64,000 bases of DNA from Geoalkalibacter halelectricus (lineage in GTDB: Bacteria > Desulfobacterota > Desulfuromonadia > Desulfuromonadales > Geoalkalibacteraceae), in assembly GCF_025263685.1 (NCBI RefSeq), contig NZ_CP092109.1, positions 3,039,001 through 3,103,000 of the forward strand. The letters are read 5' to 3'. The position numbers were made by a program, and so were the translations under genes. Every line of letters begins with the position of its first letter. Positions within the stretch are counted from its first letter, which is position 1. Under the pieces are notes generated by a model that made no database searches, was not told the DNA's origin, and saw nothing but the letters and a program-made list of their open reading frames with translations. Shown here piece after piece: positions 1-64,000 of this stretch.

Positions 1-1259
1 CCCCCGGTGGTATTGATGCCGCTGTTGAAGAAAAATTTCAATTCATACAATCCCTGCGGGGTCTGTACGTATTTGTTGGTGGTGACGCGGCTGATGGTCG
101 ATTCGTGCATTTCGATGTCTTCGGCCACGTCACGCAGCACCAGGGGCTTGAGGTAGTCGATGCCCTTCTCGAAAAATTCCCGCTGGAACTTGACGATGCT
201 TTTGGTGACCTTGTAGATAGTGCGCTGGCGCTGATGGATGCTCTTGATGAGCCACACCGCGCTGCGCAGCTTTTCCTGGATGTATTCCCCGGCCTTGGCG
301 TCCACCAGGGACTCGTTGGTCATGGCCTGGCGGTAAAAGGCGTTGATGCGCAGATTCGGCAACCCTTCGTCGTTGAGCACCACCACGAACTCGTCGCCGA
401 TTTTGTAGACGAAAATATCGGCGGTGATGTACTGCACATCCTCCTGGTTGTACTGACGCCCGGGGCGCGGATCGAGATTGGAAATAACCCGGGTGGCCTC
501 GAGCACCTCGTCGAGGCTCACGCCCAGCGCCTTGGCGATGACGGGATATTTACGGTTTTCCAATTCCTGGATGTGATCGCGCAGCACCCGCTCCACCAGG
601 GTGTCGCTCATGCCCAGCACACGCACCTGGCAGAGCAGGCACTCCTGAAGGTTGCGCGCGGCAACCCCCGGGGGATCGAATTCCTGCACCAGGCCCAACG
701 CCTTTTCCACGCGCTCCGGCGTGCTGGCGGTCGCCGCGGCCACTTCGTCCAAGGTAGCCTTGAAAAATCCGTCCTCGTCCAGATTGCCGATAATTTCCGC
801 CGCGATCTGCCGGGTCTGCTCATCGAAACGCGACAGACTCAGCTGCCACATCAGATGATCGGTGAGGGTGGTTTTCTTGGTCAGCAGGTTTTCGTAGGAG
901 GGGCGCTCCTCATCATCCTCGTAGGAATCGGCGACCGACCCGCCCAGATTATAACCCTCAAGGTAGGTCTGCCAATCAATGTCGTTGAGGCCTTCCTTGT
1001 CCCCCTTGACCTCGGGCAGATCATCACCGCCCTCCTCGGCGACGCTCTCCTTGGTGGCTTCGCCGGACTCCTCGGCCAGCTCTTTTTCCTCGGCGATGTC
1101 CTGACCTTCGTCGAGAATCGGGTTTTCTTCCAACTCCTGCTGGACCAGATCGATAAGTTCCATGCGCGACAGCTGCAGCAACTTGATGGCCTGCTGCAGT
1201 TGCGGCGTCATCACCAGTTGCTGGCTGAGCTTGAGTTGTTGGCGAATTTCCAGAGCCAT
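1..1259 (-). CDS. rpoN: RNA polymerase sigma-54 factor RpoN (C-terminus cut by window edge)
   Basis: This is the sigma-54 factor, which directs RNA polymerase to -24/-12 promoters and needs AAA+ activators. The ATG lies at 1259-1257 and 419 codons are visible before the window ends. The N-terminus is the glutamine- and leucine-rich Region I (MALEIRQQLKLSQQLVMTPQ), followed by an acidic linker and then the core-binding and DNA-binding domains, including the stretch FNSGINTTG near the cut. RpoN is normally about 470-500 residues, so the RpoN box should lie outside the window. It sits downstream of lptB on the same strand, a common proteobacterial arrangement. An enhancer-binding protein at 26281-27750 is one likely partner. 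Confidence 0.95.
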   Translation of the reverse strand, partial: MALEIRQQLKLSQQLVMTPQLQQAIKLLQLSRMELIDLVQQELEENPILDEGQDIAEEKELAEESGEATKESVAEEGGDDLPEVKGDKEGLNDIDWQTYLEGYNLGGSVADSYEDDEERPSYENLLTKKTTLTDHLMWQLSLSRFDEQTRQIAAEIIGNLDEDGFFKATLDEVAAATASTPERVEKALGLVQEFDPPGVAARNLQECLLCQVRVLGMSDTLVERVLRDHIQELENRKYPVIAKALGVSLDEVLEATRVISNLDPRPGRQYNQEDVQYITADIFVYKIGDEFVVVLNDEGLPNLRINAFYRQAMTNESLVDAKAGEYIQEKLRSAVWLIKSIHQRQRTIYKVTKSIVKFQREFFEKGIDYLKPLVLRDVAEDIEMHESTISRVTTNKYVQTPQGLYELKFFFNSGINTTG

Positions 1260-1393
1260 AATCGTAACCTGACTAGTCCCTTATATTATCCTTGCCATTA
1301 AACCCTGATCAGACGGCAAAGACCAGTAAAAACAGAGCTTCGGGGCAAACAACTCCCAGGGAGTTGCGCCGCGGAACCCGAAAGAAAGGCCCG

Positions 1394-2119
1394 CTACAAA
1401 GAGAATCCCTCGCCCAGGTAGACCTTGCGGGCCCGGGGGCTGGCGGCGATTTCGGCCGGGGTGCCGTATTCCAGAATCCGCCCCTCGCTGAGTATGTAGG
1501 CCATATCGCAGACGCCCAGGGTTTCGCGCACGTTGTGATCCGAAATCAGAACGCCGATGCCGCGCGCCACCAGATGGGAGATGGTTTTTTGAATATCGAT
1601 CACCGCAATCGGATCGATGCCGGCAAAAGGCTCATCGAGCAGAATAAACGCGGGATCAAGCACCAGCGCACGGGCGATTTCCACGCGCCGTCGCTCACCG
1701 CCGGAAAGAGCATAGCCCTGACTGCGGGCGATGTGGGTGATGCCGAATTCCTCCAGCAACTGGTCGCAACGGCTGCGGCGCTCGCCGGCCGGCAAGCCGA
1801 GGGTTTCGAGAATGGCCAGGAGGTTGCCCTCGACCGTCATTTTGCGAAAGACCGATGGCTCCTGGGGCAGATAGGAGATTCCCGAGCGCGCACGCAGGTA
1901 CATGGGCCAGTCGGTGATGTCCTGGGTGTCGAAAAAAATCCGTCCCTGATCGGGGCGGGTCAAACCGACCACCATGTAGAAGGAGGTCGTCTTGCCGGCC
2001 CCGTTGGGTCCCAGCAGACCGATGACCTGTCCGGTGCGCAGTTCGAGATCCACCTCGCGCACCACCTGGCGCCCCTTGTAGGATTTGCACAGGCCCTGCG
2101 CCTTGAGCAGGTGACTCAA
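1394..2119 (-). CDS. lptB: LPS export ABC transporter ATP-binding protein LptB
   Basis: LptB is the cytoplasmic ATPase of the LptB2FGC complex, which extracts lipopolysaccharide from the inner membrane. The 241-residue protein has Walker [10 protein letters not shown] at about 37-45, signature LSGGE at about 138-142 and Walker [13 protein letters not shown] at about 158-169. The length is normal for the family. Its start overlaps the lptA stop by 4 bp, implying translational coupling. The lptC-lptA-lptB-rpoN order identifies it as LptB rather than another short ABC ATPase. LptF and LptG are not in this window. Confidence 0.95.
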
Positions 2120-2601
2120 CGTGTCTCCTCCCGTGGATGAAAAATCGCCCGCGCGGGCACCCCTTCGCGGCTTGTGACCACGCTGCGTTCTTCCTCGAGG
2201 TAGACAGTGATCTCCTCGCCTTCGACAAAATCCTTGCCTTGATAGACACGTGGGTTGCCGGTCAGAACCACGATGCTCTCATCGCGGTGGAACACCCCGG
2301 TGTCGCCGACGGCGGTTCGTTCACCCTGAACGATGCGTACCCGGCCTTCGGCAAGAATGCGCGCAACGCTGTCCTCACCCTCGCGAAAAAAAACCTGCAT
2401 CCGGTCGGCATAAATGACCACGTCGTCCTGGCGCGCCACCACCTCACCGCTGAACAGCACCCGGCGCGGCGCGCTCAACATCTCCATGCGCTCGGAGGTG
2501 ACCTCGATGGGTCTCTCCTGCGCGGCGTCCGTCACGGCGACCAGAGCCAGGACGAAAACCAGCACAAAGCCAAGCATGCGTGAGGCGATGCGGTTCATCA
2601 A
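2116..2601 (-). CDS. lptA: Periplasmic LPS transport protein LptA
   Basis: LptA forms the periplasmic bridge that carries LPS from LptC to the outer-membrane LptD. The 161-residue product starts with a signal peptide (hydrophobic segment about residues 9-24, likely cleavage near TDAAQ) followed by a single OstA-like beta-jellyroll domain with repeated segments such as [12 protein letters not shown] and [18 protein letters not shown]. Its start overlaps the end of lptC by 4 bp and its end overlaps the start of lptB by 4 bp. The order lptC-lptA-lptB matches the conserved operon. Confidence 0.9.
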
Positions 2602-3185
2602 GGGGTACCTTCGTCAAAAAGCTGGGGCGCGATCAGGGCATGGACCTCGGAGAGGATCTCCACCTGCCGCGTCACCACGTCCATGCGCATGCCCCGTCCA
2701 CGAACGTCGGCCCCGGGCGAGAGAATGCGCACCGGTTCGGAAGTAGCGGCGGTTTTATTCGCATCCCGGTATTCGAGGCTCTGGGTTTGCAGGATGTAAT
2801 CGTTGCCGCCGCGCACCACCACATCCTCCCAAACGCGCAGCTCGCGCGCCGCCAGATCGATGCGCCCGTGGCGGGCGGTCAGGGTTACTTCGATCTCTTC
2901 GCCCGCATCATCGAAAAAAAAGACCCGCAGGTTCTCGATGAGCGCCTCCTCGACGTCCTGCCGATAGCCGGCGGCATCGCCCTCGATGGTCCATTGGCGT
3001 CGCCCGGCACGCGTCTCGGTGTACTCGAAGGCCTGCAGGGCCAGATCGGCATCTTGCAGCGGTGCCCGAATTTCTTCCAGCGCGGGGCCACGCGGCAGGT
3101 TCTTCAAGACCAGCCCTCCCACCACCAGCAACAGCGCAACGATCGCCAAGGCCAAAGCATGGCGTATTTGGAGGTTTCTAATCAT
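2598..3185 (-). CDS. lptC: LPS export protein LptC (membrane-anchored)
   Basis: LptC is the bitopic inner-membrane protein that receives LPS from LptB2FG and hands it to LptA. The 195-residue sequence has one N-terminal transmembrane helix (about residues 9-28, ALALAIVALLLVVGGLVL) and a periplasmic OstA-like domain (for example ARHGRIDLAARELRVWEDVVV). The primary sequence of LptC is poorly conserved, so the call leans on this topology, normal length and position between kdsC and lptA. It overlaps lptA by 4 bp. Confidence 0.88.
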   Translation of the reverse strand: MIRNLQIRHALALAIVALLLVVGGLVLKNLPRGPALEEIRAPLQDADLALQAFEYTETRAGRRQWTIEGDAAGYRQDVEEALIENLRVFFFDDAGEEIEVTLTARHGRIDLAARELRVWEDVVVRGGNDYILQTQSLEYRDANKTAATSEPVRILSPGADVRGRGMRMDVVTRQVEILSEVHALIAPQLFDEGTP

Positions 3186-3266
3186 CCTGGAGGGTCAGTC
3201 TATCACCAGCCCGGCATCCTGTAAAGATGGAAAAGAAAGCTTGGCATGAAACTTGAAAAAACCCGA

Positions 3267-3797
3267 TCATCCCCGCGGTACGGAAGAAAAATACCGCCCG
3301 GCAACCGCCTCCCAGCGCCGGGATTCCTTCAGGATCAGGTCGCAGACCTCGCGGACCGCCCCACGCCCGCCCGGGCGCCTCGTCACATAATGAACATAGG
3401 GCTTAATGTCGTCGACGGCATCCTGCACCGTGACGGCCAGGCCGACGCGGCTCAAGACGGGAAGATCGACGACATCGTCGCCCACGTAGGCGACTTCCTC
3501 ATCGCGCAGACCCTGCTGCGCGAGAATTTCCTCATAGGGCAGCAGTTTGTCCTTGGCGCCCTGGTAGAGAATCGCGATGCCCAGTTCGGCGGCACGATGT
3601 TCGACCACCCGGGATTCACGGCCGGTGATGATGCCGACCTTGATCCCGGCGCGCTGCACCAGCTTGAGCCCATGTCCGTCCTTGACGTCGAAGGCCTTGG
3701 TTTCAAGACCATTGTTGTCGTAAATAATGCGTCCGTCGGTAAGCACACCGTCGACGTCGAGCAGCAGCAGGCGGATTTTGCGGCAACGTTCCTCCAT
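3267..3797 (-). CDS. kdsC: 3-deoxy-D-manno-octulosonate 8-phosphate phosphatase KdsC
   Basis: KdsC is a HAD-family phosphatase that hydrolyses Kdo-8-phosphate to Kdo, the third step of Kdo synthesis. The 176-residue protein is the usual cap-less tetrameric type, with the nucleophile motif DVDGVLTDG at about 14-22, ITGRES for phosphate binding and YVGDDVVDLPVL as the metal-binding motif III. It begins at the kdsD stop codon, so the two are probably translationally coupled. All four Kdo enzymes are encoded within 5 kb here. Confidence 0.95.
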   Translation of the reverse strand: MEERCRKIRLLLLDVDGVLTDGRIIYDNNGLETKAFDVKDGHGLKLVQRAGIKVGIITGRESRVVEHRAAELGIAILYQGAKDKLLPYEEILAQQGLRDEEVAYVGDDVVDLPVLSRVGLAVTVQDAVDDIKPYVHYVTRRPGGRGAVREVCDLILKESRRWEAVAGRYFSSVPRG

Positions 3798-4768
3798 CAG
3801 GCGACTCCTGCCTTGAGAAGATCATGGATGTGGATGATGCCCACCGGCACCCGGCTCTCCTCGGTTTCGAAAACGAACAGCGAGGTAATGGAGTGCTCCT
3901 CCATGCGCTGCAGGGCCTTGGCGGCCAGATTCGAGCGCAGAATACGCTTGGGATTGGCGCTCATGATGGTGCCGATGGGGGCGTTGAGAATGTCGAAGCC
4001 GTTCTCGATGCGCCGGCGCAGATCGCCGTCGGTGAACACCCCCACCAGGTTGCCCTGCCCATCGACCACCCCGGTGACGCCGAGCTTTTTGCTGGTGATC
4101 TCGAACAGGGCTTCCTTGAGCAGGGTCTGTTCCGCGACCAGGGGAATGTTGCCGCCCGTGTGCATCATGTCCTCGACGCGCAGCAGCAGTTTTTTCCCCA
4201 GGGCACCGCCAGGATGAAACAGGGCGAAGTCCTCCTCGCGAAACCCGCGCCGTTCGAGGAGCGCCACCGCCAGGGCGTCGCCCATGGCCAGGGTCGCGGT
4301 GGTGCTTGCGGTCGGCGCCAGCCCCAGGGGGCAAGCCTCTTCCTTGACGGAGATGTCAAGGGTCACGTCGCCGGCGCGGCCCAGGGTGCTGCGCAGCCCG
4401 CCGGTCATGGAAATCAGGGGCAGGCCCATGCGCTTGATGATGGGCAGGATGCGGGTGATTTCCTCGGTTTCGCCGGAATTGGAAATGGCGATCACCACAT
4501 CGCCCTTCATGAGCATGCCGAGATCGCCGTGAATGCCTTCGGCCGGATGCAGAAAAAGCGCCGGAGTCCCGGTGGAGGCCATGGTCGAAGCGATTTTCTG
4601 GCAAATTAGCCCCGATTTGCCCATGCCGGTGATCACCACCCGCCCCTGGCAGGCCAGAATCATTTCCACCGCACGCTCGAAGCGCTCATCGAGACGATCT
4701 TCCAGTGCGCGTATCGCCTCCGCCTCCACCCGCAGAACATTGCGGGCCGTCGTGAGTATCGGCTCCAT
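3797..4768 (-). CDS. kdsD: Arabinose-5-phosphate isomerase KdsD
   Basis: KdsD converts ribulose 5-phosphate to arabinose 5-phosphate, the entry step of Kdo synthesis. The 323-residue protein has an N-terminal SIS domain (GMGKSGLI, SNSGETEEI, HPGGALGKKL) and a C-terminal CBS pair (for example GVFTDGDLRRRIENG). The reading frame is open further upstream to 5014, but that extension lies inside kdsA and looks unlike the family. The ATG at 4768, immediately after the kdsA stop at 4770-4772, gives the expected length. Confidence 0.95.
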   Translation of the reverse strand: MEPILTTARNVLRVEAEAIRALEDRLDERFERAVEMILACQGRVVITGMGKSGLICQKIASTMASTGTPALFLHPAEGIHGDLGMLMKGDVVIAISNSGETEEITRILPIIKRMGLPLISMTGGLRSTLGRAGDVTLDISVKEEACPLGLAPTASTTATLAMGDALAVALLERRGFREEDFALFHPGGALGKKLLLRVEDMMHTGGNIPLVAEQTLLKEALFEITSKKLGVTGVVDGQGNLVGVFTDGDLRRRIENGFDILNAPIGTIMSANPKRILRSNLAAKALQRMEEHSITSLFVFETEESRVPVGIIHIHDLLKAGVA

Positions 4769-4769
4769 C

Positions 4770-5600
4770 TCAGCCTCCCTGCTTGACGAGCGTATCGATG
4801 GCGAGGATTTGTTCGAGCATCGCCGGCAAATCACCCAGCGGCAGGCTGTTGGGTCCATCGCACAGCGCCTGATCGGGATTTTCGTGAACCTCCCAGAACA
4901 GGGCATCAACCCCCACCGCCACCGCCGCCCTGGAGAGGGCGCCGACATACTGGCGCTGCCCGCCCGAACTGGTTCCGGCGCCGCCGGGCAGTTGCACGGA
5001 ATGGGTGGCGTCAAAAACCACCGGACAGCCGGTTTCGCGCATCACCACCAGGGAGCGCATGTCGACGACCAGGTTGTTGTAGCCGAAAGAGGCGCCGCGC
5101 TCGGTCAGCAGCACCTGGGTGTTGCCCGCCTCCTCGATTTTTTTCACCGCGTTGGCCATATCCCAGGGCGCCAGAAACTGTCCCTTTTTGACGTTGACCA
5201 CCTTGCCGGTGGCCGCCGCGGCCACCAACAGATCGGTCTGACGCGAGAGAAAGGCCGGGATCTGCAGGATGTCGAGAACCTCGGCGGCCGCGGAAATCTG
5301 GCTGATGTCGTGGATGTCGGAGAGCACCGGCACCTCAAATTCGCGCCGGATCCTGGCCAGAATCTCTAGTCCTTGCGCCATGCCGGGACCGCGAAAAGAG
5401 CTTATGGAGGTGCGGTTGGCTTTATCGTAGGACGCTTTGAACACCAGGCCGATACCCAGTTTCGCGGTCAATTCCTTGAGGTATTCGGCGATCCGCAGGG
5501 TCAGGCCCTGCTCTTCGATCACGCACGGACCGGCAATCAACACCAGGGGACGCCCCCCACCGAAGGTGACATTGCCGACACGGATTTCTTGTACCTTCAT
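4770..5600 (-). CDS. kdsA: 3-deoxy-8-phosphooctulonate synthase KdsA
   Basis: KdsA condenses phosphoenolpyruvate with arabinose 5-phosphate to form Kdo-8-phosphate. The 276-residue sequence is a complete TIM-barrel DAHP-synthase-family protein with [11 protein letters not shown] near residue 20, [12 protein letters not shown] for substrate binding, VLSDIHD and a C-terminal half carrying [12 protein letters not shown]. The start lies 2 bp after the pyrG stop and the stop lies next to the kdsD start, so pyrG-kdsA-kdsD-kdsC are almost certainly one transcript. Confidence 0.96.
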
Positions 5601-5601
5601 C

Positions 5602-7290
<1,689 letters not shown>

Positions 7291-7350
7291 TTAAAGCGGA
7301 TCGAAGCACGATCGCAGGCGATCAAAGGGGTGATTTTACACGCCGCGCCG

Positions 7351-7379
7351 AAAAAAGAAAACCCCCCATTTCGGGGGGC
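7351..7379 (-). terminator. Rho-independent terminator after kdsB
   Basis: Six C at 7362-7367 pair with six G at 7373-7378 around a 5-nt loop. On the minus strand the hairpin is followed by a T-rich tract (TTTTCTTTTTT). It would separate kdsB from the pyrG-kds-lpt transcript. Confidence 0.75.
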
Positions 7380-7403
7380 GGATAGATCAGCCGGGGTGGG
7401 TTC

Positions 7404-8153
7404 TCAGGAGCGCGCCAGGGCGTGCCTGACCCGCTCGAGATCCTCCGGGGTGTCGACCCCCAGGGAATTCAATTCGGTTGCCACGACGCGGATGCGAAAG
7501 CCGTGTTCCAAGGCCCGCAATTGTTCGAGCTTTTCGAGATCCTCCAGGGGGGTGACTGGCAGGTGCGGATAACGCAGAAGAAAATCGCGGCGGTAGACAT
7601 AGAGCCCCACATGCTTGAAGGGGGCATTTTGCGCCATGGCCTGGGGCAGGTCGGCGGCGAGATCACGGGGATGAGGGATGGGGGCGCGCGAGAAATAAAG
7701 GGCATAGCCCTCGCGGTCGGTGACCACCTTGACCACGTTGGGATTGAGGAACTCCTCGACGGTCGCGATGGGGGTTTTCAACGTTCCCATGGGGATGGAG
7801 GCATCGGTGCGCATTGGCGCCAGGGCTTCCTCGATCATGCGCGGATCAATGAGGGGCTCGTCACCCTGTACGTTGACCACCAGGTCGGTGTCCAGAAGCG
7901 CGGCGACTTCGGCCAGCCGGTCCGTGCCCGTGGGGTGATCGGCGCGGGTCATGGCAACCTCGCCGCCAAAGGCGCGAACGGCGTCGTGGATGCGCGGATC
8001 GTCGGTGGCAACCAGCACGCGATCGATACCTTGTGCCTGGCGAACCCGCTCGTAAACCCTTTGAATCATGGGTTTGCCGAGGATATCGACAAGCGGTTTG
8101 CCGGGAAAGCGGGTCGAGGCATAACGCGCGGGAATGATGGCGGTCACGTTCAT
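7404..8153 (-). CDS. kdsB: 3-deoxy-manno-octulosonate cytidylyltransferase (CMP-Kdo synthetase)
   Basis: KdsB activates Kdo with CTP to CMP-Kdo for transfer to lipid A. The 249-residue protein shows the nucleotide-binding N-terminus [15 protein letters not shown], the metal/substrate motif [10 protein letters not shown] and the conserved [13 protein letters not shown]. The open frame extends to 8255, but the ATG at 8153, preceded by AAGGATG on the minus strand, gives the family N-terminus [13 protein letters not shown]. It is separated from pyrG by a terminator, so it is probably transcribed on its own or with genes further upstream. Confidence 0.96.
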
Positions 8154-8297
8154 AGCGCAGGCATCCTTGGGGGAAGAGATGCGTATCTGATTCATCCGAT
8201 GTGGGCCGGCACCCCCCCGGCGGAACAGATCGCAAAGAGGCCTCAGCCTAATCAATCCCTCGCGTGACTGTCAAGGGCAGCCTAATCCGCCGGATTT

Positions 8298-8588
8298 TCA
8301 GGGCTTCTCCAGATCGGCACCGCAATGGCCGCAGAACCGCCACTCGTCCTCGATCAGGGCGCCGCAGCGACAGTGCGGCAACAGCGGCCGGCGCACCGGG
8401 GTCAATTTCAAAAAGATCAGCACGCCCAGCGCCAGGCCATTGCCGGCGAGCAGCAGGCCGCCGGGCAGGCTCAGGCGGGTGAGGTTTTCCAGGGTACAGC
8501 GCCCCCAGCAATAAAGCCAGGAGTTGTAGGCGACCACCGTAACCACCACCGCCGCCGTCAATATCAGCATGCCCGTTGCGCGCTTCAT
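8298..8588 (-). CDS. Small membrane protein with C-terminal zinc ribbon
   Basis: This 96-residue protein has two predicted membrane helices (about residues 6-22 and 43-61) and a cytosolic tail with paired cysteine knuckles (CRCG ... CGHCG), the layout of a zinc-ribbon domain. The ATG at 8588 overlaps the stop of the preceding zinc-ribbon gene (ATGA), indicating coupling. The function is unknown. It is the last gene of a six-gene run that includes an ABC transporter, a DUF2318 protein and an HMA-domain protein, so a role in metal sensing or transporter assembly is possible but is only inferred. Confidence 0.75.
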   Translation of the reverse strand: MKRATGMLILTAAVVVTVVAYNSWLYCWGRCTLENLTRLSLPGGLLLAGNGLALGVLIFLKLTPVRRPLLPHCRCGALIEDEWRFCGHCGADLEKP

Positions 8589-8851
8589 GCCGCGTTCTCC
8601 TCCACCGAGGCCGCCGCGCTGCCGCACGAAGGGCAAAATCGCAGCAAGCGCGCCTTGAGCCGGCCGCAGAATGCGCAGCTCACCCGTAGCAGCTGGGAAC
8701 AGCGCGGGCAGGACAACCAATCGCGCTGCACGGTCTGGCCGCAGTCGCACAGAGTCTCCGTGCACTCCTCGCGGGAATGTTCGCGCCGCTCGAACTCGGT
8801 CAGAATCAGGTAACCAAGGCCGGCGAAGGTGAGCAAAAAAATCAAGACCAC
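8585..8851 (-). CDS. Membrane-anchored double zinc-ribbon protein
   Basis: This 88-residue protein starts with one membrane helix (VLIFLLTFAGLGYLIL) followed by four cysteine knuckles, CDCG, CPRC, CAFCG and CPSCG, consistent with two stacked zinc ribbons. The start is a GTG at 8851, preceded by a weak GAGAG ribosome site. No longer family member is recognised. It lies 12 bp downstream of the ABC ATPase gene and overlaps the next gene by 4 bp. Its function is unknown; metal binding is supported only by the cysteine pattern. Confidence 0.75.
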   Translation of the reverse strand: MVLIFLLTFAGLGYLILTEFERREHSREECTETLCDCGQTVQRDWLSCPRCSQLLRVSCAFCGRLKARLLRFCPSCGSAAASVEENAA

Positions 8852-8863
8852 GGGGTGCCTCTC

Positions 8864-9574
8864 TCAGGCCGCCGACGAGGAGGAAGCCGTCTCGTCCGAG
8901 CGCTCGTCGGCCACGAGCAGCCCGTCGCGCAGCAGCAGCCGACGGTGAAAGTAACGGCAATTTTCCTCATTGTGGGTAACCATGACGATGGTCTGCCCGT
9001 CTTTGTTGAGACTGGTCAGAAGATCCATGATCTCCGCGCTGGTCGCCGTATCGAGGCTGCCGGTCGGTTCGTCGGCCAGCAGCAGCGGCGGTCGGTTGAC
9101 CAGGGCGCGCGCCACGGCGACGCGCTCCTGCTCGCCACCCGAGAGCTGCGACGGAAGATGGGTGGCGCGCCCAGCCAGCCCGACCCTCTCGAGCACCTCG
9201 TGGGCCTGGGTGCGCTTTTGCGCCGCGGACATCTTCTTCACCGCCAGGGGCAGCATCACATTCTCCAGGGCGGTCAAATAGGGAATCAGGTTGAAGGACT
9301 GGAACACAAAGCCCAGATATTCGCGCCGAAAGTCGGCGAGCTTCTCCCCCGAGAGCGCGTAGAGGTCGATGCCGTCGACGGTCACGCGCCCGGCGCTCGG
9401 ATGGGCCAGGCCGCCGAGAATGGAGAGAAAGGTGCTTTTGCCCGAGCCCGACTGGCCCATCACGCCGAGAAAGGTTCCTTCCTCGACCTTGACGTCGACG
9501 CCGCGCAGAGCCTCGACGCGATCGGCCTCACTTTCGTAGATCTTGGTCAAATTGCTGATTTCGATGAAAGACAT
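8864..9574 (-). CDS. LolD/MacB-type ABC transporter ATP-binding protein
   Basis: This is the ATPase subunit of a type VII (FtsX/MacB-like) ABC transporter. The 236-residue protein has Walker A GQSGSGKST, signature LSGGEQERVAVARAL, and Walker B LLLADEPTGSLD, which is typical of the LolD/MacB subfamily. The ATG at 9574 is preceded by AAAGGA at a 10-nt spacing and is preferred over an upstream ATG at 9595. Its permease partner is the next gene upstream (9735-10892). The substrate cannot be read from the ATPase. The neighbours point to metals rather than lipoproteins. Confidence 0.88.
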   Translation of the reverse strand: MSFIEISNLTKIYESEADRVEALRGVDVKVEEGTFLGVMGQSGSGKSTFLSILGGLAHPSAGRVTVDGIDLYALSGEKLADFRREYLGFVFQSFNLIPYLTALENVMLPLAVKKMSAAQKRTQAHEVLERVGLAGRATHLPSQLSGGEQERVAVARALVNRPPLLLADEPTGSLDTATSAEIMDLLTSLNKDGQTIVMVTHNEENCRYFHRRLLLRDGLLVADERSDETASSSSAA

Positions 9575-9734
9575 AAAAAGGCTGTCCTTTGTCATTGGTC
9601 CTTGGTCATTTGTTTAGAATCCATCAAATTCGCGACGCTAGGCGTATTTTAGAGCTGTGATTCGAGATCTTTCCCTTATCCGCCTTGATCCGATTTGATC
9701 TGTGTCCCATTAGGCTGTTCATGGTCTTTTTGGG

Positions 9735-10892
9735 TTACAGCGCTCGCAGGGCTTCGGTCGGATCCATGCGGCTGGCGTGCAGGGCCGGATAGAGCGATGC
9801 CAGGGCGCCGACGATGACCGCCAGCAGAATCGAGCCGCCCATGAGCAGCAGGCTCAGGTCGAAGTGCGGATGCTCGGTGGCGAGAAACGGCAGCAGCGCC
9901 TTGGTGATGCCAATGCCGGACAGGTAACCGAGAATGCCGGCCAGCAGGCTGACCACGAAGGCCTCAAGCAGAATCAGGCCGACCACATGCCCACGGCGGA
10001 AACCCAGGGCGCGGAAAATGCCGATCTCGCGGGTGCGCTCGTTGACCGAACCCATCATGGTGACAAACACCACCAGGGCGCCGATGAACACCACCACCCC
10101 GGCCACGCTCAGGGACAGCAGGCGAAACTGATCAATGGCGTGCATGCGGCTGGCCACCACCTGCTGCAATGCCAGAACGCGGGTATAGGGCAGCACCTCG
10201 GCGATCTGCGCTACGATGACCTCGACGGGGCAGTCGGCGCACAACGCCGCCACCTCGACCAGAGAAATCAGCCCCTGCTTGCCGAGCAGCTCCTGGGCGG
10301 GCGCCAAGGAAGTGATGAGCATGCGGTCGTCCTGCGAACCGGTCTCCTGGAGGATGCCGGTCAGGGTGAAGATGCGGCCGTTGACGGGCACGCTGTCACC
10401 CATGTTCAGACCCAGGGCCGCGGCGACATCTCTGCCCGCCACCATTTCATCATCGGTTTCGGGAGCCCGACCGTCGATGACCCACCAGCGCTTGAGATCA
10501 AATTCAATGTTGCGGTCGACCCCCATGAGCACCACGCGCTGCTCGTTGACGGTCACCGCACCGAGCACCTTGGGCGCCACCGCCGCGATATTGCGCCGCT
10601 CTTCAATGGTGCGGATCAAGGGCAGATCCGCCTCGCGGATGGGTTCATACTGCACCGCTACATCGCCGACGGTAATACCGCCGTAGGAGATGGACAAATC
10701 GTCACTGCGCGGCGTAATGAGAATGTTGGCACCGAACTGATCGAGTTTGTGCTCGGTTTCCATGGTCATGGCTTCGGTGAGCGACACCAGGGCCACCACG
10801 GTGGCGATCCCCACCAGCAAACCGATAACGAGAAAGGCCATACGCGCCTTGCGCCGGCGCAGATTATTGAGAGCAATCGTTTTCAGAGTCAT
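9735..10892 (-). CDS. FtsX/MacB-like ABC transporter permease
   Basis: This 385-residue protein has the MacB/LolC layout: an N-terminal membrane helix (MAFLVIGLLVGIATVVALVS), a large periplasmic MacB_PCD-type domain of about 220 residues, and three C-terminal helices carrying the FtsX motif NERTREIGIFRALGFRRGHV. Type VII transporters use ATP to move periplasmic domains rather than to pump through the membrane. It starts 10 bp after the DUF2318 gene ends. Related permeases accompany DUF2318 proteins in P19-type iron loci of Campylobacter. That parallel is from general knowledge and was not tested here. Confidence 0.87.
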   Translation of the reverse strand: MTLKTIALNNLRRRKARMAFLVIGLLVGIATVVALVSLTEAMTMETEHKLDQFGANILITPRSDDLSISYGGITVGDVAVQYEPIREADLPLIRTIEERRNIAAVAPKVLGAVTVNEQRVVLMGVDRNIEFDLKRWWVIDGRAPETDDEMVAGRDVAAALGLNMGDSVPVNGRIFTLTGILQETGSQDDRMLITSLAPAQELLGKQGLISLVEVAALCADCPVEVIVAQIAEVLPYTRVLALQQVVASRMHAIDQFRLLSLSVAGVVVFIGALVVFVTMMGSVNERTREIGIFRALGFRRGHVVGLILLEAFVVSLLAGILGYLSGIGITKALLPFLATEHPHFDLSLLLMGGSILLAVIVGALASLYPALHASRMDPTEALRAL

Positions 10893-10902
10893 CGTTCACC
10901 AC

Positions 10903-11421
10903 TTAACGCGTTGTAGGAGGAAAATAACCGACGCCCGCCTTGATGTCGGCCTCGGCGATCAAGACCATGCCGTCGCGTACCACCCGATCGAGGGGCGCGG
11001 GGTTGCAGCCGCCCTTGAGTTCGTTGATCTGCGTCGAGGCAAAGCGCTGATTGCAGGCGATGCACACCATGGAATCACCGTCCTGGCGATAGCCCAGGCG
11101 GTCGCGGAAGCAAACATCGCAGGCATCGAAGGCCGCCCGGATCACCCCGTCGCTGCTCTTGAGGACGAAGAAATTGATGGTGGCGTTGCCGTCGCGAAAG
11201 CTGAAGAAATGGGCCTTGCCGTCACTGACCTGGGCTGCCGGAATGCTCACCATTCCATTTTGCGCGGCCACCGCCGGATAGCCACCGGAGCCGCCGCCCA
11301 GCAGGCCCCAGCCTGCCACGGCCAAAAGCGCGGCCACCACGACCGCGGCAACGACCAGTAGAGGTTTTTTGTTGGATCCTTGCTGTTCAAACTGGGCTTT
11401 TTTTTCCTGACGATCCGTCAT
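10903..11421 (-). CDS. DUF2318 cysteine-rich membrane-anchored protein
   Basis: This 172-residue protein has a cytosolic N-terminus, one membrane helix (about residues 20-42) and an exported domain with the DUF2318 cysteine pattern: ACDVCF, then VCIACNQRF, then GGC. These cysteines are thought to bind a metal or Fe-S centre in the family. The ATG at 11421 is preceded by GGAG. It sits between an HMA/SurA-like protein and the ABC permease. DUF2318 proteins occur in periplasmic iron or copper handling loci, so an electron-transfer or metal-relay role is a reasonable inference. Confidence 0.85.
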   Translation of the reverse strand: MTDRQEKKAQFEQQGSNKKPLLVVAAVVVAALLAVAGWGLLGGGSGGYPAVAAQNGMVSIPAAQVSDGKAHFFSFRDGNATINFFVLKSSDGVIRAAFDACDVCFRDRLGYRQDGDSMVCIACNQRFASTQINELKGGCNPAPLDRVVRDGMVLIAEADIKAGVGYFPPTTR

Positions 11422-11513
11422 CGCAGAGAACTCCTTTCAGCGCTTGATTTATAGATAAGACGAAGAGTGAAACTCCAAATTTCCGCAGCCGGCAAGCGTA
11501 AGCGAGGTCGACC

Positions 11514-12341
11514 TCAGCAGCACCCACCGCGACCGGCGTTGTTGAGCATGGGATCAAAAATCCGCACCGGAATGCGCACTCCGATCTCCTGCACGCGGCG
11601 CTCGACGAGCATCTGCCGCAGGCGCGGATCCTGCTCGCCGTTGATGACGTTTTGCTCCAGGTGCCGGCTGATGGTGAGGTCGCTCCGCAGGCGCTCGACA
11701 AAGGCCTCCAGGCTACCGAAGCGTGCCGCGGCAAGTTGATCGAAATTCGGCATGGACTGGCGCATGGTTTCGATCTCCTCCCGGGCTTCCTCGGCGCTGA
11801 CCGCGACGGCGCTGGCCGCGGCATCGGCAAGCAGCAGCTCGCGCTGGACCAGATTGCGCCACGCCTGGCCGGCCACGGCCGGGGAGATGAATCCGTCCGG
11901 GGTTCCGCCGGTCATGCTGACCAGATACTGGCCGAATTCCTCGCGCGACACCAGGCGCTCACCAATCTGCCCCACGTACTTGACGGCCAGTTCGCGCTGT
12001 GCCTGCTGCTCGGCCTGAATTTGCTCAAGATCCATCACGCTCAGCAATTGCGCCGGATAGCCGGCCTCGCTCACGGCGAAGGCGATGCGTTCAGCGTCGA
12101 TCCGCTGCGGATCAAAGGCCACGCGGGCGCTGCCGGCCGCGAGATTCACTTCCACGCTCCCGACGCCGGGCAAACCGCGCGCGGCCTTCTGCACGCGTCC
12201 GGAACAGGCGCCGCAAGTCATGCCTTGCACACGAAGTTCGGCAAAGGTCGTGGCCTCGGAGGAACGCTGCCCGAACACGGCGTAGGCCGCCGCGACCGCA
12301 ACCAGCACCAAGACCAGGGAAACGAGCCAGCGAGATTTCAT
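11514..12341 (-). CDS. Membrane-anchored HMA-domain / SurA-N-like fusion protein
   Basis: The 275-residue product has an N-terminal membrane helix or signal anchor (about residues 4-22), then a heavy-metal-associated domain (about 32-98) with the metal motif GMTCGAC (Cys43 and Cys46), and then a helical segment of about 130 residues resembling the N-terminal chaperone domain of SurA/PpiC proteins (RLVSREEFGQYL, NLVQRELLLADAAAS, VSAEEAREEIETM). It ends in a vicinal cysteine pair (GGCC). No PpiC isomerase domain is present. The ATG at 12341 has an AAAGG site. It is the first gene of the metal-linked cluster. HMA domains usually carry Cu(I) or similar ions; joining one to a chaperone domain on the periplasmic side is unusual. 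Confidence 0.8.
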   Translation of the reverse strand: MKSRWLVSLVLVLVAVAAAYAVFGQRSSEATTFAELRVQGMTCGACSGRVQKAARGLPGVGSVEVNLAAGSARVAFDPQRIDAERIAFAVSEAGYPAQLLSVMDLEQIQAEQQAQRELAVKYVGQIGERLVSREEFGQYLVSMTGGTPDGFISPAVAGQAWRNLVQRELLLADAAASAVAVSAEEAREEIETMRQSMPNFDQLAAARFGSLEAFVERLRSDLTISRHLEQNVINGEQDPRLRQMLVERRVQEIGVRIPVRIFDPMLNNAGRGGCC

Positions 12342-12680
12342 GCGGATTCTACCTTTCAAGAATAAATAAGTTGGCCGTGACAGACGGTGAGCACTCAAGA
12401 TCGACAAGCACCGCGCGGAGCTTTCATGTCTGGTCGTGCTCCAGCGACCGCCGAGGATAATTCCTATCAGTTTTCGTGCCAACCAGACACTATTTGATAA
12501 ACAACTGAAATAACTAGAAACTTTCTTTGAGGTTGGCGAGAATGGAAAGCCCTAAGTGTAGAAAATTCACTACCTGTTGTGGAATATTCTTCAAATCGAG
12601 GGGAATTGGAGCTTGCCGAAAACGCCCTGCCCTCTTCACAATAGGCGCTTGCCGCGCAGCGACGCCACAGGAGTTCAGAC
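12342..12680. other. Intergenic region with divergent promoters, no gene seen
   Basis: These 339 bp lie between the divergent HMA-fusion gene and the SpoU methyltransferase gene. The sequence is more AT-rich than its surroundings. Short open frames exist on both strands but none has a convincing ribosome site, family motif or codon bias. It presumably holds the two promoters. Confidence 0.5.
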
Positions 12681-13217
12681 ATGCCCGGACCGAACCGCAA
12701 AAACATACGGCAGCGCTATGAAAAAGAGCGCCGCCGCAATCTTCTGGCCCAACCCGGCCCGCACGAGATGATCATCGTCCTCGACCGCCTCAAGGCCGGC
12801 TACAATATCCCCAAAATCTTTCGCAGCGCCGAGGCCTTCGGCGCCCGCGAAGTCCACCTGGTGGGCATCGATACCTTTGATCCGGCACCGGCCAAGGGCT
12901 CGTTCCGCAAGGTTCCGGCGCGCTTTCATGACGATTTTTCCGCCTGCCATACCGGCCTGGTCGCCCAGGGCTATGAGCTGTTTCTCCTCGACCCCGCCGG
13001 GGGCTCCCTGCTTCAGGAGGCGCCGCTTCCACCGCGCAGCGCCTTCGTTTTCGGGCATGAAGAATTCGGTCCGAGCTTCGAGCGCGCCGCCTACCCTGAT
13101 CTGCAGTGCCTGAGTATTCCTCAATTCGGCAGCGTGCAGAGCCTCAACGTCAGCATCGCGGCTTCCATCGTCATGTACGAATATGTACGGCGCAGACTCG
13201 GTTCAGGGGGCGGGTGA
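12681..13217 (+). CDS. SpoU/TrmH-family RNA 2'-O-methyltransferase
   Basis: This 178-residue protein belongs to the SPOUT fold family that methylates ribose 2'-hydroxyls in tRNA or rRNA. It shows motif 1 (NIPKIFRSAEAFGA), motif 2 (SAFVFGHEEFGPS) and the knotted motif 3 (SLNVSIAASIVMYEYVRR). It lacks the N-terminal RNA-binding extension of RlmB-type enzymes, so it is the compact type and the target nucleotide cannot be assigned. The ATG follows CAGGAG at 12669-12674. Its end overlaps the convergent MFS gene by 15 bp. Confidence 0.88.
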   Translation: MPGPNRKNIRQRYEKERRRNLLAQPGPHEMIIVLDRLKAGYNIPKIFRSAEAFGAREVHLVGIDTFDPAPAKGSFRKVPARFHDDFSACHTGLVAQGYELFLLDPAGGSLLQEAPLPPRSAFVFGHEEFGPSFERAAYPDLQCLSIPQFGSVQSLNVSIAASIVMYEYVRRRLGSGGG

Positions 13218-14384
13218 GGAAGAGGATGAGGCACCGCGCAGAGCATCGGGCAACAACAGCAGACCCCCGGCGCAGACGGCGGTCGCCGCCACGATCAGGG
13301 ACAGATCGAAGCTGCCGGTGCGCGCCGCCATGAAACCGGCCAGAAAAGGGCCGATGATCTGACCGATGCCGTAGATGCCGGTCATCAGCCCGATCACTCG
13401 GGCACGCCCGGCCGGCAGCAGGCTGCCGCCGGTCGCCAGGGCCATGCCGACAATGCCCATGAACGTTCCACCAAACAGCAGGGCGCCAAGGGTTACTCCG
13501 ACCGGGTTGGGAAAAAACACCGGCAGGGCGATTCCGATGGCCTGCAGAAAGTAGGCGGCGATCAACGACGGTAGGGCGCCGAAGCGGCGCGCCGCCTGCG
13601 ACCAGAGAAAGGCCGAAGGGATGGCGGCGCACCCGGCCACGATCCAGACCCCGGCCGCCCCCGCCGCCTCAAAGACCGTGCCCGCCGCGGCCACCAGGAA
13701 GGTGCCGGTGATGATGTAGCCGAAACCCTCCAGCCCGTAGGCGGCCACCAACCGATAAAACCGTCCCCCGCGCGGCAGCGGCGGCTTGGCGGCGGCTTTC
13801 TTCCGGCGCGGCTGAACGGGGCTGCCGTGTAAAAGCCCGCGCACCGGCCACAGTAGAAGCGCGCTGAGCAGCCCCAAGGCCACCCAGGCACCGGTGGCAT
13901 TGAACTGCTCCAACAACGGCACGGCCAGCAAGCCCGACAGCACGATGCCGAAGCCCACCCCGCCATAGAACAACCCAGCAAGCCCGTCGCGACCCTCTCG
14001 CGCAAGGGCGTTGAGCACCGCGCCCGAGGCGGCGACGAAGCAAAACGCGCTGGCCAGACCGGCCACCAGCCGCAACAGCCCCACCGCGGAGAGGCTCAGA
14101 AAAAGTCCGGTTGCCGCCGTACTCAGGACCGAGAGCGCCAAGCCCACAACCAGCAGGCGCCCCTCGCCGAGGACGCGACACAAGGCGCCCGCCGCAAAAG
14201 CACCGACCAGATAACCAAGGTAGTTGAGGGACGCCAGCAGCCCCGCGTCATCGGCATCAAACCCATACTGCTCCATCATGGGCGGCAACAGCGGCGTGTA
14301 GGCGAATCGACCGACGCCCATGGCGATGAGCAGCACCACGAACCCTCCGAGCAAGACGGCTCGGATCTTGACTTTCTCCTCCAC
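13203..14384 (-). CDS. MFS transporter, YbfB/YjiJ-like
   Basis: This 393-residue protein has about 12 hydrophobic helices and the N-terminal signature of the YbfB/YjiJ group of the major facilitator superfamily (LIAMGVGRFAYTPLLPPMM). A basic cytosolic loop (RRKKAAAKPP) separates the two six-helix halves. The substrate is unknown for this group. It ends convergently with the SpoU gene, overlapping by 15 bp, and appears to be a single-gene unit. The ATG at 14384 lies 8 bp after GGGAGGA. Confidence 0.85.
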   Translation of the reverse strand: MEEKVKIRAVLLGGFVVLLIAMGVGRFAYTPLLPPMMEQYGFDADDAGLLASLNYLGYLVGAFAAGALCRVLGEGRLLVVGLALSVLSTAATGLFLSLSAVGLLRLVAGLASAFCFVAASGAVLNALAREGRDGLAGLFYGGVGFGIVLSGLLAVPLLEQFNATGAWVALGLLSALLLWPVRGLLHGSPVQPRRKKAAAKPPLPRGGRFYRLVAAYGLEGFGYIITGTFLVAAAGTVFEAAGAAGVWIVAGCAAIPSAFLWSQAARRFGALPSLIAAYFLQAIGIALPVFFPNPVGVTLGALLFGGTFMGIVGMALATGGSLLPAGRARVIGLMTGIYGIGQIIGPFLAGFMAARTGSFDLSLIVAATAVCAGGLLLLPDALRGASSSSSPAP

Positions 14385-14407
14385 GGCATCCTCCCGAGAA
14401 AGCTTGA

Positions 14408-14600
14408 ACTCGTGTCCATCCGGAAACTCCGGATGGACACGAGTGAGTTTTCTTTTCAGAAACAGTCAATTTTTCGCAATGTCAAGGAAATCAAAGTCTT
14501 GCGCGGAGGCGTACGTCGGTACGCCGCACAAGCAAGGCTGCGGATTGACGCAGAGATTGCGGAAAAGGGGCGTTTCCGACTGAAAACGAAATATGCCAGA
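14408..14600. repeat. Perfect 17-bp palindrome plus adjacent structured repeat-like block
   Basis: Positions 14408-14424 and 14428-14444 are exact inverted copies separated by 3 nt, with a T-rich stretch to the right. The following 150 bp hold further structure, including GGCGTAC-gtcg-GTACGCC. The block has no convincing coding potential. It may be a terminator for a leftward-facing or rightward-facing transcript, or a member of a dispersed intergenic repeat family; a genome search would be needed to decide. Confidence 0.55.
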
Positions 14601-14731
14601 GCGCCGCCGACAAGGCAAATCTTTGTCAGCAGTCGGCAAGGCTCCAGGACGGACTTAATTCAAGACGGGGGAAAATGTGGATCGTGATCAGCGATGGTGA
14701 AGGTTGACAGGACTGTAGGGAGAATCTTGCT

Positions 14732-14971
14732 TCAGGCGTGTCCGCAATCGCTCAGCAGGCCAGTTTCGCACAGCCAACGGCGAATGCCCGGCAATTCGGC
14801 ACGAAAATTCCGCAACATCTCCTCAGCTTGCCCGGAGGAAAAAACCTCGTCGAGGTCAACATTATGGATCATCTCCTCCCTGACCATGGCGTCGAAGAGC
14901 TCGCCGGCTCCCTCCAGGGGCCGCCCGGAGGCCTCGGCAAGGATTTGTACAATGATGTCGCGACGTGTCAT
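14732..14971 (-). CDS. Small acidic hypothetical protein
   Basis: This 79-residue product is acidic and predicted helical (MTRRDIIVQILAEASGRPLE at the start). It has no signal peptide or membrane helix and contains two cysteines near the C-terminus. The ATG at 14971 has a GAGGAA about 13 nt upstream. No family is recognised. It stands alone between the palindromic block and the rhodanese gene, so little can be said of its role. The reading frame and codon use look genuine. Confidence 0.55.
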   Translation of the reverse strand: MTRRDIIVQILAEASGRPLEGAGELFDAMVREEMIHNVDLDEVFSSGQAEEMLRNFRAELPGIRRWLCETGLLSDCGHA

Positions 14972-15062
14972 GGATCGCTTTGAATTCCTCGAGGGTGCAA
15001 GATGAACATTTATTTAAATTTTACTAATTCCATTATGGCACAAAATTGACCATCCGCAACCC

Positions 15063-15096
15063 AAGGGGGAGGAAAGCCGCTGCTTGCCTCCCCCTT
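15063..15096. terminator. Hairpin downstream of the rhodanese gene
   Basis: AAGGGGGAGG at 15063-15072 pairs exactly with CCTCCCCCTT at 15087-15096 around a 14-nt loop. It lies 27 bp beyond the stop of the minus-strand rhodanese gene. There is no long T-run on that side, so its terminator function is tentative. Confidence 0.5.
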
Positions 15097-15122
15097 TTGC
15101 GCTATGGAACGATGACGTACCC

Positions 15123-15533
15123 TCACTCACGCGGCTCGGTCGGAAACCCCGACTTAAACCAGGCATCCCAACCGCCACGCAGGGCATAGACATCACGGAA
15201 ACCGAGGTTTTTCAGTTGCAGCGCCAGACTGGCGCTGGTGCCTTCGTTGGGTCAAGCGCAATACAGAACCAGGGTGTCGTTCTTATCGTAGCGATCGGCC
15301 CAGGAAATCTGCCTCGGATCCTCGCGCACCGCCCCGGGGATTTTCACCTCGGCCCGGCGCCACTCTCCAGGTGTGCGCGCATCAATGATGACCAGATCGC
15401 TCTCGCCGAGGCGCCCATGGAGTTGCTCCAGGCTCATGCGCGCCACCCCATCTGTGTCCGGGTAAACCGTGGTGCAGCCGGCCACGACCAGGGCGATCAA
15501 CACTGCCAAGAATGTAAATGCCTTGAGTCTCAT
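15123..15533 (-). CDS. Rhodanese-like lipoprotein with in-frame UGA (probable selenoprotein)
   Basis: Reading through the TGA at 15254-15252 gives a 136-residue lipoprotein. It has a lipobox (VAGC, Cys20), then a single rhodanese domain with DARTPGEWRRAEVKIPGA, the active-site loop YCA-U-PNEGTS (Cys92, UGA codon 94) and the family C-terminus LRGGWDAWFKSGFP. Read as a stop, the protein would lose the last third of the domain. A hairpin with a GU-containing loop follows the UGA at the right distance for a bacterial SECIS, and a selenium cluster lies 4 kb away. Cysteine at this site is common in relatives. The ATG at 15533 follows AGGAGG. A stop mutation is the alternative reading. Confidence 0.82.
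15219..15237 (-). promoter_or_regulatory. Candidate SECIS element
   Basis: Fourteen nucleotides after the UGA, CAGCGCC and GGCGCTG form a perfect 7-bp stem closing a 5-nt loop AGUCU, which contains the GU expected to contact SelB. Stem position and loop resemble the E. coli fdhF element (loop AGGUCU). This is judged from pairing by eye, not from a folding calculation. Confidence 0.7.
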
Positions 15534-15806
15534 ACCAATCACCTCCTGGCTGGCTCCGCGGGCACCGGCACAAATTCAGCCGGGATTCCGCAGCATCCAA
15601 AAGGATTCTGATCCTTGCTTTTGATCATTGTTTTATTTAAACAGATCAAGAGCGCTCTTCAAGGATTGCCTGCGGCACGCACCGGAATAAGCCATGCTTG
15701 AATCCGGCCGGCACGCCTCCTTCATTGATTTTCCCCCGTTCTTGGGCCATCATACCAGGCAAAACCAAGCCCCGGAAACCAGCGCCAAGCTCCAAAGGAG
15801 TCACGC

Positions 15807-16238
15807 ATGACGCTTCTCACCGCCGTTGTTGCCCTGATTTGGGGAATCGTCGCCGGCTATCTGATCATCCGCTTCGCCGACAGCCTGATCGCCCTCGGCG
15901 TCTGCGCGCACGGGCTTTACCGCAGCCGCTGGCAGCGCTTGAGCGACAAGGCGCACACGACACGCATCAACCCAGGCATCATTTTGCGCCTGATGGTGCG
16001 CATCAGCCTTTTCGCCTTGGCGTTTGCCTTTCTTCTGCGCCTTGGTCATTACTTCAGCGTGCAAAAATTGGGGTTCGAATACCAGGGGCTGGGTGTTCTT
16101 CTCTGGGGTGCCGCGGCCCTCGGCACGGCGGCGAGCCGCCTGTCCTCGGTGCGACAAAGAATTATCTACGTCCGGCGCATGAGCCATGAATATGACTATG
16201 CCGAAAAACGCCGCAGAACCCAGATGCTCAGGAGCTGA
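15807..16238 (+). CDS. Hypothetical membrane protein
   Basis: This 143-residue protein has three or four predicted membrane helices: residues about 3-22, a second near 56-77 (MVRISLFALAFAFLLRL) and a third around 94-112. The C-terminus is strongly basic (EKRRRTQMLRS) and probably cytosolic. The ATG follows AAAGGAG at 15794-15800. No family is recognised and no cysteine or histidine motif stands out. It precedes mgtE by 310 bp, too far to assume an operon. A function cannot be assigned. Confidence 0.7.
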   Translation: MTLLTAVVALIWGIVAGYLIIRFADSLIALGVCAHGLYRSRWQRLSDKAHTTRINPGIILRLMVRISLFALAFAFLLRLGHYFSVQKLGFEYQGLGVLLWGAAALGTAASRLSSVRQRIIYVRRMSHEYDYAEKRRRTQMLRS

Positions 16239-16548
16239 AAGAAACGGGCGAGATTTTTTCCCCTTACATCACCCAATTGGCCTTGACCTTCAGCAAATTC
16301 TCGGATAAATTTTGTTGGTTTGACCTGCCGTTCACTGCTAAATGCAGCAGGAACGGCATCCCTGCAACCCTTTACGGAGATAGGAAATGGACGAAGGCGG
16401 TAGTTACGGCTCCGAGCCGCGTCAGCAATTTTTTCAACCCTACTGCTCCCGCACTGGATTTTCCCCTCTGTTGAGCCTGCCTGTCTGATCGATCCAGGTT
16501 CACCTTCGGTGGTCTCTTGCGTGGGGCCAATTGACTGAGAGGTGAACC
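16239..16548 (+). promoter_or_regulatory. Long structured leader upstream of mgtE
   Basis: The 310 bp before mgtE contain no gene but several hairpins: GCCGTTC/GAACGGC closing an inner CTGC/GCAG stem near 16328-16358, and CGGCTC-C-GAGCCG near 16408-16420, followed by a T-run at 16430-16435 that could be an attenuator. MgtE genes are often under Mg2+-sensing leaders, but I do not recognise the M-box consensus here. Identity is therefore open. Confidence 0.4.
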
Positions 16549-17928
16549 ATGAACACTTCCCCCGATATCCTCAGCGAAATTACTGCTCTGTGCGCCTCCG
16601 GCGATGCGGAAGCGTTGCGCGCCTATTGTCTGCCCCTGCATGCCGCCGATCTGGCCGCCGCCCTGGCCGAAGCGCCGCCGGCGGATGCCGCGACGGTGCT
16701 TGGCTTTCTGGACCTGGATTCCAGCGCCGAAATTCTCGCCCACCTCAGCCCCGAGGATCAGCAAATCATCTCCGCGCAGCTGTCGCCCGAGGGTCTGGCC
16801 CGCATCATTTCGCGCATGGACGCCGACGATCGGGTTGACTTAATGCGCAATCTGCCCGAGGAGCGTAGCGAAAAAATCCTGCACCTGCTGGCCCAGGCCG
16901 AACGCGAGGACATCCGTAAGCTCGGCTCCTATCGCGAAGGTACGGCCGGCGCCCTGATGACCTCCGACTACGCCACCCTCACCCCTGAGCTGACCGCCCA
17001 GGCGGCGATCAACAAGCTGCGCCTGGAAGCTCCGGACAAGGAAACCATCTACTACGCCTACGTCATCGACGCCCAGCGGCGCCTGCTCGGGTTGGTGTCA
17101 CTCAAGGATCTGATTCTGGCCCGGCCCGACGCGCGCATCGAAAATTTCATGCACCGCGATCTGATCACCGCCAAGGTCGACGACGACCAGGAAGAGGTCG
17201 CGCGCACCATGGCCAAATACGACCTGCTGGCCATCCCCGTCACCAACGGCAACGACGCCCTGGCCGGCATCGTGACCTTCGACGATGCCCATGACGTCGC
17301 CGAGGAGGAAGCCACCGAGGACATGCACCGCATGGGGGCCCTCTCCCACACACCCCCGGGGCTCGGCAGCGTCAACATGCTTGAGGCGAGCACCTGGCTG
17401 ATCGTGCAGAAGCGCATTCCCTGGCTGCTGGTGCTGGTGTTCATGAATATTTTTTCCGGCGCCGGCATCGCCTACTTCGAGGACACTATCGAAGCCGTGG
17501 TGGCCCTGGTGTTTTTCCTGCCGCTGCTCATCGACAGCGGCGGCAATGCCGGCAGCCAGTCGGCAACCCTCATGATCCGCGCCCTGGCGACTGGGCGCGC
17601 CCACTTGAAGGACTGGTTCGCCCTGCTCGGCAAGGAAGTCGGCGTGGCCATCATTCTGGGGGTGGGCATGGCCGTCGCGGTTTCCGTCATCGGCGTGTTC
17701 CGTGCCGGTCCTGAAGTCGCGGCAGTGGTGGCCATGACCATGGTGTGCACCGTTTTGTTCGGTTCCCTGGTGGGGATGTCGCTGCCGTTCATCCTCAGCA
17801 AGTTCAAACTCGATCCGGCAACGGCCAGCGCCCCCCTGGTCACCTCCATCGCGGACATCGGCGGGGTGTTGATTTATTTTTCCATCGCAACCTGGTTCTT
17901 GCGCGACATCATCGTGGCGGCGGCCTGA
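16549..17928 (+). CDS. mgtE: Magnesium transporter MgtE
   Basis: MgtE is a Mg2+-gated channel of the inner membrane. The 459-residue protein has the standard order: N-terminal helical MgtE_N domain (about 1-135, including HLSPEDQQIISAQLSPEG), a CBS pair (about 136-265, FMHRDLITAKVDDDQEEVAR), a plug helix, and five membrane helices with the pore motif LIDSGGNAGSQSATLMIR near 325. Length is typical. The ATG is preceded by GAGAGGTGAACC. The long upstream leader may couple expression to intracellular Mg2+. Confidence 0.95.
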   Translation: MNTSPDILSEITALCASGDAEALRAYCLPLHAADLAAALAEAPPADAATVLGFLDLDSSAEILAHLSPEDQQIISAQLSPEGLARIISRMDADDRVDLMRNLPEERSEKILHLLAQAEREDIRKLGSYREGTAGALMTSDYATLTPELTAQAAINKLRLEAPDKETIYYAYVIDAQRRLLGLVSLKDLILARPDARIENFMHRDLITAKVDDDQEEVARTMAKYDLLAIPVTNGNDALAGIVTFDDAHDVAEEEATEDMHRMGALSHTPPGLGSVNMLEASTWLIVQKRIPWLLVLVFMNIFSGAGIAYFEDTIEAVVALVFFLPLLIDSGGNAGSQSATLMIRALATGRAHLKDWFALLGKEVGVAIILGVGMAVAVSVIGVFRAGPEVAAVVAMTMVCTVLFGSLVGMSLPFILSKFKLDPATASAPLVTSIADIGGVLIYFSIATWFLRDIIVAAA

Positions 17929-17968
17929 ACCGCGCCGGCCCCGGGCGCTGCGGGCCCGTTCCAACCTT

Positions 17969-19291
17969 TTATGGAATAGGCCGCAGCGCGCGGGTTTCCT
18001 CCAGGTAGATAAACGCATCGTACCGCAATGGCACCAGGGAGGGGACGTAGTTGGCGACCCGCTCGCGGCGCGGATCATAGACCACGCCGATGGCTCGGTG
18101 CCCCAGGGGCTCAAGCAAAGCTGGAAAATCCTCAGGATCATCGAAGATCAGCAGCAATTGCGCGACTTCGGTGCGGTGCAGCAGATCCTCGAAGCTGCCC
18201 TCGCGGGCCGGAGGCACTCTCATGACCTGCGGCTCGGCACCCCAACTCAGGCCTGCCATCACCTCTCCGCGATGGGTGCCGAAACCCACGGCCAGCACCT
18301 TCTCCTCGCCCAGTTGCCGGCGGGCGATCTGACCGATGTTGCGCTGGCCTTGCGCGGCCATGGCTGTCGCCCGGGCGTCGCCGATGTGGGTGTTATGCGC
18401 CCAGACAATGCCCTGGGCCCCGGCGCCGTAATGGGCCAGCAGGCGCTCCACGGTGAGATAGAAGTGATCGACGCGATGATTCCACGACTGGTCACCCCGC
18501 AGGGGCATGGCGCGGTAGTGGCGCTCGGCGTTTTTCACCACCAGGGCGTTTTGTTTGAGATTGAAATAGCCGGCCCGATCTTCCTGCGCCAGGTCGCTGC
18601 GCGCCTCGCGAAGCAGAGCCACCACACGGCGCGCCTCCCCCTCGCAAGACCTCCCGCCTTGAGCCACCGCACGCGCATAAAGGGAAAAGTCCTCCGCATA
18701 GGGTTGCAGGCAGGCGTAGGACGCCGCAACTTCTTCCGCCAGATCCGCTCCTTTGCGCTCCACCAGCGAGCGCACCTTGGCCAGGGAAGTCTCCGGGCCA
18801 TAGACGTCGATACCGTAAAAGCCCACCTGCTCAGCGGCGGGGCGCTCGGCGTTGTATTCCCGCAGCCACTTGATCAGCGCGGCCGTCTCCTCGTTGGCCC
18901 ACATCCAGATCGGCCAGCGGCTGAAACCCTCCATGATGCCGCGCGCACTCTCGCCCTCGGCACCCAACCCGCGCACATACAGATTCAAGCGATAGAGACT
19001 GGCCCAGTCACCCTCGACGGCAATGAAGCGATAGCCCTCCTCCTCGATCAGGCGGCGACTGATATCCGCCCGCCAGGTATAGAACTCCGATGTGCCGTGG
19101 GAAGCCTCGCCGAGCAGCACCAGGGAGCGATCCTTGGCGAGTCGCAGCAGGGGATCAAGATCCCGGGCGGACTCCAACGGCACAGCCTGGGCACGCAGGG
19201 ATTTCAGCGGCTCCGGTTTTTCGGCCTGGGCGGCGGGCAGGCCAAGGCACAAAGGCAGAATGAAAAGGATGAACGGCAGAAAATAGCGCAT
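17969..19291 (-). CDS. Erythromycin-esterase-family protein, exported
   Basis: This 440-residue protein starts with a signal peptide (FILFILPLCLGLPAAQA) followed by a complete erythromycin-esterase (EreA/YbfO-like) domain. Conserved features include LLGEASHGTSEFYTWR with the catalytic His-containing HGT motif, VEGDWASLYRLN, YGIDVYG and WAHNTHIGDA. Family members hydrolyse macrolide lactones in a few cases, but most environmental homologues have unknown natural substrates. It is convergent with mgtE, with 40 bp between stops, and divergent features upstream are absent. Resistance should not be inferred from this alone. Confidence 0.88.
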   Translation of the reverse strand: MRYFLPFILFILPLCLGLPAAQAEKPEPLKSLRAQAVPLESARDLDPLLRLAKDRSLVLLGEASHGTSEFYTWRADISRRLIEEEGYRFIAVEGDWASLYRLNLYVRGLGAEGESARGIMEGFSRWPIWMWANEETAALIKWLREYNAERPAAEQVGFYGIDVYGPETSLAKVRSLVERKGADLAEEVAASYACLQPYAEDFSLYARAVAQGGRSCEGEARRVVALLREARSDLAQEDRAGYFNLKQNALVVKNAERHYRAMPLRGDQSWNHRVDHFYLTVERLLAHYGAGAQGIVWAHNTHIGDARATAMAAQGQRNIGQIARRQLGEEKVLAVGFGTHRGEVMAGLSWGAEPQVMRVPPAREGSFEDLLHRTEVAQLLLIFDDPEDFPALLEPLGHRAIGVVYDPRRERVANYVPSLVPLRYDAFIYLEETRALRPIP

Positions 19292-19413
19292 CGAAAATTC
19301 TCCGTGGCTGCGGGATTCGCGCCCGAGGGTCCGGCTTTCGGACGGCCAACGGCAAAAAACGTCTTCAGCCAGCCTAAATCAGGAAAATTTTCAGGTCAAC
19401 GCAGGGCGGGATT

Positions 19414-19644
19414 TCATTGCTCGTCGACGACTTGGTCGATCTCGATGCCCTCTTCGTTCAGAAGGGCGACGGCGGCCTCTTTGAGGTCACGGGGAGCACG
19501 GATGCAGTAGCCGCAGTCCGAGCTGAGGTGGCGAGGGACCGGCACGATGCGATGTTCAATGTGTTGCTCCTTGAACACCTCTTGCGCCCAGAAGACGTGG
19601 TTGTTGGAAAAAAACAATATGACGCAGGTATCCGTATGGCTCAT
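19414..19644 (-). CDS. DUF3343 putative Se/S carrier-like protein
   Basis: This 76-residue protein belongs to DUF3343, small proteins that occur next to YedE/YedF and selenium-linked cysteine desulfurases. It has a DCGYC motif (Cys44 and Cys47) in the sequence SSDCGYCIRAP, and two predicted beta-alpha units. The family is proposed to carry sulfur or selenium on its cysteines. It begins 24 bp after the aminotransferase gene and ends the four-gene selenium operon. Function is from family context, not experiment. Confidence 0.85.
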   Translation of the reverse strand: MSHTDTCVILFFSNNHVFWAQEVFKEQHIEHRIVPVPRHLSSDCGYCIRAPRDLKEAAVALLNEEGIEIDQVVDEQ

Positions 19645-19668
19645 GCTCTTTCCTTGGCGCTCCAGACC

Positions 19669-20862
19669 TCAAAGATTCCCGGCAATGTCGCCGAGGGCGT
19701 CCGTCGCCCGGTCGATTTCGTCCTCGGTTGTGAACAGTCCGAAGGAAAAGCGCATGCTGCCCCGCGGATAGGTGCCGAGGGTCTGGTGCGCCAGGGGGGC
19801 GCAATGCAAGCCCGAGCGGCCACAAATCCGGTAATCCTCGGAGAGGCGCTCTTGCAGCAGGGAATTGTCCAGGCCCCGCAGATTGAAGGCGACCACGCCC
19901 GTGGCGGCATCCTGCGCATGGGTGTAAAAGGTCAGGCCGTCGATGCGTCGCTCGCAGCGCGTCATGAAATATTCGACCAGATGCTTTTTCCTGGCCCTTA
20001 AGGTCTCCAAGCCACCGGGCAAGGTGCGCAGACAGGCGATGCCGGCCTGCCAGCCGGCCAGGCCGGCAAGGTTCAAGGTTCCCGACTCCAGCCGATCGGG
20101 AAGAAATTCGGGCTGGGTCATCTGATCGGAGAGGCTGCCGGTGCCGCCGAATCGCAAAGGCTTGAGCGCCCGGTGGTCGACATTTTCACCGAGCAGCAGC
20201 GCGCCGGTGCCGGTGGGGCCGTAGAGGCTTTTGTGCCCAGCGACGGCAAGCAGATCGATGGAGTCGCGGCGCAGGTCGATGTCAATGATTCCGGCGGACT
20301 GGGCCGCATCGGCCAAAAACAGCACCCCGTTCTGCCGGCAAATTTCGCCCAGGGGTGCCAATGGCTGGACATGTCCGGTGACATTGGAGGCGTGGCACAA
20401 GGCGAGCATGCGGGTATTGGCGCGCAGGGCGCGCCGCAGATCATCCGCATCGATGGTGCCCCGATGATCCCCGCGCAACAGGGTCAGCTCGATCTCGCCC
20501 TGGTCGGCCAGATGCCGCAGCGGGCGAATGACGCTGTTGTGCTCCAGGGGGCCGCAGATGACATGGTCGCCGCGCCGACACAGACCCAGGATGGCCAGAT
20601 TAAGCGCCTCGGTGGTATTGGCGGTAAAAATCACCCGCATGGGGTCCTTGAGGCCGAACAGCCCGGCCAGGGCCCGACGCGTGCGAAACACCAGCTCACC
20701 CGACTGCTGGGACAAATAATGACCAGAGCGGCCCGCATTGGCGCCGACCCGGGTCAGATAATCCTGCACCGCATCAACCACCACCCGCGGCTTGGGGAAG
20801 GTGGTGGCCGCATTGTCGAAATAGATGCCGTCATCGGCTAATGGAATAAACGGTATGTCCAT
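19669..20862 (-). CDS. Class V aminotransferase / cysteine desulfurase family (selenium-linked)
   Basis: This 397-residue PLP enzyme resembles NifS/SufS-like desulfurases. It shows YFDNAATTFPKP at the N-terminus, VAGHKSLYGPTG with the PLP lysine (Lys211) and the active-site loop RSGLHCAPLAH with Cys354. It belongs to the subgroup found beside yedE, yedF and DUF3343, thought to mobilise selenium or sulfur from selenocysteine or cysteine. The ATG at 20862 lies inside the 3' end of yedF (32-bp overlap), with GAGAGG 3 nt upstream. An earlier start at 20922 would overlap yedF even more. Confidence 0.9.
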   Translation of the reverse strand: MDIPFIPLADDGIYFDNAATTFPKPRVVVDAVQDYLTRVGANAGRSGHYLSQQSGELVFRTRRALAGLFGLKDPMRVIFTANTTEALNLAILGLCRRGDHVICGPLEHNSVIRPLRHLADQGEIELTLLRGDHRGTIDADDLRRALRANTRMLALCHASNVTGHVQPLAPLGEICRQNGVLFLADAAQSAGIIDIDLRRDSIDLLAVAGHKSLYGPTGTGALLLGENVDHRALKPLRFGGTGSLSDQMTQPEFLPDRLESGTLNLAGLAGWQAGIACLRTLPGGLETLRARKKHLVEYFMTRCERRIDGLTFYTHAQDAATGVVAFNLRGLDNSLLQERLSEDYRICGRSGLHCAPLAHQTLGTYPRGSMRFSFGLFTTEDEIDRATDALGDIAGNL

Positions 20863-21043
20863 TTTCCTCTCGGACGTCGAATTTGATTTTCTTGCCCTCC
20901 AGGGTGCGCCGGATGTTATCACAGGATGCTCCTCTGTCCATAATTACATCGAAGGAGTCCTCAGGTTCGGCCAGGGCCTGAAGCACCAGAACGACCGGTT
21001 GCGGACAAGACAGCCCACGTGCGTCGACGACTTTTTTTCCCAT
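20831..21043 (-). CDS. yedF: YedF/TusA-like sulfurtransferase (short, TusA domain only)
   Basis: The 70-residue protein is a TusA/SirA-type domain with the diagnostic DARGLSCPQPVV motif (active Cys) and a second cysteine in RGASCDNIRR. Full-length selenium-linked YedF has about 200 residues with an additional C-terminal DsrE-like domain that is missing here. Whether this is a natural short form or a loss is not clear. The ATG at 21043 has AAGGAG at 9-nt spacing and is preferred over the ATG at 21049. The gene lies between yedE and the class V aminotransferase. Confidence 0.85.
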   Translation of the reverse strand: MGKKVVDARGLSCPQPVVLVLQALAEPEDSFDVIMDRGASCDNIRRTLEGKKIKFDVREENGHTVYSISR

Positions 21044-21069
21044 AATCATTCACTCCTTAGACTGTTGAA

Positions 21070-22158
21070 TCAAGCAGGTGTTCGGCGCTTTTCGACCATG
21101 ACCCAACCAATGGTCAAGCAGAAGACCAGCCCTACACCGACCCCCCAGGGGCCGAAGGCGCCGACCCCCGCGGGCGAACTGGCCATGGCGAAGTTGTGGC
21201 TGAAGGCCGCGCCCACCACCATGCCCAGGACAAACACCCCGGCATCGCCGTCGCCTTCGCCGGCAAGGATCAATTGACGACCGGGACAGCCGCCTGCCAG
21301 GCAAAATGCCAACCCGGCCAGGACCATGCCGAGAACATTCCAGACATGCAAATTATGAGCGATGGGCTGACCGCTGAAGCCGGGAGAAAACTGACCCAGC
21401 ACCAGATTGACCGCGAAGGCGGTGAGCACCAGGGCTGCTACCCCGTAGAACAGGTGCAGGTCGCGGCTGATGAAAAGATCGCGCAGGGATCCCATGGTGC
21501 AGAAGCGGCTGCGCTGCGCCAGAGCACCAAAGGCCAGACCAGCGATCAGGCTGATGAACAGCGGCGCGCGGGCGGCGCCCGGGCCCTGGGTGCTGAAGAA
21601 GAGGGGAAGACCCTCGCCGAAGGAAATCTCAAAGGCGACCAGGAACAGCAGCCCCAGCATCAGGCCGGGCATGACGAAACCCGCCGCCTTGGCCGGATAC
21701 ACCTGGGAGCGATGCAGCGTATAGCCGCGCTTGAGAAACAGGGAGCCGATGTAGATGCCGCCCGCCAGACCGATCAGGCCGAGAACGGCGTTCCAGTCGC
21801 CGCCCGCCAGGCGCAGCAGCGCCCGCCAGGGACAACCGAGAAAAACCAGCGCCCCGATCATGGCGAAAACCCCGAGGAAAAAGCGAATCAGGGGAGAAGA
21901 ACCGCCGCGCGCCCGAAACTCGCGCCCCAGCAAAGCCACCACCATGGCCCCAAGAACCACGCCGATGATCTCCGGCCGCAGGTATTGCACCACCGCCGCG
22001 CGGTGCAGACCCAGGGCACCGGCGATGTCCCGCTCGAAACACGCGACGCAAATGCCCATATTTTTGGGGTTGCCGAGATACTGCAACACCGGGGCGAGGA
22101 TCCCGATGACGATGCCGGTGGTGATGATGCCCTTACGCGATGCGAAAAAATTATTCAT
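21070..22158 (-). CDS. yedE: YedE family putative selenium transporter
   Basis: This 362-residue integral membrane protein of the YeeE/YedE (sulphur transport) superfamily has about ten helices. Two half-repeats carry the conserved Gly-Cys-Pro motifs FLGCPWRALLRL (Cys109) and LAGGCPGRQLIL, plus the YedE-specific NMGICVACFERDIAGALGLH near the N-terminus. YedE proteins co-occur with selenium utilisation and are proposed to import a selenium compound. The ATG at 22158 follows AAGGAGAGG; a TTG at 22164 is less likely. It is the first gene of the selenium operon, with a sigma-70-like promoter 85 bp upstream. Confidence 0.92.
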   Translation of the reverse strand: MNNFFASRKGIITTGIVIGILAPVLQYLGNPKNMGICVACFERDIAGALGLHRAAVVQYLRPEIIGVVLGAMVVALLGREFRARGGSSPLIRFFLGVFAMIGALVFLGCPWRALLRLAGGDWNAVLGLIGLAGGIYIGSLFLKRGYTLHRSQVYPAKAAGFVMPGLMLGLLFLVAFEISFGEGLPLFFSTQGPGAARAPLFISLIAGLAFGALAQRSRFCTMGSLRDLFISRDLHLFYGVAALVLTAFAVNLVLGQFSPGFSGQPIAHNLHVWNVLGMVLAGLAFCLAGGCPGRQLILAGEGDGDAGVFVLGMVVGAAFSHNFAMASSPAGVGAFGPWGVGVGLVFCLTIGWVMVEKRRTPA

Positions 22159-22245
22159 GCCCAATCCTCTCCTTCATAACTCCGCGCCGGCGCCTGGCAC
22201 CCACGCAAAATAGAAACGCGAACAAATACCGGTAAAATCTGCGCG

Positions 22246-22275
22246 ATTATATGAAGGCTAAATGTCTAGATCCAA
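22246..22275 (-). promoter_or_regulatory. Candidate sigma-70 promoter of the selenium operon
   Basis: On the minus strand a perfect -10 box TATAAT (22251-22246) lies 18 bp from TTGGAT (22275-22270). Transcription would start about 80 nt before the yedE ATG. Confidence 0.5.
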
Positions 22276-22366
22276 TAGATAATTCGGATTGGGGAGGGAT
22301 CAATTATCGGTATACCCAATACGCCCGCGGGGGCGGGCATCGAGGAGGGATTATTTGCTCCACGGA

Positions 22367-22594
22367 TCATCCGCGGTGGCTGAGCAATACGGCGCCGCGC
22401 CGGGGTTGGCTCGACGCGCGGCGGCCATTGGTGTTGGTGTTAACGGCGGAAGGATCGAAGTTGCTCTCGGCCTTGGCGATGGCACAGAGCAGCTGCGGCG
22501 AGACGCCATAGAGCCGCCCGGCCTCCTCGAAGCAGAAGGCGTGGGCGGTCCAGGGCAGGGACAGAAAGGTGATGAGGATGAAGATTTTTCCCAC
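22367..22594 (-). pseudogene. Truncated lytic transglycosylase (SLT domain) fragment
   Basis: The first 57 residues match exported, small lytic transglycosylases of the IpgF/TrbN type: a signal peptide (FILITFLSLPWTAHA), then FCFEEAGRLYGVSPQLLCAI and AKAESNFDPSAVN with the catalytic glutamate. After NTNTNG the frame drifts into unrelated sequence, and the expected GLMQINS half of the domain is absent. Such genes usually lie in conjugation or secretion loci, so this is probably a relic of a mobile element at the edge of the accessory zone. Confidence 0.7.
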
Positions 22595-22710
22595 AGACGT
22601 CCTCCGTTGGAGTTACGCCTTGAGTATCGGGGAGGGGGGAAGGTGTGGGTTAAGATAGGGGTGTGGTGACCTGTGGTCGAGGAACGGTTTCTCGACGTGG
22701 AGGTATCCGC

Positions 22711-23625
22711 TCAGGGTCCCTCCTCCCATCGCCAAGCGGCGGGATTCCACATCGCAGCATTCGGCCGTTCGTTGCAGACAGGGTCGATAAAGGTTTCGAG
22801 GCGCGCCATGGCCTCCGGCAAAGTCAGGTCCGTGGACAAACGGCTGCGACGCAGAAAGGCCTGCCATTGGGTGGTCTTGTCCGGATTGGCCGTGAATCGG
22901 GGGGAGAAAATCACCCGGCGATCGTCAAGGGGCGTAGCCCGCCGGGCGAAAGTTGTCATGATTGCTTCCCACAAGGTCGCCCAAGAGAAGCGCTCCCGTT
23001 CCGCCAGATGGAGGATATCGTAAATGTCCTTCATCCGGCTGGTAAGCAAGCTCAGGCTCACCAGGGCCTCAAATTTTTCACCGATGGCGGACTCCCGCGA
23101 ATAGACCAGCAGATGCGGCGGCGCCTGATCCTCCAGCAGCACCGGGAAATCGATCGCCACCGGCCCGGCCACCACCACGTCACCTAAGCCGATATCAAGC
23201 TGCAGCACTTTCCTGGCCGTCGTCAGTCGTGCTTCCAGCTGGACCCGTATTCCGGCATAGTCGGCATCTTCGGTGATTCGTTCGACGCGAATCGTCTCCG
23301 GCAGAAACTCCGCCCCATCGGCAAAGCCCAGCCCGGCGACCGCCGCGATCAGATTTCGGACGGCCTCCAGGTCGTTCGGGGTGGAAGCACCGAGAAAATC
23401 GATATCCCGGGTGGGCCGCAGCAGCGACATCTCATACGCGAGGAACAGCAGCGCCCCCTTGAGGATCAGGTGCTGCCGGTAAGGAGATTGCCCCAGTCGA
23501 TAGAGGAAGCGCTCTTGCAAATACTGGAGCAGCACGGCATCGAAATCCCGTCCGCTGTCCCGGGAAATTTTCAGTAAGCGGTCGCGGACGGAAGCGGCGA
23601 TATTTCTGCCCGACTGCTGCGCCAT
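22711..23625 (-). CDS. AbiEii-like nucleotidyltransferase toxin
   Basis: AbiEii is the toxin of type IV abortive-infection systems, a DNA-polymerase-beta-like nucleotidyltransferase. The 304-residue protein carries the N-terminal motif LILKGALLFLAYEM and the metal motif RPTRDIDFLG, then a C-terminal helical region with ESAIGEKFEALVSL and SRMKDIYDILHL, typical of the DUF1814/AbiEii family. The gene begins 1 bp after the antitoxin-like gene ends, the usual antitoxin-toxin order. The GALLF form replaces the more frequent GGT or GS-type motif. It appears complete. Confidence 0.88.
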   Translation of the reverse strand: MAQQSGRNIAASVRDRLLKISRDSGRDFDAVLLQYLQERFLYRLGQSPYRQHLILKGALLFLAYEMSLLRPTRDIDFLGASTPNDLEAVRNLIAAVAGLGFADGAEFLPETIRVERITEDADYAGIRVQLEARLTTARKVLQLDIGLGDVVVAGPVAIDFPVLLEDQAPPHLLVYSRESAIGEKFEALVSLSLLTSRMKDIYDILHLAERERFSWATLWEAIMTTFARRATPLDDRRVIFSPRFTANPDKTTQWQAFLRRSRLSTDLTLPEAMARLETFIDPVCNERPNAAMWNPAAWRWEEGP

Positions 23626-23626
23626 A

Positions 23627-24223
23627 TCAGGCCACCAGTGCTTTCAGGTAGGGGAGCATGACCGTCTTCGCCTGGCAGATAGCGGCGTACTCCAGCAGTC
23701 GCGGAATGTTGGCATCCTTGCGTTTCAGATACTCCTTCAGCCCCTCCAGGGCGAGATCTTCCCCGAGCTTTCGGCGGTAGCGGAACAGGTCGCCGATCGT
23801 CTTTTCCGGACCATAGATCCGAATTTCCCCGGCGGGGGTGGATACTTTTTCGATGCCGGGGAGATAGAACCGCTCGCGGAAGTAGAAGGGCTTGATCGGC
23901 GGGTAGTGCATACGCGGCGGCTTGTCCCCGTGTGGGATGGCGACATAGACCTCGGAGGGGTTGAAGGTGGTCAGGCCGTGGTAATCCAGGGCGGAAATGA
24001 GGCAGATCACTCCATCCGGAATGGCGTGGCAGACATCGACCAGGCCGGCATGCTCGGCGGAGTCGACGAGATCGGCAAGGCGGTACAGGCCCGGCTTGAC
24101 CCGCTCGATGAGACCGGCGGCGACCTGGTCGGAGATCTCGCGGGTCTGGAATCCTGCGGCTCGCAGGTCCTTCATGCGGGCATAACCTCCGGTGGATTTG
24201 AGGTAATCGATAAGTTTATTCAT
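23627..24223 (-). CDS. AbiEi-like antitoxin / transcriptional regulator
   Basis: The 198-residue protein has an N-terminal winged-helix AbiEi_4-type region (MNKLIDYLKSTGGYARMKDL, then RAAGFQTREISDQVAAGLIE) and the longer AbiEi C-terminal domain (CLISALDYHGLTTFNPSEVY, GPEKTIGDLFRYRRKLGED). AbiEi proteins repress their own operon and neutralise AbiEii. The ATG at 24223 with AGAAGG fits the family start; a TTG at 24250 would place the N-terminus within the palindromic operator and is rejected. Confidence 0.88.
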   Translation of the reverse strand: MNKLIDYLKSTGGYARMKDLRAAGFQTREISDQVAAGLIERVKPGLYRLADLVDSAEHAGLVDVCHAIPDGVICLISALDYHGLTTFNPSEVYVAIPHGDKPPRMHYPPIKPFYFRERFYLPGIEKVSTPAGEIRIYGPEKTIGDLFRYRRKLGEDLALEGLKEYLKRKDANIPRLLEYAAICQAKTVMLPYLKALVA

Positions 24224-24240
24224 GCGCCTTCTAGTCGTTT

Positions 24241-24269
24241 TTTCTGCCAATGTAATTTATTGGCAGAAA
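24241..24269. promoter_or_regulatory. Palindromic operator candidate of the AbiE pair
   Basis: TTTCTGCCAAT and ATTGGCAGAAA are perfect 11-bp inverted repeats separated by 7 bp. They lie 18 bp upstream of the antitoxin start. AbiEi antitoxins are known to bind inverted repeats in their own promoter. Confidence 0.65.
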
Positions 24270-24618
24270 TGTGGCAACTGAAAGATTCAGGTTAGTTCAG
24301 GTTCGGACAGCGACTTGTTTCGACTTGCCCGTTCTCTTTCTGAGTCAGATTTATAGACATCAGGATCCCGATGTGGTCGCTGCTTACCCAGTGACTTCCG
24401 GGGCGACCTCTCCCTTAAGGCCGTGAAATAGTCCACCCTCAGTTAGCCGCCAGCCGTGACTCTAGCCGTGACTCTAGCCGTGACTCTAGCCGTGACTCGG
24501 GCCGCGACTCGGGCTGTGACTCAGGCCGCTCTTAAGGAATAGCCTGTGTTTGGCGCATCCAGCGTCATTGTAAACCGCATCCACATTCTGACCCCAGGAG
24601 CTGAAGGGCCGGCAGCCC
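24270..24618. other. Non-coding, degenerate accessory sequence
   Basis: These 349 bp hold no convincing gene. They contain the 12-bp tandem repeat described separately and otherwise unstructured sequence. The region joins the AbiE pair to a run of gene fragments and looks like decayed mobile DNA. Confidence 0.5.
24452..24523. repeat. Six-copy 12-bp tandem repeat
   Basis: Three identical copies of AGCCGTGACTCT (24452-24487) are followed by three diverged copies (AGCCGTGACTCG, GGCCGCGACTCG, GGCTGTGACTCA). Divergence increases rightwards. The array is not in a recognisable gene. Confidence 0.85.
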
Positions 24619-24852
24619 CTATTCCTCAGACTCCCGGAACAAGCGGTCACATTGTGCCACGTTCACCAGCCGCAACTCGGGCTGGCTGGAAGTGGCCGAA
24701 GCCCGGCTTCCTTCCAAGATATTCAGCTTTCCGCTGCACGCCACCTGCACCATCAGGTTATGGGTGCGGGATCGCTGGTTCAAGAACCAGTCGCAGAACG
24801 ATGACGTTCCGTCGTAGATGATATCTGCCTTCTGGAATGAACGCAGGCGACG
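24619..24852 (-). pseudogene. Fragment of a four-helix-bundle suffix protein
   Basis: Translation from 24852 down to the TAG at 24619 gives about 77 residues including SFQKADIIYDGTSSFCDWFL, HNLMVQVACSGKLNILEGS and ASATSSQPELRLVNVA. This is the internal region of the four-helix-bundle / 23S-intervening-sequence-like family, which normally reads KADxIYDxTxxFCxRFL and GKQNIxEGS. Both ends are missing: a TAA lies directly upstream and a stop cuts the C-terminal helices. It has no start codon and is a relic. Confidence 0.65.
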
Positions 24853-24890
24853 TTAGCCGCCGCTGGGGCGGAGTGTTGCAGGACGTTTGA

Positions 24891-25466
24891 TCATAAGTTC
24901 CCCCTCCGCGATGTCCGGCTGAGGCTGGACCCTCGCCGCTTTATGCCCTGAAGTACCCTCCTTTTCTGCCTCGAAAATCGAGCTATAAGCGGAGCTGAAG
25001 GCTTTCTTTTGCGGATAATTGCTGGCAGATCAACTACTTTCCTTGGTCCGACCCCGCAATCTTGTTTGCGTTTGATGCGTTGGCGGAAGGCCTCTTCATA
25101 CTGCTCGACCAGCTTTGCCACGGTGTCGTTGTGGCCGGAGTAGTAGATCAGTACATTGTCTGGCAACGGTGTCTTGCCGATGGTTTTTCGTTCCTTGCCA
25201 TCAATGGTCAGCGTACCGGAGTTCCAACCAATTTCGATTTTCTTTCCGTCAATCTCGAAGCCGATGCGGTAATTGAAATCGCAGGTGGCCAGTGTTTTTC
25301 TGGAGCCGTCCAAATGACGGAAGATCTCGATGAGCGCCTCGAACAGGTTGGACTTGCCGGTGCCGTTTTTGCCGACAAAGACATCGATAAAGCTGCCGCC
25401 GTCGAAGCTCAGGGAAAAGTCCCGAAGGTTCTTGTACTGGCCGATATAGAGCGATGTCAGGCGCAT
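24891..25466 (-). pseudogene. Truncated AAA-family ATPase (RecF/SMC-like N-terminus)
   Basis: The first 130 residues are an ATPase N-terminus: MRLTSLYIGQYKNLRDFSLS, then Walker A VGKNGTGKSNLFEAL and a YYSGHNDTVAKLVEQYEEAF segment typical of AAA proteins encoded beside restriction systems. Past residue 133 the sequence becomes arginine-rich with no domain character, and the signature, Walker B and C-terminal parts are absent, so the gene is truncated or frame-shifted. It starts 12 bp after an HsdS fragment, suggesting it once belonged to a type I restriction locus. Confidence 0.65.
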
Positions 25467-25477
25467 GGCACCCCCCC

Positions 25478-25730
25478 CTACACCTGAGCCATCACAGCGT
25501 TGAGCAGTTCTGTTTGTTTAGCAATGGCAGCGCCGCGCAAATTCTCTAACTCATTGCAACGGCCCATCAACTTGTCGATTTTTGCAACGATGCGGTGTTG
25601 TTCGGGCAATGGGGGGAGTGGAAATAGCTGCTCCGTGAAATAAGGCGTCGGCACACGCTTCTGACCCGCGGAGCCGGTCATGCTTGGCACAGCTTTCGAG
25701 ATATAGTGGCTCTTCGCTGTTTCAAGTGGG
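25478..25730 (-). pseudogene. C-terminal fragment of type I restriction specificity subunit HsdS
   Basis: The last 75 or so residues match the end of HsdS, including FPLPPLPEQHRIVAKIDKLM and the coiled C-terminal helix GAAIAKQTELLNAVMAQV. The target-recognition domains are absent: the frame runs leftward out of transposase-like sequence at about 25730. No HsdM or HsdR gene is present. It is a relic, and is probably inactive. Confidence 0.7.
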
Positions 25731-25816
25731 TTGAGGGAATTTGAGCTTGCCGGCAATGAGGTACGCCATGGCAATCAGGTTGTCGGGATTGCGATAGCCT
25801 CTTGCCTTGGCTTTGG

Positions 25817-25817
<1 letters not shown>
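25722..25817 (-). pseudogene. C-terminal fragment of a transposase (possibly ISL3-type)
   Basis: About 31 residues before the stop at 25722 read KAKARGYRNPDNLIAMAYL and IAGKLKFPQP. The pattern A-K-A-[RK]-G-[YF]-R-N..N-x6-Y-L-x-[AT]-G-K-L is the C-terminal end of many insertion-sequence transposases that I associate with ISL3-like elements. The rest of the gene is lost in the adjacent homopolymer. The exact IS family is uncertain. Confidence 0.5.
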
Positions 25818-25965
<148 letters not shown>

Positions 25966-26280
25966 ACGCCGGTAAGTCAAAAAGAGAAGCTGCTGCCCTT
26001 GACTTTGCGATGTCGACGATGCGCCCTTCATTAGAGAGCAACGCCTGTGCCAAGAGTTAAATGTCTGGAAATACGGTAGGTTAGGGTTGGGTGGCGAGGG
26101 TCTGGGTAAGGGAGTGTATACACTTTGCCTTTACAGGGGGCTGACAGTTCTCCTGCAAAGACGAGTTGTTTCGGTTAGTTGGAGTGTAAAGCAGAGTGTC
26201 GCATGGGGGAGGATGGCTAACGGCGGATGTGGCGGCCCTGTGATGAAAACGGGGATGCTCGTGGAGGGCAGGTTCTCAGA
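25966..26280. other. No gene seen between the C tract and the sigma-54 activator
   Basis: These 315 bp lie right of the homopolymer. A minus-strand frame reads about 30 residues (ALLSNEGRIVDIAKSRAAAS) that may be another gene fragment broken by the tract, but I do not recognise it. The remainder carries no motif, repeat or terminator that I could identify. Confidence 0.4.
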
Positions 26281-27750
26281 TCAATGCTCGATCTTGAACT
26301 TTTTCATCATGCTGTAGAGGCTCGGGCGGCTGATGCCGAGGGAGCGGGCGGTTCGGGCGATGACGTAGTTGTTTTCTTCCAGGGCGGCCAGCACGATCTC
26401 TTTTTTCGATTTGCTCACCTGGCGGTGCAAGTCGGTCGGCGCAACCGTCGGCGCGGGTGGCTCGAGTTCGAGATCCGCCGGTTCCAGCAGGTCGCTGCCG
26501 GCCATGACCATGGCGCGGCGGATTTTGTTGATCAGTTCGCGTACGTTGCCCGGCCAGTCATGGCGGCTGATGGCCTTGAGCGCCTCCTCGGAGAATCCCT
26601 GCGGGGTGAAGTGACCGGTTTCGGAAATTTTACGAAATATATAGCGCGCCAGCACCACCTTGTCCCCGCCGCGTTCGCGCAGGGGGGGCAGCTTGATGCA
26701 GAAGGCGTTGAGGCGGAAAAAGAGATCGTCGCGAAACCCGCCGTTCTCCAGGCGCTGGTGGATGTCGCAGTTGGTGGCGGCAATGATGCGCACATCGACC
26801 CGGTGGCCGCGCTTGGAACCGATGCGCTCCACGATGCGATCCTCGAGAAATCGCAGCAGCTTGGCTTGCAGGTGCGGGGAGAGGTCGCCAATTTCATCCA
26901 GGAATATGGTGCCGCCGTCGGCCAGTTCGAACTTGCCCTTCTTGGTGTCCACGGCACCGGTGAAGGAGCCGCGCTGGTACCCGAAGAGTTCGGCTTCAAG
27001 CAGGCCTTCGGGGATGGCCGCGCAATTGAAGGCGACAAAGGGTTTGTCCATGCGCGGGCTGCGCTGGTGGATGGCGCGGGCGGTCAATTCCTTACCCGTG
27101 CCGCTTTCGCCGAGGATCAGCACGTTGAGGTCGGTTCCGGCCACCTTGTTGATCATGGAAAAAACCCTGAGCATGGTTGGGCAGGTTCCGACAAACTCCT
27201 GGTCGGTTGACCGGTCCTGGAGGTTGAGCAGTTCACGGTCGATGTATTTGATGATTTTGTGGCAGTGATCGGCGTTGAGCTTGGGAATGCGGCTCTGAAT
27301 ACGCGCGGCGAGGGTTTCCAGAAGATGCACGTCGAGATAGTCGGCATCCTGAAAGGCGAGGGACTGCCTGCACTGGCCGCATTGGCCCTCGGCGGCGTTC
27401 CCCTCGTTTCCGCAATAGGGACAGTGGCTGGTGCTTTGTTGTTGGAGTTGCGCGCTGATGTAGTGCCAGAGGGCCGAGGTGGTGTTGCGGTCGGAGTAAT
27501 AAAAGTGAACGGCGCTGCCTTTGGTGCCGCTGCGGCGCACCAGATCGCCTTGCAACCGGATTTGGCGCGCCGGGGACAGCTCGGTGAGCAGGGTCAGGGT
27601 CTGATCGGGATGGCCGCGCAACTGGTCCACCAGCGCCCCGTTGAGACTCAGTTCACGAATGGTGACGACCTCTTCCCGCTGCTCGGGGCCCGTCGCGTAG
27701 ACGGCCCGCGCGCGCAGGTTGGTCTTAATTCTGACATCCAGACGCGGCAT
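26281..27750 (-). CDS. Sigma-54 enhancer-binding protein with PilZ-like and zinc-ribbon N-terminus
   Basis: This 489-residue activator has an unusual sensor region: a PilZ-like beta domain (about 1-105, TIRELSLNGALVDQL) and a zinc ribbon (Cys110, Cys113, Cys124, Cys127). The AAA+ domain has Walker A GESGTGK (214-220), the sigma-54 contact loop as GSFTGA instead of GAFTGA (261-266), Walker B TIFLDEIGDL and R-finger region. A Fis-type helix-turn-helix ends the protein (IARTARSLGISRPSLYSMMK). There is no receiver domain, so the signal is probably c-di-GMP or a metal/redox change. The ATG at 27750 follows AAGGGGGG. Its targets are unknown. Confidence 0.88.
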   Translation of the reverse strand: MPRLDVRIKTNLRARAVYATGPEQREEVVTIRELSLNGALVDQLRGHPDQTLTLLTELSPARQIRLQGDLVRRSGTKGSAVHFYYSDRNTTSALWHYISAQLQQQSTSHCPYCGNEGNAAEGQCGQCRQSLAFQDADYLDVHLLETLAARIQSRIPKLNADHCHKIIKYIDRELLNLQDRSTDQEFVGTCPTMLRVFSMINKVAGTDLNVLILGESGTGKELTARAIHQRSPRMDKPFVAFNCAAIPEGLLEAELFGYQRGSFTGAVDTKKGKFELADGGTIFLDEIGDLSPHLQAKLLRFLEDRIVERIGSKRGHRVDVRIIAATNCDIHQRLENGGFRDDLFFRLNAFCIKLPPLRERGGDKVVLARYIFRKISETGHFTPQGFSEEALKAISRHDWPGNVRELINKIRRAMVMAGSDLLEPADLELEPPAPTVAPTDLHRQVSKSKKEIVLAALEENNYVIARTARSLGISRPSLYSMMKKFKIEH

Positions 27751-27859
27751 TGTCCCCCCTTGGGCATTCCCGGCGATTTCGCCAAGACACATGCCCATTA
27801 ATATGCATAGCCGAGGATAAGATCATGTCAAATATAAAACACGAAAAAGAGGGAATAAT

Positions 27860-27890
27860 CCTGAGGGGCGCCTTGTCGGCGCCCCTCAGG
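27860..27890 (-). terminator. Terminator after the dihaem cytochrome gene
   Basis: A perfect 13-bp stem (27860-27872 with 27878-27890) closes a 5-nt loop, 7 bp beyond the stop of the cytochrome gene. On the minus strand it is followed by an AT-rich stretch ending in TTTTT. Confidence 0.75.
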
Positions 27891-27896
27891 ATTTGG

Positions 27897-29300
27897 CTAC
27901 AGTGCTAACAGGAAGGCAACCAGATCCTTCTTCTCTTGCTCGGTCAGCTGCACGCCGGTCACCAGATTGAAAAATTCCACGGTATCGGCCAGGGTCAGCA
28001 GGCGTCCATCGTGCAGATAGGGGGGCGATTCCTTGATGCCCCGCAAGGGGAAGGTTTTGATCGGGCCGTCGGCGGAAGCAAGGCGGCCATTGATGTCCTG
28101 GGGCTTGAAGAAACGCTCCACGCGCAAATTGTGCATGGAGTTATCGGTGTAATAAGGCGCCGGATGGCATTCGGCGCAGCGTCCTTTGTCGAAGAAGACC
28201 TCCTGGCCGCGCAGCTCGGCTTCGGTTGCCAGGTCGGGGTCGAGTTTGCCGAACACATCGAGCTTGGGTGCGGGCGGAAAATCGAGCAGGTTCTGGAATT
28301 CGGCCATGGCATGCACCTGGTGGCCACGATCAAGAATGTTGAGACCTTTTTTGGTCGCAATCACCGGGTCGCCGTCGAAGTAGGCGGCGCGTTGCTCGAA
28401 CTCGGTGAAGTCCTCGACGCTCTTGAGGGCGCGCTGAGATCCGAACAGGCGCTGAATATTGACGCCGCGCAGGGGCGGAGTGTCGATGCGGTGACGCAGT
28501 TCCTGCGGGCGGATGTCGCCCACCAGGTGAGTGGCGGCGTTGGTGTGCCCGTTGACATGGCAATCGAAGCAAGTCACGCCGAGGTGGGGTTCGGCCGAGC
28601 GGCGATCATCGGTGGCGTTGAATTGCTGCTGGGGGAAGGGCGTCACCAGCAGGCGCAGGCCTTCGAGCTGCTTGGGATTGAGGATGCCGTTGAAGAGTTG
28701 GAAAAAGTTGCGGTTGGTGACGACCTTGCCCTGGGAAACATCGCCGAGGTCGGTGCGGGTGGTCAGGAAGATGGCGGGCGGAAATTCGGGCAGCAGGTGA
28801 TCGGGCAGATCGAAATCGAGATCAAAGCGCGTGAGATCGCGGCCTTCCTGCTTTTTGATTTCGTCAATGTGAAACTTGGGGAACACCATGCCGCCCTCGG
28901 CATGGTTGGGGTGGGGCAGGGGCAGAAATCCTTTGGGGAACAGACCTTTCTCGCGGATTTCGGCGGGACTCAGGGCGGCCAGTTCTCCCCAGGTGACACC
29001 GGCGGGCAGCTTGACCCGCACGCCTTGCTGCACGGGTTTACCGCGCGTCATGGTCACCCCCTCCTTGGGACGATCGCTCAAGTCATAGCGCTCCTTGAGC
29101 AAATCCATGTGGCGCTGCATGACGGCGGGCTTTTCACGCTCCATGCGCTCTTTGACGGCGGCGAAATCCTCCGTGCCGGCAACCGGCGCATAGCTGGTCT
29201 TTCCGATGGGGCCCTGGTCTGCCGCGGTAACGGCAGTGGCCAGGAAGAAAGTAGCTGCGAGAAGCATTGAGAAGCTGATGATGTGTTTTTTTCCTCCCAT
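27897..29300 (-). CDS. Exported dihaem cytochrome c peroxidase-like protein
   Basis: This 467-residue periplasmic protein has a signal peptide (MLLAATFFLATAVTA) and two c-haem sites, CFDCH (244-248) and CAECH (375-379), with ESPPYLHDGRLLTLADTVEF near the C-terminus as in the MauG/cytochrome c peroxidase superfamily. The spacing and long N-terminal region differ from classical CcpA, which is about 330 residues, so it may be a specialised dihaem oxidase or peroxidase. It lies downstream of perR and rubrerythrin on the same strand, which supports a peroxide-related role. The electron donor is unknown. Confidence 0.85.
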   Translation of the reverse strand: MGGKKHIISFSMLLAATFFLATAVTAADQGPIGKTSYAPVAGTEDFAAVKERMEREKPAVMQRHMDLLKERYDLSDRPKEGVTMTRGKPVQQGVRVKLPAGVTWGELAALSPAEIREKGLFPKGFLPLPHPNHAEGGMVFPKFHIDEIKKQEGRDLTRFDLDFDLPDHLLPEFPPAIFLTTRTDLGDVSQGKVVTNRNFFQLFNGILNPKQLEGLRLLVTPFPQQQFNATDDRRSAEPHLGVTCFDCHVNGHTNAATHLVGDIRPQELRHRIDTPPLRGVNIQRLFGSQRALKSVEDFTEFEQRAAYFDGDPVIATKKGLNILDRGHQVHAMAEFQNLLDFPPAPKLDVFGKLDPDLATEAELRGQEVFFDKGRCAECHPAPYYTDNSMHNLRVERFFKPQDINGRLASADGPIKTFPLRGIKESPPYLHDGRLLTLADTVEFFNLVTGVQLTEQEKKDLVAFLLAL

Positions 29301-29342
29301 GGCAGATGCTCCTTTCCTTGGATGGTGGTACGGTGTGCAGGT

Positions 29343-29418
29343 ACGAGGCCGTGGATATCGCCTCGTGATGGGGAGCGGAAGAATGGTCGGCGCGGCCGTA
29401 TATGGCGCCGCGCCGACC
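29343..29418. promoter_or_regulatory. Two inverted repeats between rubrerythrin and cytochrome genes
   Basis: A large hairpin GGTCGGCGCGGC (29385-29396) with GCCGCGCCGACC (29407-29418) lies 62 bp after the rubrerythrin stop and is probably a terminator. A 7-bp inverted repeat ACGAGGC/GCCTCGT (29343-29366) lies upstream of the cytochrome start and may be an operator. Confidence 0.5.
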
Positions 29419-29479
29419 TAAGGGTGAAAAGAGGCCCGTCTTTATTAAAAAGCAGAATCGGAGCCTGTCAAGGGATGGA

Positions 29480-30055
29480 TCAGTAGTTTTCGCCCAGCAG
29501 TTCGAAGTGGGCCTGGGCATGAGCGCAGGCGGGGCAGACTTCGACGGCGCCCTTGCCTTCATGGATGTAACCGCAGTTGCGGCAGCGCCAGACCTGAACC
29601 TGTTCGCGGTGGAAAACGCGTCCGTTCTCCACATTGTTGAGCAGGTCGAGGTAGCGTTTTTCATGCTGCTTTTCCGCCACGGCGATAGCCTCGAAGACCT
29701 TGGCGATATCGTCGAAGCCTTCCTCTCGGGCGGTATGGGCGAAGGACGGGTACATATCCGAGTACTCGTAATTTTCCCCCATGGCGGCGCGCTTGAGGTT
29801 TTCCGCCGTGGAACCGATGGTGCCGGCGGGAAAGGACGCGGTGATTTCCAGCTCACCACCTTCAAGCATTTTGTAGAGACGCTTGGCGTGCTCTTTTTCC
29901 TGATCCGCGGTTTCCTCGAAGATGGCTGAAATCTGTACGTATCCTTCCTTCTTGGCCTGGGCGGCGTAGTAGGTGTAGCGGTTGCGCGCCTGGCTCTCGC
30001 CGGCAAAGGCGGTGAGGATGTTTTTTTCAGTTTTGGTGCCTTGAAGTCTTGCCAC
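29480..30055 (-). CDS. Rubrerythrin
   Basis: Rubrerythrin reduces hydrogen peroxide in anaerobes. The 191-residue protein has the N-terminal diiron four-helix domain ([52 protein letters not shown]) and a C-terminal rubredoxin-like iron site ([12 protein letters not shown] ... CPACAH). The start is a GTG at 30055 with GGAGGA 6 nt upstream; the frame is open further but the extension has no family similarity. It follows perR, its likely regulator, by 114 bp. Confidence 0.95.
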
Positions 30056-30168
30056 GATGGTTCCTCCTTTTTGCTTTCGTGATGTGGATTCGGGGATGGT
30101 GAGACTCCTCGCCGTCCCCAGGGTTAATGGCTGCTTAAGGTCGCTGTCTGGTGACAGTGCGGGAAGGG

Positions 30169-30633
30169 TCATTGCTCTAAAGTATCTGAAGGATCGATCT
30201 CTTTCCTGCATTGGGGACAGAGGCCAAAGAAATCGAGCTGATGGTCGCTGATTTCGTAGCCGGTTTTCGCGCTGACCTCGCGGATCAGGGTTTCCAGGGA
30301 GGCATCCTCGAAGTCCAGGATCTGCTTGCATTGGGTGCAGATGACATGGGGGTGGGGATAGGGTTTGTTGCCGTCGAAGCGGTGGCGCCCGTCGCGGGTT
30401 TCCAACTCCACCACCTCGCCGAGACCTTTGAGCAGGGTGGCCGTCTTGTAAATGGTGGCCAGGCTGACCGTGGGAAAATCCCGCCGCACCTCCTCGTAAA
30501 TCCACTCAATGGTCGGATGCCCCGTGCTGTGCGCCAGAATTTTTAGCACCGCCAGTCGCTGCGGTGTGATGCGAAAGTCGAGAGTCCGCAGCTTACTTAT
30601 CATCTGCGTGAGGCGCAGTTCGGGATCAGTCAT
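30169..30633 (-). CDS. perR: Fur-family regulator, PerR-like
   Basis: This 154-residue protein is a Fur-superfamily metalloregulator: winged helix with [12 protein letters not shown] and [20 protein letters not shown], regulatory metal residues in HPHVICTQC and a structural zinc site with CTQC and CPQC. The location upstream of rubrerythrin and a dihaem peroxidase-like cytochrome suggests the peroxide-sensing PerR subfamily. Sequence alone does not exclude Fur. The ATG at 30633 lacks a strong ribosome site; an upstream start at 30675 would overlap the candidate operator. Confidence 0.85.
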
Positions 30634-30670
30634 CAATAAATAACATCCCTGTGGAGAATGGTTCTTTGAA

Positions 30671-30683
30671 AACAACGATTGTT
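30671..30683. promoter_or_regulatory. Candidate Per/Fur box upstream of perR
   Basis: AACAA-CGA-TTGTT is a perfect 5-bp inverted repeat in an AT-rich context (AAAACAACGATTGTTATTTT) 38 bp before the perR ATG. Position and symmetry fit an autoregulatory Fur-family operator. Confidence 0.5.
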
Positions 30684-30734
30684 ATTTTAGCGACGTGCCG
30701 AAGGATGTCAAGCGGGGAAGGGGGAAAAAGTGAT

Positions 30735-30762
30735 TGTTCAGCATGGGGTTGCGAGCCCTCAC
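30735..30762. repeat. Copy of a dispersed palindromic repeat
   Basis: TGTTCAGCATGGGGTTGCGA followed by GCCC. Related copies lie near 32995, 46813 and 58356. The core GGGNTTGCGANCCC is a near-palindrome. Confidence 0.5.
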
Positions 30763-30784
30763 CGGAGGAGTTGGATACGGAAAA

Positions 30785-30815
30785 AAATAATCGGGACGGG
30801 CATCCACCCGTCCCG
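30785..30815 (-). terminator. Terminator after the DJ-1/PfpI gene
   Basis: CGGGACGGG (30792-30800) pairs exactly with CCCGTCCCG (30807-30815) around a 6-nt loop. On the minus strand it is followed by TTATTTTTTT, a strong intrinsic terminator. Confidence 0.85.
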
Positions 30816-30822
30816 AACGGCC

Positions 30823-31341
30823 TCAGCCCTTGAGGGCGGCTATGATCTCGCGACAGAAGGCGGGCAGGTCACCCGGCACCCGCGAGGTGATGATGTTTTT
30901 GTCGCGCACCACCTCCGCGTCCACGTACTGCGCGCCGGCGTTCTGCAGGTCATCGCGAATGGCGAAAAAGCAGGTGACCTTGCGGTCGCGCACGGCCTCT
31001 CCGGAGGCGAGCATCCAGCCGCCGTGGCAGATGGCGGCCAGGATTTTGCCTTGCTGATTGGCCTGCCGCACCAACTGCACCATGGGTTGCGAGCGCCGCA
31101 TGTGGTCAGGGGCGTAGCCGCCGGGAATGATCACGGCATCGAAGTCGGACGCCTTGGCGTTGTCGGCGGCCAGGTCGGCCTGCACGGGATAGCCGTGCTT
31201 GGATTCATAGGTTGCGACGCGGGGCGCGACCACCTTGACATCGGCGCCGGCTTCCTTGAAGCGCAATAGCGGATACCAGAGTTCCAGGTCCTCGTAGAGT
31301 TTTTCGGCCAAAATCGCAATCTTCTTGCCTTTCAGTTCCAT
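30823..31341 (-). CDS. DJ-1/PfpI family protein
   Basis: This 172-residue protein is a PfpI/YhbO-like member of the DJ-1 superfamily, which includes deglycases and stress-related proteins. It has VIIPGGYAPDHMRRS and the nucleophile elbow AAICHGGWML with Cys105-His106. The ATG at 31341 follows GGGAGG. It has its own terminator. The neighbouring peroxide-defence genes suggest a general stress role, but the enzymatic activity of such homologues varies and cannot be assigned from sequence. Confidence 0.9.
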   Translation of the reverse strand: MELKGKKIAILAEKLYEDLELWYPLLRFKEAGADVKVVAPRVATYESKHGYPVQADLAADNAKASDFDAVIIPGGYAPDHMRRSQPMVQLVRQANQQGKILAAICHGGWMLASGEAVRDRKVTCFFAIRDDLQNAGAQYVDAEVVRDKNIITSRVPGDLPAFCREIIAALKG

Positions 31342-31448
31342 GAAAACCTCCCTTGGAAAGAACCAAATTAGGAACAAATTCTAACAGAGATTCGCCGACG
31401 TGCAGCCCAGGCCGGCGGGGGAGGGCGGCCAGAGGATTGCCGGAAACA

Positions 31449-31475
31449 AAAAAACCCGCTTGCGCGGGTTTTTTC
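31449..31475. terminator. Bidirectional terminator
   Basis: AAAACCCGC and GCGGGTTTT form a 9-bp stem around TTGC with A- and T-runs on both sides. It lies just beyond the stop of the minus-strand gene at 31502. Confidence 0.8.
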
Positions 31476-31501
31476 AGGGTGGGAATTCACGGATTCGGAT
31501 T

Positions 31502-31897
31502 TCAGGGGACATGTCCGGCGAAATAGTTTTCCTGGGCGACGGTCTCGGAGAACGCTTCGCTGAAGGTGACCCCGGCGGGTTTCATGATGAGGATGGCCAT
31601 GACGCCAACCACCAGCAGGGCGGCTGTCCAATTCAAAAGGTTGGTCAAAAAAGGCCAGTCAGGCTCCTCGCGTTCGACTTTTTCCGTTTGCTGCTTGGCC
31701 TGCGCTTCGTCCTGGTCCTGGCTGCGAATGCGCGCGGCCTTGCGCATGATCTGCCCTGAGGTTAGAAAAATGACCGCCGAGATGACGAACTGCGGCATGA
31801 CATCGACGGAGAGTTTTCCCGTGGCGAGCATGACGCCGTAAAAGGCCATGGCGCAGAGCCCGAGCAGGGTCATGTGTTGGCTGAGCTTGGCGTTCAT
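31502..31897 (-). CDS. Hypothetical two-to-three-helix membrane protein
   Basis: The 131-residue protein has hydrophobic helices at about 9-27 (LLGLCAMAFYGVMLATG), about 33-48 and about 88-105 (WTAALLVVGVMAILIM). A charged, glutamine-rich cytosolic segment (ARIRSQDQDEAQAKQQTEKV) lies between the second and third. The ATG at 31897 is preceded by AAGGAG. No family is recognised. It stands between the DJ-1 and SatP-like genes as a single transcription unit with its own terminator. Confidence 0.7.
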   Translation of the reverse strand: MNAKLSQHMTLLGLCAMAFYGVMLATGKLSVDVMPQFVISAVIFLTSGQIMRKAARIRSQDQDEAQAKQQTEKVEREEPDWPFLTNLLNWTAALLVVGVMAILIMKPAGVTFSEAFSETVAQENYFAGHVP

Positions 31898-32093
31898 GGG
31901 ATATCTCCTTGCCCTGTCCCTTCCTGCTGTCGGCCGCGGCCGGATTCGGGCGGCGGGCGTTCGGCGGTTTCTTGAAGGGGAGCTGGGGACGAAAAGAGCT
32001 AAAAATATGTTTTAACAATATCCGTCACTCGCCTTGATGTCAACCAAAGACCGCTGTGGCGCGGGCTGCGCGGGCGCCGCTGCCGAGTGTCGT

Positions 32094-32681
32094 TTAGGTG
32101 GTCAGAGCCCTCCTGCGCGCAAGGTAGAGGCCCTGCAGCGATAGCCCCTTGGCGGTGGCGAGCAGGCCGGTCGCCACGCCGAACAGACAGGTTGCCTGAC
32201 GCAGCAGGGCGGGCTCCCACACCAGGGTTGCGGCCACCAGCCCCAGCAGCAGTGCCAGGGCCCCGAAAATCACGCCGGTGATCTTCTCGGTCTGCCCGGC
32301 GCCATGGGCGAGGATGCCGACAAACAGACTCCACATGATAAGATAGGGAACACTGGCAAAGGCATCAAAGGGCTTGGCGATGCCCGCGTCCGGCAAGATC
32401 AGAATCGGCAGCAGCGACAGCCAGAACAGGCCGCAGGAAACAAAGGCCGCGGCGCCGAAGGCGTTGCCGTGGCGCCATTCGTGGATTCCGGTTACCGCCT
32501 GGCTCAGGCCGCCGTAGATGAAGCCCACGGCGACCAGGGCCGGAAAGGCGATCAATCCACCTTGATAAAGGCCGAGAAGCAGGCAGCACAGGCCCAGGGT
32601 GAGAAATCCGGAAGGGCTGCGCGTTTGGCACAAAACCGTGGCCGAAGTGTTCGCGGGGGCGGGTGTGGATTTTGAACTCAT
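32094..32681 (-). CDS. SatP/YaaH family acetate-succinate transporter-like protein
   Basis: The 195-residue protein has six membrane helices and the GPR1/FUN34/YaaH signature region GFIYGGLSQAVTGIHEWRHG and NAFGAAAF near the third helix. Family members such as E. coli SatP take up acetate or succinate with protons. The canonical NPAPLG motif at the N-terminus is not obvious here, so transport specificity is uncertain. The ATG at 32681 follows AGGAGG. The gene is divergent from uvrC. Confidence 0.8.
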   Translation of the reverse strand: MSSKSTPAPANTSATVLCQTRSPSGFLTLGLCCLLLGLYQGGLIAFPALVAVGFIYGGLSQAVTGIHEWRHGNAFGAAAFVSCGLFWLSLLPILILPDAGIAKPFDAFASVPYLIMWSLFVGILAHGAGQTEKITGVIFGALALLLGLVAATLVWEPALLRQATCLFGVATGLLATAKGLSLQGLYLARRRALTT

Positions 32682-33045
32682 GGTCGGCGCCTCCTGATCC
32701 ATGGAGCCAAGAAGGTGTACGTTGGTGCGAAGCCTGGCGTCCCTCAACGCCGGACTTCGCACCCCGTACCAAACAGGGAACAACGCTTAGTCTGATCTAG
32801 AGCAAGACGTATACCACATGAGACCAGAATCATAACGATTGTGTAACTCCCCGAAATGATGTTAGCTTTTTGCAGGGTCGAGGGGGCTTGAGATTCGGCG
32901 CGCAAGCTGTTTTTGCAAATGCGCAAATTCGGCTGCGCTGGTTTTCGCAGAAATGCAAGAGCGGCCTGCGTGGATAGGATTAGTAGAGGTAACTGCTCGG
33001 CATGGGAACTACGATCCCACAGCGGATGAATAGAAACATGGAGAG
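32682..33045. other. Divergent promoter region between satP-like gene and uvrC
   Basis: These 364 bp contain no convincing gene. The right end (32995-33034) holds a copy of the dispersed palindromic repeat, directly upstream of uvrC. The central AT-rich part presumably carries both promoters. Confidence 0.5.
32995..33034. repeat. Dispersed palindromic repeat copy upstream of uvrC
   Basis: TGCTCGGCATGGGAACTACG, then ATCCCACAGCGGATGAATAG. It aligns with 58356-58395 over its whole length, including the trailing CGGATGAATAGA. The GGGA...TCCC core is palindromic. Confidence 0.6.
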
Positions 33046-34896
33046 ATGAGTATTCTGGAGCAGAACATCGATTTAAAACGCTATCCCACCGCTCCCGGCG
33101 TCTACTTGATGTTCGGCGAACAGGAGGCGGTGTTATATGTCGGTAAGGCGAAGAACCTGCGTGCGCGCCTGCGTAGCTATTTTTCCGCCGCCGGTGACGG
33201 GCGCGGGCAGATCCCCTTTCTCATGGCCAAGGTGCGGCGCATCGAAACCATTGTGACCGACACCGAAAAAGAGGCGCTGATTCTTGAAAACACCCTGATC
33301 AAAAAGCACCGCCCGCGCTACAACATCAATCTGCGCGACGACAAGACCTACCTCTCGATCCGCCTGGATCCCCGCGATGAATTCCCCATGCTGCAGACGG
33401 TGCGCAAGGTGCGCCGCGACGGGGCGCTTTATTTCGGTCCCTACGCTTCGGGCACGGCGGTCCGCGAGACTCTCAAGGAGATCTACCGCATCTTTCCCCT
33501 GCGCCATTATCCCGTCGAGGTTTGCCGCCGGCGTGGCCGCCCCTGCCTGTTTTATCAGATCGGGCAGTGCAGCGCCCCCTGCCACGGCCGCATCAGCCGC
33601 GAGGATTACCGCAGTCTGGTGCAAGGAGTAATCGCTTTGCTCTCCGGGCGGGAACGCGAGGTGGTCGGCGATTTACGGGAGCGCATGGCCAACGCCGCGC
33701 AGCAGATGCGCTATGAGGAGGCCGCACGCCTGCGCGATCAGATCCGCGCCATCGAGACGACCGTCGAGCGGCAGAAAGTCGCGGGGGAGGGCGGCGGTGA
33801 TCAGGACGTCATCGGGCTGCACCACGAGGGTGGGGAGATCGAAATCGCCCTGCTTTTCATCCGTGAAGGAAAGCTGATTGGCCGGCGCACCTATCTTCAG
33901 CCCTGGTGTTTGGACGAGGATGAACTGCTTTCCTCCTTTCTGCGTGAATACTACGCGCGTGACGTTTTGATTCCCGGGCAGATCCTCGTGCCCCTGGAAC
34001 TGAGCGATGCCGAGGCCCTGGAGGAATGGCTCGGTGAGCGGCGCGGGCGCAGGGTGCGGATAGTCGCGCCGCGCCGCGGCGATAAGCTGCGCCTGGTGGA
34101 GTTGGCCGTGCGCAACGCCGCCGAATCCTTTCGCGAGCGCGGCAAGCGTCGCACCGCAAGCCGTGAGGTGCTGGCGGACATTCAGGAGCGCCTGCACCTG
34201 CGGCAGGTGCCCCAGCGCATGGAGTGCTTCGATATCTCCAATGTCCAGGGGACGCATGGTGTCGGCAGCATGGCCGTTTTTCTCGATGGCGAACCGGCGC
34301 CGCAGGCCTATCGACGCTTTCGCCTGCGCACCGTGGAGGGTGCCGATGATTACGCATCGCTGCGCGAGGTGCTGTTGCGACGTCTGGGACGCGGCCTGCA
34401 GGAGGGTGAACTGCCCGATTTCATCCTCATCGACGGGGGGCGCGGACAGTTGGGCGTGTTGAGCGCGGTGCTGAACGAGTTGGGGCTGGAGGAGCGGGTT
34501 GATGTCGCCGGTATCGCCAAGAGTCGCGTGCTCGCCAACCTGCGTGGCAAGGTGGTGGAGCGCAGCGAGGAGCGGCTTTTCGTGCCGGGGCGCAAAAATC
34601 CCATAATACTGCGCGGTGGATCACCGGCCCTGTTTTTGCTGGAGCGCCTGCGCGACGAGGCTCACCGCTTCGCCATCGGGTATCATCGCAAATTGCGCGG
34701 TCGCGCCGCCATTCGCTCGGCGCTGGAAGAGGTGCCCGGCATCGGGCGGGAGCGCCGCAAGGCTCTGCTCAAGCACTTCGGCAGTGTGCGCAAACTGCGG
34801 CAGGCCGATCTGGAGGAGATCGCAGCCATGCCCGGAATGCCGCGGCCGGTGGCGGAAGCACTCTATGCCCATCTGCATGGCGACGGGGAAAATTAG
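33046..34896 (+). CDS. uvrC: Excinuclease ABC subunit C
   Basis: UvrC makes the dual incisions in nucleotide excision repair. The 616-residue protein has the N-terminal GIY-YIG nuclease (GVYLMFGEQEAVLYVGKAKN), a UVR motif (MRYEEAARLRDQIRAIE), the UvrC RNase H-like domain (ECFDISNVQGTHGVGSMAVF, LILIDGGRGQLG form) and C-terminal helix-hairpin-helix repeats (EEVPGIGRERRKALLKHFGS). Length is typical. The ATG follows GGAGAG. It is monocistronic, ending in a strong terminator. Confidence 0.97.
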   Translation: MSILEQNIDLKRYPTAPGVYLMFGEQEAVLYVGKAKNLRARLRSYFSAAGDGRGQIPFLMAKVRRIETIVTDTEKEALILENTLIKKHRPRYNINLRDDKTYLSIRLDPRDEFPMLQTVRKVRRDGALYFGPYASGTAVRETLKEIYRIFPLRHYPVEVCRRRGRPCLFYQIGQCSAPCHGRISREDYRSLVQGVIALLSGREREVVGDLRERMANAAQQMRYEEAARLRDQIRAIETTVERQKVAGEGGGDQDVIGLHHEGGEIEIALLFIREGKLIGRRTYLQPWCLDEDELLSSFLREYYARDVLIPGQILVPLELSDAEALEEWLGERRGRRVRIVAPRRGDKLRLVELAVRNAAESFRERGKRRTASREVLADIQERLHLRQVPQRMECFDISNVQGTHGVGSMAVFLDGEPAPQAYRRFRLRTVEGADDYASLREVLLRRLGRGLQEGELPDFILIDGGRGQLGVLSAVLNELGLEERVDVAGIAKSRVLANLRGKVVERSEERLFVPGRKNPIILRGGSPALFLLERLRDEAHRFAIGYHRKLRGRAAIRSALEEVPGIGRERRKALLKHFGSVRKLRQADLEEIAAMPGMPRPVAEALYAHLHGDGEN

Positions 34897-34902
34897 TCAA
34901 AT

Positions 34903-34937
34903 AAAAAAGGCCCTCGGTCGCAACCGAGAGCCTTTTG
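34903..34937. terminator. Bidirectional terminator after uvrC
   Basis: AAAAAAGGC-CCTCGGT and ACCGAG-AGCCTTTT pair around CGCA with A- and T-runs on each side. It serves uvrC and possibly the convergent lipoprotein gene. Confidence 0.85.
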
Positions 34938-34973
34938 TCTGACGATTTTTTTTTCGCGCCGAGTGAGCGGAAG

Positions 34974-35789
34974 TTATTCCACCACCACCTGGGCGTCCTG
35001 TACGATCACTTCATAAACCTGGCCGTGAGCGATTTCCTGGTCGGTTTTGAGAATGCCGCTAACGAGGATGGTGTCGCCCACCTTAGCATTGGACGTCGTG
35101 GTCACGGTGATGTCGCTCTTGCCCTGATTATCGGTGCCGTCTTGCAGGTGAATCCAGTTCTTGCCCATGATCTGCGGGCTGAAGCGCACGACCTTGCCGC
35201 GTACCTGAATCTCCTGGCCGGCCAGGGCGTCCTTCTCCGCGTAGATCTGGCCGACGGTCTGGCCGCCTTCAACCGGGGTGATCCCGGAGAAGTCGATTTC
35301 AACCGCCTTGTTGCCGCCCATCTCCGGATGGCCGCTCGGCATTCCCATGCCGCCCATGCCGGGCATTCCACCCATGCCGGGCATCCCGGGCATGCCGCCC
35401 ATCTGGCCGGCGTTCACACTTTCGCCACCGACAAGGATGGCGGGAACGAACAAGACCATGTCGAAGGAGCGATTAAGGCTGTTGCTGTGGAAGTTGTGCA
35501 TTTCCTGGCCGGGAGCCAGTGCAACGGTGTCGCCAACCTTGACTTCGGTTTCGGGACCGGCGGCCCACACCTTGGCCTTGCCGGTGTCGATCTGCACATA
35601 GGTGTAGCCCGCGCTGTTCATAGTTTCCACGACGGTGCCGCTGATGTCCTTTGCGGCGGTGGGGTGTCCGGCGGGCATGCCGGAAGTTGCTTGAGGGGCG
35701 GCAGCCGGCCGGGGCGCCTCGTCCTTGCAGGCGGTCAACAGGGTCGCGGCGGTGGCGCCGGCAAGCATCAGGATCAGAAACTTTTTCAC
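34974..35789 (-). CDS. NrfJ-like OB-fold lipoprotein with Met/Gly-rich linker
   Basis: The 271-residue product has a lipobox (LLTAC) and two small beta domains. The first (ISGTVVETMNSAGYTYVQID) resembles NrfJ-type proteins found with nitrite reductases and cytochromes; the second (QVRGKVVRFSPQIMGKNWIH) is an OB-fold of the same type. Between them is a low-complexity Met-Gly-Pro linker of about 30 residues with repeated GGMPGM units, which could bind soft metals. The start is a GTG at 35789 with GGAGGA. Function is unknown. No nrfA is nearby. Confidence 0.8.
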   Translation of the reverse strand: MKKFLILMLAGATAATLLTACKDEAPRPAAAPQATSGMPAGHPTAAKDISGTVVETMNSAGYTYVQIDTGKAKVWAAGPETEVKVGDTVALAPGQEMHNFHSNSLNRSFDMVLFVPAILVGGESVNAGQMGGMPGMPGMGGMPGMGGMGMPSGHPEMGGNKAVEIDFSGITPVEGGQTVGQIYAEKDALAGQEIQVRGKVVRFSPQIMGKNWIHLQDGTDNQGKSDITVTTTSNAKVGDTILVSGILKTDQEIAHGQVYEVIVQDAQVVVE

Positions 35790-36034
35790 GGGTCTTTCCT
35801 CCAAAAATGTCCAGAAATTTCGTCTTTGCGGATTTTCCCGCAACCGAACTCCGATACTATCACAACGCTCTTTTTGAACTCAAGTCCCCACGCTGTGGAT
35901 TTTTCGTAATCGCGGCTTCGATGCCTTGACGGAAATTGAGCGCATGCTAAGGTTTTAGGCTGAAAAACAATCTGTTTTCAAGGAGATGGCTGATGAACTG
36001 CCAGGATTTGTACCCGTGGCAGGGAAAAGACGCC

Positions 36035-36062
36035 GAACCGAGGGAGAGAACTCCCTCGGTTC
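36035..36062. terminator. Hairpin downstream of ferredoxin
   Basis: GAACCGAGGGAG pairs exactly with CTCCCTCGGTTC around 4 nt, 14 bp beyond the ferredoxin stop. On the minus strand GTCTTTTCCC follows, so it is a plausible terminator. Confidence 0.65.
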
Positions 36063-36075
36063 GCAAATATCATCC

Positions 36076-36270
36076 TTATTGCACCTTTTCGATAGCGTCG
36101 ATGGGGCAAGCCGGCACGCAGGCTTCGCATCCCATGCATAGGTCTGAGTTTATGTAATAAACCGGATCCGAGCCGTGGCAGTGATAGATAGCCATAACCG
36201 GACACATGTGCTCGCAGGCTCCGCAAGCTATGCACTCTTCCGTGATACGGTATTGGTCGCCTCTCGCCAT
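36076..36270 (-). CDS. 2[4Fe-4S] ferredoxin
   Basis: This 64-residue ferredoxin has two cluster motifs, CIACGACEHMCP and CMGCEACVPACP, with a longer spacer containing HCHGSDPVYY between them. There is no signal peptide, so it is cytosolic. The spacer insertion is of the type seen in ferredoxins that serve oxidoreductases of the aldehyde or radical-SAM type. It lies 37 bp downstream of the Tat-exported PqqD-like gene on the same strand, so the two are probably co-transcribed. Confidence 0.92.
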   Translation of the reverse strand: MARGDQYRITEECIACGACEHMCPVMAIYHCHGSDPVYYINSDLCMGCEACVPACPIDAIEKVQ

Positions 36271-36307
36271 AACTTTATTTATCCTTTCGTCTCAGGTCCA
36301 AAATGGC

Positions 36308-36841
36308 TCAATACATTATTTCCCGATCCTTCATTCGCATGCGCAGTGACATGTCGCGACTGTTCAGTAGTGTAAGGCCGCGAATCATTTTTTCCTTGGG
36401 GATGGTTGACGGTGAGGCAAAAACCAGGTAACCAGCCTCAAAAAGCCGGCGAAGAAAGGCGACGATTCTTGGGCGCAGGCTGACCTCGTCAAGATGGAAA
36501 ATCTTGGCGGTGGTCTCAATGATGGTTTCGATGTTGCGCGTGCCGTCACACAGCTGCGCGACGACAGCCGCCATGCTGTTCAGGGTGACCCCGCGACCCT
36601 TTTGCTTGTCGTCGCTATCCTTGTAAAGAACGGCACTCTCGCGGGTATATTCGAAGATTCGCTGACGGGGGATCAAGGGTATGGGATCGAGTATGGCGAA
36701 TTCGAAATCCATCGTCGGTGTTTTTCCCGCGTTGCCGCGCGCCATTGCCAACGATGGTGCCGCCAGGGTTGCCGCCGCGACCCCGACGCCGACGGTTTTG
36801 AAAAACTTGCGCCGCTCAATACGACTCCTTCCTGATTTCAT
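36308..36841 (-). CDS. PqqD-like domain protein with a Tat-type signal
   Basis: This 177-residue protein starts with a twin-arginine-like signal (ERRKFFKTVGVGVAAATLAA) and continues into a PqqD-like winged-helix domain: VTLNSMAAVVAQLCDGTRN and TIIETTAKIF, then RPRIVAFLRRLFEAGYLVF. PqqD domains normally bind peptide substrates for cytosolic radical-SAM enzymes, so an export signal is unexpected. No radical-SAM gene or obvious precursor peptide is next to it. The signal may instead act as a membrane anchor, or the protein may be a distant structural relative. The ATG at 36841 is followed by KSGRSRIERR. Confidence 0.75.
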   Translation of the reverse strand: MKSGRSRIERRKFFKTVGVGVAAATLAAPSLAMARGNAGKTPTMDFEFAILDPIPLIPRQRIFEYTRESAVLYKDSDDKQKGRGVTLNSMAAVVAQLCDGTRNIETIIETTAKIFHLDEVSLRPRIVAFLRRLFEAGYLVFASPSTIPKEKMIRGLTLLNSRDMSLRMRMKDREIMY

Positions 36842-37160
36842 GCCGTATTCCTCCCTTGTTAGGATATTTTGGGCACTATGGCCCCTCCAAAAAAAAGCCC
36901 AACAGAACGCTTTGTTGCGCTGTTGGGCCGGGTTGGCTAGATTATAGAGTGTGAGATTGCGGGCTTAGGTTTTTTGGTTTCTCCGAGGGCAATGAAGTGA
37001 GAAAGCGAACAGTCATTCATGGGGGATCCCTCCCGGATTTGGATCTGATTAAATAGCAATTGGATACATTGATCCTATACCGAGGTTAGATACCTGTTTT
37101 AATCGCAGGTGTCAATAGGATTGACTTTAGTAAAATGAGAATTTAATGGTTGGAAAAATT
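36842..37160. other. Intergenic region with terminator hairpin
   Basis: These 319 bp contain no gene on either strand. The left part is the terminator at 36889-36928; the right part is AT-rich and probably holds the promoter of the PqqD-like gene upstream of the hairpin or elements not recognised here. Confidence 0.5.
36889..36928 (-). terminator. Rho-independent terminator
   Basis: GCCCAACAG (36897-36905) pairs with CTGTTGGGC (36920-36928). On the minus strand the hairpin is followed by eight T. It would end a minus-strand transcript from 37424, yet lies upstream of the PqqD-like gene. Confidence 0.75.
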
Positions 37161-37424
37161 TTATTCCAGGCGGATATGGTCCCCAGGCGCTTTGAGCGCC
37201 TTGAGTTCGGGATAGATCTCCTCGAGATCCTTGAGCATCCGTTCGGTGTTCTTGATGGCGGCCTTGATCCCGTCGTCCCAGGCCAGGGTCACCTGGTGTC
37301 CGCAGTGGGTGCAGGTGTCGGTGGCCTGGTCGCCGGCGGGAAGGGCCTGGTAGAGAGTATAATAGTTACAGGCGGCGCACTTTTGCCGGTGGAGAATGGG
37401 TTTGGTTTCACGTTTGACGCGCAT
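37161..37424 (-). CDS. Small zinc-ribbon protein
   Basis: This 87-residue protein has a basic N-terminus, a zinc-ribbon with knuckles CAAC and CTHCG (QKCAACNYYTLYQALP ... DTCTHCGHQVTL) and a helical C-terminus (AAIKNTERMLKDLEEIYPEL). The ATG at 37424 has AAGGA 11 nt upstream. No characterised family is recognised. Nucleic-acid or protein binding through the ribbon is likely. It is divergent from the HD-domain gene, with 30 bp between the starts. Confidence 0.75.
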   Translation of the reverse strand: MRVKRETKPILHRQKCAACNYYTLYQALPAGDQATDTCTHCGHQVTLAWDDGIKAAIKNTERMLKDLEEIYPELKALKAPGDHIRLE

Positions 37425-37454
37425 GGAGGCTCTTGTCCTTTTGCCTGAGGTGAA

Positions 37455-38012
37455 ATGGCTTCTGTCATGATGGCGCCGCTGGACTTGCTGGAAAAATACT
37501 ACCCTGCGGACTCGCCGGTCTTTGCTGTGCTGGTTTCTCACAGCCGCGCGGTGGCCGAGATGGCGCTGCGTATCGCCTCCCGGTTGGGCGCCGAGGTCGA
37601 TGTGGCGTTTGTCGAACAAGCCGCGCTGCTGCACGACATCGGCATCGGCGCGACGCATGCGCCGAAAATCGGCTGTTTCGGGGCGCTGCCTTATATGTGT
37701 CACGGCATTGAAGGCCGCAAGTTGCTCGACAAGGAAGGTTTGCCCCGCCACGCCCTGGTGTGCGAGCGCCATATCGGCGTGGGCCTGAGCGCCGCGGAGA
37801 TTCGCGCGCAAGGATTGCCCTTGCCCGAGCGCGACATGCTGCCGCTTTCGCTCGAGGAGCAGATCGTGACCTATGCCGATCTGTTTTTCAGTAAAACCCC
37901 CGGCCAGGAGCAGGAGGCCAAAACGGTCGCGCGGGTGCGTGAATCCCTGCGGCGCCATGGTGCGAACAAGGTGGCGATTTTCGATGCCTGGCTGGAGCGC
38001 TTTGGCCTCTGA
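37455..38012 (+). CDS. HD-domain phosphohydrolase-like protein
   Basis: This 185-residue protein has the HD signature ALLHDIGIG with His60-Asp61, an upstream histidine in SHSRAVAEMAL and downstream metal ligands in HGIEGRKLL and RHIGVGLSAAEI, followed by YADLFFSK. It resembles the uncharacterised TIGR00295-type archaeal and bacterial HD proteins that may hydrolyse phosphates of nucleotides. The ATG follows GAGGTGAA. The substrate cannot be assigned. Confidence 0.85.
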   Translation: MASVMMAPLDLLEKYYPADSPVFAVLVSHSRAVAEMALRIASRLGAEVDVAFVEQAALLHDIGIGATHAPKIGCFGALPYMCHGIEGRKLLDKEGLPRHALVCERHIGVGLSAAEIRAQGLPLPERDMLPLSLEEQIVTYADLFFSKTPGQEQEAKTVARVRESLRRHGANKVAIFDAWLERFGL

Positions 38013-38021
38013 CCCTTGCTT

Positions 38022-38792
38022 TCATGGAGACTTCTCGGGAGCCTTCGGCTGATTCGCGTACCACTGGGCCTTCATCTTGCGGTAGCGGTGATTGAGAAAC
38101 AGGATCACCAGGGTGACGAACAGGATGCCGCCGATGGTCAGCCAGGGGTTGTCGCGGTCGAGGTAGCGGTTGATGAGCGCCGCGCCGAAATACATGATGG
38201 CGCAGCCTAGGGCGCTGCCGGTGACCACCCCGACGAAGGTGCCCAGCCGCGACATGCCCAGCAGCCGCCCGAAGATCGAGCCGCCGACGCTGCCCGTGGC
38301 CGCCAGGGGGAAAATGCAGAAGGTCACGATGCCGGCGAAGGTGGCGCGCTTCATCCAGGGATGGGACTGCAGGATGAACTTGCCGTCATTCATGAGGATG
38401 CGCAACTTGGCGCCGAGGTAGGGCAGGCGGAACAAAAATCCGATGTGAAAGGCCAGCAGGCAAGCGACCATGGTGTCCATGTAGAAAACCAGCAGCGCCA
38501 GCTCGCCGGAGGTGAAAAACCGCGTCGCCTCCTCCATGCCGCCGGCCTCGCCGCCGAGAATGACGAAGCGGCCGAAGAAGAAAAACACCGCCAGGGCCGC
38601 CAGCAGCAGGGCCTGCACATAACCCCAGCCGTGGGTGAAATAGAGCATGACCAGCAACCCGGCGGAGAGGACAAAGGGGCCGAGCAAGGTCAGAAACCAC
38701 ACCAACGAGTAGGGGGATTGATGATGGTCCTCGAAATCGAGATGCTGCGTGTCGGCTTCGACCGGGGTGTGGATGGTTTTGTGCTCGGACAA
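38022..38792 (-). CDS. Small multidrug export (DUF/PF06695)-like membrane protein
   Basis: The 256-residue protein has about six membrane helices and the conserved region FPLAATGSVGGSIFGRLLGM of the family annotated as small multidrug export proteins (COG2426-like), although drug export is not demonstrated for most members. The first 25 residues are hydrophilic. The start appears to be TTG at 38792, with AGGAGA at a good spacing; no internal ATG fits. It is convergent with the HD gene, with 9 bp between the stops. Confidence 0.75.
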   Translation of the reverse strand: MSEHKTIHTPVEADTQHLDFEDHHQSPYSLVWFLTLLGPFVLSAGLLVMLYFTHGWGYVQALLLAALAVFFFFGRFVILGGEAGGMEEATRFFTSGELALLVFYMDTMVACLLAFHIGFLFRLPYLGAKLRILMNDGKFILQSHPWMKRATFAGIVTFCIFPLAATGSVGGSIFGRLLGMSRLGTFVGVVTGSALGCAIMYFGAALINRYLDRDNPWLTIGGILFVTLVILFLNHRYRKMKAQWYANQPKAPEKSP

Positions 38793-38946
38793 GGACGTTT
38801 CTCCTGGTGTTCCACCGTGTTTGAGCTTTTCGCCGGCACGGTTTTGTCGTGAACTTCAAACTTTACCCCAAGGCGATTCGCCGATTCAAGCGAGATCGGA
38901 CGATGCGGCAGATCGCGCCAGCGGAGAGCATTCACAGGGAGCCCGC

Positions 38947-40062
38947 ATGAATATCCTGGTGATCGGAGGCGGCTACGCCGGACTGGCGTGCCTGATGGCG
39001 TTGCGCCGCTCTTTCCCGGCAACGGAACTGCATTTGTTCGACTCCGCTCCCCAGCATGTGCAGGCCACCCGTCTTCATCAAACCCTGCGTCGCCCCCTGA
39101 GCGAAATTACCCGCCCCTTCGCTGATCTTGCCCAGCAGTTCGGCTTTACCTACCATCCTCAGGGCGTCAGGTTTACGGCGGAGGATCTGTGCCGCTGGCA
39201 GGAAACCAAGACCCTGGAGATTGACGGAGCCTGCCTGGAGTTTGATTTTCTGGTGATCGCCGCGGGGGCGCGGACCCGGGAACTTCCCCCCGGCGAAAAC
39301 GTTTTGATCCGAGAGGACCTGGCCCGGCAGGATGCCGGCGCGCTGCTCGAACAAACCCTTGAGGATGTTAAAGGGCGCGCCGCCGAGGTTGCGGTGGTCG
39401 GGGGCGGGGCCACGGGGTTGCAGTTTCTCTTCGAACTGCGGCAGTGGGGGGCCGATCACGGGCGGGCGCTGAACCTGCGCTTGATTGATCTGGACAGCCG
39501 TTTGCTCAGTCGCTTGCCCGAGGCCTTTCATCGCTATCTGTGCCGGCGGCTCAAGGCGCATGCCATCGCCTATCATGGCGCCACGCACTATCGGGGGCAG
39601 CGGGGCGGGCGGATTTATCTGGAGCCGCTCGACGGCGGCGATCCTTTTGACCTGCCCTGCGATCTGGTGCTGGGGTTTCCCGGAGTCAGCGCCATGCCGC
39701 GCCTTCTGGAAACCAATCGCTACGGCCAGGTGCTTGCCGATGGGCTGCCTCTGGATTGCATCTTTGCCGCCGGTGACTGTTCATGCTATCTTTCCGCCGG
39801 CCTCAACGCCCAGACGGCTCAGGCCGCCATGCGCAAGGGCGCCCTGGTCGCCGACAATATCCTGCGCGCCACCGAGGGGCGCAGGCTTGCGCCCTACCTG
39901 CACCGAGAGCTCGGCTATTTCATCAGCCTCGGTGATCGCGACGGCATCGGCTGGCTGGGGCTGCGCGCCAACGTCCTCACCGGGCTGGGCGCCTTTGCGG
40001 TCAAGGAAGCGCTCGAAGCTCAGTATGATCTTTTTCTGCGGGGTATCAACACCTATATATAA
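38947..40062 (+). CDS. NDH-2-like FAD-dependent NAD(P)H oxidoreductase
   Basis: This 371-residue flavoprotein has two Rossmann motifs, GGGYAGL (7-13) for FAD and VGGGATG (151-157) for NAD(P)H, and the late FAD motif IFAAGDCSCYL. The family includes type II NADH dehydrogenases and sulfide:quinone reductase-like proteins. No membrane helix or paired catalytic cysteines are evident, so sulfide oxidation is unlikely. The ATG at 38947 follows AGGGAG. The thioesterase gene begins 24 bp downstream. Confidence 0.87.
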   Translation: MNILVIGGGYAGLACLMALRRSFPATELHLFDSAPQHVQATRLHQTLRRPLSEITRPFADLAQQFGFTYHPQGVRFTAEDLCRWQETKTLEIDGACLEFDFLVIAAGARTRELPPGENVLIREDLARQDAGALLEQTLEDVKGRAAEVAVVGGGATGLQFLFELRQWGADHGRALNLRLIDLDSRLLSRLPEAFHRYLCRRLKAHAIAYHGATHYRGQRGGRIYLEPLDGGDPFDLPCDLVLGFPGVSAMPRLLETNRYGQVLADGLPLDCIFAAGDCSCYLSAGLNAQTAQAAMRKGALVADNILRATEGRRLAPYLHRELGYFISLGDRDGIGWLGLRANVLTGLGAFAVKEALEAQYDLFLRGINTYI

Positions 40063-40085
40063 TCCAACCCCAAAGGACTTTATTT

Positions 40086-40541
40086 ATGGCACCACTTCCC
40101 GATTTCGAGGCCTTGCGAAAAACCGACTGGACCCCCTTCGACGCACCCTCCCTGGTGGGAAAATCCCTGCGCTTCGTCAGCGGCGACCCCCAAGGCAAGC
40201 GCTTTCGCCTGCGTTATTTCCGCGACGGTAAAAACGATCTCGTCGCCCTGGCCTGGTTCGGCGAAGAAACCGAAGGGCCGCCGGGGCACGCCCACGGCGG
40301 CAGCATGGCGGCGGTGCTTGACGAAGTCCTGGGGCTGGCGGCCTGGGCGGCCGGGCATCCCATCGTGGTCGGCAACCTCAACATCCATTTTCGCAAATTG
40401 CTGCCCCTGGAGTCGGTGGCGCAGGTCGACACCGAGGTTGTGTCCGTCAAGGGGCGCAAAGTGTTGGTGCGCGGCCGGCTGACCGACGGCAAAGAGGGCC
40501 TATATGCCGAAGCCGATTGCCTGTGCATCCGGATTCTGTGA
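40086..40541 (+). CDS. PaaI-type hotdog thioesterase
   Basis: This 151-residue protein is a single-hotdog acyl-CoA thioesterase with the PaaI-like motif GHAHGGSMAAVLDEVLGLAA, where the aspartate and following glutamate act in catalysis, then NLNIHFRKLLPL. Length is typical. It follows the FAD oxidoreductase by 24 bp and may be co-transcribed, but a shared pathway is not evident. The acyl substrate is unknown. Confidence 0.88.
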   Translation: MAPLPDFEALRKTDWTPFDAPSLVGKSLRFVSGDPQGKRFRLRYFRDGKNDLVALAWFGEETEGPPGHAHGGSMAAVLDEVLGLAAWAAGHPIVVGNLNIHFRKLLPLESVAQVDTEVVSVKGRKVLVRGRLTDGKEGLYAEADCLCIRIL

Positions 40542-40706
40542 TTTTCCCACACGGCGAGATTAGCAAAACTTGACAAAGCCGCCGTTTTGTCGCACATATA
40601 GGGGCGTGCAGTTCCCTTAACCTTCGTTGTCCCGTTGCTGTTTCAGTACATCAATTGCCGAATTTCCCGGCTGAATTTGAACCATTTTTGATTTAGGTTG
40701 GTTTTT

Positions 40707-42077
40707 ATGAATGCCATTCGCACCTCCGCGCGCCGGCAGAAATGGAAAAAGCGCCAGCGCCTCGCTCTCTGGGGCCTGGTGCCCCTGGTGCTGCTCGTTG
40801 CCCTGCTGGCGCTGCGTTCCCCGGGTTCCCAAGGGCCGGAACCGGCTTTCGCGGAGGCATCATCCGGCAAATCCGTTAAAAAGGGCACCCCCACCGAACT
40901 CCCCGTCATCCTCGCCGAAGATTCCACCTCCGCGCCTGCCGCGCCGGAGGAACCCGACCACGTCATCACCTACGCCATCGCCCAGGGCGATACCCTGAGT
41001 TCTATTTTCGATCGCTTCAATCTCGGTCAGCAGATCATGTATCAGGTTCTGTCCGCCGACGAGCCGCTGCTTGCTCTGGACATCCTGCGTCCCGGCAATC
41101 TTCTGACCTTTCGCCTGAATGAGGACTCACGCTGCCTGGAAGAGATGGAGTTGTTCATCCATGCCGGCAACCGGGTCGTGTACCGACGCGGCGACAACGG
41201 CAGTTTCGATTACGAAGAAATCGTCATCCCCGGCGACTGGGAGCAGCAGGTTCTGGCGGGCGAAATCAACGGCAGTTTCTATCTCTCGGCGCGCAATGTC
41301 GGTCTGAGCGAGCGCGAAACCGCCATCATTACCGATCTGTTCAAGGATCAGCTGAATTTCGCGCGGGAAATCCGCGCCGGCGACCGTTTTCAGGTGGTGC
41401 GCAGCCAGCAGTGGGTGGAGGGCGAGTTCACCGGCCAGAGCCGCATCGAGGGGGTGCGCATCCTGCGCCGCAGCCGCCTCCATTCGGCGTTTCTCTTCGA
41501 GGACGGCAACTACTACGACCACAAGGGCGAGAGCCTGGCGCGCGCCTTCCGCCGCTATCCCATGAATGGCAACTACCGGGTCAGCTCGGCCTTCAATCCT
41601 GCTCGCCGCCATCCCGTCACCGGGCGCGTCGCGCCTCATAACGGGGTTGATTTCGCCATGCCCATCGGCACGCCGGTCTTGAGCACCGGCGACGGGGTAG
41701 TGACGCGCGTGCACAACCACCCCTTCGCCGGCAAATACATCGAAATTCAGCACGGCGGCAACTACGTGACGCGCTATCTGCACCTCGATCGTATTCTGGT
41801 GCGGCGCGGCCAGAGCGTCGCGCGTGGCGAGCGCATCGCCCTGTCCGGAAACACCGGCCGCTCCACCGGGCCGCACCTGCATTTCGAACTACACGTCAAG
41901 GGCCGCCCCGTTGATCCCCTGCGCGCCAACATCCCCATGGCGGCCGCGGTGCCCCAGGATAAGCGCCGCGCCTTCGACCAGCGGGTGGCCGCCCTGGTTC
42001 AGGTCATGGAGCATCCCGAGCAGCAAATCGCCATGCGGGCCGAAGCCGCCGGCAGTGGGGATAAGACCGAAATGTGA
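40707..42077 (+). CDS. M23 zinc metallopeptidase with OapA/LysM-like domain
   Basis: This 456-residue envelope protein has a basic cytosolic N-terminus, one membrane helix (LVPLVLLVALLAL), a LysM/OapA-like region (YAIAQGDTLSSIFDRFNL), a central beta domain and a C-terminal LytM/M23 domain with the zinc ligands in PHNGVDFAMPIGTP and GPHLHFELHVKGRPVDP. It resembles MepM-type D,D-endopeptidases that open the peptidoglycan mesh for growth. The ATG at 40707 follows AGG at 9 nt; a TTG at 40698 is less likely. A strong terminator follows. Confidence 0.92.
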   Translation: MNAIRTSARRQKWKKRQRLALWGLVPLVLLVALLALRSPGSQGPEPAFAEASSGKSVKKGTPTELPVILAEDSTSAPAAPEEPDHVITYAIAQGDTLSSIFDRFNLGQQIMYQVLSADEPLLALDILRPGNLLTFRLNEDSRCLEEMELFIHAGNRVVYRRGDNGSFDYEEIVIPGDWEQQVLAGEINGSFYLSARNVGLSERETAIITDLFKDQLNFAREIRAGDRFQVVRSQQWVEGEFTGQSRIEGVRILRRSRLHSAFLFEDGNYYDHKGESLARAFRRYPMNGNYRVSSAFNPARRHPVTGRVAPHNGVDFAMPIGTPVLSTGDGVVTRVHNHPFAGKYIEIQHGGNYVTRYLHLDRILVRRGQSVARGERIALSGNTGRSTGPHLHFELHVKGRPVDPLRANIPMAAAVPQDKRRAFDQRVAALVQVMEHPEQQIAMRAEAAGSGDKTEM

Positions 42078-42115
42078 CAAGCCGTCTTCATTGCAGTGCC
42101 GGCGATTTCTCCACC

Positions 42116-42156
42116 AAAGAAAAATCCCCCCTGGGAGCCAGGGGGGATTTTTCTTT
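42116..42156. terminator. Strong bidirectional terminator
   Basis: A 19-bp perfect stem (42116-42134 with 42138-42156) with a 3-nt loop includes A-rich and T-rich flanks on both sides. It separates the convergent M23 and antiporter genes. Confidence 0.9.
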
Positions 42157-42178
42157 GCGGTGGACGTGGAATCGAACC
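42157..42178 (-). other. Possible tRNA 3'-end remnant
   Basis: The minus strand reads GGTTCGATTCCACGTCCACC GC, which resembles the T-loop plus acceptor end of a tRNA. The rest of a tRNA is absent. It could be a relic attachment site or chance. Confidence 0.25.
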
Positions 42179-42182
42179 GTTC

Positions 42183-43802
42183 TCAGGATTGGTCAACCTC
42201 GCAGACGCTCGGCAGCACCCCGGTGCGCAGCGCCTCCTCGTAAACGTGCTCGGCGAAACCGGTGCCGGCTTCGGCGTAGAAGTTGAAAGCGGCATGTACG
42301 CCTTTGTCGCGCAATTCGGCGATCTGGTCGTCATACATGGCGATTGCCGAGATGGTTCCGGTGAACCCGGCCTTGCGCAACTGTTCGATGGCCGAGAGAT
42401 TGGCACGATGCTTGGGCATGGCCAGCATGACCAGTTCCAACTTGCCGAACCCGCCCCGGTTTTTCACCAGATCCCAAAAATCGGGATCCGTGGCGTCGCC
42501 GAGAATGACGTTGCGCCCCTTGTTTCTGTGTTCCTCCGCGATCGCTTCGTTGACATCGACCCCGATGACCGAGGTGCCGCAACGCTCGACCATGAAATTA
42601 TAGGCTCCCAGGCCGATGCGCCCCATGCCGAAAATGGCGATATTGGCCGGCCAGGGCTCGATGAGGTCGTCGGGATGGCGCCCGCGCGCCTCATACCTCA
42701 GCAATAACTGTTGATACCGGTGGTAAACACCATTGCCCAGGCTGTTGAGAGGTGCGGCCAGGAGAAACGTCAATGACAGGGCAATGGCGATGACCGTCAG
42801 CCAATCGGCTGCCAGCCACCCATTCGCGACCCCCACCGCGCCGACGATGAGGCCGAACTCGCTGTAGTTGGCCAGGCTGAAGGAGGCCAGCAGCGACGAG
42901 CGGGCGCGCAGCTTGAAGCGGCACAGCAGCAGGAAAAACAGGATGACCTTGAACGGGACCAGAAGAGTGAGGACAAGCGCCAGGCCCAGGGTTTCCCAGG
43001 TCGGCATTTCGGCAAGGCCGATGGTGAGGAAAAATCCAACAAGAAACAGCTCCTTGAAACCGAGCAGACTTTTGGCAAGTTCCTTGGCCTTGGGGTGGTT
43101 GGCCACCAGCATACCGATGATCAGCGCGCCGAGGTCGGCTTTCATGGCGACGGCCTCGAAGCTCGCAGCACCGACCACCAGGGCAAGAAAAAAGCCGAAG
43201 AGGATCGTTAGTTCACCGTGGTCGCAGCGGTCCATGATCCGGTACAGGTAGGGGCGCACCAGAAACAATCCGACCAGCACCGCGATGGCCCAGGGCGAGG
43301 GAAGTTTGCCGGTCGAGACGGTCAGAAACACGACGGCGAGAACGTCCTGCATGATGAGGATTCCGATGGCGGCGCTGCCGTGGGTGGAGGACATTTCCCC
43401 CTTTTCCTCAAGAACTTTGACGGCGAACACGGTGCTGGAAAAGCTCAAGGCAAAGCCCACCAGTAGAAGGGCCGGGAGATCCAGGTCGGTGAAAAGGCTC
43501 AAGCCGAGATGGGTGAATCCCCAGAAGACCGCAGTGAAAAATGCCACGGTCAGGACCATGTGCAGGGAAGTACCGGCCCAAATTTCCGGTTTGAACAGGC
43601 TCTGGATCTTGAGCTTGAGGCCAATGGTGAACAACAGCAGGATTACCCCGAGATCGGCCGCGACCTGCAGAGTCATGCCGCCCTCGACGCCCAGGGCATT
43701 GAGGATGAATCCGGCCAAGAGAAATCCGACCAGGGGCGGCAGCCCCACTTGGCGCACGAGAAAGCCGCACAGAAAGGCGATGGTTAACCAGAGAGGATCC
43801 AT
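42183..43802 (-). CDS. KefB-type monovalent cation:proton antiporter (CPA2) with TrkA-N domain
   Basis: This 539-residue protein has about 12 membrane helices of the CPA2 family (for example LPPLVGFLLAGFILNALGVE, SFSSTVFAVKVLEEKGEMSS) and a C-terminal RCK/TrkA-N nucleotide-binding domain (IAIFGMGRIGLGAYNFMVER, VIGVDVNEAIAEEH, ILGDATDPDFWDL). Homologues exchange K+ or Na+ for H+, with gating by nucleotides or glutathione adducts. No KefF or KefG partner is adjacent. Length and domain order are typical. Confidence 0.92.
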   Translation of the reverse strand: MDPLWLTIAFLCGFLVRQVGLPPLVGFLLAGFILNALGVEGGMTLQVAADLGVILLLFTIGLKLKIQSLFKPEIWAGTSLHMVLTVAFFTAVFWGFTHLGLSLFTDLDLPALLLVGFALSFSSTVFAVKVLEEKGEMSSTHGSAAIGILIMQDVLAVVFLTVSTGKLPSPWAIAVLVGLFLVRPYLYRIMDRCDHGELTILFGFFLALVVGAASFEAVAMKADLGALIIGMLVANHPKAKELAKSLLGFKELFLVGFFLTIGLAEMPTWETLGLALVLTLLVPFKVILFFLLLCRFKLRARSSLLASFSLANYSEFGLIVGAVGVANGWLAADWLTVIAIALSLTFLLAAPLNSLGNGVYHRYQQLLLRYEARGRHPDDLIEPWPANIAIFGMGRIGLGAYNFMVERCGTSVIGVDVNEAIAEEHRNKGRNVILGDATDPDFWDLVKNRGGFGKLELVMLAMPKHRANLSAIEQLRKAGFTGTISAIAMYDDQIAELRDKGVHAAFNFYAEAGTGFAEHVYEEALRTGVLPSVCEVDQS

Positions 43803-43976
43803 AATAGACGCTGCCTCGTATTTATAATCGTTGGCGAGAAATCAGGTTGAATGGCGCGGAATTGCCGCCTTACCAGGGCAATTCGCCGGGTAGGGGGACG
43901 GCAGGCGGAATTTTGCCCTGATTCAGCATGGGAGGCAAGGGGGAAGTAGCTCAGCGGGAAGGGGTTCGATTATTTC

Positions 43977-44990
43977 TCAGTCCCGGCACAGTTTCATGAC
44001 CATGGCCTCAAGCCCCAGGGTGACACGGGTCAAGGCGGGATAGTCGACCTTGTCGGGGGTGTCGCTGGGGCTGTGATAGTGCGGGTAGCGAAACAGGGCG
44101 GTGTCGGTGACCATGATGGCCGGGTAGCCGACCCGCCAGAAGGACCAGTGATCGGACCAGTCGACCCCCACCAGCCAGCCGGGGGCAACCAGGCCCTCGG
44201 CTGGCAAGACCTCGGCGGCGCGAAAGGCCTCCAGGGCTTCCTTGAGCAGGCCGCGTGAGCGGAGATTGGCGACGAAGGCGAGAAAGTTGCCGCGGGTGGG
44301 ATAGAGAAAGCGCAGCGGCGGCAAGGGAAACCGCTGACTGCCCTCGCGCTCGCTGTAGTAGCCGATCGTTTCCAGGCTGACCATGGCCGTGATGCGATCG
44401 CCGCGCGCCCGTGCCGCCTCGGCGTAGACCCGGCTGCCCATCTGCGGCGTTTTGAAAAACGGCGGCTCCTCATTGACGAAGGCGATCAGGCGCAGGGTGC
44501 GCGCCTGGGGCTGCTCGCAGAACCGGCGCGCCAGTTCCAGCAGGGCGGCGACGCCGCTGGCGTTGTCGTTGGCCCCCGGCGAGCCGAGCACCGAGTCGTA
44601 GTGGGCGCCGATGACGACGATTTCTCCGGCGCGTTCGTTCCCGGGGATTTCTGCGATGAGGTTGCTTACCGGCTGGTCGTGGACCTCATAGGTTTGCGCG
44701 GTCGGCGCGCAGCCCGCGGCCGTGAATTGCTCCTCGATGTAGGCGGCGGCAGCCTGAAGTTGGGCGTAGCGCCACATGTTGCGCTCGCCGATGGTACCGG
44801 CCAGGTGCTCCACATGGGCTTGCAGGCGTTGCGTCATTGCGGCATCCTCGGGGCTAGAAGTCTTTGGCGCGTCGGCGGTCCGCGCCGGCGTATCACCGGA
44901 CTGGGCCATGCCCTCGGGGACCAACCCCAGGGTGAGACACAGGACCAGGCCGCCCAGGGCCAGGATTGATTTGCTTCTATCGGAGCGCAT
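43977..44990 (-). CDS. Exported M28-family zinc peptidase
   Basis: This 337-residue protein has a signal peptide (ILALGGLVLCLTLGLVPEGMA) and an M28 aminopeptidase/glutaminyl-cyclase-like domain. The zinc ligands are in IGAHYDSV, GANDNASGVAALLELA, FVNEEPPFF, ETIGYY and HYHSPSDTPDKVDY. It is presumably periplasmic or extracellular and trims N-terminal residues of peptides, but the specificity is unknown. It is divergent from the DUF2721 gene with 31 bp between starts. Confidence 0.9.
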   Translation of the reverse strand: MRSDRSKSILALGGLVLCLTLGLVPEGMAQSGDTPARTADAPKTSSPEDAAMTQRLQAHVEHLAGTIGERNMWRYAQLQAAAAYIEEQFTAAGCAPTAQTYEVHDQPVSNLIAEIPGNERAGEIVVIGAHYDSVLGSPGANDNASGVAALLELARRFCEQPQARTLRLIAFVNEEPPFFKTPQMGSRVYAEAARARGDRITAMVSLETIGYYSEREGSQRFPLPPLRFLYPTRGNFLAFVANLRSRGLLKEALEAFRAAEVLPAEGLVAPGWLVGVDWSDHWSFWRVGYPAIMVTDTALFRYPHYHSPSDTPDKVDYPALTRVTLGLEAMVMKLCRD

Positions 44991-45021
44991 ATCTTTATTT
45001 TACCCGAGAGGACGCCTTTTC

Positions 45022-45429
45022 ATGACGACCATCGACCTGACCACGCCCGCCCTGCTGTTTCCCGCCATCTCATTGCTGCTGCTCGCCTACACCAATCGTT
45101 TTTTGGTGCTGGCGCAATTGATTCGACAACTGCACGAGCGCTGCCGTGATGATCTGGAGGACGTCACGGTGCGCCAGATCGCCAACCTGCGCAAACGCAT
45201 CGGGCTGATCAAGGCCATGCAGGCCTATGGCGTGAGCAGCTTTATCCTCTGCTCCCTGGCGATGTTTTTCATTTTTTTGCATCAAACGTTCATCGCGCAG
45301 ATGTGCTTCGGACTGAGTTTATTCGTACTGGTGGTGTCGTTGGGGTATTCCCTGTACGAAATCGCCATCAGCACCGATGCCATCAAGATCGAACTGGAGG
45401 ATTTGGAGAAGCAGCGCCGCGATGTTTGA
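45022..45429 (+). CDS. DUF2721 family membrane protein
   Basis: This 135-residue protein has three membrane helices: about residues 9-27 (LLFPAISLLLLAYTNRFLVL), 72-90 and 96-114. A charged cytosolic loop (QLHERCRDDLEDVTVRQIAN) lies between the first and second. The arrangement and the ARxxxL-R-like segment are typical of DUF2721, whose role is unknown. The ATG at 45022 follows GAGAGGA. It is a single-gene unit. Confidence 0.8.
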   Translation: MTTIDLTTPALLFPAISLLLLAYTNRFLVLAQLIRQLHERCRDDLEDVTVRQIANLRKRIGLIKAMQAYGVSSFILCSLAMFFIFLHQTFIAQMCFGLSLFVLVVSLGYSLYEIAISTDAIKIELEDLEKQRRDV

Positions 45430-45501
45430 CTCGCCTGGATCCTGACGTCCTTGGCGGCAAAAAAACGTGAATAAAAAAAGGGCCAAGCAGCGTGGGAAAG
45501 G

Positions 45502-45555
45502 TGAGGGGGAGCCAGCGAAGCCTGCCGCTTGCGCGACGCCTCGCCGGCTCCCTCA
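45502..45555. terminator. Imperfect hairpin between convergent genes
   Basis: GTGAGGGGGAGCCAGCGAAG can pair with a near-complementary segment (GCCTCGCCGGCTCCCTCAG) with one bulge and two mismatches. It lies just beyond the stops of both convergent genes. Confidence 0.4.
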
Positions 45556-45569
45556 GGTTCTGACCGCTC

Positions 45570-45749
45570 TTACAGCGGGCGGGGATTGCACAGATTTTCG
45601 TCGTTATGAGTGCGCGCCCCGCAGTTGGCGCAGACATAACGCGGATTTTCAAAAAGCTTGTCAATCTCGGGATTGCGCTCCTTGTAGGTCAGTTGGCAGG
45701 CATGAAGGGCACAATGCTCTTCGGGGTTGATACAGTCTTTGTCGGCCAT
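45570..45749 (-). CDS. Small cysteine-rich protein (zinc-ribbon-like)
   Basis: This 59-residue protein contains cysteines in DCINPEEHCALHACQL and CANCGARTHNDENLC, so it could bind one or two zinc ions or an Fe-S cluster. The ATG at 45749 follows AAAAGGAG. There is no signal peptide. I associate closely similar small proteins with Geobacter-type genomes but do not know their function. It begins 27 bp after the cytochrome lipoprotein gene and may share its transcript. Confidence 0.75.
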   Translation of the reverse strand: MADKDCINPEEHCALHACQLTYKERNPEIDKLFENPRYVCANCGARTHNDENLCNPRPL

Positions 45750-45775
45750 GAAAATTTCTCCTTTTAGGTGGATTT

Positions 45776-46357
45776 CTAGCGAACGTGGCAGCCGGCGCAG
45801 GTGGTCGGCCCGACTCCCTCGTCGCGGTGGCAGCCGATGCACAGATCGTGGGCGCTGGCTTGATCGAGGGTGATCATCCGCGGCGGCATCTCCACGTGGC
45901 AGAGGTTGCAGGCCACGGCTTGGGCGTGCATTTTATGGTCGAAGGTCACGTTGCCGTTGCGCGCCTCGTAGATGACCACATCGGGCCCGGCATCGCTGAT
46001 TTCCTCCCTGACTGCCTCGGTGACCTTCTCGACCGCTTCTTCAGTCTTCTCCTTGGCCTTCTCGTAGGTTTCCTTGGCGGCTTCCTTGGTTTTTTCATAC
46101 CCCGCGACCACGGTTTCCTTGGCCTCCTCGTAAGTCTCGGCGGCTCTTTCCTGAACGGTCTCCCCTGTCTCCGCAGCGGTTTCCTGAGCGTCCTCGGCGG
46201 CTTCCTCGGCCTGCTCCCTGGCCTCCTCGGCAACCTGTTCTGTTGGGGCCGGTTCCGCCGGGGCGGGCGCCGCTTCGCGAGTCTCATCGCGCTGGCAAGC
46301 GCCAAGCAGCGCCACCAAGGCCACAACCACAACCAGTTTCATGAGGGTTTGTGCCAT
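45776..46357 (-). CDS. Trihaem cytochrome c7-like lipoprotein with long charged helix
   Basis: This 193-residue protein has a lipobox (ALLGAC), an alanine/glutamate/lysine-rich region of about 95 residues made of 11-mer-like repeats (ETYEEAKETVVAGYEKTKEA type) and a C-terminal domain with three c-haem motifs, CNLCH, CIGCH and CAGCH, plus extra histidines for bis-His ligation (FDHKMHAQ). The last part resembles cytochrome c7/c3 families. The long helix could hold the haems away from the membrane. The ATG at 46357 follows GGAGGA. Confidence 0.85.
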   Translation of the reverse strand: MAQTLMKLVVVVALVALLGACQRDETREAAPAPAEPAPTEQVAEEAREQAEEAAEDAQETAAETGETVQERAAETYEEAKETVVAGYEKTKEAAKETYEKAKEKTEEAVEKVTEAVREEISDAGPDVVIYEARNGNVTFDHKMHAQAVACNLCHVEMPPRMITLDQASAHDLCIGCHRDEGVGPTTCAGCHVR

Positions 46358-46483
46358 AACTTTTTCCTCCCCGATAAAATGTTTTTTTTGCCTGCCTCTC
46401 CTGAGGTTGCAAGCTAATTTTGCCATTTTACCAGGGATTTTTCCGGATGCACGGCTGTTGCCGCGGTTCGGCGTGGCGGCGGA

Positions 46484-46687
46484 TCAGCTAAAGGCGGCCT
46501 TGGTCAATAGAATCCCGACATAAAGCAGTACGGGGCCGCCGACCAGGGACAACAGGGTGAAGGGGCTGTTAAGCCGAAGTTTTTTGCGCGCCAGGCCGAT
46601 CACGGCCGCGGCCAGGGCCGCTGCGCCGATGAGAATCAGATTGACGCCCATGATCAGGCTGAAAAAGTGATAGGTTCCTTCATTCAT
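46484..46687 (-). CDS. Small two-helix membrane protein
   Basis: This 67-residue protein has two hydrophobic helices (about 12-33, MGVNLILIGAAALAAAVIGL, and about 43-62, TLLSLVGGPVLLYVGIL) with a short basic loop (ARKKLRLN) between them, suggesting both ends are periplasmic. The ATG at 46687 is preceded by GGAGACGGAGC. No family is recognised and no function can be assigned. Confidence 0.65.
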   Translation of the reverse strand: MNEGTYHFFSLIMGVNLILIGAAALAAAVIGLARKKLRLNSPFTLLSLVGGPVLLYVGILLTKAAFS

Positions 46688-46812
46688 GCTCCGTCTCCTG
46701 TGTCCGGCGCAAAAGGCCGGGCGGTTCTCTTCATGCCGGTGGCGGTGTTGCGTTTGAGTGCGTGGCTGGTAAAGTTTGGAGCGGGTTTGTCGATTCCAAT
46801 TTTTTCTTAACC

Positions 46813-46935
46813 TGTTCAGCCTGGGGCCGCAGCTCCCATGACAAGGGGCCCTTTTCGCCGTCCATGGCCGCTTGACTGGCGCCATCCCTGGCGCCAGACA
46901 CCCTTGTCATGGGAGCTGCGACCCCACACTGGGTG
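46813..46935. repeat. Nested inverted repeat containing the dispersed palindromic element
   Basis: The 20-bp arms 46828-46847 and 46901-46920 are exact inverted copies. Inside them CTGGCGCCA (46876-46884) and TGGCGCCAG (46889-46897) form a second perfect stem. The left side begins TGTTCAGCCTGGGGCCGCAG and the right ends GCTGCGACCCCACACTGGG, both like the dispersed repeat. It lies just upstream of the ZIP gene. Confidence 0.75.
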
Positions 46936-46967
46936 GGTAAACTTTTTTCAATGGATGCTTGTTTGCC

Positions 46968-47768
46968 ATGCCTGAGAATTTCTGGTTTGCCTTCGGGTTG
47001 ACTTTGATTGCCGGCTTGTCCACGGGCATCGGCAGCGCCATCGCCTTTTTTTCCCGCCATACCAATACCCGCTTTTTATCCATTGCCCTGGGGTTTTCCG
47101 CCGGCGTCATGGTGTACATCTCGCTGGCGGAAATTCTGGTCGAGGCCCAGGACGGACTCGTCGCGGAGTGGGGCGGCACGCCCGGCGCATGGGCGGCAGT
47201 GGCGGCCTTTTTTACCGGCATTCTGGTCATCGCGGTGATTGACCGGCTGGTGCCGGAGCGCGAAAACCCCCACGAAGTTCACCTGGTGGAGGAAACCCTT
47301 GAGAGGCCCAACGACCGGCGCCTGATGCGCATGGGCGTCATGGCGGCGCTGGCCATTGGAATCCATAATTTCCCCGAAGGGTTGGCGACCTTTTTCGTCG
47401 CCCTGCATGATCCGGCCCTGGGAATTCCCATCGCCCTGGCCATCGCCCTGCACAACATTCCCGAGGGAATCGCCGTCTCCATACCCATTTATTATGCCAC
47501 GGGCAGCCGCCGCAAGGCTTTTTTCTATTCCTTTCTGTCCGGACTGGCCGAGCCCATCGGGGCTTTGGTCGGATTTTTCCTGCTCATGCCTTTTTACAGC
47601 GAAACTCTGACCTTCTTGCTCCTGGCGGGGGTGGCCGGGATCATGGTGTTCATCTCCCTGGACGAATTGCTGCCGGCGGCACGGGAATACGGAGAGCATC
47701 ATCTCGCCATTTACGGGCTGATCGGTGGCATGATGGTCATGGCTGCAAGCCTTGTCTTGCTGATGTAG
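46968..47768 (+). CDS. zupT: ZIP family metal transporter (ZupT-like)
   Basis: The 266-residue inner-membrane protein has eight helices and the binuclear metal-site motifs of ZupT: IGIHNFPEGLATFFVALHDP in helix IV and ALHNIPEGIAVSIPIYYATG in helix V. It imports Zn2+, Fe2+ or other divalent ions. The ATG at 46968 is preferred over a TTG at 46959, though the ribosome site is weak. The nested inverted repeat 33 bp upstream may regulate it or terminate the upstream transcript. The cdd gene starts 21 bp after its stop. Confidence 0.92.
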   Translation: MPENFWFAFGLTLIAGLSTGIGSAIAFFSRHTNTRFLSIALGFSAGVMVYISLAEILVEAQDGLVAEWGGTPGAWAAVAAFFTGILVIAVIDRLVPERENPHEVHLVEETLERPNDRRLMRMGVMAALAIGIHNFPEGLATFFVALHDPALGIPIALAIALHNIPEGIAVSIPIYYATGSRRKAFFYSFLSGLAEPIGALVGFFLLMPFYSETLTFLLLAGVAGIMVFISLDELLPAAREYGEHHLAIYGLIGGMMVMAASLVLLM

Positions 47769-47789
47769 CACCGGGCAGGGAGTTTTGCC

Positions 47790-48218
47790 ATGCCGAAAAA
47801 TCCAAACGTGGTTGAGGATCTGATCGCCGCCGCGCGCCAAGCGGCGCGGCACAGCCATGCACCGTACAGCGGCTTTACCGTCGGGGCGGCGTTGCTGAGT
47901 TCCAGTGGCGCGATTTTCGCCGGGTGCAACGTCGAGAACGCCTCCTACGGGCTCACCCTCTGCGCCGAGCGGGTCGCCTTGGGCACGGCAGTTGCCGCCG
48001 GTGACCGCGACTTCGACACCCTGGTTCTCTACACCCCCACGGCTCAACCGGTTCTGCCCTGTGGCGCCTGCCGGCAGGTGTTGCGGGAATTTTCCGCTGA
48101 TCTTCGGGTGATGAGCGTCTGCGACGGCCCCCGGCGCATCGACACGACTCTTGCCGAGCTATTTCCCCAGCCCTTTAATCCCGCCATGCTTAGTGCCCGT
48201 GAGGAGCGCCATGACTGA
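47790..48218 (+). CDS. cdd: Cytidine deaminase
   Basis: Cytidine deaminase converts cytidine and deoxycytidine to uridine forms in pyrimidine salvage. The 142-residue protein is the tetrameric three-cysteine type with NVENASYGLTLCAERVAL (zinc Cys and catalytic Glu) and PCGACRQVLREF (two zinc Cys). Length is typical. It lies 21 bp after the ZIP gene and overlaps the uridine-phosphorylase-like gene by 8 bp, which suits the pathway. Confidence 0.95.
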   Translation: MPKNPNVVEDLIAAARQAARHSHAPYSGFTVGAALLSSSGAIFAGCNVENASYGLTLCAERVALGTAVAAGDRDFDTLVLYTPTAQPVLPCGACRQVLREFSADLRVMSVCDGPRRIDTTLAELFPQPFNPAMLSAREERHD

Positions 48219-49011
48219 TGCAGCGATCAAATATCATATCGGCTTCGGGCTCGCCGACCTGGGCCCGCACCCACCCACCCTGGCCTTGCTGAGCGGCGAC
48301 CCCGAGCGCGCCTATCGCATCGCCACGGCGGACCCGGAAATCCATCTGGAAAAAAAGCTTTCCCACCGCCGGGGGCTGGCCAGCTATCTTCTGCAATTAC
48401 CCAACGGGCGGCGCATCCTTTCAGCCACCAGCGGCATGGGCGCGCCCTCCTTGTCCATTGTCGTCAACGAACTCTTTGCCGTAGGCATCCGCCAGATCAT
48501 TCGCGTGGGTACCTGCGGCTCCCTGCAGGATGAGGTCCGGGTCGGCAGCCTGGTGATTTCGCGCGCCGCCCTGTGCCGCCAGGGTGCCGCCGACGACATC
48601 GCGCCGCCGGAATATCCCGCCGCCGCCGATCCCTTTCTCACCCTGCGCCTGGTGGAGGCCGCGCGCGAGCTCGGCATTCCCTGGCATCTCGGCGTGACCG
48701 CCTCCGTCGATACCTTCTATGAAGGACAGGAGCGGATTCTTTCCTCGAGCAATCCCCATCTGCTGCGTCGTCTGCACGGGATCAACGAGGAATATCGGCG
48801 CCTGGGCATCCTCAACTACGAAATGGAGGCGGGCACCTTGTTCAAAATGGCGGGGGTGTACGGTTTTGCCGCGGCGTGCCTGTGCGCCGTGGTGGCCAAT
48901 CGCGGCGCGGGAGAAGAGGTCGCCCTGGATCTCAAGGCCCAGGCCGAGGCCGACGCGATTCGGCTGGCCTTGCATGTGGCTCGGCTGCCGGAGGAGATGC
49001 TTGCGGGTTAG
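48211..49011 (+). CDS. udp: Uridine phosphorylase-like nucleoside phosphorylase
   Basis: This 266-residue protein of the PNP/UDP family would cleave uridine with phosphate. It has the phosphate-binding LLSGDPERAYRIA, the conserved RVGTCGSLQDEVRVGSLVIS and the nucleoside-binding LNYEMEAGTLFKMAGVYGF. The ATG at 48211, preceded by GAGGAG, overlaps the end of cdd. It follows cytidine deaminase, whose product uridine is the expected substrate. Related purine phosphorylases are possible but less likely. Confidence 0.9.
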   Translation: MTDAAIKYHIGFGLADLGPHPPTLALLSGDPERAYRIATADPEIHLEKKLSHRRGLASYLLQLPNGRRILSATSGMGAPSLSIVVNELFAVGIRQIIRVGTCGSLQDEVRVGSLVISRAALCRQGAADDIAPPEYPAAADPFLTLRLVEAARELGIPWHLGVTASVDTFYEGQERILSSSNPHLLRRLHGINEEYRRLGILNYEMEAGTLFKMAGVYGFAAACLCAVVANRGAGEEVALDLKAQAEADAIRLALHVARLPEEMLAG

Positions 49012-49154
49012 GGGTATTGCCGAAGTCTTCGCGGAATACCGTGCCGGGCCCAAGGATCGCGACCGGCACTTCCATTTATCGAAGAGACAGGCAGATCAGC
49101 GGTTGCTCAGACCTGGTCAACGATTGCGGCAGAATTTTTCATGGATAATTCGGG

Positions 49155-49577
49155 TTAACTCCATTGCCCCATGAACTCGCGCGGAGCCATGACTTTGGTT
49201 CCCCGAGGAGGGTTGCTCAACAACAGCTGGTCACCCGTCACAAGGGACGTGCCCGGGTGGCATGCAACCAGCGACCATAGATGATCATCCCCCGGATCTG
49301 GCGCCGAGATGGCCGCAACGGGCTCACGCCAGACGGCACCCGCCACGAGATCCTCAAGCAACTGATCGATATCCTCCACGGTCAGCCCGTGCCGAGCGGC
49401 GATGGGTGGAAGCAAGAGAACGGCACGATACTCGGCGAACAGGGCCGCCGAAAGCAGGTAAGGAAACGCGCCGCTGAGCATGCCATCCAGAATTCTCACC
49501 GGCGGGGAAGATTCGTCGGCCGTGAGTAATCCGGCGACAAGGACGTTGGTGTCCACCACCACGGCGCCTGCGGTCAT
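49155..49577 (-). CDS. PIN-domain toxin of a VapBC-like pair
   Basis: This 140-residue protein has a PIN RNase domain with the acidic residues in VVVDTNVLVAGLL, the central ALFAEYRAVL and PDPGDDHLWSLVACHPGTSL-VTGD. It would cut specific RNAs when free. The start overlaps the stop of the RHH gene by 4 bp, the normal antitoxin-toxin coupling. It is slightly longer than typical VapC and closer to PIN proteins of the COG1569 group. Confidence 0.87.
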   Translation of the reverse strand: MTAGAVVVDTNVLVAGLLTADESSPPVRILDGMLSGAFPYLLSAALFAEYRAVLLLPPIAARHGLTVEDIDQLLEDLVAGAVWREPVAAISAPDPGDDHLWSLVACHPGTSLVTGDQLLLSNPPRGTKVMAPREFMGQWS

Positions 49578-49810
49578 GAACGGCGCACTTTGCGCACCTC
49601 TTCAATCGCCAGATTCATCGCCTTGTGCTCGGTCATGCCGGACTGGCGGCGGGCACGCTCAACCGGGGTTCGTGCCGAAGCGCGATCACGAATGCCTCGA
49701 AAGCGCAGGCTTTCTTCAATAATGGCATTAATGGAGCGCCCCTGGCGCGCGGCGGTTTCTTTCAACGCTCGATGCAGATCATCATCCAGGGTGACGGTTA
49801 AACGTGGCAT
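49574..49810 (-). CDS. Ribbon-helix-helix antitoxin
   Basis: This 78-residue protein has an Arc/CopG-type ribbon-helix-helix domain (PRLTVTLDDDLHRALKETAA, RQGRSINAIIEESL) and a basic C-terminal tail that probably wraps the PIN toxin. The ATG at 49810 has AGAGG at 9-nt spacing; the alternative ATG at 49817 is too close to it. It would also repress the pair's promoter. The stop overlaps the toxin start by 4 bp. Confidence 0.87.
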   Translation of the reverse strand: MPRLTVTLDDDLHRALKETAARQGRSINAIIEESLRFRGIRDRASARTPVERARRQSGMTEHKAMNLAIEEVRKVRRS

Positions 49811-49969
49811 AACACACATCCTCTCATTTCCTCACAAAAGCACCATGTCACCAAGGTGTTCATCGTGCAAGCGCCGACCTCGATCGGTTTATTCATGAGA
49901 CATCGTCACCTATTTACATGGGGGGATTGAGGGGGCCAGAAGGGGTAAAAGAACATCAATCTGCTCACG

Positions 49970-50407
49970 TTACTGTTCAGGATGTGCGTTGATGATGTGA
50001 AAGCGATCATCAAAATAGTCTTTCAGCAACGGTTTGACGTGGCGCCACTCAAGACCGCCGCCACCGCAACCTGGGCGCGGGACGATTATCTTGCTCCAGC
50101 CGCGCTGATCGGCGAGCTCACGCAGTTGCCGGGCGGATTGCCTGATCAGCCGCGGGTCAGGTAGGGACCAGGCGGTTTCCTCGACGGGGAAGCTCACCAG
50201 GCCGTTGCCCAGGTCGTGCACCTGAGCTCCCTGGTGTTGCAGAAGGTGTCCGAGACGTTCGGTAAGATCGGGGAAATATGTCAATGCCTGACCGGCGCAA
50301 CCGCGTCCCATGACGGCCCGGCCACGTCGGTCGACAGTGCAGTTGGTGGTGATGACGACAATGGCCTGGCCCAAATGGTCCCAAATGTTGCCGGTAATCT
50401 CATGCAT
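49970..50407 (-). CDS. Macro-domain-like protein
   Basis: The 145-residue protein looks like a stand-alone macro domain, which binds ADP-ribose or its derivatives. It shows a hydrophobic strand with AIVVITTNCTVDRRGRAVMG followed by GRGCAGQALTYFPDL, and later VPRPGCGGGGLEWRHVKPLL, similar to the substrate-binding loops of ADP-ribose-1''-phosphate phosphatases. The ATG at 50407 follows GAGG. It may reverse ADP-ribosylation, but there is no partner ADP-ribosyltransferase gene nearby. Confidence 0.75.
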   Translation of the reverse strand: MHEITGNIWDHLGQAIVVITTNCTVDRRGRAVMGRGCAGQALTYFPDLTERLGHLLQHQGAQVHDLGNGLVSFPVEETAWSLPDPRLIRQSARQLRELADQRGWSKIIVPRPGCGGGGLEWRHVKPLLKDYFDDRFHIINAHPEQ

Positions 50408-50443
50408 GGATAGCCTCGGATGACGGCGCGTCGGCACGATTGC

Positions 50444-50728
50444 TCAATGCTTTGTGATGTTCTCCTTCAGCATCGTCTTCATCTCTTCCCAGATCTGCTC
50501 GGCGCCTTTTTTGACTTCTTCCCATTCATTGTCATCGGCTACATGCAGGTTTTGTAGTTTTTCCGCGGCTTGATTGCGTTTTTCTTTCAAGCTGGCTATG
50601 GATTGTGCGTATTGGGCCTTGGCCTCCGGCTCTGCATCTTCCATCTTCTCCTTAAGGCGCTCAATTTGGTTGTCCCATTCTACGATATCCGCGGAGAGTT
50701 TTTCGACGTATTTTGTTCGCGTGTCCAT
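50444..50728 (-). CDS. Small coiled-coil protein
   Basis: This 94-residue protein is charged and nearly all helical, with a long coiled coil (VEWDNQIERLKEKMEDAE; QYAQSIASLKEKRNQAAEKL). It has no cysteines, signal peptide or membrane helix. The ATG at 50728 follows GAAGG. It resembles small coiled-coil proteins found near DUF1328 and YqjD-like stress proteins in aquatic bacteria. Function is unknown. It is 82 bp from the DUF1328 gene on the same strand. Confidence 0.75.
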   Translation of the reverse strand: MDTRTKYVEKLSADIVEWDNQIERLKEKMEDAEPEAKAQYAQSIASLKEKRNQAAEKLQNLHVADDNEWEEVKKGAEQIWEEMKTMLKENITKH

Positions 50729-50810
50729 AATGGCTGCCTTCAAAACTTATCAAGGGATTATCTGGATATTGTTGCGCAAACCAGATGCATGGAATTCAAC
50801 AGTCTGGTCG

Positions 50811-50981
50811 CTAAACCCCAGCTCCCCGTAGCAGGCCGCTGATCAAAGCGAGGAGGAAGAGAATAAGGAAAATGTAAAAGATGATCTTGGCGATATTTGC
50901 CGCAGCTGCAGCGATCCCTGTAAAACCGAAAATGGCGGCGATAAGGGCGATAATAAGAAAAGCAACAGCATAACTCAGCAT
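50811..50981 (-). CDS. DUF1328 small membrane protein (YtjA-like)
   Basis: This 56-residue protein has two membrane helices: MLSYAVAFLIIALIAAIFGF and IAKIIFYIFLILFLLALI, linked by TGIAAAAAN. This is the DUF1328/YtjA pattern. The ATG at 50981 is preceded by AAGGAGG. Family members are stress-induced in several bacteria but have no known biochemical role. Confidence 0.85.
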   Translation of the reverse strand: MLSYAVAFLIIALIAAIFGFTGIAAAAANIAKIIFYIFLILFLLALISGLLRGAGV

Positions 50982-51103
50982 TTTTGCCTCCTTATGAAAT
51001 TTTATGATGAGTCGTTTTTGAAATCCGAGGCAGTTCTGATTTATCTGTTTATGCTTGCCTGATATCCAAAAAAAGTGAGTTCTGTCAGATTTTTCAACAC
51101 TGC

Positions 51104-51232
51104 TCAGCCAATTAATCCAACAATTCCGATAATAATCAGGTAAATGGCAACAATCAGGTTGAGAAGCTTCGGCATGATAAGAATAAGGATGCCTGCAATG
51201 ATCGAGATTATTGGCGTTAGTTGCACATACAT
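51104..51232 (-). CDS. DUF3096-like very small membrane protein
   Basis: This 42-residue protein has two hydrophobic helices (IISIIAGILILIMP and NLIVAIYLIIIGIVGLI) joined by KLL, the DUF3096 pattern. The ATG at 51232 is preceded by AGGAGG at a good distance. Nothing is known of the function. It lies 20 bp after the small lipoprotein gene and is probably co-transcribed. Confidence 0.8.
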   Translation of the reverse strand: MYVQLTPIISIIAGILILIMPKLLNLIVAIYLIIIGIVGLIG

Positions 51233-51251
51233 AGATGCCTCCTAATCCAAC

Positions 51252-51494
51252 TTAGTTTGTGATCTCACGCGTTTTCTCCTTTGTCTCTTCGACTGCATCA
51301 TCAATTTTTTCACCGGCCTTTTCCGCGGGGCCTTTGGGATTCACGGCGTCTTCAATTGCTTCCTTGGTGTCCTCGACAGCCTCGTCAATGGCCTCGCCGG
51401 CCTCTTGTGCCGGCCCTTTTTCCTGGCAAGCAACCAGGGTGAGACTCAGCGTTATGGCTATGATGGAAATGATGAACCGAATCCAGTTTTTCAT
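51252..51494 (-). CDS. Small acidic lipoprotein
   Basis: The 80-residue product has a lipobox (LTLVAC, Cys near 23) followed by two similar acidic helical repeats: GPAQEAGEAIDEAVEDTKEA and GPAEKAGEKIDDAVEETKEK. The repeat suggests internal duplication and a surface-lying amphipathic helix. The ATG at 51494 has GGAGG 6 nt upstream. Such lipoproteins are often stress-induced. The role is unknown. Confidence 0.8.
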   Translation of the reverse strand: MKNWIRFIISIIAITLSLTLVACQEKGPAQEAGEAIDEAVEDTKEAIEDAVNPKGPAEKAGEKIDDAVEETKEKTREITN

Positions 51495-51703
51495 AATGGC
51501 CTCCATGTGAAGGATGAAAATTTCCCAAAGTCCTTTCTTTTGAATTTTTGCTTAATTAAATAAATAGCTCAGGGGGTGGGAATTGCAAGCAGGATGAGTG
51601 GGTAGAGTAATAACAGGGAACCGCCGGACAGCATGAGGCTGCCGGCGCAGGAGATAGGTGGTCGGTAGTGCGGATCTGGTAGAGAAGTGATGCCTCGGGC
51701 CTT

Positions 51704-52282
51704 TTAGAGTACTCCCATCAAGAAAAGCCGTCCCATCCCCAAACCGATGGTCGAGCCGAGCAGGGCGCCGACCAGGACGTCGGTGGGGTAGTGCAGTCCA
51801 AGGAAAATGCGCGAAAAGCCGATGAGAATTGCAACCGGCAGAAACAGCGCCAGGGAACCCGGCAGCAATACGGCCAGGGCGCCGCAGGCGGCGAAAGCGG
51901 TCATGGTGTGCCCGGAGGGAAAGGAAAAGCGATCGGGTGGCGGCATCTGGCAGGGCAGGTCGGCCCAGATTTCGAAGGGGCGCGGGCGCCCGATGACGTT
52001 CTTGAGCAGGGTGAACAGCAGCACGCTCAGCAGCAGGGAGATGCCCGCGGCCAGAACCGCCCAGCGCTCGACGGCACCGCCGCCGGCCAGCAGAATGAGG
52101 GCGGTAAGATACCACAGGGGCCCGTCGCCCAGGCGGCTGGAAGTGCGCATCAGCAGGGTAATGGGTTGAAAGCGGCGCAGCTCGCAGACGCGCAGCATCA
52201 TGCGCGCCTCCACGGGCGTGATGTGACGCGCGTAATAGCCGACCAGGCCGCCGGCGATCTTGGTTTTTTCGGGTGTCAGCAT
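51704..52282 (-). CDS. PAP2-family membrane phosphatase
   Basis: This 192-residue protein has about five membrane helices and the three PAP2 motifs: KNVIGRPRPF, FPSGHTMTAF and SRIFLGLHYPTDVLVG. It would dephosphorylate a lipid phosphate such as undecaprenyl pyrophosphate or phosphatidic acid. The ATG at 52282 follows AAGGAG and overlaps the glycosyltransferase stop by 7 bp, giving coupling with the lipid-glycosylation genes upstream. Confidence 0.92.
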   Translation of the reverse strand: MLTPEKTKIAGGLVGYYARHITPVEARMMLRVCELRRFQPITLLMRTSSRLGDGPLWYLTALILLAGGGAVERWAVLAAGISLLLSVLLFTLLKNVIGRPRPFEIWADLPCQMPPPDRFSFPSGHTMTAFAACGALAVLLPGSLALFLPVAILIGFSRIFLGLHYPTDVLVGALLGSTIGLGMGRLFLMGVL

Positions 52283-53496
52283 GATGAGTCTCCTTGAGAG
52301 TCGGGGATTTTGAGAGTCGCGGCGGCCTCGCTGCGAGGCGCGCGGATTTTTCCGGACGGTCCGCCGGCGCAGGCCTGATGATAGGCACGGCGCACCACTT
52401 CGTTGATTTGCTGCCAGTTCTGGCCCAGGGCATGTTGACGGGCGTTTACTCCCTGGCTCGGCACGAGGTCGCGCTGCTCCAGATAGTGGGCCATGGCCCT
52501 TGTCAGGGCCGCGGCCGAAATTTCCGTGACCAACTGCCCGGTGCGGCCGTTGACGACGATGTCCTGGGGCCCCGGTACCCTGAACCCGATCACCGGCAGG
52601 CCCGAAGCCATGGCTTCAAGCATGACGTTGCCGAAGGTTTCGGTGAGGGAGGGAAAGGCCATGACATCGGCGCAGGCGTACAGCCGGGCCAGATCCTCGC
52701 CCTGGCGATAACCGGTGAAAACCACCCGCGGGTCGGCCTCGGCGGCAAGCTTGGCGCGCAGGGGGCCGTCGCCGATGAGCAGCAGGCGTGCGCGCGGGTC
52801 GGCCAGGTCGGCAAAGGCGCTCATGAGCAGCGGCAGGTTTTTTTCCGCCGCCAGGCGTCCGCAGTAGACAAAAACCAGATCCTGCGGCGCAAAGCCGAGT
52901 TCGGTGCGCAGTTGCACATCGCGTTTGGCCGGATCGAAACGCCGGCTGTCGACCCCGCGACCCCAGGTGCCGACGCGCTCAAAACCCTTGGCGAGGAGAA
53001 TCTCGCGAATAGAGGGCGTCGGGCAGAAGGTGTGGGCGGTGTGGTTGTGAAACCAGCGCAGGTAGCGCCACACCCCGCCCTCGATGAGCCCCAGACGATA
53101 GGAGGCCATGTACTGCGAGAAGTTGGTGTGATAGGAGCTGATGACCGGCAAACCGAGTTTTTGCGCCGCGCGCAGCGCCGCCCACCCTAGGGGGCCCTCG
53201 GTGGCGATATGCACCACGTCGGGGGCGGCGTCCCGCAGGATGCGTGCGACCCGCGCCGGACGCGTGAAGGGCAACAGGATCTCGGGATAATTGGGCAGGG
53301 CCAGGGCCTTGAAGGTGGAGATGGCAAGACCCGGCCGTTCTTGCGGGGGATTGTCGCGGTAGCGCGGCGCCAGCAGGTGAACGCTGTCGCCGTGCTCGAG
53401 CAGGTGGGTCACCAGGCGGTCGAGGGTTTTGGAGACGCCGTTGATCTGCGGCAGATAAGTTTCGGTAACCAGGGCTATTTTAAGATGCTGTTTCAT
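52276..53496 (-). CDS. GT4 glycosyltransferase (MgtA/SqdX-like)
   Basis: The 406-residue protein is a GT-B fold family 4 enzyme. The N-terminus TETYLPQINGVSKTLDRLV is typical of lipid-directed mannosyl-, glucosyl- or sulfoquinovosyl-transferases. The C-terminal donor site has VYCGRLAAEKNLPLL and the EX7E motif in SLTETFGNVMLEAMASGLPV. It overlaps the lipid-kinase stop by 4 bp and the PAP2 start by 7 bp. A glycolipid product is therefore likely, but the sugar cannot be assigned. Confidence 0.9.
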   Translation of the reverse strand: MKQHLKIALVTETYLPQINGVSKTLDRLVTHLLEHGDSVHLLAPRYRDNPPQERPGLAISTFKALALPNYPEILLPFTRPARVARILRDAAPDVVHIATEGPLGWAALRAAQKLGLPVISSYHTNFSQYMASYRLGLIEGGVWRYLRWFHNHTAHTFCPTPSIREILLAKGFERVGTWGRGVDSRRFDPAKRDVQLRTELGFAPQDLVFVYCGRLAAEKNLPLLMSAFADLADPRARLLLIGDGPLRAKLAAEADPRVVFTGYRQGEDLARLYACADVMAFPSLTETFGNVMLEAMASGLPVIGFRVPGPQDIVVNGRTGQLVTEISAAALTRAMAHYLEQRDLVPSQGVNARQHALGQNWQQINEVVRRAYHQACAGGPSGKIRAPRSEAAATLKIPDSQGDSSC

Positions 53497-54374
53497 GCGG
53501 GCCTCAAAATGGTCAGGGAATCGCGTGCCACGGAAAAATCCATGGGTAGACGGCCGATGAGGTCGCCGTCGGCCTGTACCGGCAGGGGCGAGGCGCAGCG
53601 TACGCGGGCAGAGGTGACTTTGCGGTAGAGCACGTCGGGAAGTTGCAGGTGGCGACCGCGCGCGATACCCGAGACATAGCGCATGAGAGGCAGGGCGCCA
53701 CGGCGGCGGAAAATGCACAGGTCGAGTTCGGGCAGATCGAGCCCGGCCAGGGGCGTAGCCTGAAAAGCGCCGCCGTAGTGGCGTGCCTTGCCGATGATGA
53801 CGCCGTAGCCGGTGAGAATTTCACCGTCGGCCTCGATTTCGAGCAACTGACTCGGTGGTGCAAGCAGCACCCGGACGCCGGTGAGTACATAGGCTGCCTT
53901 GCCCAGCAATCGTTTGAGTCCCAGATCGAGCTGATAGACCACCTGGGCGTCAAAGCCGATGCCGGCCATCAGCAGAAAATGACGGTCTCCGGCCAGACCC
54001 AGATGCACCCTCTGGGTGCGGCCGGCGAAGATGGTTTCGACGGCATCGGCGATGTCCTTGCCCAGGCCGATTTCGCGAGCGAAGACGTTGGCCGTGCCGA
54101 GGGGCAAAATGCCCAGGGGAATGTCGCTGCCCGCCAGCCCGTTGATGACTTCGTTGATGGTGCCGTCGCCGCCCGCCGCGACGACGGCGTCGGGCCGGCG
54201 CTCGATGGCTTGCCGACACAGATCCAAACCGTCGCCGCGCCGCTGGGTGTACCAGAGGTCCACGCAGGCGCCTCGGCGTCGCAGGGCGGTGACCGCCTGC
54301 TCGATGCGTTGGGGACCGCGCCGTCCTGCGGTGGGGTTGGCGATGACGATGATGTTGCGGTTGTGCAGCTCCAT
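53493..54374 (-). CDS. Diacylglycerol/lipid kinase (YegS/DagK-like)
   Basis: This 293-residue protein has a DAGK catalytic domain with IANPTAGRRGPQRIEQAV, the nucleotide-binding AAGGDGTINEVINGLAG and PLGTANVFAREIGL. It would phosphorylate diacylglycerol, sphingoid-like bases or another lipid using ATP. The stop overlaps the glycosyltransferase start (ATGA). There is a 132-bp gap to the next gene upstream. YegS-type soluble kinases are the closest in length. Confidence 0.9.
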   Translation of the reverse strand: MELHNRNIIVIANPTAGRRGPQRIEQAVTALRRRGACVDLWYTQRRGDGLDLCRQAIERRPDAVVAAGGDGTINEVINGLAGSDIPLGILPLGTANVFAREIGLGKDIADAVETIFAGRTQRVHLGLAGDRHFLLMAGIGFDAQVVYQLDLGLKRLLGKAAYVLTGVRVLLAPPSQLLEIEADGEILTGYGVIIGKARHYGGAFQATPLAGLDLPELDLCIFRRRGALPLMRYVSGIARGRHLQLPDVLYRKVTSARVRCASPLPVQADGDLIGRLPMDFSVARDSLTILRPA

Positions 54375-54506
54375 GGTCCTAAAAAAAGGGCGGTGTGCCC
54401 GTGCACTCCGCCCCGCTCCTCTTCGTATGGTTTCTGGCTATTGTGCGCACCTTTGATCCTTTCTTTTGCGTTGTCGGCACAATAGGGCGCCAATGTTTTT
54501 CTTTGG

Positions 54507-55232
54507 TTATCGTCTCGTCAAGGTTCGGTTATTTTTTTCTTCACTGAGATGGCCTTTTGGCGGCGGGCAGGGGCTTCCGATTAATTCCACCCGGCTCGAT
54601 CCGGTGCCGGAGAGGATGCTACGCGACACAAAGCGCAGGAAAACGCCATCGTCCTCGCGCAGCCAATAATCGCCATGCCAGATGCGCGCCGGCACACCGG
54701 CGGCCGTGATGCGAAACCGTTGCGCCCAATGGCGCTCATCACCCAGCTCGATCCACGTGATTTCCTGTTTTTCTGCGCGCATGCGACGAACATCGAGATT
54801 GTCCGGCCGCACCATCCAGAACTCCAGTCGCGAATCGTCACTGCTCTGCAAGCTGCGCAGACCTACCGAGAGGGCCTGATACCAGGGGATTTCATCGATG
54901 TGCACGCTTCGCTCCAGGGTGCGACCCTGAAAACGTCCGCGGAAATCAAGAGCCTTTCCGTCGCGATGGACTTCAAGGTCGGTGTCGTCGCGCAAAGATC
55001 TGAGAAACCACGAACGCACCTCCCAGGTTTCGTCGCCAAACAGATTGCGATGCTCTTCGTCCGCGTCCAAAGTGCGCAGTTGCCGGACATCGCCGGTTTC
55101 CAGATGCCAGAAAAAATACCGGCGCTCCTGACCCTGGATTTCCTCATAGCAGTAACTTTCCGCCAGGCTCTCCCAGGTCGAAATCAGCAGCCACAACAGC
55201 ACGATGAAAAGCGGCGCCAGGCGGGTGCTCAC
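54507..55232 (-). CDS. Exported or membrane-anchored hypothetical protein
   Basis: This 241-residue protein has an N-terminal hydrophobic segment (LFIVLLWLLISTWESLAES), probably a signal peptide or anchor, followed by a soluble beta-rich domain with many charged residues and two short tryptophan motifs (EVRSWFLRSL, RIWHGDYWLRE). The C-terminal half resembles DUF3108-like periplasmic proteins. The start is GTG at 55232, overlapping the previous gene's TGA. It probably belongs to the lipid operon, but no function can be given. Confidence 0.75.
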   Translation of the reverse strand: MSTRLAPLFIVLLWLLISTWESLAESYCYEEIQGQERRYFFWHLETGDVRQLRTLDADEEHRNLFGDETWEVRSWFLRSLRDDTDLEVHRDGKALDFRGRFQGRTLERSVHIDEIPWYQALSVGLRSLQSSDDSRLEFWMVRPDNLDVRRMRAEKQEITWIELGDERHWAQRFRITAAGVPARIWHGDYWLREDDGVFLRFVSRSILSGTGSSRVELIGSPCPPPKGHLSEEKNNRTLTRR

Positions 55233-55495
55233 ACCAAATCCCCCGGCAGGTCGGCCTGTGCCGCGGTTCTCAAGCGCCGCAAACGCAGGGTTTCGCGGCG
55301 CACCTCGAACCCCAGGCTGATCAGAAATCTCAAAGTCAGCAACGTACCCATGGGCCCGAGGATGACCATGACCGCCAGCCACAGTCTGATCCATGAGCTC
55401 AGCGTGAGCCGGCCGTCGAAGGCGAAGGACGCCCCGGCGTAAAGAGTCAGGGTGGTCAGTGCGGCCAGGGGCCAGAGGCAGGCGAGGGTCAGCAT
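55229..55495 (-). CDS. Small two-helix membrane protein
   Basis: This 88-residue protein has two membrane helices (LACLWPLAALTTLTLYAGAS and WLAVMVILGPMGTLLTLRFL), with a basic C-terminal tail (RRETLRLRRLRT). It overlaps the OlsF-like gene's end by 7 bp and the following gene by 4 bp, so it is translated within the lipid operon. No family is recognised. It could help to localise the acyltransferase or the periplasmic partner. Confidence 0.75.
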   Translation of the reverse strand: MLTLACLWPLAALTTLTLYAGASFAFDGRLTLSSWIRLWLAVMVILGPMGTLLTLRFLISLGFEVRRETLRLRRLRTAAQADLPGDLV

Positions 55496-57333
55496 GCAAG
55501 GGACTCCGGGGGGCAGTGGTGATGCAGATAGGCGGCAGCGGCCTCTTTTCCCAGGTAACGCTCAAGAAGCCGCTCCTCGGTGTGGAGCAGATCGACCAGC
55601 AGCAGGCCGTCGATGACGTCGCTGAAATCGGGATCGAGATTAAAGCCCAGCAGTTTGCCACCCAGATTGAGGTAATGGCGCAGAAGCACCGGCAGGCCCT
55701 TGCGGTCTGGTTCGATGTCGGCAATCAGCTGGTCGAGACCGTCGAGGTTGCCCATCAGGGCGTTGACCTCGGCGGGGGAACAGCCTTTGATGCGCGGTGC
55801 GCGGTGGAGGTTCAGCGGCCGCTGGGGGCGCACTCGTTGGGTCAACTCGGGGTGCGCCAGTTGCTGGGACAGGCAGCCGGCGATGAGGCGGCGCGACAGA
55901 TCGCTGTAAGTCCGGCTGATGCTGACCGGTCCGAGCAAGGTGCGGTAGTGGGGGTGGCGGGCCACGAAACGGCCGATACCCTTCCACAGCAGCAGCAGCG
56001 GCGAGTAGGATTTTTGATACTCGCAGCGCACGAAGGAACGGCCCAATTCAAGGGCGGGACCGGTTTTTTCCAACAACTCGCGATCAAAGCGGAACAGGGT
56101 GCGCAGGTAGAGTCCCTCCGGCCCCTGGTTTTTAAGAATCTCATCGCAACGCCCCACCCGATAGGCACCGACGATCTGCTCCAGGTCGCGGTGCCAGAGA
56201 AGGATATGGGTGTAGTGGTGGTCAAAGGCGTCAAGATCGATGGGCTGTCCCGTTCCCTCGCCGGAGGCGCGAAAGGTGATCTCGCGCAAGCGCCCGATTT
56301 CGCGCAGAAGGTTGGGTGATTGCTGCAAGCTGGTCTGCCAGCATTGATAGGGGCCGCTTTCGAGGAGCAACTGCGCGGCGGGAAGATCGGCGATTTCCTG
56401 ACCCAGCAAGCCGATCACAACGGGTTCGATCGGTGCGGGCAGGAGCGGCTGGGGTCTTTTTTTTCCCGGCAGGACGAATCGATTCGCGACGGATCCTTGG
56501 CCGGCAGCCAAGGCGTAGGTGCGGGCGCGCAGGTAGCCTATCAGCTCCTGGTCGCTCGGCAATGCCGCCAGGCTCTCCGGCGCCAGGGGCGAGCCGATGC
56601 GCAGGAAAATCCTCCGGCGCTGTTTGTTGAGCAATTCGCGCGGCAGCAGGGCGGTGCGCAAACCTGGATGCACCAGGCCGGCGAGTTGAAAGGCGGCGCC
56701 GTTGCTGCCGCTGAAATACACTGGAACGACCATCGCACCCGATTTGCGCACCAGGCGCCCGAGGTTGGGATTCCAGGGTGGGTCGGTCACCTGGCGGCGG
56801 TGCAGATGCAGGTGGGACACTTCGCCGGCGGGAAACACCACCAGCAGCCCGCCGCCCTTGAGCCAATTGAGACATTGCCGCAGGGGGCGAATGTTGTCGC
56901 GGGCCGAAGCTTCTCGGCCGAAAGGATCGACGGCGATGATCAGGTCGGCCATCTGGGGAATGCGTTGCAGCAGGTAGTTGGCCATGAATTTCACATCTGG
57001 ACGCAGCCGTTGAAGCAGCGCGGCGAGCACCAGGCCTTCAACAGCGCCGAAGGGATGGTTGGCCACCACAAGGGCCGGGCCGCTACGCGGAACATTTCGC
57101 GTCTGTTGCTCGTCGAGGGCGACGTCGATGCCCAGGTGCCTGAGAACCCTTTCGGGGAAGGGCTCGGGACCCGGATCGGCTTGGATGTGGGAATAGATCT
57201 CCCGGCAGTGGTTGAGGCGCAGCAGACGCTCAAGGCACGCCCCCGCCAGCAGGGAGAAGGCTTTCTGCTTAACGGGGGCGCGAAACGGGCCGCTGATGCG
57301 AAACGGATCAGTGTGCGAATGGGTTGTCGACAT
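55489..57333 (-). CDS. OlsF-like bifunctional acyltransferase (PlsC + GNAT/OlsB domains)
   Basis: This 614-residue protein joins an N-terminal PlsC/LPLAT acyltransferase (VVANHPFGAVEGLVLAAL with the catalytic HP motif; GLLVVFPAGEVSHLHLH) to a C-terminal OlsB-like GNAT acyltransferase (YRVGRCDEILKNQGPEGLYL; LELGRSFVRCEYQKSYSPLL). That order is the one in OlsF, which makes ornithine lipids in one protein. The amino-acid head group is not proven. The ATG at 57333 has AGGGA; the frame is open to 57495. It is the first gene of a six-gene lipid operon. Confidence 0.85.
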   Translation of the reverse strand: MSTTHSHTDPFRISGPFRAPVKQKAFSLLAGACLERLLRLNHCREIYSHIQADPGPEPFPERVLRHLGIDVALDEQQTRNVPRSGPALVVANHPFGAVEGLVLAALLQRLRPDVKFMANYLLQRIPQMADLIIAVDPFGREASARDNIRPLRQCLNWLKGGGLLVVFPAGEVSHLHLHRRQVTDPPWNPNLGRLVRKSGAMVVPVYFSGSNGAAFQLAGLVHPGLRTALLPRELLNKQRRRIFLRIGSPLAPESLAALPSDQELIGYLRARTYALAAGQGSVANRFVLPGKKRPQPLLPAPIEPVVIGLLGQEIADLPAAQLLLESGPYQCWQTSLQQSPNLLREIGRLREITFRASGEGTGQPIDLDAFDHHYTHILLWHRDLEQIVGAYRVGRCDEILKNQGPEGLYLRTLFRFDRELLEKTGPALELGRSFVRCEYQKSYSPLLLLWKGIGRFVARHPHYRTLLGPVSISRTYSDLSRRLIAGCLSQQLAHPELTQRVRPQRPLNLHRAPRIKGCSPAEVNALMGNLDGLDQLIADIEPDRKGLPVLLRHYLNLGGKLLGFNLDPDFSDVIDGLLLVDLLHTEERLLERYLGKEAAAAYLHHHCPPESLAC

Positions 57334-57728
57334 GGCAATCCCTGCTGGATTCTCCTGGCGTTGGGTGGTGAGCCGCATGCCTTGGGATTTAAGGATGGCA
57401 TGGTTAAGATGGGATGATCGGCGGGTTAAATCCACGTCAGGCGCCAATTGAAAGACGGCTGCTGCATTGCAGTCGGTGAGGGCGGCAGTGGACATTTTGT
57501 TTTCAGATGTTAAACATTGTTATAAGCAACCAAAAACCTTTGCCGGAGAAGGTGCCATCCCGCGCAGCGGGAATGGGTCGTGGACAGCGCGGCACCATAA
57601 CCTAACCAGTAAGATCAGTTATTCAGTTGGTCAGCTTTTGAAGCCTCCGGAGTTTTTCGGGCGGTGCCTGCGGAATTTTCGGAGATTTGGGATGAGTGCA
57701 GTAACAGCGCGATGCGGAGGAGGATGCG
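57334..57728. other. Divergent promoter region, no gene seen
   Basis: These 395 bp separate the lipid operon from the ferritin-like gene. There are open frames but none has a ribosome site plus family features. No strong hairpin or repeat was recognised, so the region presumably contains promoters in both directions. Confidence 0.5.
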
Positions 57729-58226
57729 ATGCCCCAGGAATACAAGATGAAGGAAGCGTTGAAGATGGCGATCTCGGCCAAGAAAAACCTCATGGATTTC
57801 TATCGCCAGGCGGCCGCGATAACCGAAAACGAAAACGGCAAGAAAGTGTTCACCCGTCTCGCCGACGAGGTGCAGGAAAACGCCCGAAAGTTCTACAGCC
57901 ATTACAAATGGGAAGACATCGACAGCTTCGAGACCCTGATGGAGGCCGCACCCCAGTCGAATTCAGTCATGCTGGCCGAACTGAAAAAAGCCCTCGACAA
58001 GAACCTGCATGAGCGCAAGGCACGCGAGTTGGCTCTTAAGGAACAGGAAGACATGGAGAAAACCTTCCGCCTGGCCGCATCGCACATCATCGATCCGCAG
58101 GTGCGGGCCGTTTTCGAGGAAGTCGCCCGCGATGCGCGCACCCATTACGAAATCATCGAGTCGGAATATGCGCGCACCATGGCCATGGTGCATGAAACCG
58201 ACATCGATACCTACGTGCGCGAATAG
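57729..58226 (+). CDS. Ferritin-like diiron protein
   Basis: This 165-residue protein is nearly all helical and has the rubrerythrin/ferritin-like spacing: KKNLMDFYRQAAAITENENG near the first helix, EVQENARKFYSHYKWED and a late VARDARTHYEIIESEY. The acidic and histidine residues could form a diiron site, although not every canonical ligand is in place. The ATG follows GGAGGAGG. A terminator follows. It may store iron or reduce peroxide. Confidence 0.75.
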   Translation: MPQEYKMKEALKMAISAKKNLMDFYRQAAAITENENGKKVFTRLADEVQENARKFYSHYKWEDIDSFETLMEAAPQSNSVMLAELKKALDKNLHERKARELALKEQEDMEKTFRLAASHIIDPQVRAVFEEVARDARTHYEIIESEYARTMAMVHETDIDTYVRE

Positions 58227-58250
58227 TTCCTGATCCTGTTTCGCCTCCTG

Positions 58251-58287
58251 GCCTGCGTCACCTTGCGGATGGCGCAGGCTTTTTTTA
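58251..58287 (+). terminator. Terminator after the ferritin-like gene
   Basis: GCCTGCG (58251-58257) and CGCAGGC (58273-58279) pair around a 15-nt loop, followed by seven T. A good intrinsic terminator. Confidence 0.75.
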
Positions 58288-58355
58288 TGGGCGGCCAGGG
58301 GGCGTGCATGGCGCTTGCAAGTGTCGGACGAAGCGGCTTAAAATCCGCGCTTATC

Positions 58356-58395
58356 TGTTCAGCATGTGGGTTGCGACCCCATGACGGATGAATAG
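58356..58395. repeat. Dispersed palindromic repeat copy upstream of sfsA
   Basis: TGTTCAGCATGTGGGTTGCG, then ACCCCATGACGGATGAATAG. It aligns with the copy before uvrC over about 40 bp, including CGGATGAATAGA, and both lie 10-30 bp before a plus-strand start. Confidence 0.6.
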
Positions 58396-58423
58396 ATATC
58401 AATTTTCTCCGAGGTAAATAACC

Positions 58424-59116
58424 ATGAAGCTGCCCGAGCCCCTGGTGGAAGGCGTGTTGGTGCGGCGCTACCAGCGATTTCTCACCGATGTGCGCCTGGC
58501 CGACGGCAGTTTGGTCACTGCCCATACCCCCAACACCGGCAGCATGAAGCAGTGCGCCGTGCCCGGTCACCGGGTGCTGCTGTCGCGCAGCAGCAATCCG
58601 GCGCGCAAGCTCGCTTACACCCTGGAACTCATCGAGGTGGCGGGGCATTGGGTCGACACCCATACCCAGCGTAGCAACCGGGTGGTGGAGGAGGCCCTCA
58701 GCGGCGGACTCATTGCCGGTCTTGAGGGGTATCAGGTGCGCCGCGAGGTGCGCCTTGGCGCCAGTCGCATGGATTTTCTCCTGGAAAAAGCGCAAGAGCG
58801 CGCCTACCTCGAAGTCAAGAACGTCACCCTCTGCTGCCGGCCCGGAGTCGCCTGTTTCCCGGACGCCGTCACCCTGCGCGGCCAGAAACATTTGCAGGAG
58901 CTGCGCCTGGCCGTCGAACAGGGCCATCGCGCCCTGATCTTTTTTCTCGTGCAGCGCGGCGAGGCCCACGCATTCAGTCCGGCCGACCAAATCGATCCGG
59001 TGTACGGGCGGTTGCTGCGCGAGGTTTGCGCGGCGGGCGTCGAGGTATTGGCCTATCGCACCCAGGTAACGCCGACCGAGAATCGGATCGCCGAGAAACT
59101 TTTCGTGATCTTGTGA
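58424..59116 (+). CDS. sfsA: Sugar fermentation stimulation protein SfsA
   Basis: This 230-residue protein has the complete SfsA sequence pattern: RRYQRFLTDVRLADGSLVTA, HTPNTGSMKQCAVPG, YLEVKNVTLCCRPGVACFPDA and VTLRGQKHLQEL. SfsA was linked to maltose metabolism in E. coli and has a predicted PD-(D/E)XK nuclease-like domain, but its biochemical role remains unclear. The ATG follows GAGGTAAATAACC. It is convergent with the encapsulin operon. Confidence 0.93.
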   Translation: MKLPEPLVEGVLVRRYQRFLTDVRLADGSLVTAHTPNTGSMKQCAVPGHRVLLSRSSNPARKLAYTLELIEVAGHWVDTHTQRSNRVVEEALSGGLIAGLEGYQVRREVRLGASRMDFLLEKAQERAYLEVKNVTLCCRPGVACFPDAVTLRGQKHLQELRLAVEQGHRALIFFLVQRGEAHAFSPADQIDPVYGRLLREVCAAGVEVLAYRTQVTPTENRIAEKLFVIL

Positions 59117-59120
59117 GGCA

Positions 59121-59150
59121 CAAAAAAAGCCGAGGCACGGGGCCTCGGCT
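59121..59150 (-). terminator. Terminator of the encapsulin operon
   Basis: AGCCGAGGC (59128-59136) pairs with GCCTCGGCT (59142-59150) around 5 nt. On the minus strand the hairpin is followed by seven T, so it ends the encapsulin transcript. Confidence 0.8.
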
Positions 59151-59169
59151 TGGCGTCAGGAACGATCGG

Positions 59170-59985
59170 CTATTTCTTGGCTTTCTTTTTCACTTCGAAA
59201 CCGACCAGGGCCTCCGGGGTGATGACCCGGAAGGTGAAGGATTCGGTTATAAAGAGGTGAATTTCCTCGGCGGTGTGGTGGTGGTAGCCGATGGCGAAAT
59301 CCTGGCCGATGGTCAGCTCGAAATCGCCGCCGCGCGCCGCGGCGAGCAGCGCCCCCTGCACCGCGTCGGAGTAGATGACGGCGCCGGTGAGCTGCTTTTC
59401 CAGCAGACTGCGCAGGGTTCCGCCAGGGGTGCTGCGCGCCAGGAATTTCCACACCTCGGGGTTGACCACCAGGTTGGCCGGACCCTCAACCCCTTCGCGC
59501 AACAAGCGCGCCTGTCCTTCCGAAACCGCGTCCACGAAAGCATCCATGTCCAGTTCCAGGGGCACCAGGGGGGCCGCGACTTCGCTGTGCAGACCCTTGA
59601 TGCAGCCCGCTTCGAAGCCCTTGAAGACGGCTTGTTCCTCAAAGGCGGCGATCTTGCGCGCGGCCTCGACCAGGGCGTCGAGCTGAAAGTCCTTGGCGCC
59701 GCGATCGATGTTATCCAACTCCCATTGCTTGAGCACGAAGCTCACGCGACCCTCGACCAGGGGCAGCACCTGATGGACGCCGAAGCGCACCGCCTCGACT
59801 TTCTGCCCCGGCGGAACCTCGAGGCGACCGAGATTGACGCAGGGGTGGTCGATGCCGTGGGGGCCGTCGACGTCGACGAACTTGCGCGCCGAGAGGGTGG
59901 CCACCAATGCCTCGCGGGCCATGGCGTCGATTTCCGCCCAAGCTTTGGGGGTGATGGGGGCCAGTTCACGTCTGAGCAGATCCAT
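59170..59985 (-). CDS. Encapsulin shell protein (family 1)
   Basis: The 271-residue protein is a complete linocin-M18/encapsulin with an HK97 phage-capsid fold. Typical parts are MDLLRRELAPITPKAWAEID, ARKFVDVDGPHGIDHPCVNL, EGPANLVVNPEVWKF and the C-terminal IGQDFAIGYHHHTAEEIHLF followed by ITESFTFRVITPEALV. It assembles into a nanocompartment around the cargo encoded directly upstream. The ATG at 59985, with AAGGAG 8 nt upstream, fits the family; a GTG at 59994 is less likely. A strong terminator follows. Confidence 0.97.
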   Translation of the reverse strand: MDLLRRELAPITPKAWAEIDAMAREALVATLSARKFVDVDGPHGIDHPCVNLGRLEVPPGQKVEAVRFGVHQVLPLVEGRVSFVLKQWELDNIDRGAKDFQLDALVEAARKIAAFEEQAVFKGFEAGCIKGLHSEVAAPLVPLELDMDAFVDAVSEGQARLLREGVEGPANLVVNPEVWKFLARSTPGGTLRSLLEKQLTGAVIYSDAVQGALLAAARGGDFELTIGQDFAIGYHHHTAEEIHLFITESFTFRVITPEALVGFEVKKKAKK

Positions 59986-59998
59986 GATATTCACTCCT

Positions 59999-60400
59999 TC
60001 ATTTTGCTGAGGTCATTTGCTTGAGGCTGCCGATGCCGAGACCGGTCGCGGATGCCGAAGGCGCAGGTGCGTTCGCGGGGCCCTGCGGGGTCTGTCCGCC
60101 GGCGCCGCCGAGAAACTCGGTTTCGACTTCCTCGGCACCTTGCTGATAAAACATCTCTTCCTCGGGGTCGAGTTCCTTGAGCAAGCGCAGGAACTCGCCG
60201 GCATGCACCCGCTCTTCATTGGCGATGTCGACCAGAACCTGCTGCGCCAGGGTGTTGTCGGTCGATTCGGCCAACTGCATGTAGAGCTGAATCGCCTCGT
60301 ATTCGGCCGCCACCATGAAGCGAATGGCGCGCACCAGTTCCGCGTGAGTGACCATGCGGTCGTTTTTCAGACAACTGAAAGGATGGCCAAAATCCGGCAT
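59999..60400 (-). CDS. Encapsulated ferritin-like cargo protein
   Basis: This 133-residue protein has a short ferritin-like two-helix domain (VTHAELVRAIRFMVAAEYEA, LAQQVLVDIANEERVHAGEF) with the EXXH iron ligands, similar to the encapsulin-associated ferritin-like proteins of Thermotoga type. A Gly-Pro-Ala-rich linker leads to the C-terminal targeting peptide TGLGIGSLKQ, which docks inside the shell. The ATG at 60400 follows AGGAGG. It is 13 bp from the shell gene and makes an iron-storage compartment likely. Confidence 0.94.
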   Translation of the reverse strand: MPDFGHPFSCLKNDRMVTHAELVRAIRFMVAAEYEAIQLYMQLAESTDNTLAQQVLVDIANEERVHAGEFLRLLKELDPEEEMFYQQGAEEVETEFLGGAGGQTPQGPANAPAPSASATGLGIGSLKQMTSAK

Positions 60401-60506
60401 CGTTGTGTCCTCCTGAAAAAATGAGATGCAATCAAGCGAGTCTGGCGCCCCTGATGCCGGGGCGCTTAATCAGCCTCATAAAATCTGACGTATTTTTTTC
60501 GCTTGT

Positions 60507-60550
60507 CAAATGGCCTCGGCGCTGGTCCTTGCGGAATCGGCTGGTATACT
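60507..60550. promoter_or_regulatory. Divergent promoter region of encapsulin and desulforedoxin genes
   Basis: On the plus strand an extended -10 (TG-G-TATACT, 60542-60550) lies about 80 bp before the desulforedoxin start. On the minus strand a consensus -35 TTGACA is at 60509-60504, but a good -10 at the usual spacing was not found. Confidence 0.4.
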
Positions 60551-60631
60551 GAACGACATTTGCCGCGCGTCGCCCGTGCCCGAGGCGGTGCGCGCCTGGC
60601 TTTACAACCCCACGAAAAGGAGAACCAAACC

Positions 60632-60748
60632 ATGGGTAACGAAGGCAAGAAATACAAATGCGAGATCTGCGGCAATGTGGTGCAACTGCTGGTCGACGGC
60701 GGCGGAGAACTGGTCTGCTGCGGCGAGCCCATGGAGGAGACGGCGTAG
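60632..60748 (+). CDS. Desulforedoxin-like iron protein
   Basis: This 38-residue protein consists only of a desulforedoxin domain: [20 protein letters not shown] followed by VCCGEPME. Four cysteines (C-x2-C and adjacent CC) bind one rubredoxin-type iron, normally in a homodimer. The ATG at 60632 follows AAAAGGAG. It is the same module found at the N-terminus of desulfoferrodoxin but has no superoxide-reductase domain. The short spacing to tmcAL (21 bp) suggests a shared transcript. Confidence 0.9.
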
Positions 60749-60769
60749 TAGAGCCCAAGAGCGCGCCCC

Positions 60770-62044
60770 ATGCTGAAAATGTCCGCCCCTCCCGCGCGCG
60801 CCGTGGGCCTGATTACCGAATACAACCCCTTTCACAACGGGCATCTGCACCATGTGCGGGAAAGTCGCCGGGTGTCGGGCGCCGAGGTGGTGGTGGCGGT
60901 GATGAGCGGGCACTTTCTGCAGCGGGGCGAGCCGGCTCTGGTGGACAAGTGGGTGCGGGCCGAAATGGCCCTGCGCTGCGGCGTCGATGTGGTGGTGGAG
61001 TTGCCCTTTCCCTGGGCATGCAGCAGTGCGCCGGATTTCGCGCGGGGTGCCGTGCAGGCCCTGACGGCCCTGGGACGGGTGGACAGCCTGTGTTTCGGCA
61101 GTGAGGCAGGAGATCTGGAGGCCCTGCGCGGCTGCGCGGATCTGCTTTGCGATCACGAGCCCCTGATCCGGGCGGAAACGGAAAAGCTTTTGCGCGCCGG
61201 GGTCAGCTATCCCGAGGCGCGTGCGCGGTTGCTGGCCGCCAAGGCGGCAAACCCGCTGAGCGCCGCGGCCCTGGCGGCGCCCAACAACATTCTCGGCATC
61301 GAATACCTGCGGGCCTTGCGCCTGGCCGGCAACCCCCTGCACGCCTTCACCGTGCAGCGCATCGGCGCCGGCTATCACGATCAGGGCCTGGGCGAGGGGC
61401 CGATCGCCAGCGCCACGGCGATTCGCCGCGCCCTGGCCGATGGACAGGACGTCATTTCTTATCTGCCCGAAGGCGCAGCGGGGCCCTTGTTCGAAGCCCT
61501 GGCCAAGGGGCGTGCTCTCGACCCGGGCCACCATCTGCGCCTGTTGTTGGGCCGCATCATCCAGGGTGCCGAGGGCCTGCGCAGCATTTTTCTGGTGGCC
61601 GACGGCTTGGAAAACCGACTGGTGAGCGCCGCCGACCGGGCCGCGGATTTGGAGGATCTGGTGACGGCGGTCAAGGCGCGGCAGTTCACCCGCACCCGCA
61701 TTCAGCGCATGCTCACCTACATTCTCAACGACGTACGCAGCGCGCAGGTAACGCCCCTGCTAGGCGCGGGGCCACGCTACCTGCACCTGTTGGGGGCAAC
61801 GCCGGCCGGTCGGGTCTTTCTCGGCGCCTGCCGCAAGCATCTGCAATTGCCCCTGGTGGGCAATTTCTCGCGAATCCACGCCATTCTCAAGCGCCACTAC
61901 GGCGAGCAGAGCGCCGATTATCGCCTGGCCCTGGCGCAACTCGATCTGGAGCAGCGCACCACCCGCACCTTCACCCTGCTCATGAGCCGCTGGAGCGGCG
62001 CCAACCGCAACCGCGATTTTTTCGAGCCGCTCAGAAACGGGTGA
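60770..62044 (+). CDS. tmcAL: tRNA(Met) cytidine acetate ligase TmcAL-like nucleotidyltransferase
   Basis: This 424-residue protein matches the TmcAL/YlbM family, which uses ATP and acetate to acetylate C34 of elongator tRNA(Met). It shows the nucleotidyltransferase motif GLITEYNPFHNGHLHHV, then VMSGHFLQRGEPALVDKWVR, and LAAPNNILGIEYLRAL, and a C-terminal RNA-binding part (RIQRMLTYILNDV). Two starts, 60770 and 60779, are possible; the ribosome site is weak at both. Family size fits. Confidence 0.88.
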   Translation: MLKMSAPPARAVGLITEYNPFHNGHLHHVRESRRVSGAEVVVAVMSGHFLQRGEPALVDKWVRAEMALRCGVDVVVELPFPWACSSAPDFARGAVQALTALGRVDSLCFGSEAGDLEALRGCADLLCDHEPLIRAETEKLLRAGVSYPEARARLLAAKAANPLSAAALAAPNNILGIEYLRALRLAGNPLHAFTVQRIGAGYHDQGLGEGPIASATAIRRALADGQDVISYLPEGAAGPLFEALAKGRALDPGHHLRLLLGRIIQGAEGLRSIFLVADGLENRLVSAADRAADLEDLVTAVKARQFTRTRIQRMLTYILNDVRSAQVTPLLGAGPRYLHLLGATPAGRVFLGACRKHLQLPLVGNFSRIHAILKRHYGEQSADYRLALAQLDLEQRTTRTFTLLMSRWSGANRNRDFFEPLRNG

Positions 62045-62243
62045 GCCGCCCGCGGCGTCGGATGCGCGGCGGTTTGAAAAAAGTGACAAATGAGGTAATA
62101 TATTCATAAGCGAGATACGCGCTTACTCACGACTCGCTCTTTCGCGCGTCGGATATCCCTCCTGGCCGGCGCGCATTTTTTTGCCGTAAATCCCCCCACT
62201 CGAAACACAGCCGACAATCAAGCCGCAATAGCGGCGCGGGCGC

Positions 62244-63731
62244 TCAGAGGCCGTTTTGCTGCTGAGGGCTGATGATCACGTCGATGCGTCGGTTGGTGGC
62301 GCGCCCCTCGGCGGTGGTGTTGAGGGCCAGGGGGCGCCGCGATCCGTAGCCGACCGCCAGGACGCGCTCGGGGGCGAGGGCGTCGTTGGCCACGAAAAAC
62401 TGACGCACCGCCTCGGCGCGTTCCTGGGACAAGCGCGCGTTGATTTCGTCCGAACCGGTGCTGTCGGTGTGCCCCTCGATGGTCACGGCTGGTTCGCCGA
62501 AGCGCTGTATGGCGCGGCGCACCTTGCCGAGCAGGGGATAATTGGCCGGCTCGATGATCGCCTGGCCGACGGGGAAGTGGATGCTGCGCAGGCGCAGCAC
62601 GATATGGTTGCCCTGCTTGTAGACCTCGGCTTCATCGCTGGTGAAGGAAGCCTGCACCTCCTGAAAAAGCTGCTGCAGGCGCCGTTCCTGTTCGAGCTTT
62701 TCCTTCGCCGCGCGCTGCTCCCAGATATAGAGTTCCTTGGCGGCTTGCTCCTCGCGGGTGCGATCTTCCAGGCTCACGATCTGGCGGCGCGCCGCCTCGA
62801 TCTGAAAGCGCTGGGCTTCCTGGCCTTTCTGTAGGCTCTCGATGCCGGCGACCAGGGCCTTGGCCTGATCGGGGAAGGACAGGTCGCGCCAGTCCTGGTC
62901 GCTGAGCTGACGCGCGGGCAGCCTTAGCAGCGCCTCGATCCACAGAGCGATTTGCTCGGAGTGCATGTCCCGGATGCTGCGGCTGGCGTAGGTGAGGTGC
63001 AACAAGCGGCGGCTTTCAAAATCCGCCCGTGCGGCCTTTTTCGCGATGGTTTCCCTGTCGTAGCGGTCGATGCTGATGGTGGTTTCGGCGTCGTCGAGGG
63101 CCTGCTCGGCGCGCGCCAGGCTCTCCGGCGCAAAGCTCGCCGCGCGTAGATCCCGCGCTTCCTTGAGCATCTCGCGCGCTTCGCTCAAGGCATTGTGCTT
63201 GATGGCGCGTAATTCCAGGGCGAGGAATTCCTCGGTCACCGCTGTGCTGCGGCGTAGCGCCCAGTCGATGCGCTCGTTTTCGACGGCGCGGGTGAGTTGC
63301 AGCAGGCGCGTTTCCACGGCCAGGTAATCTTCGCCGAAATTCACCGCATTGACCTTGCGCGCCAGCGTCCGGGCTTCCAGGGGCGCGGCCAGGATGGATC
63401 GGACCACCTTGGCGCGTTCGCTTCCGGTCTCAAGGTGCGCGCGACCGATGGCCACCCGGTTCAGGATCTCCGCCACCCCGGCGCCCCGGTCCAGGCCCTG
63501 ACGGGCGTTGTTCAGGGCCGTCGAGGCGGCGGCGAAGTTGTCGGGCGCCAGAATATGGAGTTCATTGAGGCGTGCGTTGACCAGATCGGCATCGAGCAGC
63601 TCGATCTGTTCGCTCGGGTTTTTGGTCAGGGCGAGGGGTTCGATGCGCGGCGGAGCCTTGCCGCAACCCGCCACCAGCAGCAGGCAAAGAAGAAGGCTCG
63701 TCGACAACCAACCCGATCGTGTAGGGCGCAT
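62244..63731 (-). CDS. OmpA-family lipoprotein with long helical region
   Basis: This 495-residue lipoprotein (lipobox LLVAGC) has a long alpha-helical middle of about 330 residues rich in Ala, Glu, Leu and Arg (for example NFAAASTALNNARQGLDRGA, and a coiled coil near residues 310-370), then a C-terminal OmpA peptidoglycan-binding domain with IEGHTDSTGSDEINARLSQE and RVLAVGYGSRRPLA, and the final ATNRRIDVII. It would link the outer membrane to peptidoglycan. The helical part resembles DUF4398-type regions of other OmpA proteins. The ATG is at 63731. Confidence 0.9.
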   Translation of the reverse strand: MRPTRSGWLSTSLLLCLLLVAGCGKAPPRIEPLALTKNPSEQIELLDADLVNARLNELHILAPDNFAAASTALNNARQGLDRGAGVAEILNRVAIGRAHLETGSERAKVVRSILAAPLEARTLARKVNAVNFGEDYLAVETRLLQLTRAVENERIDWALRRSTAVTEEFLALELRAIKHNALSEAREMLKEARDLRAASFAPESLARAEQALDDAETTISIDRYDRETIAKKAARADFESRRLLHLTYASRSIRDMHSEQIALWIEALLRLPARQLSDQDWRDLSFPDQAKALVAGIESLQKGQEAQRFQIEAARRQIVSLEDRTREEQAAKELYIWEQRAAKEKLEQERRLQQLFQEVQASFTSDEAEVYKQGNHIVLRLRSIHFPVGQAIIEPANYPLLGKVRRAIQRFGEPAVTIEGHTDSTGSDEINARLSQERAEAVRQFFVANDALAPERVLAVGYGSRRPLALNTTAEGRATNRRIDVIISPQQQNGL

Positions 63732-63971
63732 GTATGGAATCTCCCGATTGAATCAATTGATGGGGGCGTTGCAAGTGCCCGCAGAATGGACCATACTTTA
63801 TTCCAGGGGACAAAAGCCTGTCAATTGTCGTCGCGGCCTTCGCATACCGGCAAGAGCCTTGGCGACGAAGAACAAACTATGCTAGATTTGTAGCCGTGCG
63901 CGGCTGGCCCAGGTTAATATTGCGCATATAAGAGTACGATAGAATTCGATAGTTTCGCAGGAGAAGCAACC

Positions 63972-64000
63972 GTGACCAGAAAGTCGACAGGGGGGCAGAC
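63972..64000 (+). CDS. Start of a further gene (cut by window edge)
   Basis: The window ends 29 bp after a GTG preceded by CAGGAGAAGCAACC, a good ribosome site. The first codons read MTRKSTGGQ. Upstream there is an AT-rich promoter-like region. Too little is visible to identify the product. Confidence 0.35.

Follow-up and report, generated by a model that had tools for sequence, protein, structure and literature searches.

A rhodanese-related gene of Geoalkalibacter halelectricus with an in-frame UGA, very probably read as selenocysteine, and its double-UGA relatives

Introduction

Rhodanese-like proteins containing selenocysteine (Sec) have been described before. In its entry for form 3 of the rhodanese-like domain-containing proteins, a 2026 review (PMC13188914) lists the NCBIfam family NF041203 with the arrangement CxU and cites Zhang and Gladyshev (2005) as reference 13. 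The corresponding entry in PMC9312934 gives the CxU rhodanese as form 2 of COG0607, with the same example protein and without an NCBIfam number. Another selenoprotein with a rhodanese domain, TsoB (NF045694), is described in PMC13188914 as a rhodanese/DsbD fusion-like protein with two Sec residues. In addition, ExtH, a rhodanese-like lipoprotein of 49 kDa, belongs to the extHIJKL electron-conduit cluster of Geobacter, and the passages on this cluster in PMC6148476 and PMC5877670 mention Sec for ExtKL and not for ExtH.

The solved structures related by profile to the family studied here include GlpE (7.4e-11) and 1qxn (sulfide dehydrogenase, 4.4e-9). We take 1qxn to be Sud, the periplasmic polysulfide-sulfur transferase of Wolinella succinogenes, a polysulfide-binding rhodanese. 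By profile it is likewise a single-domain rhodanese, and it is presumably exported, but it is assumed to use a single catalytic Cys, without Sec. The active-site loop of rhodaneses usually has six residues.

Then, how does a small rhodanese gene of Geoalkalibacter halelectricus compare with these systems? The gene lies in a stretch of 64,000 nucleotides (contig NZ_CP092109.1, positions 3,039,001 to 3,103,000), hereafter the window, in which positions are counted from the first letter. An original prediction, made from the sequence, had described a rhodanese lipoprotein with an in-frame UGA that probably encodes Sec. Here, we show that the gene is a further member of an already known selenoprotein family, which is in print as well as among the NCBI annotation models, and we describe the residues around the UGA, the hairpin behind it and the relatives that carry a second UGA.

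The gene and its family

The features of the locus are collected in Table 1. Translation of the minus strand, a strand that the original prediction had left unnamed, agrees with that prediction in giving a rhodanese with a predicted lipobox, an in-frame UGA at codon 94 and 42 further sense codons up to a proper UGA stop. The gene starts at an ATG (15533-15531) and stops at 15125-15123, and the read-through product would span MRLKAFTFLAVLIALVVAGC to LRGGWDAWFKSGFPTEPRE, 136 residues with Sec at position 94.

Table 1. Features of the rhodanese locus and its surroundings in the window
Feature	Position	Strand	Remark
Predicted rhodanese-related selenoprotein gene (NF041203 family)	15123..15533	minus	136 residues, Sec at 94
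Predicted signal peptide ending in lipobox V-A-G-C, Cys = residue 20	15474..15533	minus	from translation
Codon 92, Cys (UGC), two residues N-terminal of Sec94	15258..15260	minus	
In-frame UGA, codon 94, very probably read as selenocysteine	15252..15254	minus	UGA in 120/147 relatives
Putative SECIS hairpin CAGCGCC-AGUCU-GGCGCUG	15219..15237	minus	14 nt 3' of UGA
AGGAGG ribosome-binding site, 8 nt before ATG	15542..15547	minus	from sequence
TIGR01977 cysteine desulfurase family protein and YedE-family putative selenium transporter (TIGR04112)	19669..22164	minus	NCBIfam

The read-through protein matches NF041203 (rhodanese_LYCAU, entitled 'rhodanese-related (seleno)protein') with 146.7 bits, above the curated cut-off of 115, residues 14-135 falling on positions 4-126 of the 126 in the model, and PF00581 (Rhodanese) with 54.1 bits against a gathering threshold of 22.2. 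The LYCAU motif occupies residues 90-94. With the TsoB model NF045694 the score is 21.2 bits against a cut-off of 805; TsoB shares a rhodanese domain with Sec, but differs as a fusion with two Sec. The gene of the sister species (G001), 64% identical, has one TGA inside, at the same codon 94. Compared by description only, ExtH is also a rhodanese-type lipoprotein of a metal reducer, but it has 49 kDa and belongs to a conduit cluster, whereas the window gene is small and stands alone.

The predicted lipobox, ALVVAGC, was found by eye as well as with a loose pattern, and the sister species has FVGC at the corresponding site. Signal peptide and lipobox together suggest that the protein is placed in the cell envelope. 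The loose pattern flagged 15 of 63 family genes, the window gene among them and some of the flags clearly false, and lipoprotein forms are by this prediction a minority in the family. The window gene has the domain, the LYCAU motif and the Sec two residues after Cys in common with NF041203; most members examined have a signal peptide without a lipobox, and otherwise nothing was found to separate them from it.

Matches to NF041203 that exceed the cut-off occur in 31 of the 277 class genomes and in 60 of 395 genomes sampled from the phylum, 17 of these 395 being from the class. Among the over-cut-off matches listed, 33 of 34 in the class contain one TGA inside and one (G149) contains none, while in the phylum sample 74 of 83 contain at least one TGA, eight are free of stops and one has TAA only; the proportions 33/34 and 74/83 are the figures unselected for TGA. 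A scan of the genome contigs gave one relative, with Cys. The suggestion of rarity finds no support, since NF041203 models the family, two reviews list the CxU rhodanese and the genomes counted above carry members. The lipoprotein form does appear to be the less common one. The expectation that an automated annotator would truncate the gene is also weakened, since NF041203 sits among the NCBI annotation models.

Consensus scans of positions 14900-15850 gave no sigma-70 promoter and no intrinsic terminator; in the whole window, no Rfam family matched at the gathering score and ARAGORN reported no tRNA. Elsewhere in the genome, three more rhodanese-domain ORFs contain an in-frame UGA, namely L025 (305862-306074), L030 (3409994-3410374) and L040 (3851929-3852075), with the motifs CLGRTU, CRGYTU and CAUTAEHSA, respectively. 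The stretches scanned fall below the NCBIfam cut-offs listed, and the three are possibly further selenoprotein rhodaneses.

Residues 92 and 94 among relatives

A profile built from 60 members (alignment A2) was used to search 228 fetched loci, and 147 distinct genes with at least 60 bits were kept as relatives, 19 of the 166 distinct rows being dropped for a score below 60 bits or for want of a matched score. An alignment of homologues at codon 94 had been named beforehand as a check, and Sec or Cys occupies this position in 135 of the 147. Sec is the usual residue (120 relatives) and Cys is found in 15, a ratio of 120 : 15 that is not a population ratio, the loci having been chosen partly for TGA rows and partly for stop-free rows. 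The statement that relatives commonly have Cys there is thus to be reversed, although Cys, in 15 of the 27 relatives without Sec at 94, is the commonest substitute.

Position 92 holds Cys in 128 relatives, Sec in 13 and Ser in six. The combinations of residues 92 and 94 (n = 147) are C/U 107, U/U 13, C/C 10, C/S 6, S/C 5, C/A 2, C/G 2, S/S 1 and C/V 1. In A2 the coding sequence is conserved on both sides of the UGA, the invariant columns being D51, Y91, C92, 94, E97, S100, G111, L118, G121 and W125 (Sec entered as Cys); a single member, L098, has UGA at 92.

The hairpin downstream of the UGA

The sequence bears out the hairpin described earlier, a stem of seven perfect pairs capped by an AGUCU loop behind a spacer of 14 nt (CCCAACGAAGGCAC), which may, as was suggested, resemble the SECIS of fdhF. 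RNA folding had been proposed as a check, and the hairpin does form in RNAfold, which also pairs the outer A-U of the loop and so gives 8 bp and a GUC loop. For a 53-nt piece the energy is -16.4 kcal/mol against a shuffle mean of -10.96 (z = -2.63), with 2 of 200 shuffles as good.

All five core pairs (17-31 to 21-27 after the UGA) are found in 117 of 120 Sec94 genes. When codons were swapped for synonyms at the genes' own codon usage, on average 2.96 of the 120 genes, and at most 10 in 200 trials, had all five. Among relatives without Sec (n = 25; L108 and L111, whose UGA lies a few codons downstream, were excluded) two have all five pairs (reshuffles: mean 0.2, maximum 2). The GUC-type loop begins with G in 120/120 Sec94 genes versus 8/25 without Sec. 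As these counts come from related genes, they are not independent.

Pair 18-30 is U-A in 60, C-G in 47, U-G in 12 and C-A in one of the 120 Sec94 genes. In most genes the pair links the third position of a Ser codon to that of an Ala codon, so that such changes leave the protein unaltered. In a subset of 63 genes analysed earlier, the pair was C-G in 29, U-A in 24, U-G in 10 and C-A in none; in all 63 the Ser codon at +6 is AGY, compared with 167 of 344 other Ser codons in the same genes. Measured over the 48 nt after the UGA against synonymous reshuffles, the folding energy is only modestly low, with z = -1.86 for the window gene and gene-by-gene values from -3.82 to +0.73 among the rows listed of 68. 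The difference in base pairing nevertheless leaves hardly any room for doubting that selection acts on the hairpin as RNA.

Selenocysteine machinery

The genome, a single contig of 4,125,859 bases, was searched for the Sec machinery, as had been proposed for selA, selB, selC and selD: selA (609.5 bits), selB (390.8 bits), selD and tRNA-Sec (75.6 bits, gathering 47) are all present. The genes selD, selB and selA stand side by side at 692-697 kb, and selD carries an in-frame TGA of its own.

Among the 277 class genomes, selB is over cut-off in 236, and since a gene so nearly universal discriminates little, its co-occurrence was dropped as evidence. By E-value, 27 of the 30 class genomes that have an over-cut-off member with TGA also have selB, the match being partial in G022 at least. 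Despite such a member, G015, G020 and G132 give weak selB matches only (1.6e-30, 2.4e-53 and 9.1e-34, respectively), and whereas G015 and G020 do have a tRNA-Sec over cut-off, G132 does not. These three genomes are drafts, 59-99% complete, and the missing selB or tRNA-Sec may be absent draft sequence.

Based on the Sec machinery in the genome, the UGA or Cys conserved at the codon, and the covarying, synonymously constrained hairpin, selenocysteine is the best reading of codon 94. The UGA is very probably decoded as Sec, and the gene is with high confidence taken as that of a Sec-containing rhodanese.

Active site and proposed mechanism

The protein would consist of one rhodanese domain, which is exported to the cell envelope and probably held there by a lipid anchor. 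SelB, carrying Sec-tRNA, would bind the hairpin just 3' of the UGA during translation, so that codon 94 would be decoded as Sec and the active-site loop would contain Cys92-x-Sec94. As nucleophile, Sec94 would take sulfane sulfur from polysulfide, thiosulfate or a persulfide; Cys92 would then resolve the perselenide as a selenenyl-sulfide, and sulfide would be released or the sulfur handed on. A relay of sulfane sulfur or polysulfide in the envelope, which would be comparable with Sud of Wolinella, is proposed because of the signal peptide with lipobox and the profile relationship to GlpE and 1qxn, and it is put forward tentatively, as a function that we hold plausible rather than probable. 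The literature searched gave no tested function for the family, and among the neighbouring genes in the genome there is no conserved one pointing to a substrate.

Which of the two residues would be the nucleophile? The original prediction aligned Cys92 with the catalytic site; the Cys two residues before the UGA is indeed present, but Sec94 may be the nucleophile instead. Counted from Sec94, the loop Sec-P-N-E-G-T would have the usual six residues, and HMMER aligns the 60-member profile to 6mxv with no gap in the loop and with Sec94 opposite the loop Cys in each of the two domains. Moreover, five relatives have Cys94 with Ser92 (YSTCPGDE, YSSCPGDE), all in genomes without an over-cut-off member, although a UxU member scoring under the cut-off occurs in G189. 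We therefore regard Sec94 as the likelier nucleophile.

The main alternative is also a Sec protein, with Cys92 as nucleophile, Sec94 as its partner and a loop of eight residues, which is the layout first proposed. Ordinary rhodaneses have their Cys directly after the strand Tyr, as Cys92 is placed, and the profile alignment of relatives puts the Cys of one of them, L031 (CAVGSRSA), on 92 and not on 94; by counting, this Cys matches Sec94 going back from S100 and Cys92 going from Tyr91. In addition, eight relatives have Cys92 with Ser (six) or Ala (two) at 94. Spare copies would hardly account for all of them, because five come from genomes in which no TGA member exceeds the cut-off (two in G635 and one each in G582, G396 and G423). 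The remaining three, L171, L174 and L175, are in genomes that do have such a member and may be spare copies, and L179, one of the eight, aligns badly in the loop, where it has a further Cys. Weighed against the loop length, the ungapped 6mxv alignment and the relatives with Cys94 only, this layout is the less probable one but still deserves serious consideration, and Sec94 is kept as the preferred nucleophile.

Genomic surroundings

The original prediction had pointed to a selenium cluster 4-7 kb away. It is present in the window (Table 1), where the YedE protein matches TIGR04112 with 486 bits and the TIGR01977 protein is below the SclA cut-off, but it was not found within about 6 kb of the copy in the sister species. 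The YedE and desulfurase-like genes are not among the ORFs of the G001 stretch (12.4 kb, about 6 kb on that side), at the edge of which a YedE gene at 5.5-6.6 kb could fall. In G001, the rhodanese gene stands between the same small protein (44.5% identity) and an MFS transporter (80%), and the further neighbours up to an FtsX-like permease (91.9%) are in the same order as in the window.

The neighbours were also clustered by blastp (788 ORFs from 78 stretches, that is, the window and 77 others). Across the 78 stretches, those of the window group with the sister species only, except for a link between the FtsX permease and L100 and an antisense ORF over the rhodanese gene. A conserved sulfur/selenium operon was considered and rejected, since no such cluster recurs across the 78 stretches and the YedE and desulfurase genes group with none.

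Several other genes were noted around these loci. On the minus strand of the window, positions 9735-12398 encode an FtsX/MacB permease, a protein resembling FtrD and another in which an HMA domain goes with a SurA-like part; the first and the last of these keep their order beside the rhodanese gene in the sister species. Positions 22711-24250 (minus) encode a pair resembling an AbiEii/AbiEi type IV toxin-antitoxin system (PF08843, PF13338). A related, divergent ORF resembling membrane transporters directly precedes the rhodanese gene on the same strand in 11 of the 77 other loci (for example L124:4709-5983, L214:2031-3314 and L217:1977-3278, as well as eight more loci), and its distance to the matched rhodanese region is 30-175 bases in ten loci and 554 in one. 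The three named were scanned: L217 matches AA_permease_2 (Pfam, 68.1 bits; APC-type), L214 has weak NCBIfam matches to amino-acid transporters and L124 gave no match.

Could the rhodanese be a selenium donor or carrier of the envelope, serving uptake and tied to the nearby YedE and desulfurase-like genes? These genes do lie 4-7 kb away. However, the gene order of the sister species breaks on the YedE side after one small gene, and neither gene was found by blastp clustering in the 77 other loci, where most stretches reach 2-6 kb. A role in selenium uptake is therefore unlikely, and the sulfane-sulfur relay is retained as the working proposal.

Other readings of the UGA

It is also conceivable that the UGA acts as a stop, or is read through at a low level with an ordinary amino acid, and that the product is mostly truncated; the Sec protein is, after all, a prediction from the genes. 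Against this, the relatives without Sec have Cys at 94 in 15 of 27, as expected for Sec, the Sec machinery is present in the genome, and E97, S100, G111, G121 and W125, all after the UGA, are invariant in the 60-member alignment. This reading is very improbable. That a nonsense mutation made the gene a pseudogene, as the table 11 ORF might suggest in closing at codon 94 (93 residues counted from the ATG and 96 if a GTG further upstream is the start), is scarcely credible when 120 of 147 relatives share the UGA, the coding sequence is conserved before and after it, and the hairpin has been maintained in the face of synonymous drift. Both were rejected on the conserved UGA and the selected hairpin, and a Sec-containing rhodanese is the reading with which we continue.

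Double-UGA relatives and implications

In 13 of the 147 relatives (L098, L147, L153, L157, L168 and L186-L193), UGA is found at both 92 and 94, giving U-x-U. All 13 keep the five core pairs, with the hairpin after the second UGA, so that the GUC-type loop begins 22 nt past the second UGA and 28 nt past the first. A tree of the 147 rows, in which the two trait columns were masked, requires by parsimony seven to nine changes of the UxU state, depending on the rows counted, and a single clade of the 13 genes is rejected (p-AU 0.0002); good support is, however, limited to 27 of 144 inner branches, which by themselves demand no more than two changes. The tree suggests that the UxU state arose more than once.

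In the literature searched, no description was found of rhodanese chemistry with a Cys-Sec or Sec-Sec pair. A full-text search gave no paper on a UxU rhodanese selenoprotein among the best 15 of 33 matches, and the term UxU is absent from the available portions of PMC13188914. We lean, with some reserve, towards the view that some members are doubly Sec-dependent, one hairpin serving both UGAs, and that the family would be a Cys-Sec or Sec-Sec relay for redox or sulfur in the envelope.

In summary, the first-pass reading of the in-frame UGA as Sec is well supported, and the SECIS of the family has been put into numbers. The interest of the gene rests on the putative function of the family and on the UxU forms. 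Together, the Cys-x-Sec and Sec-x-Sec forms raise the question of whether a selenium pair moves or reduces sulfane sulfur in the envelope of these bacteria.
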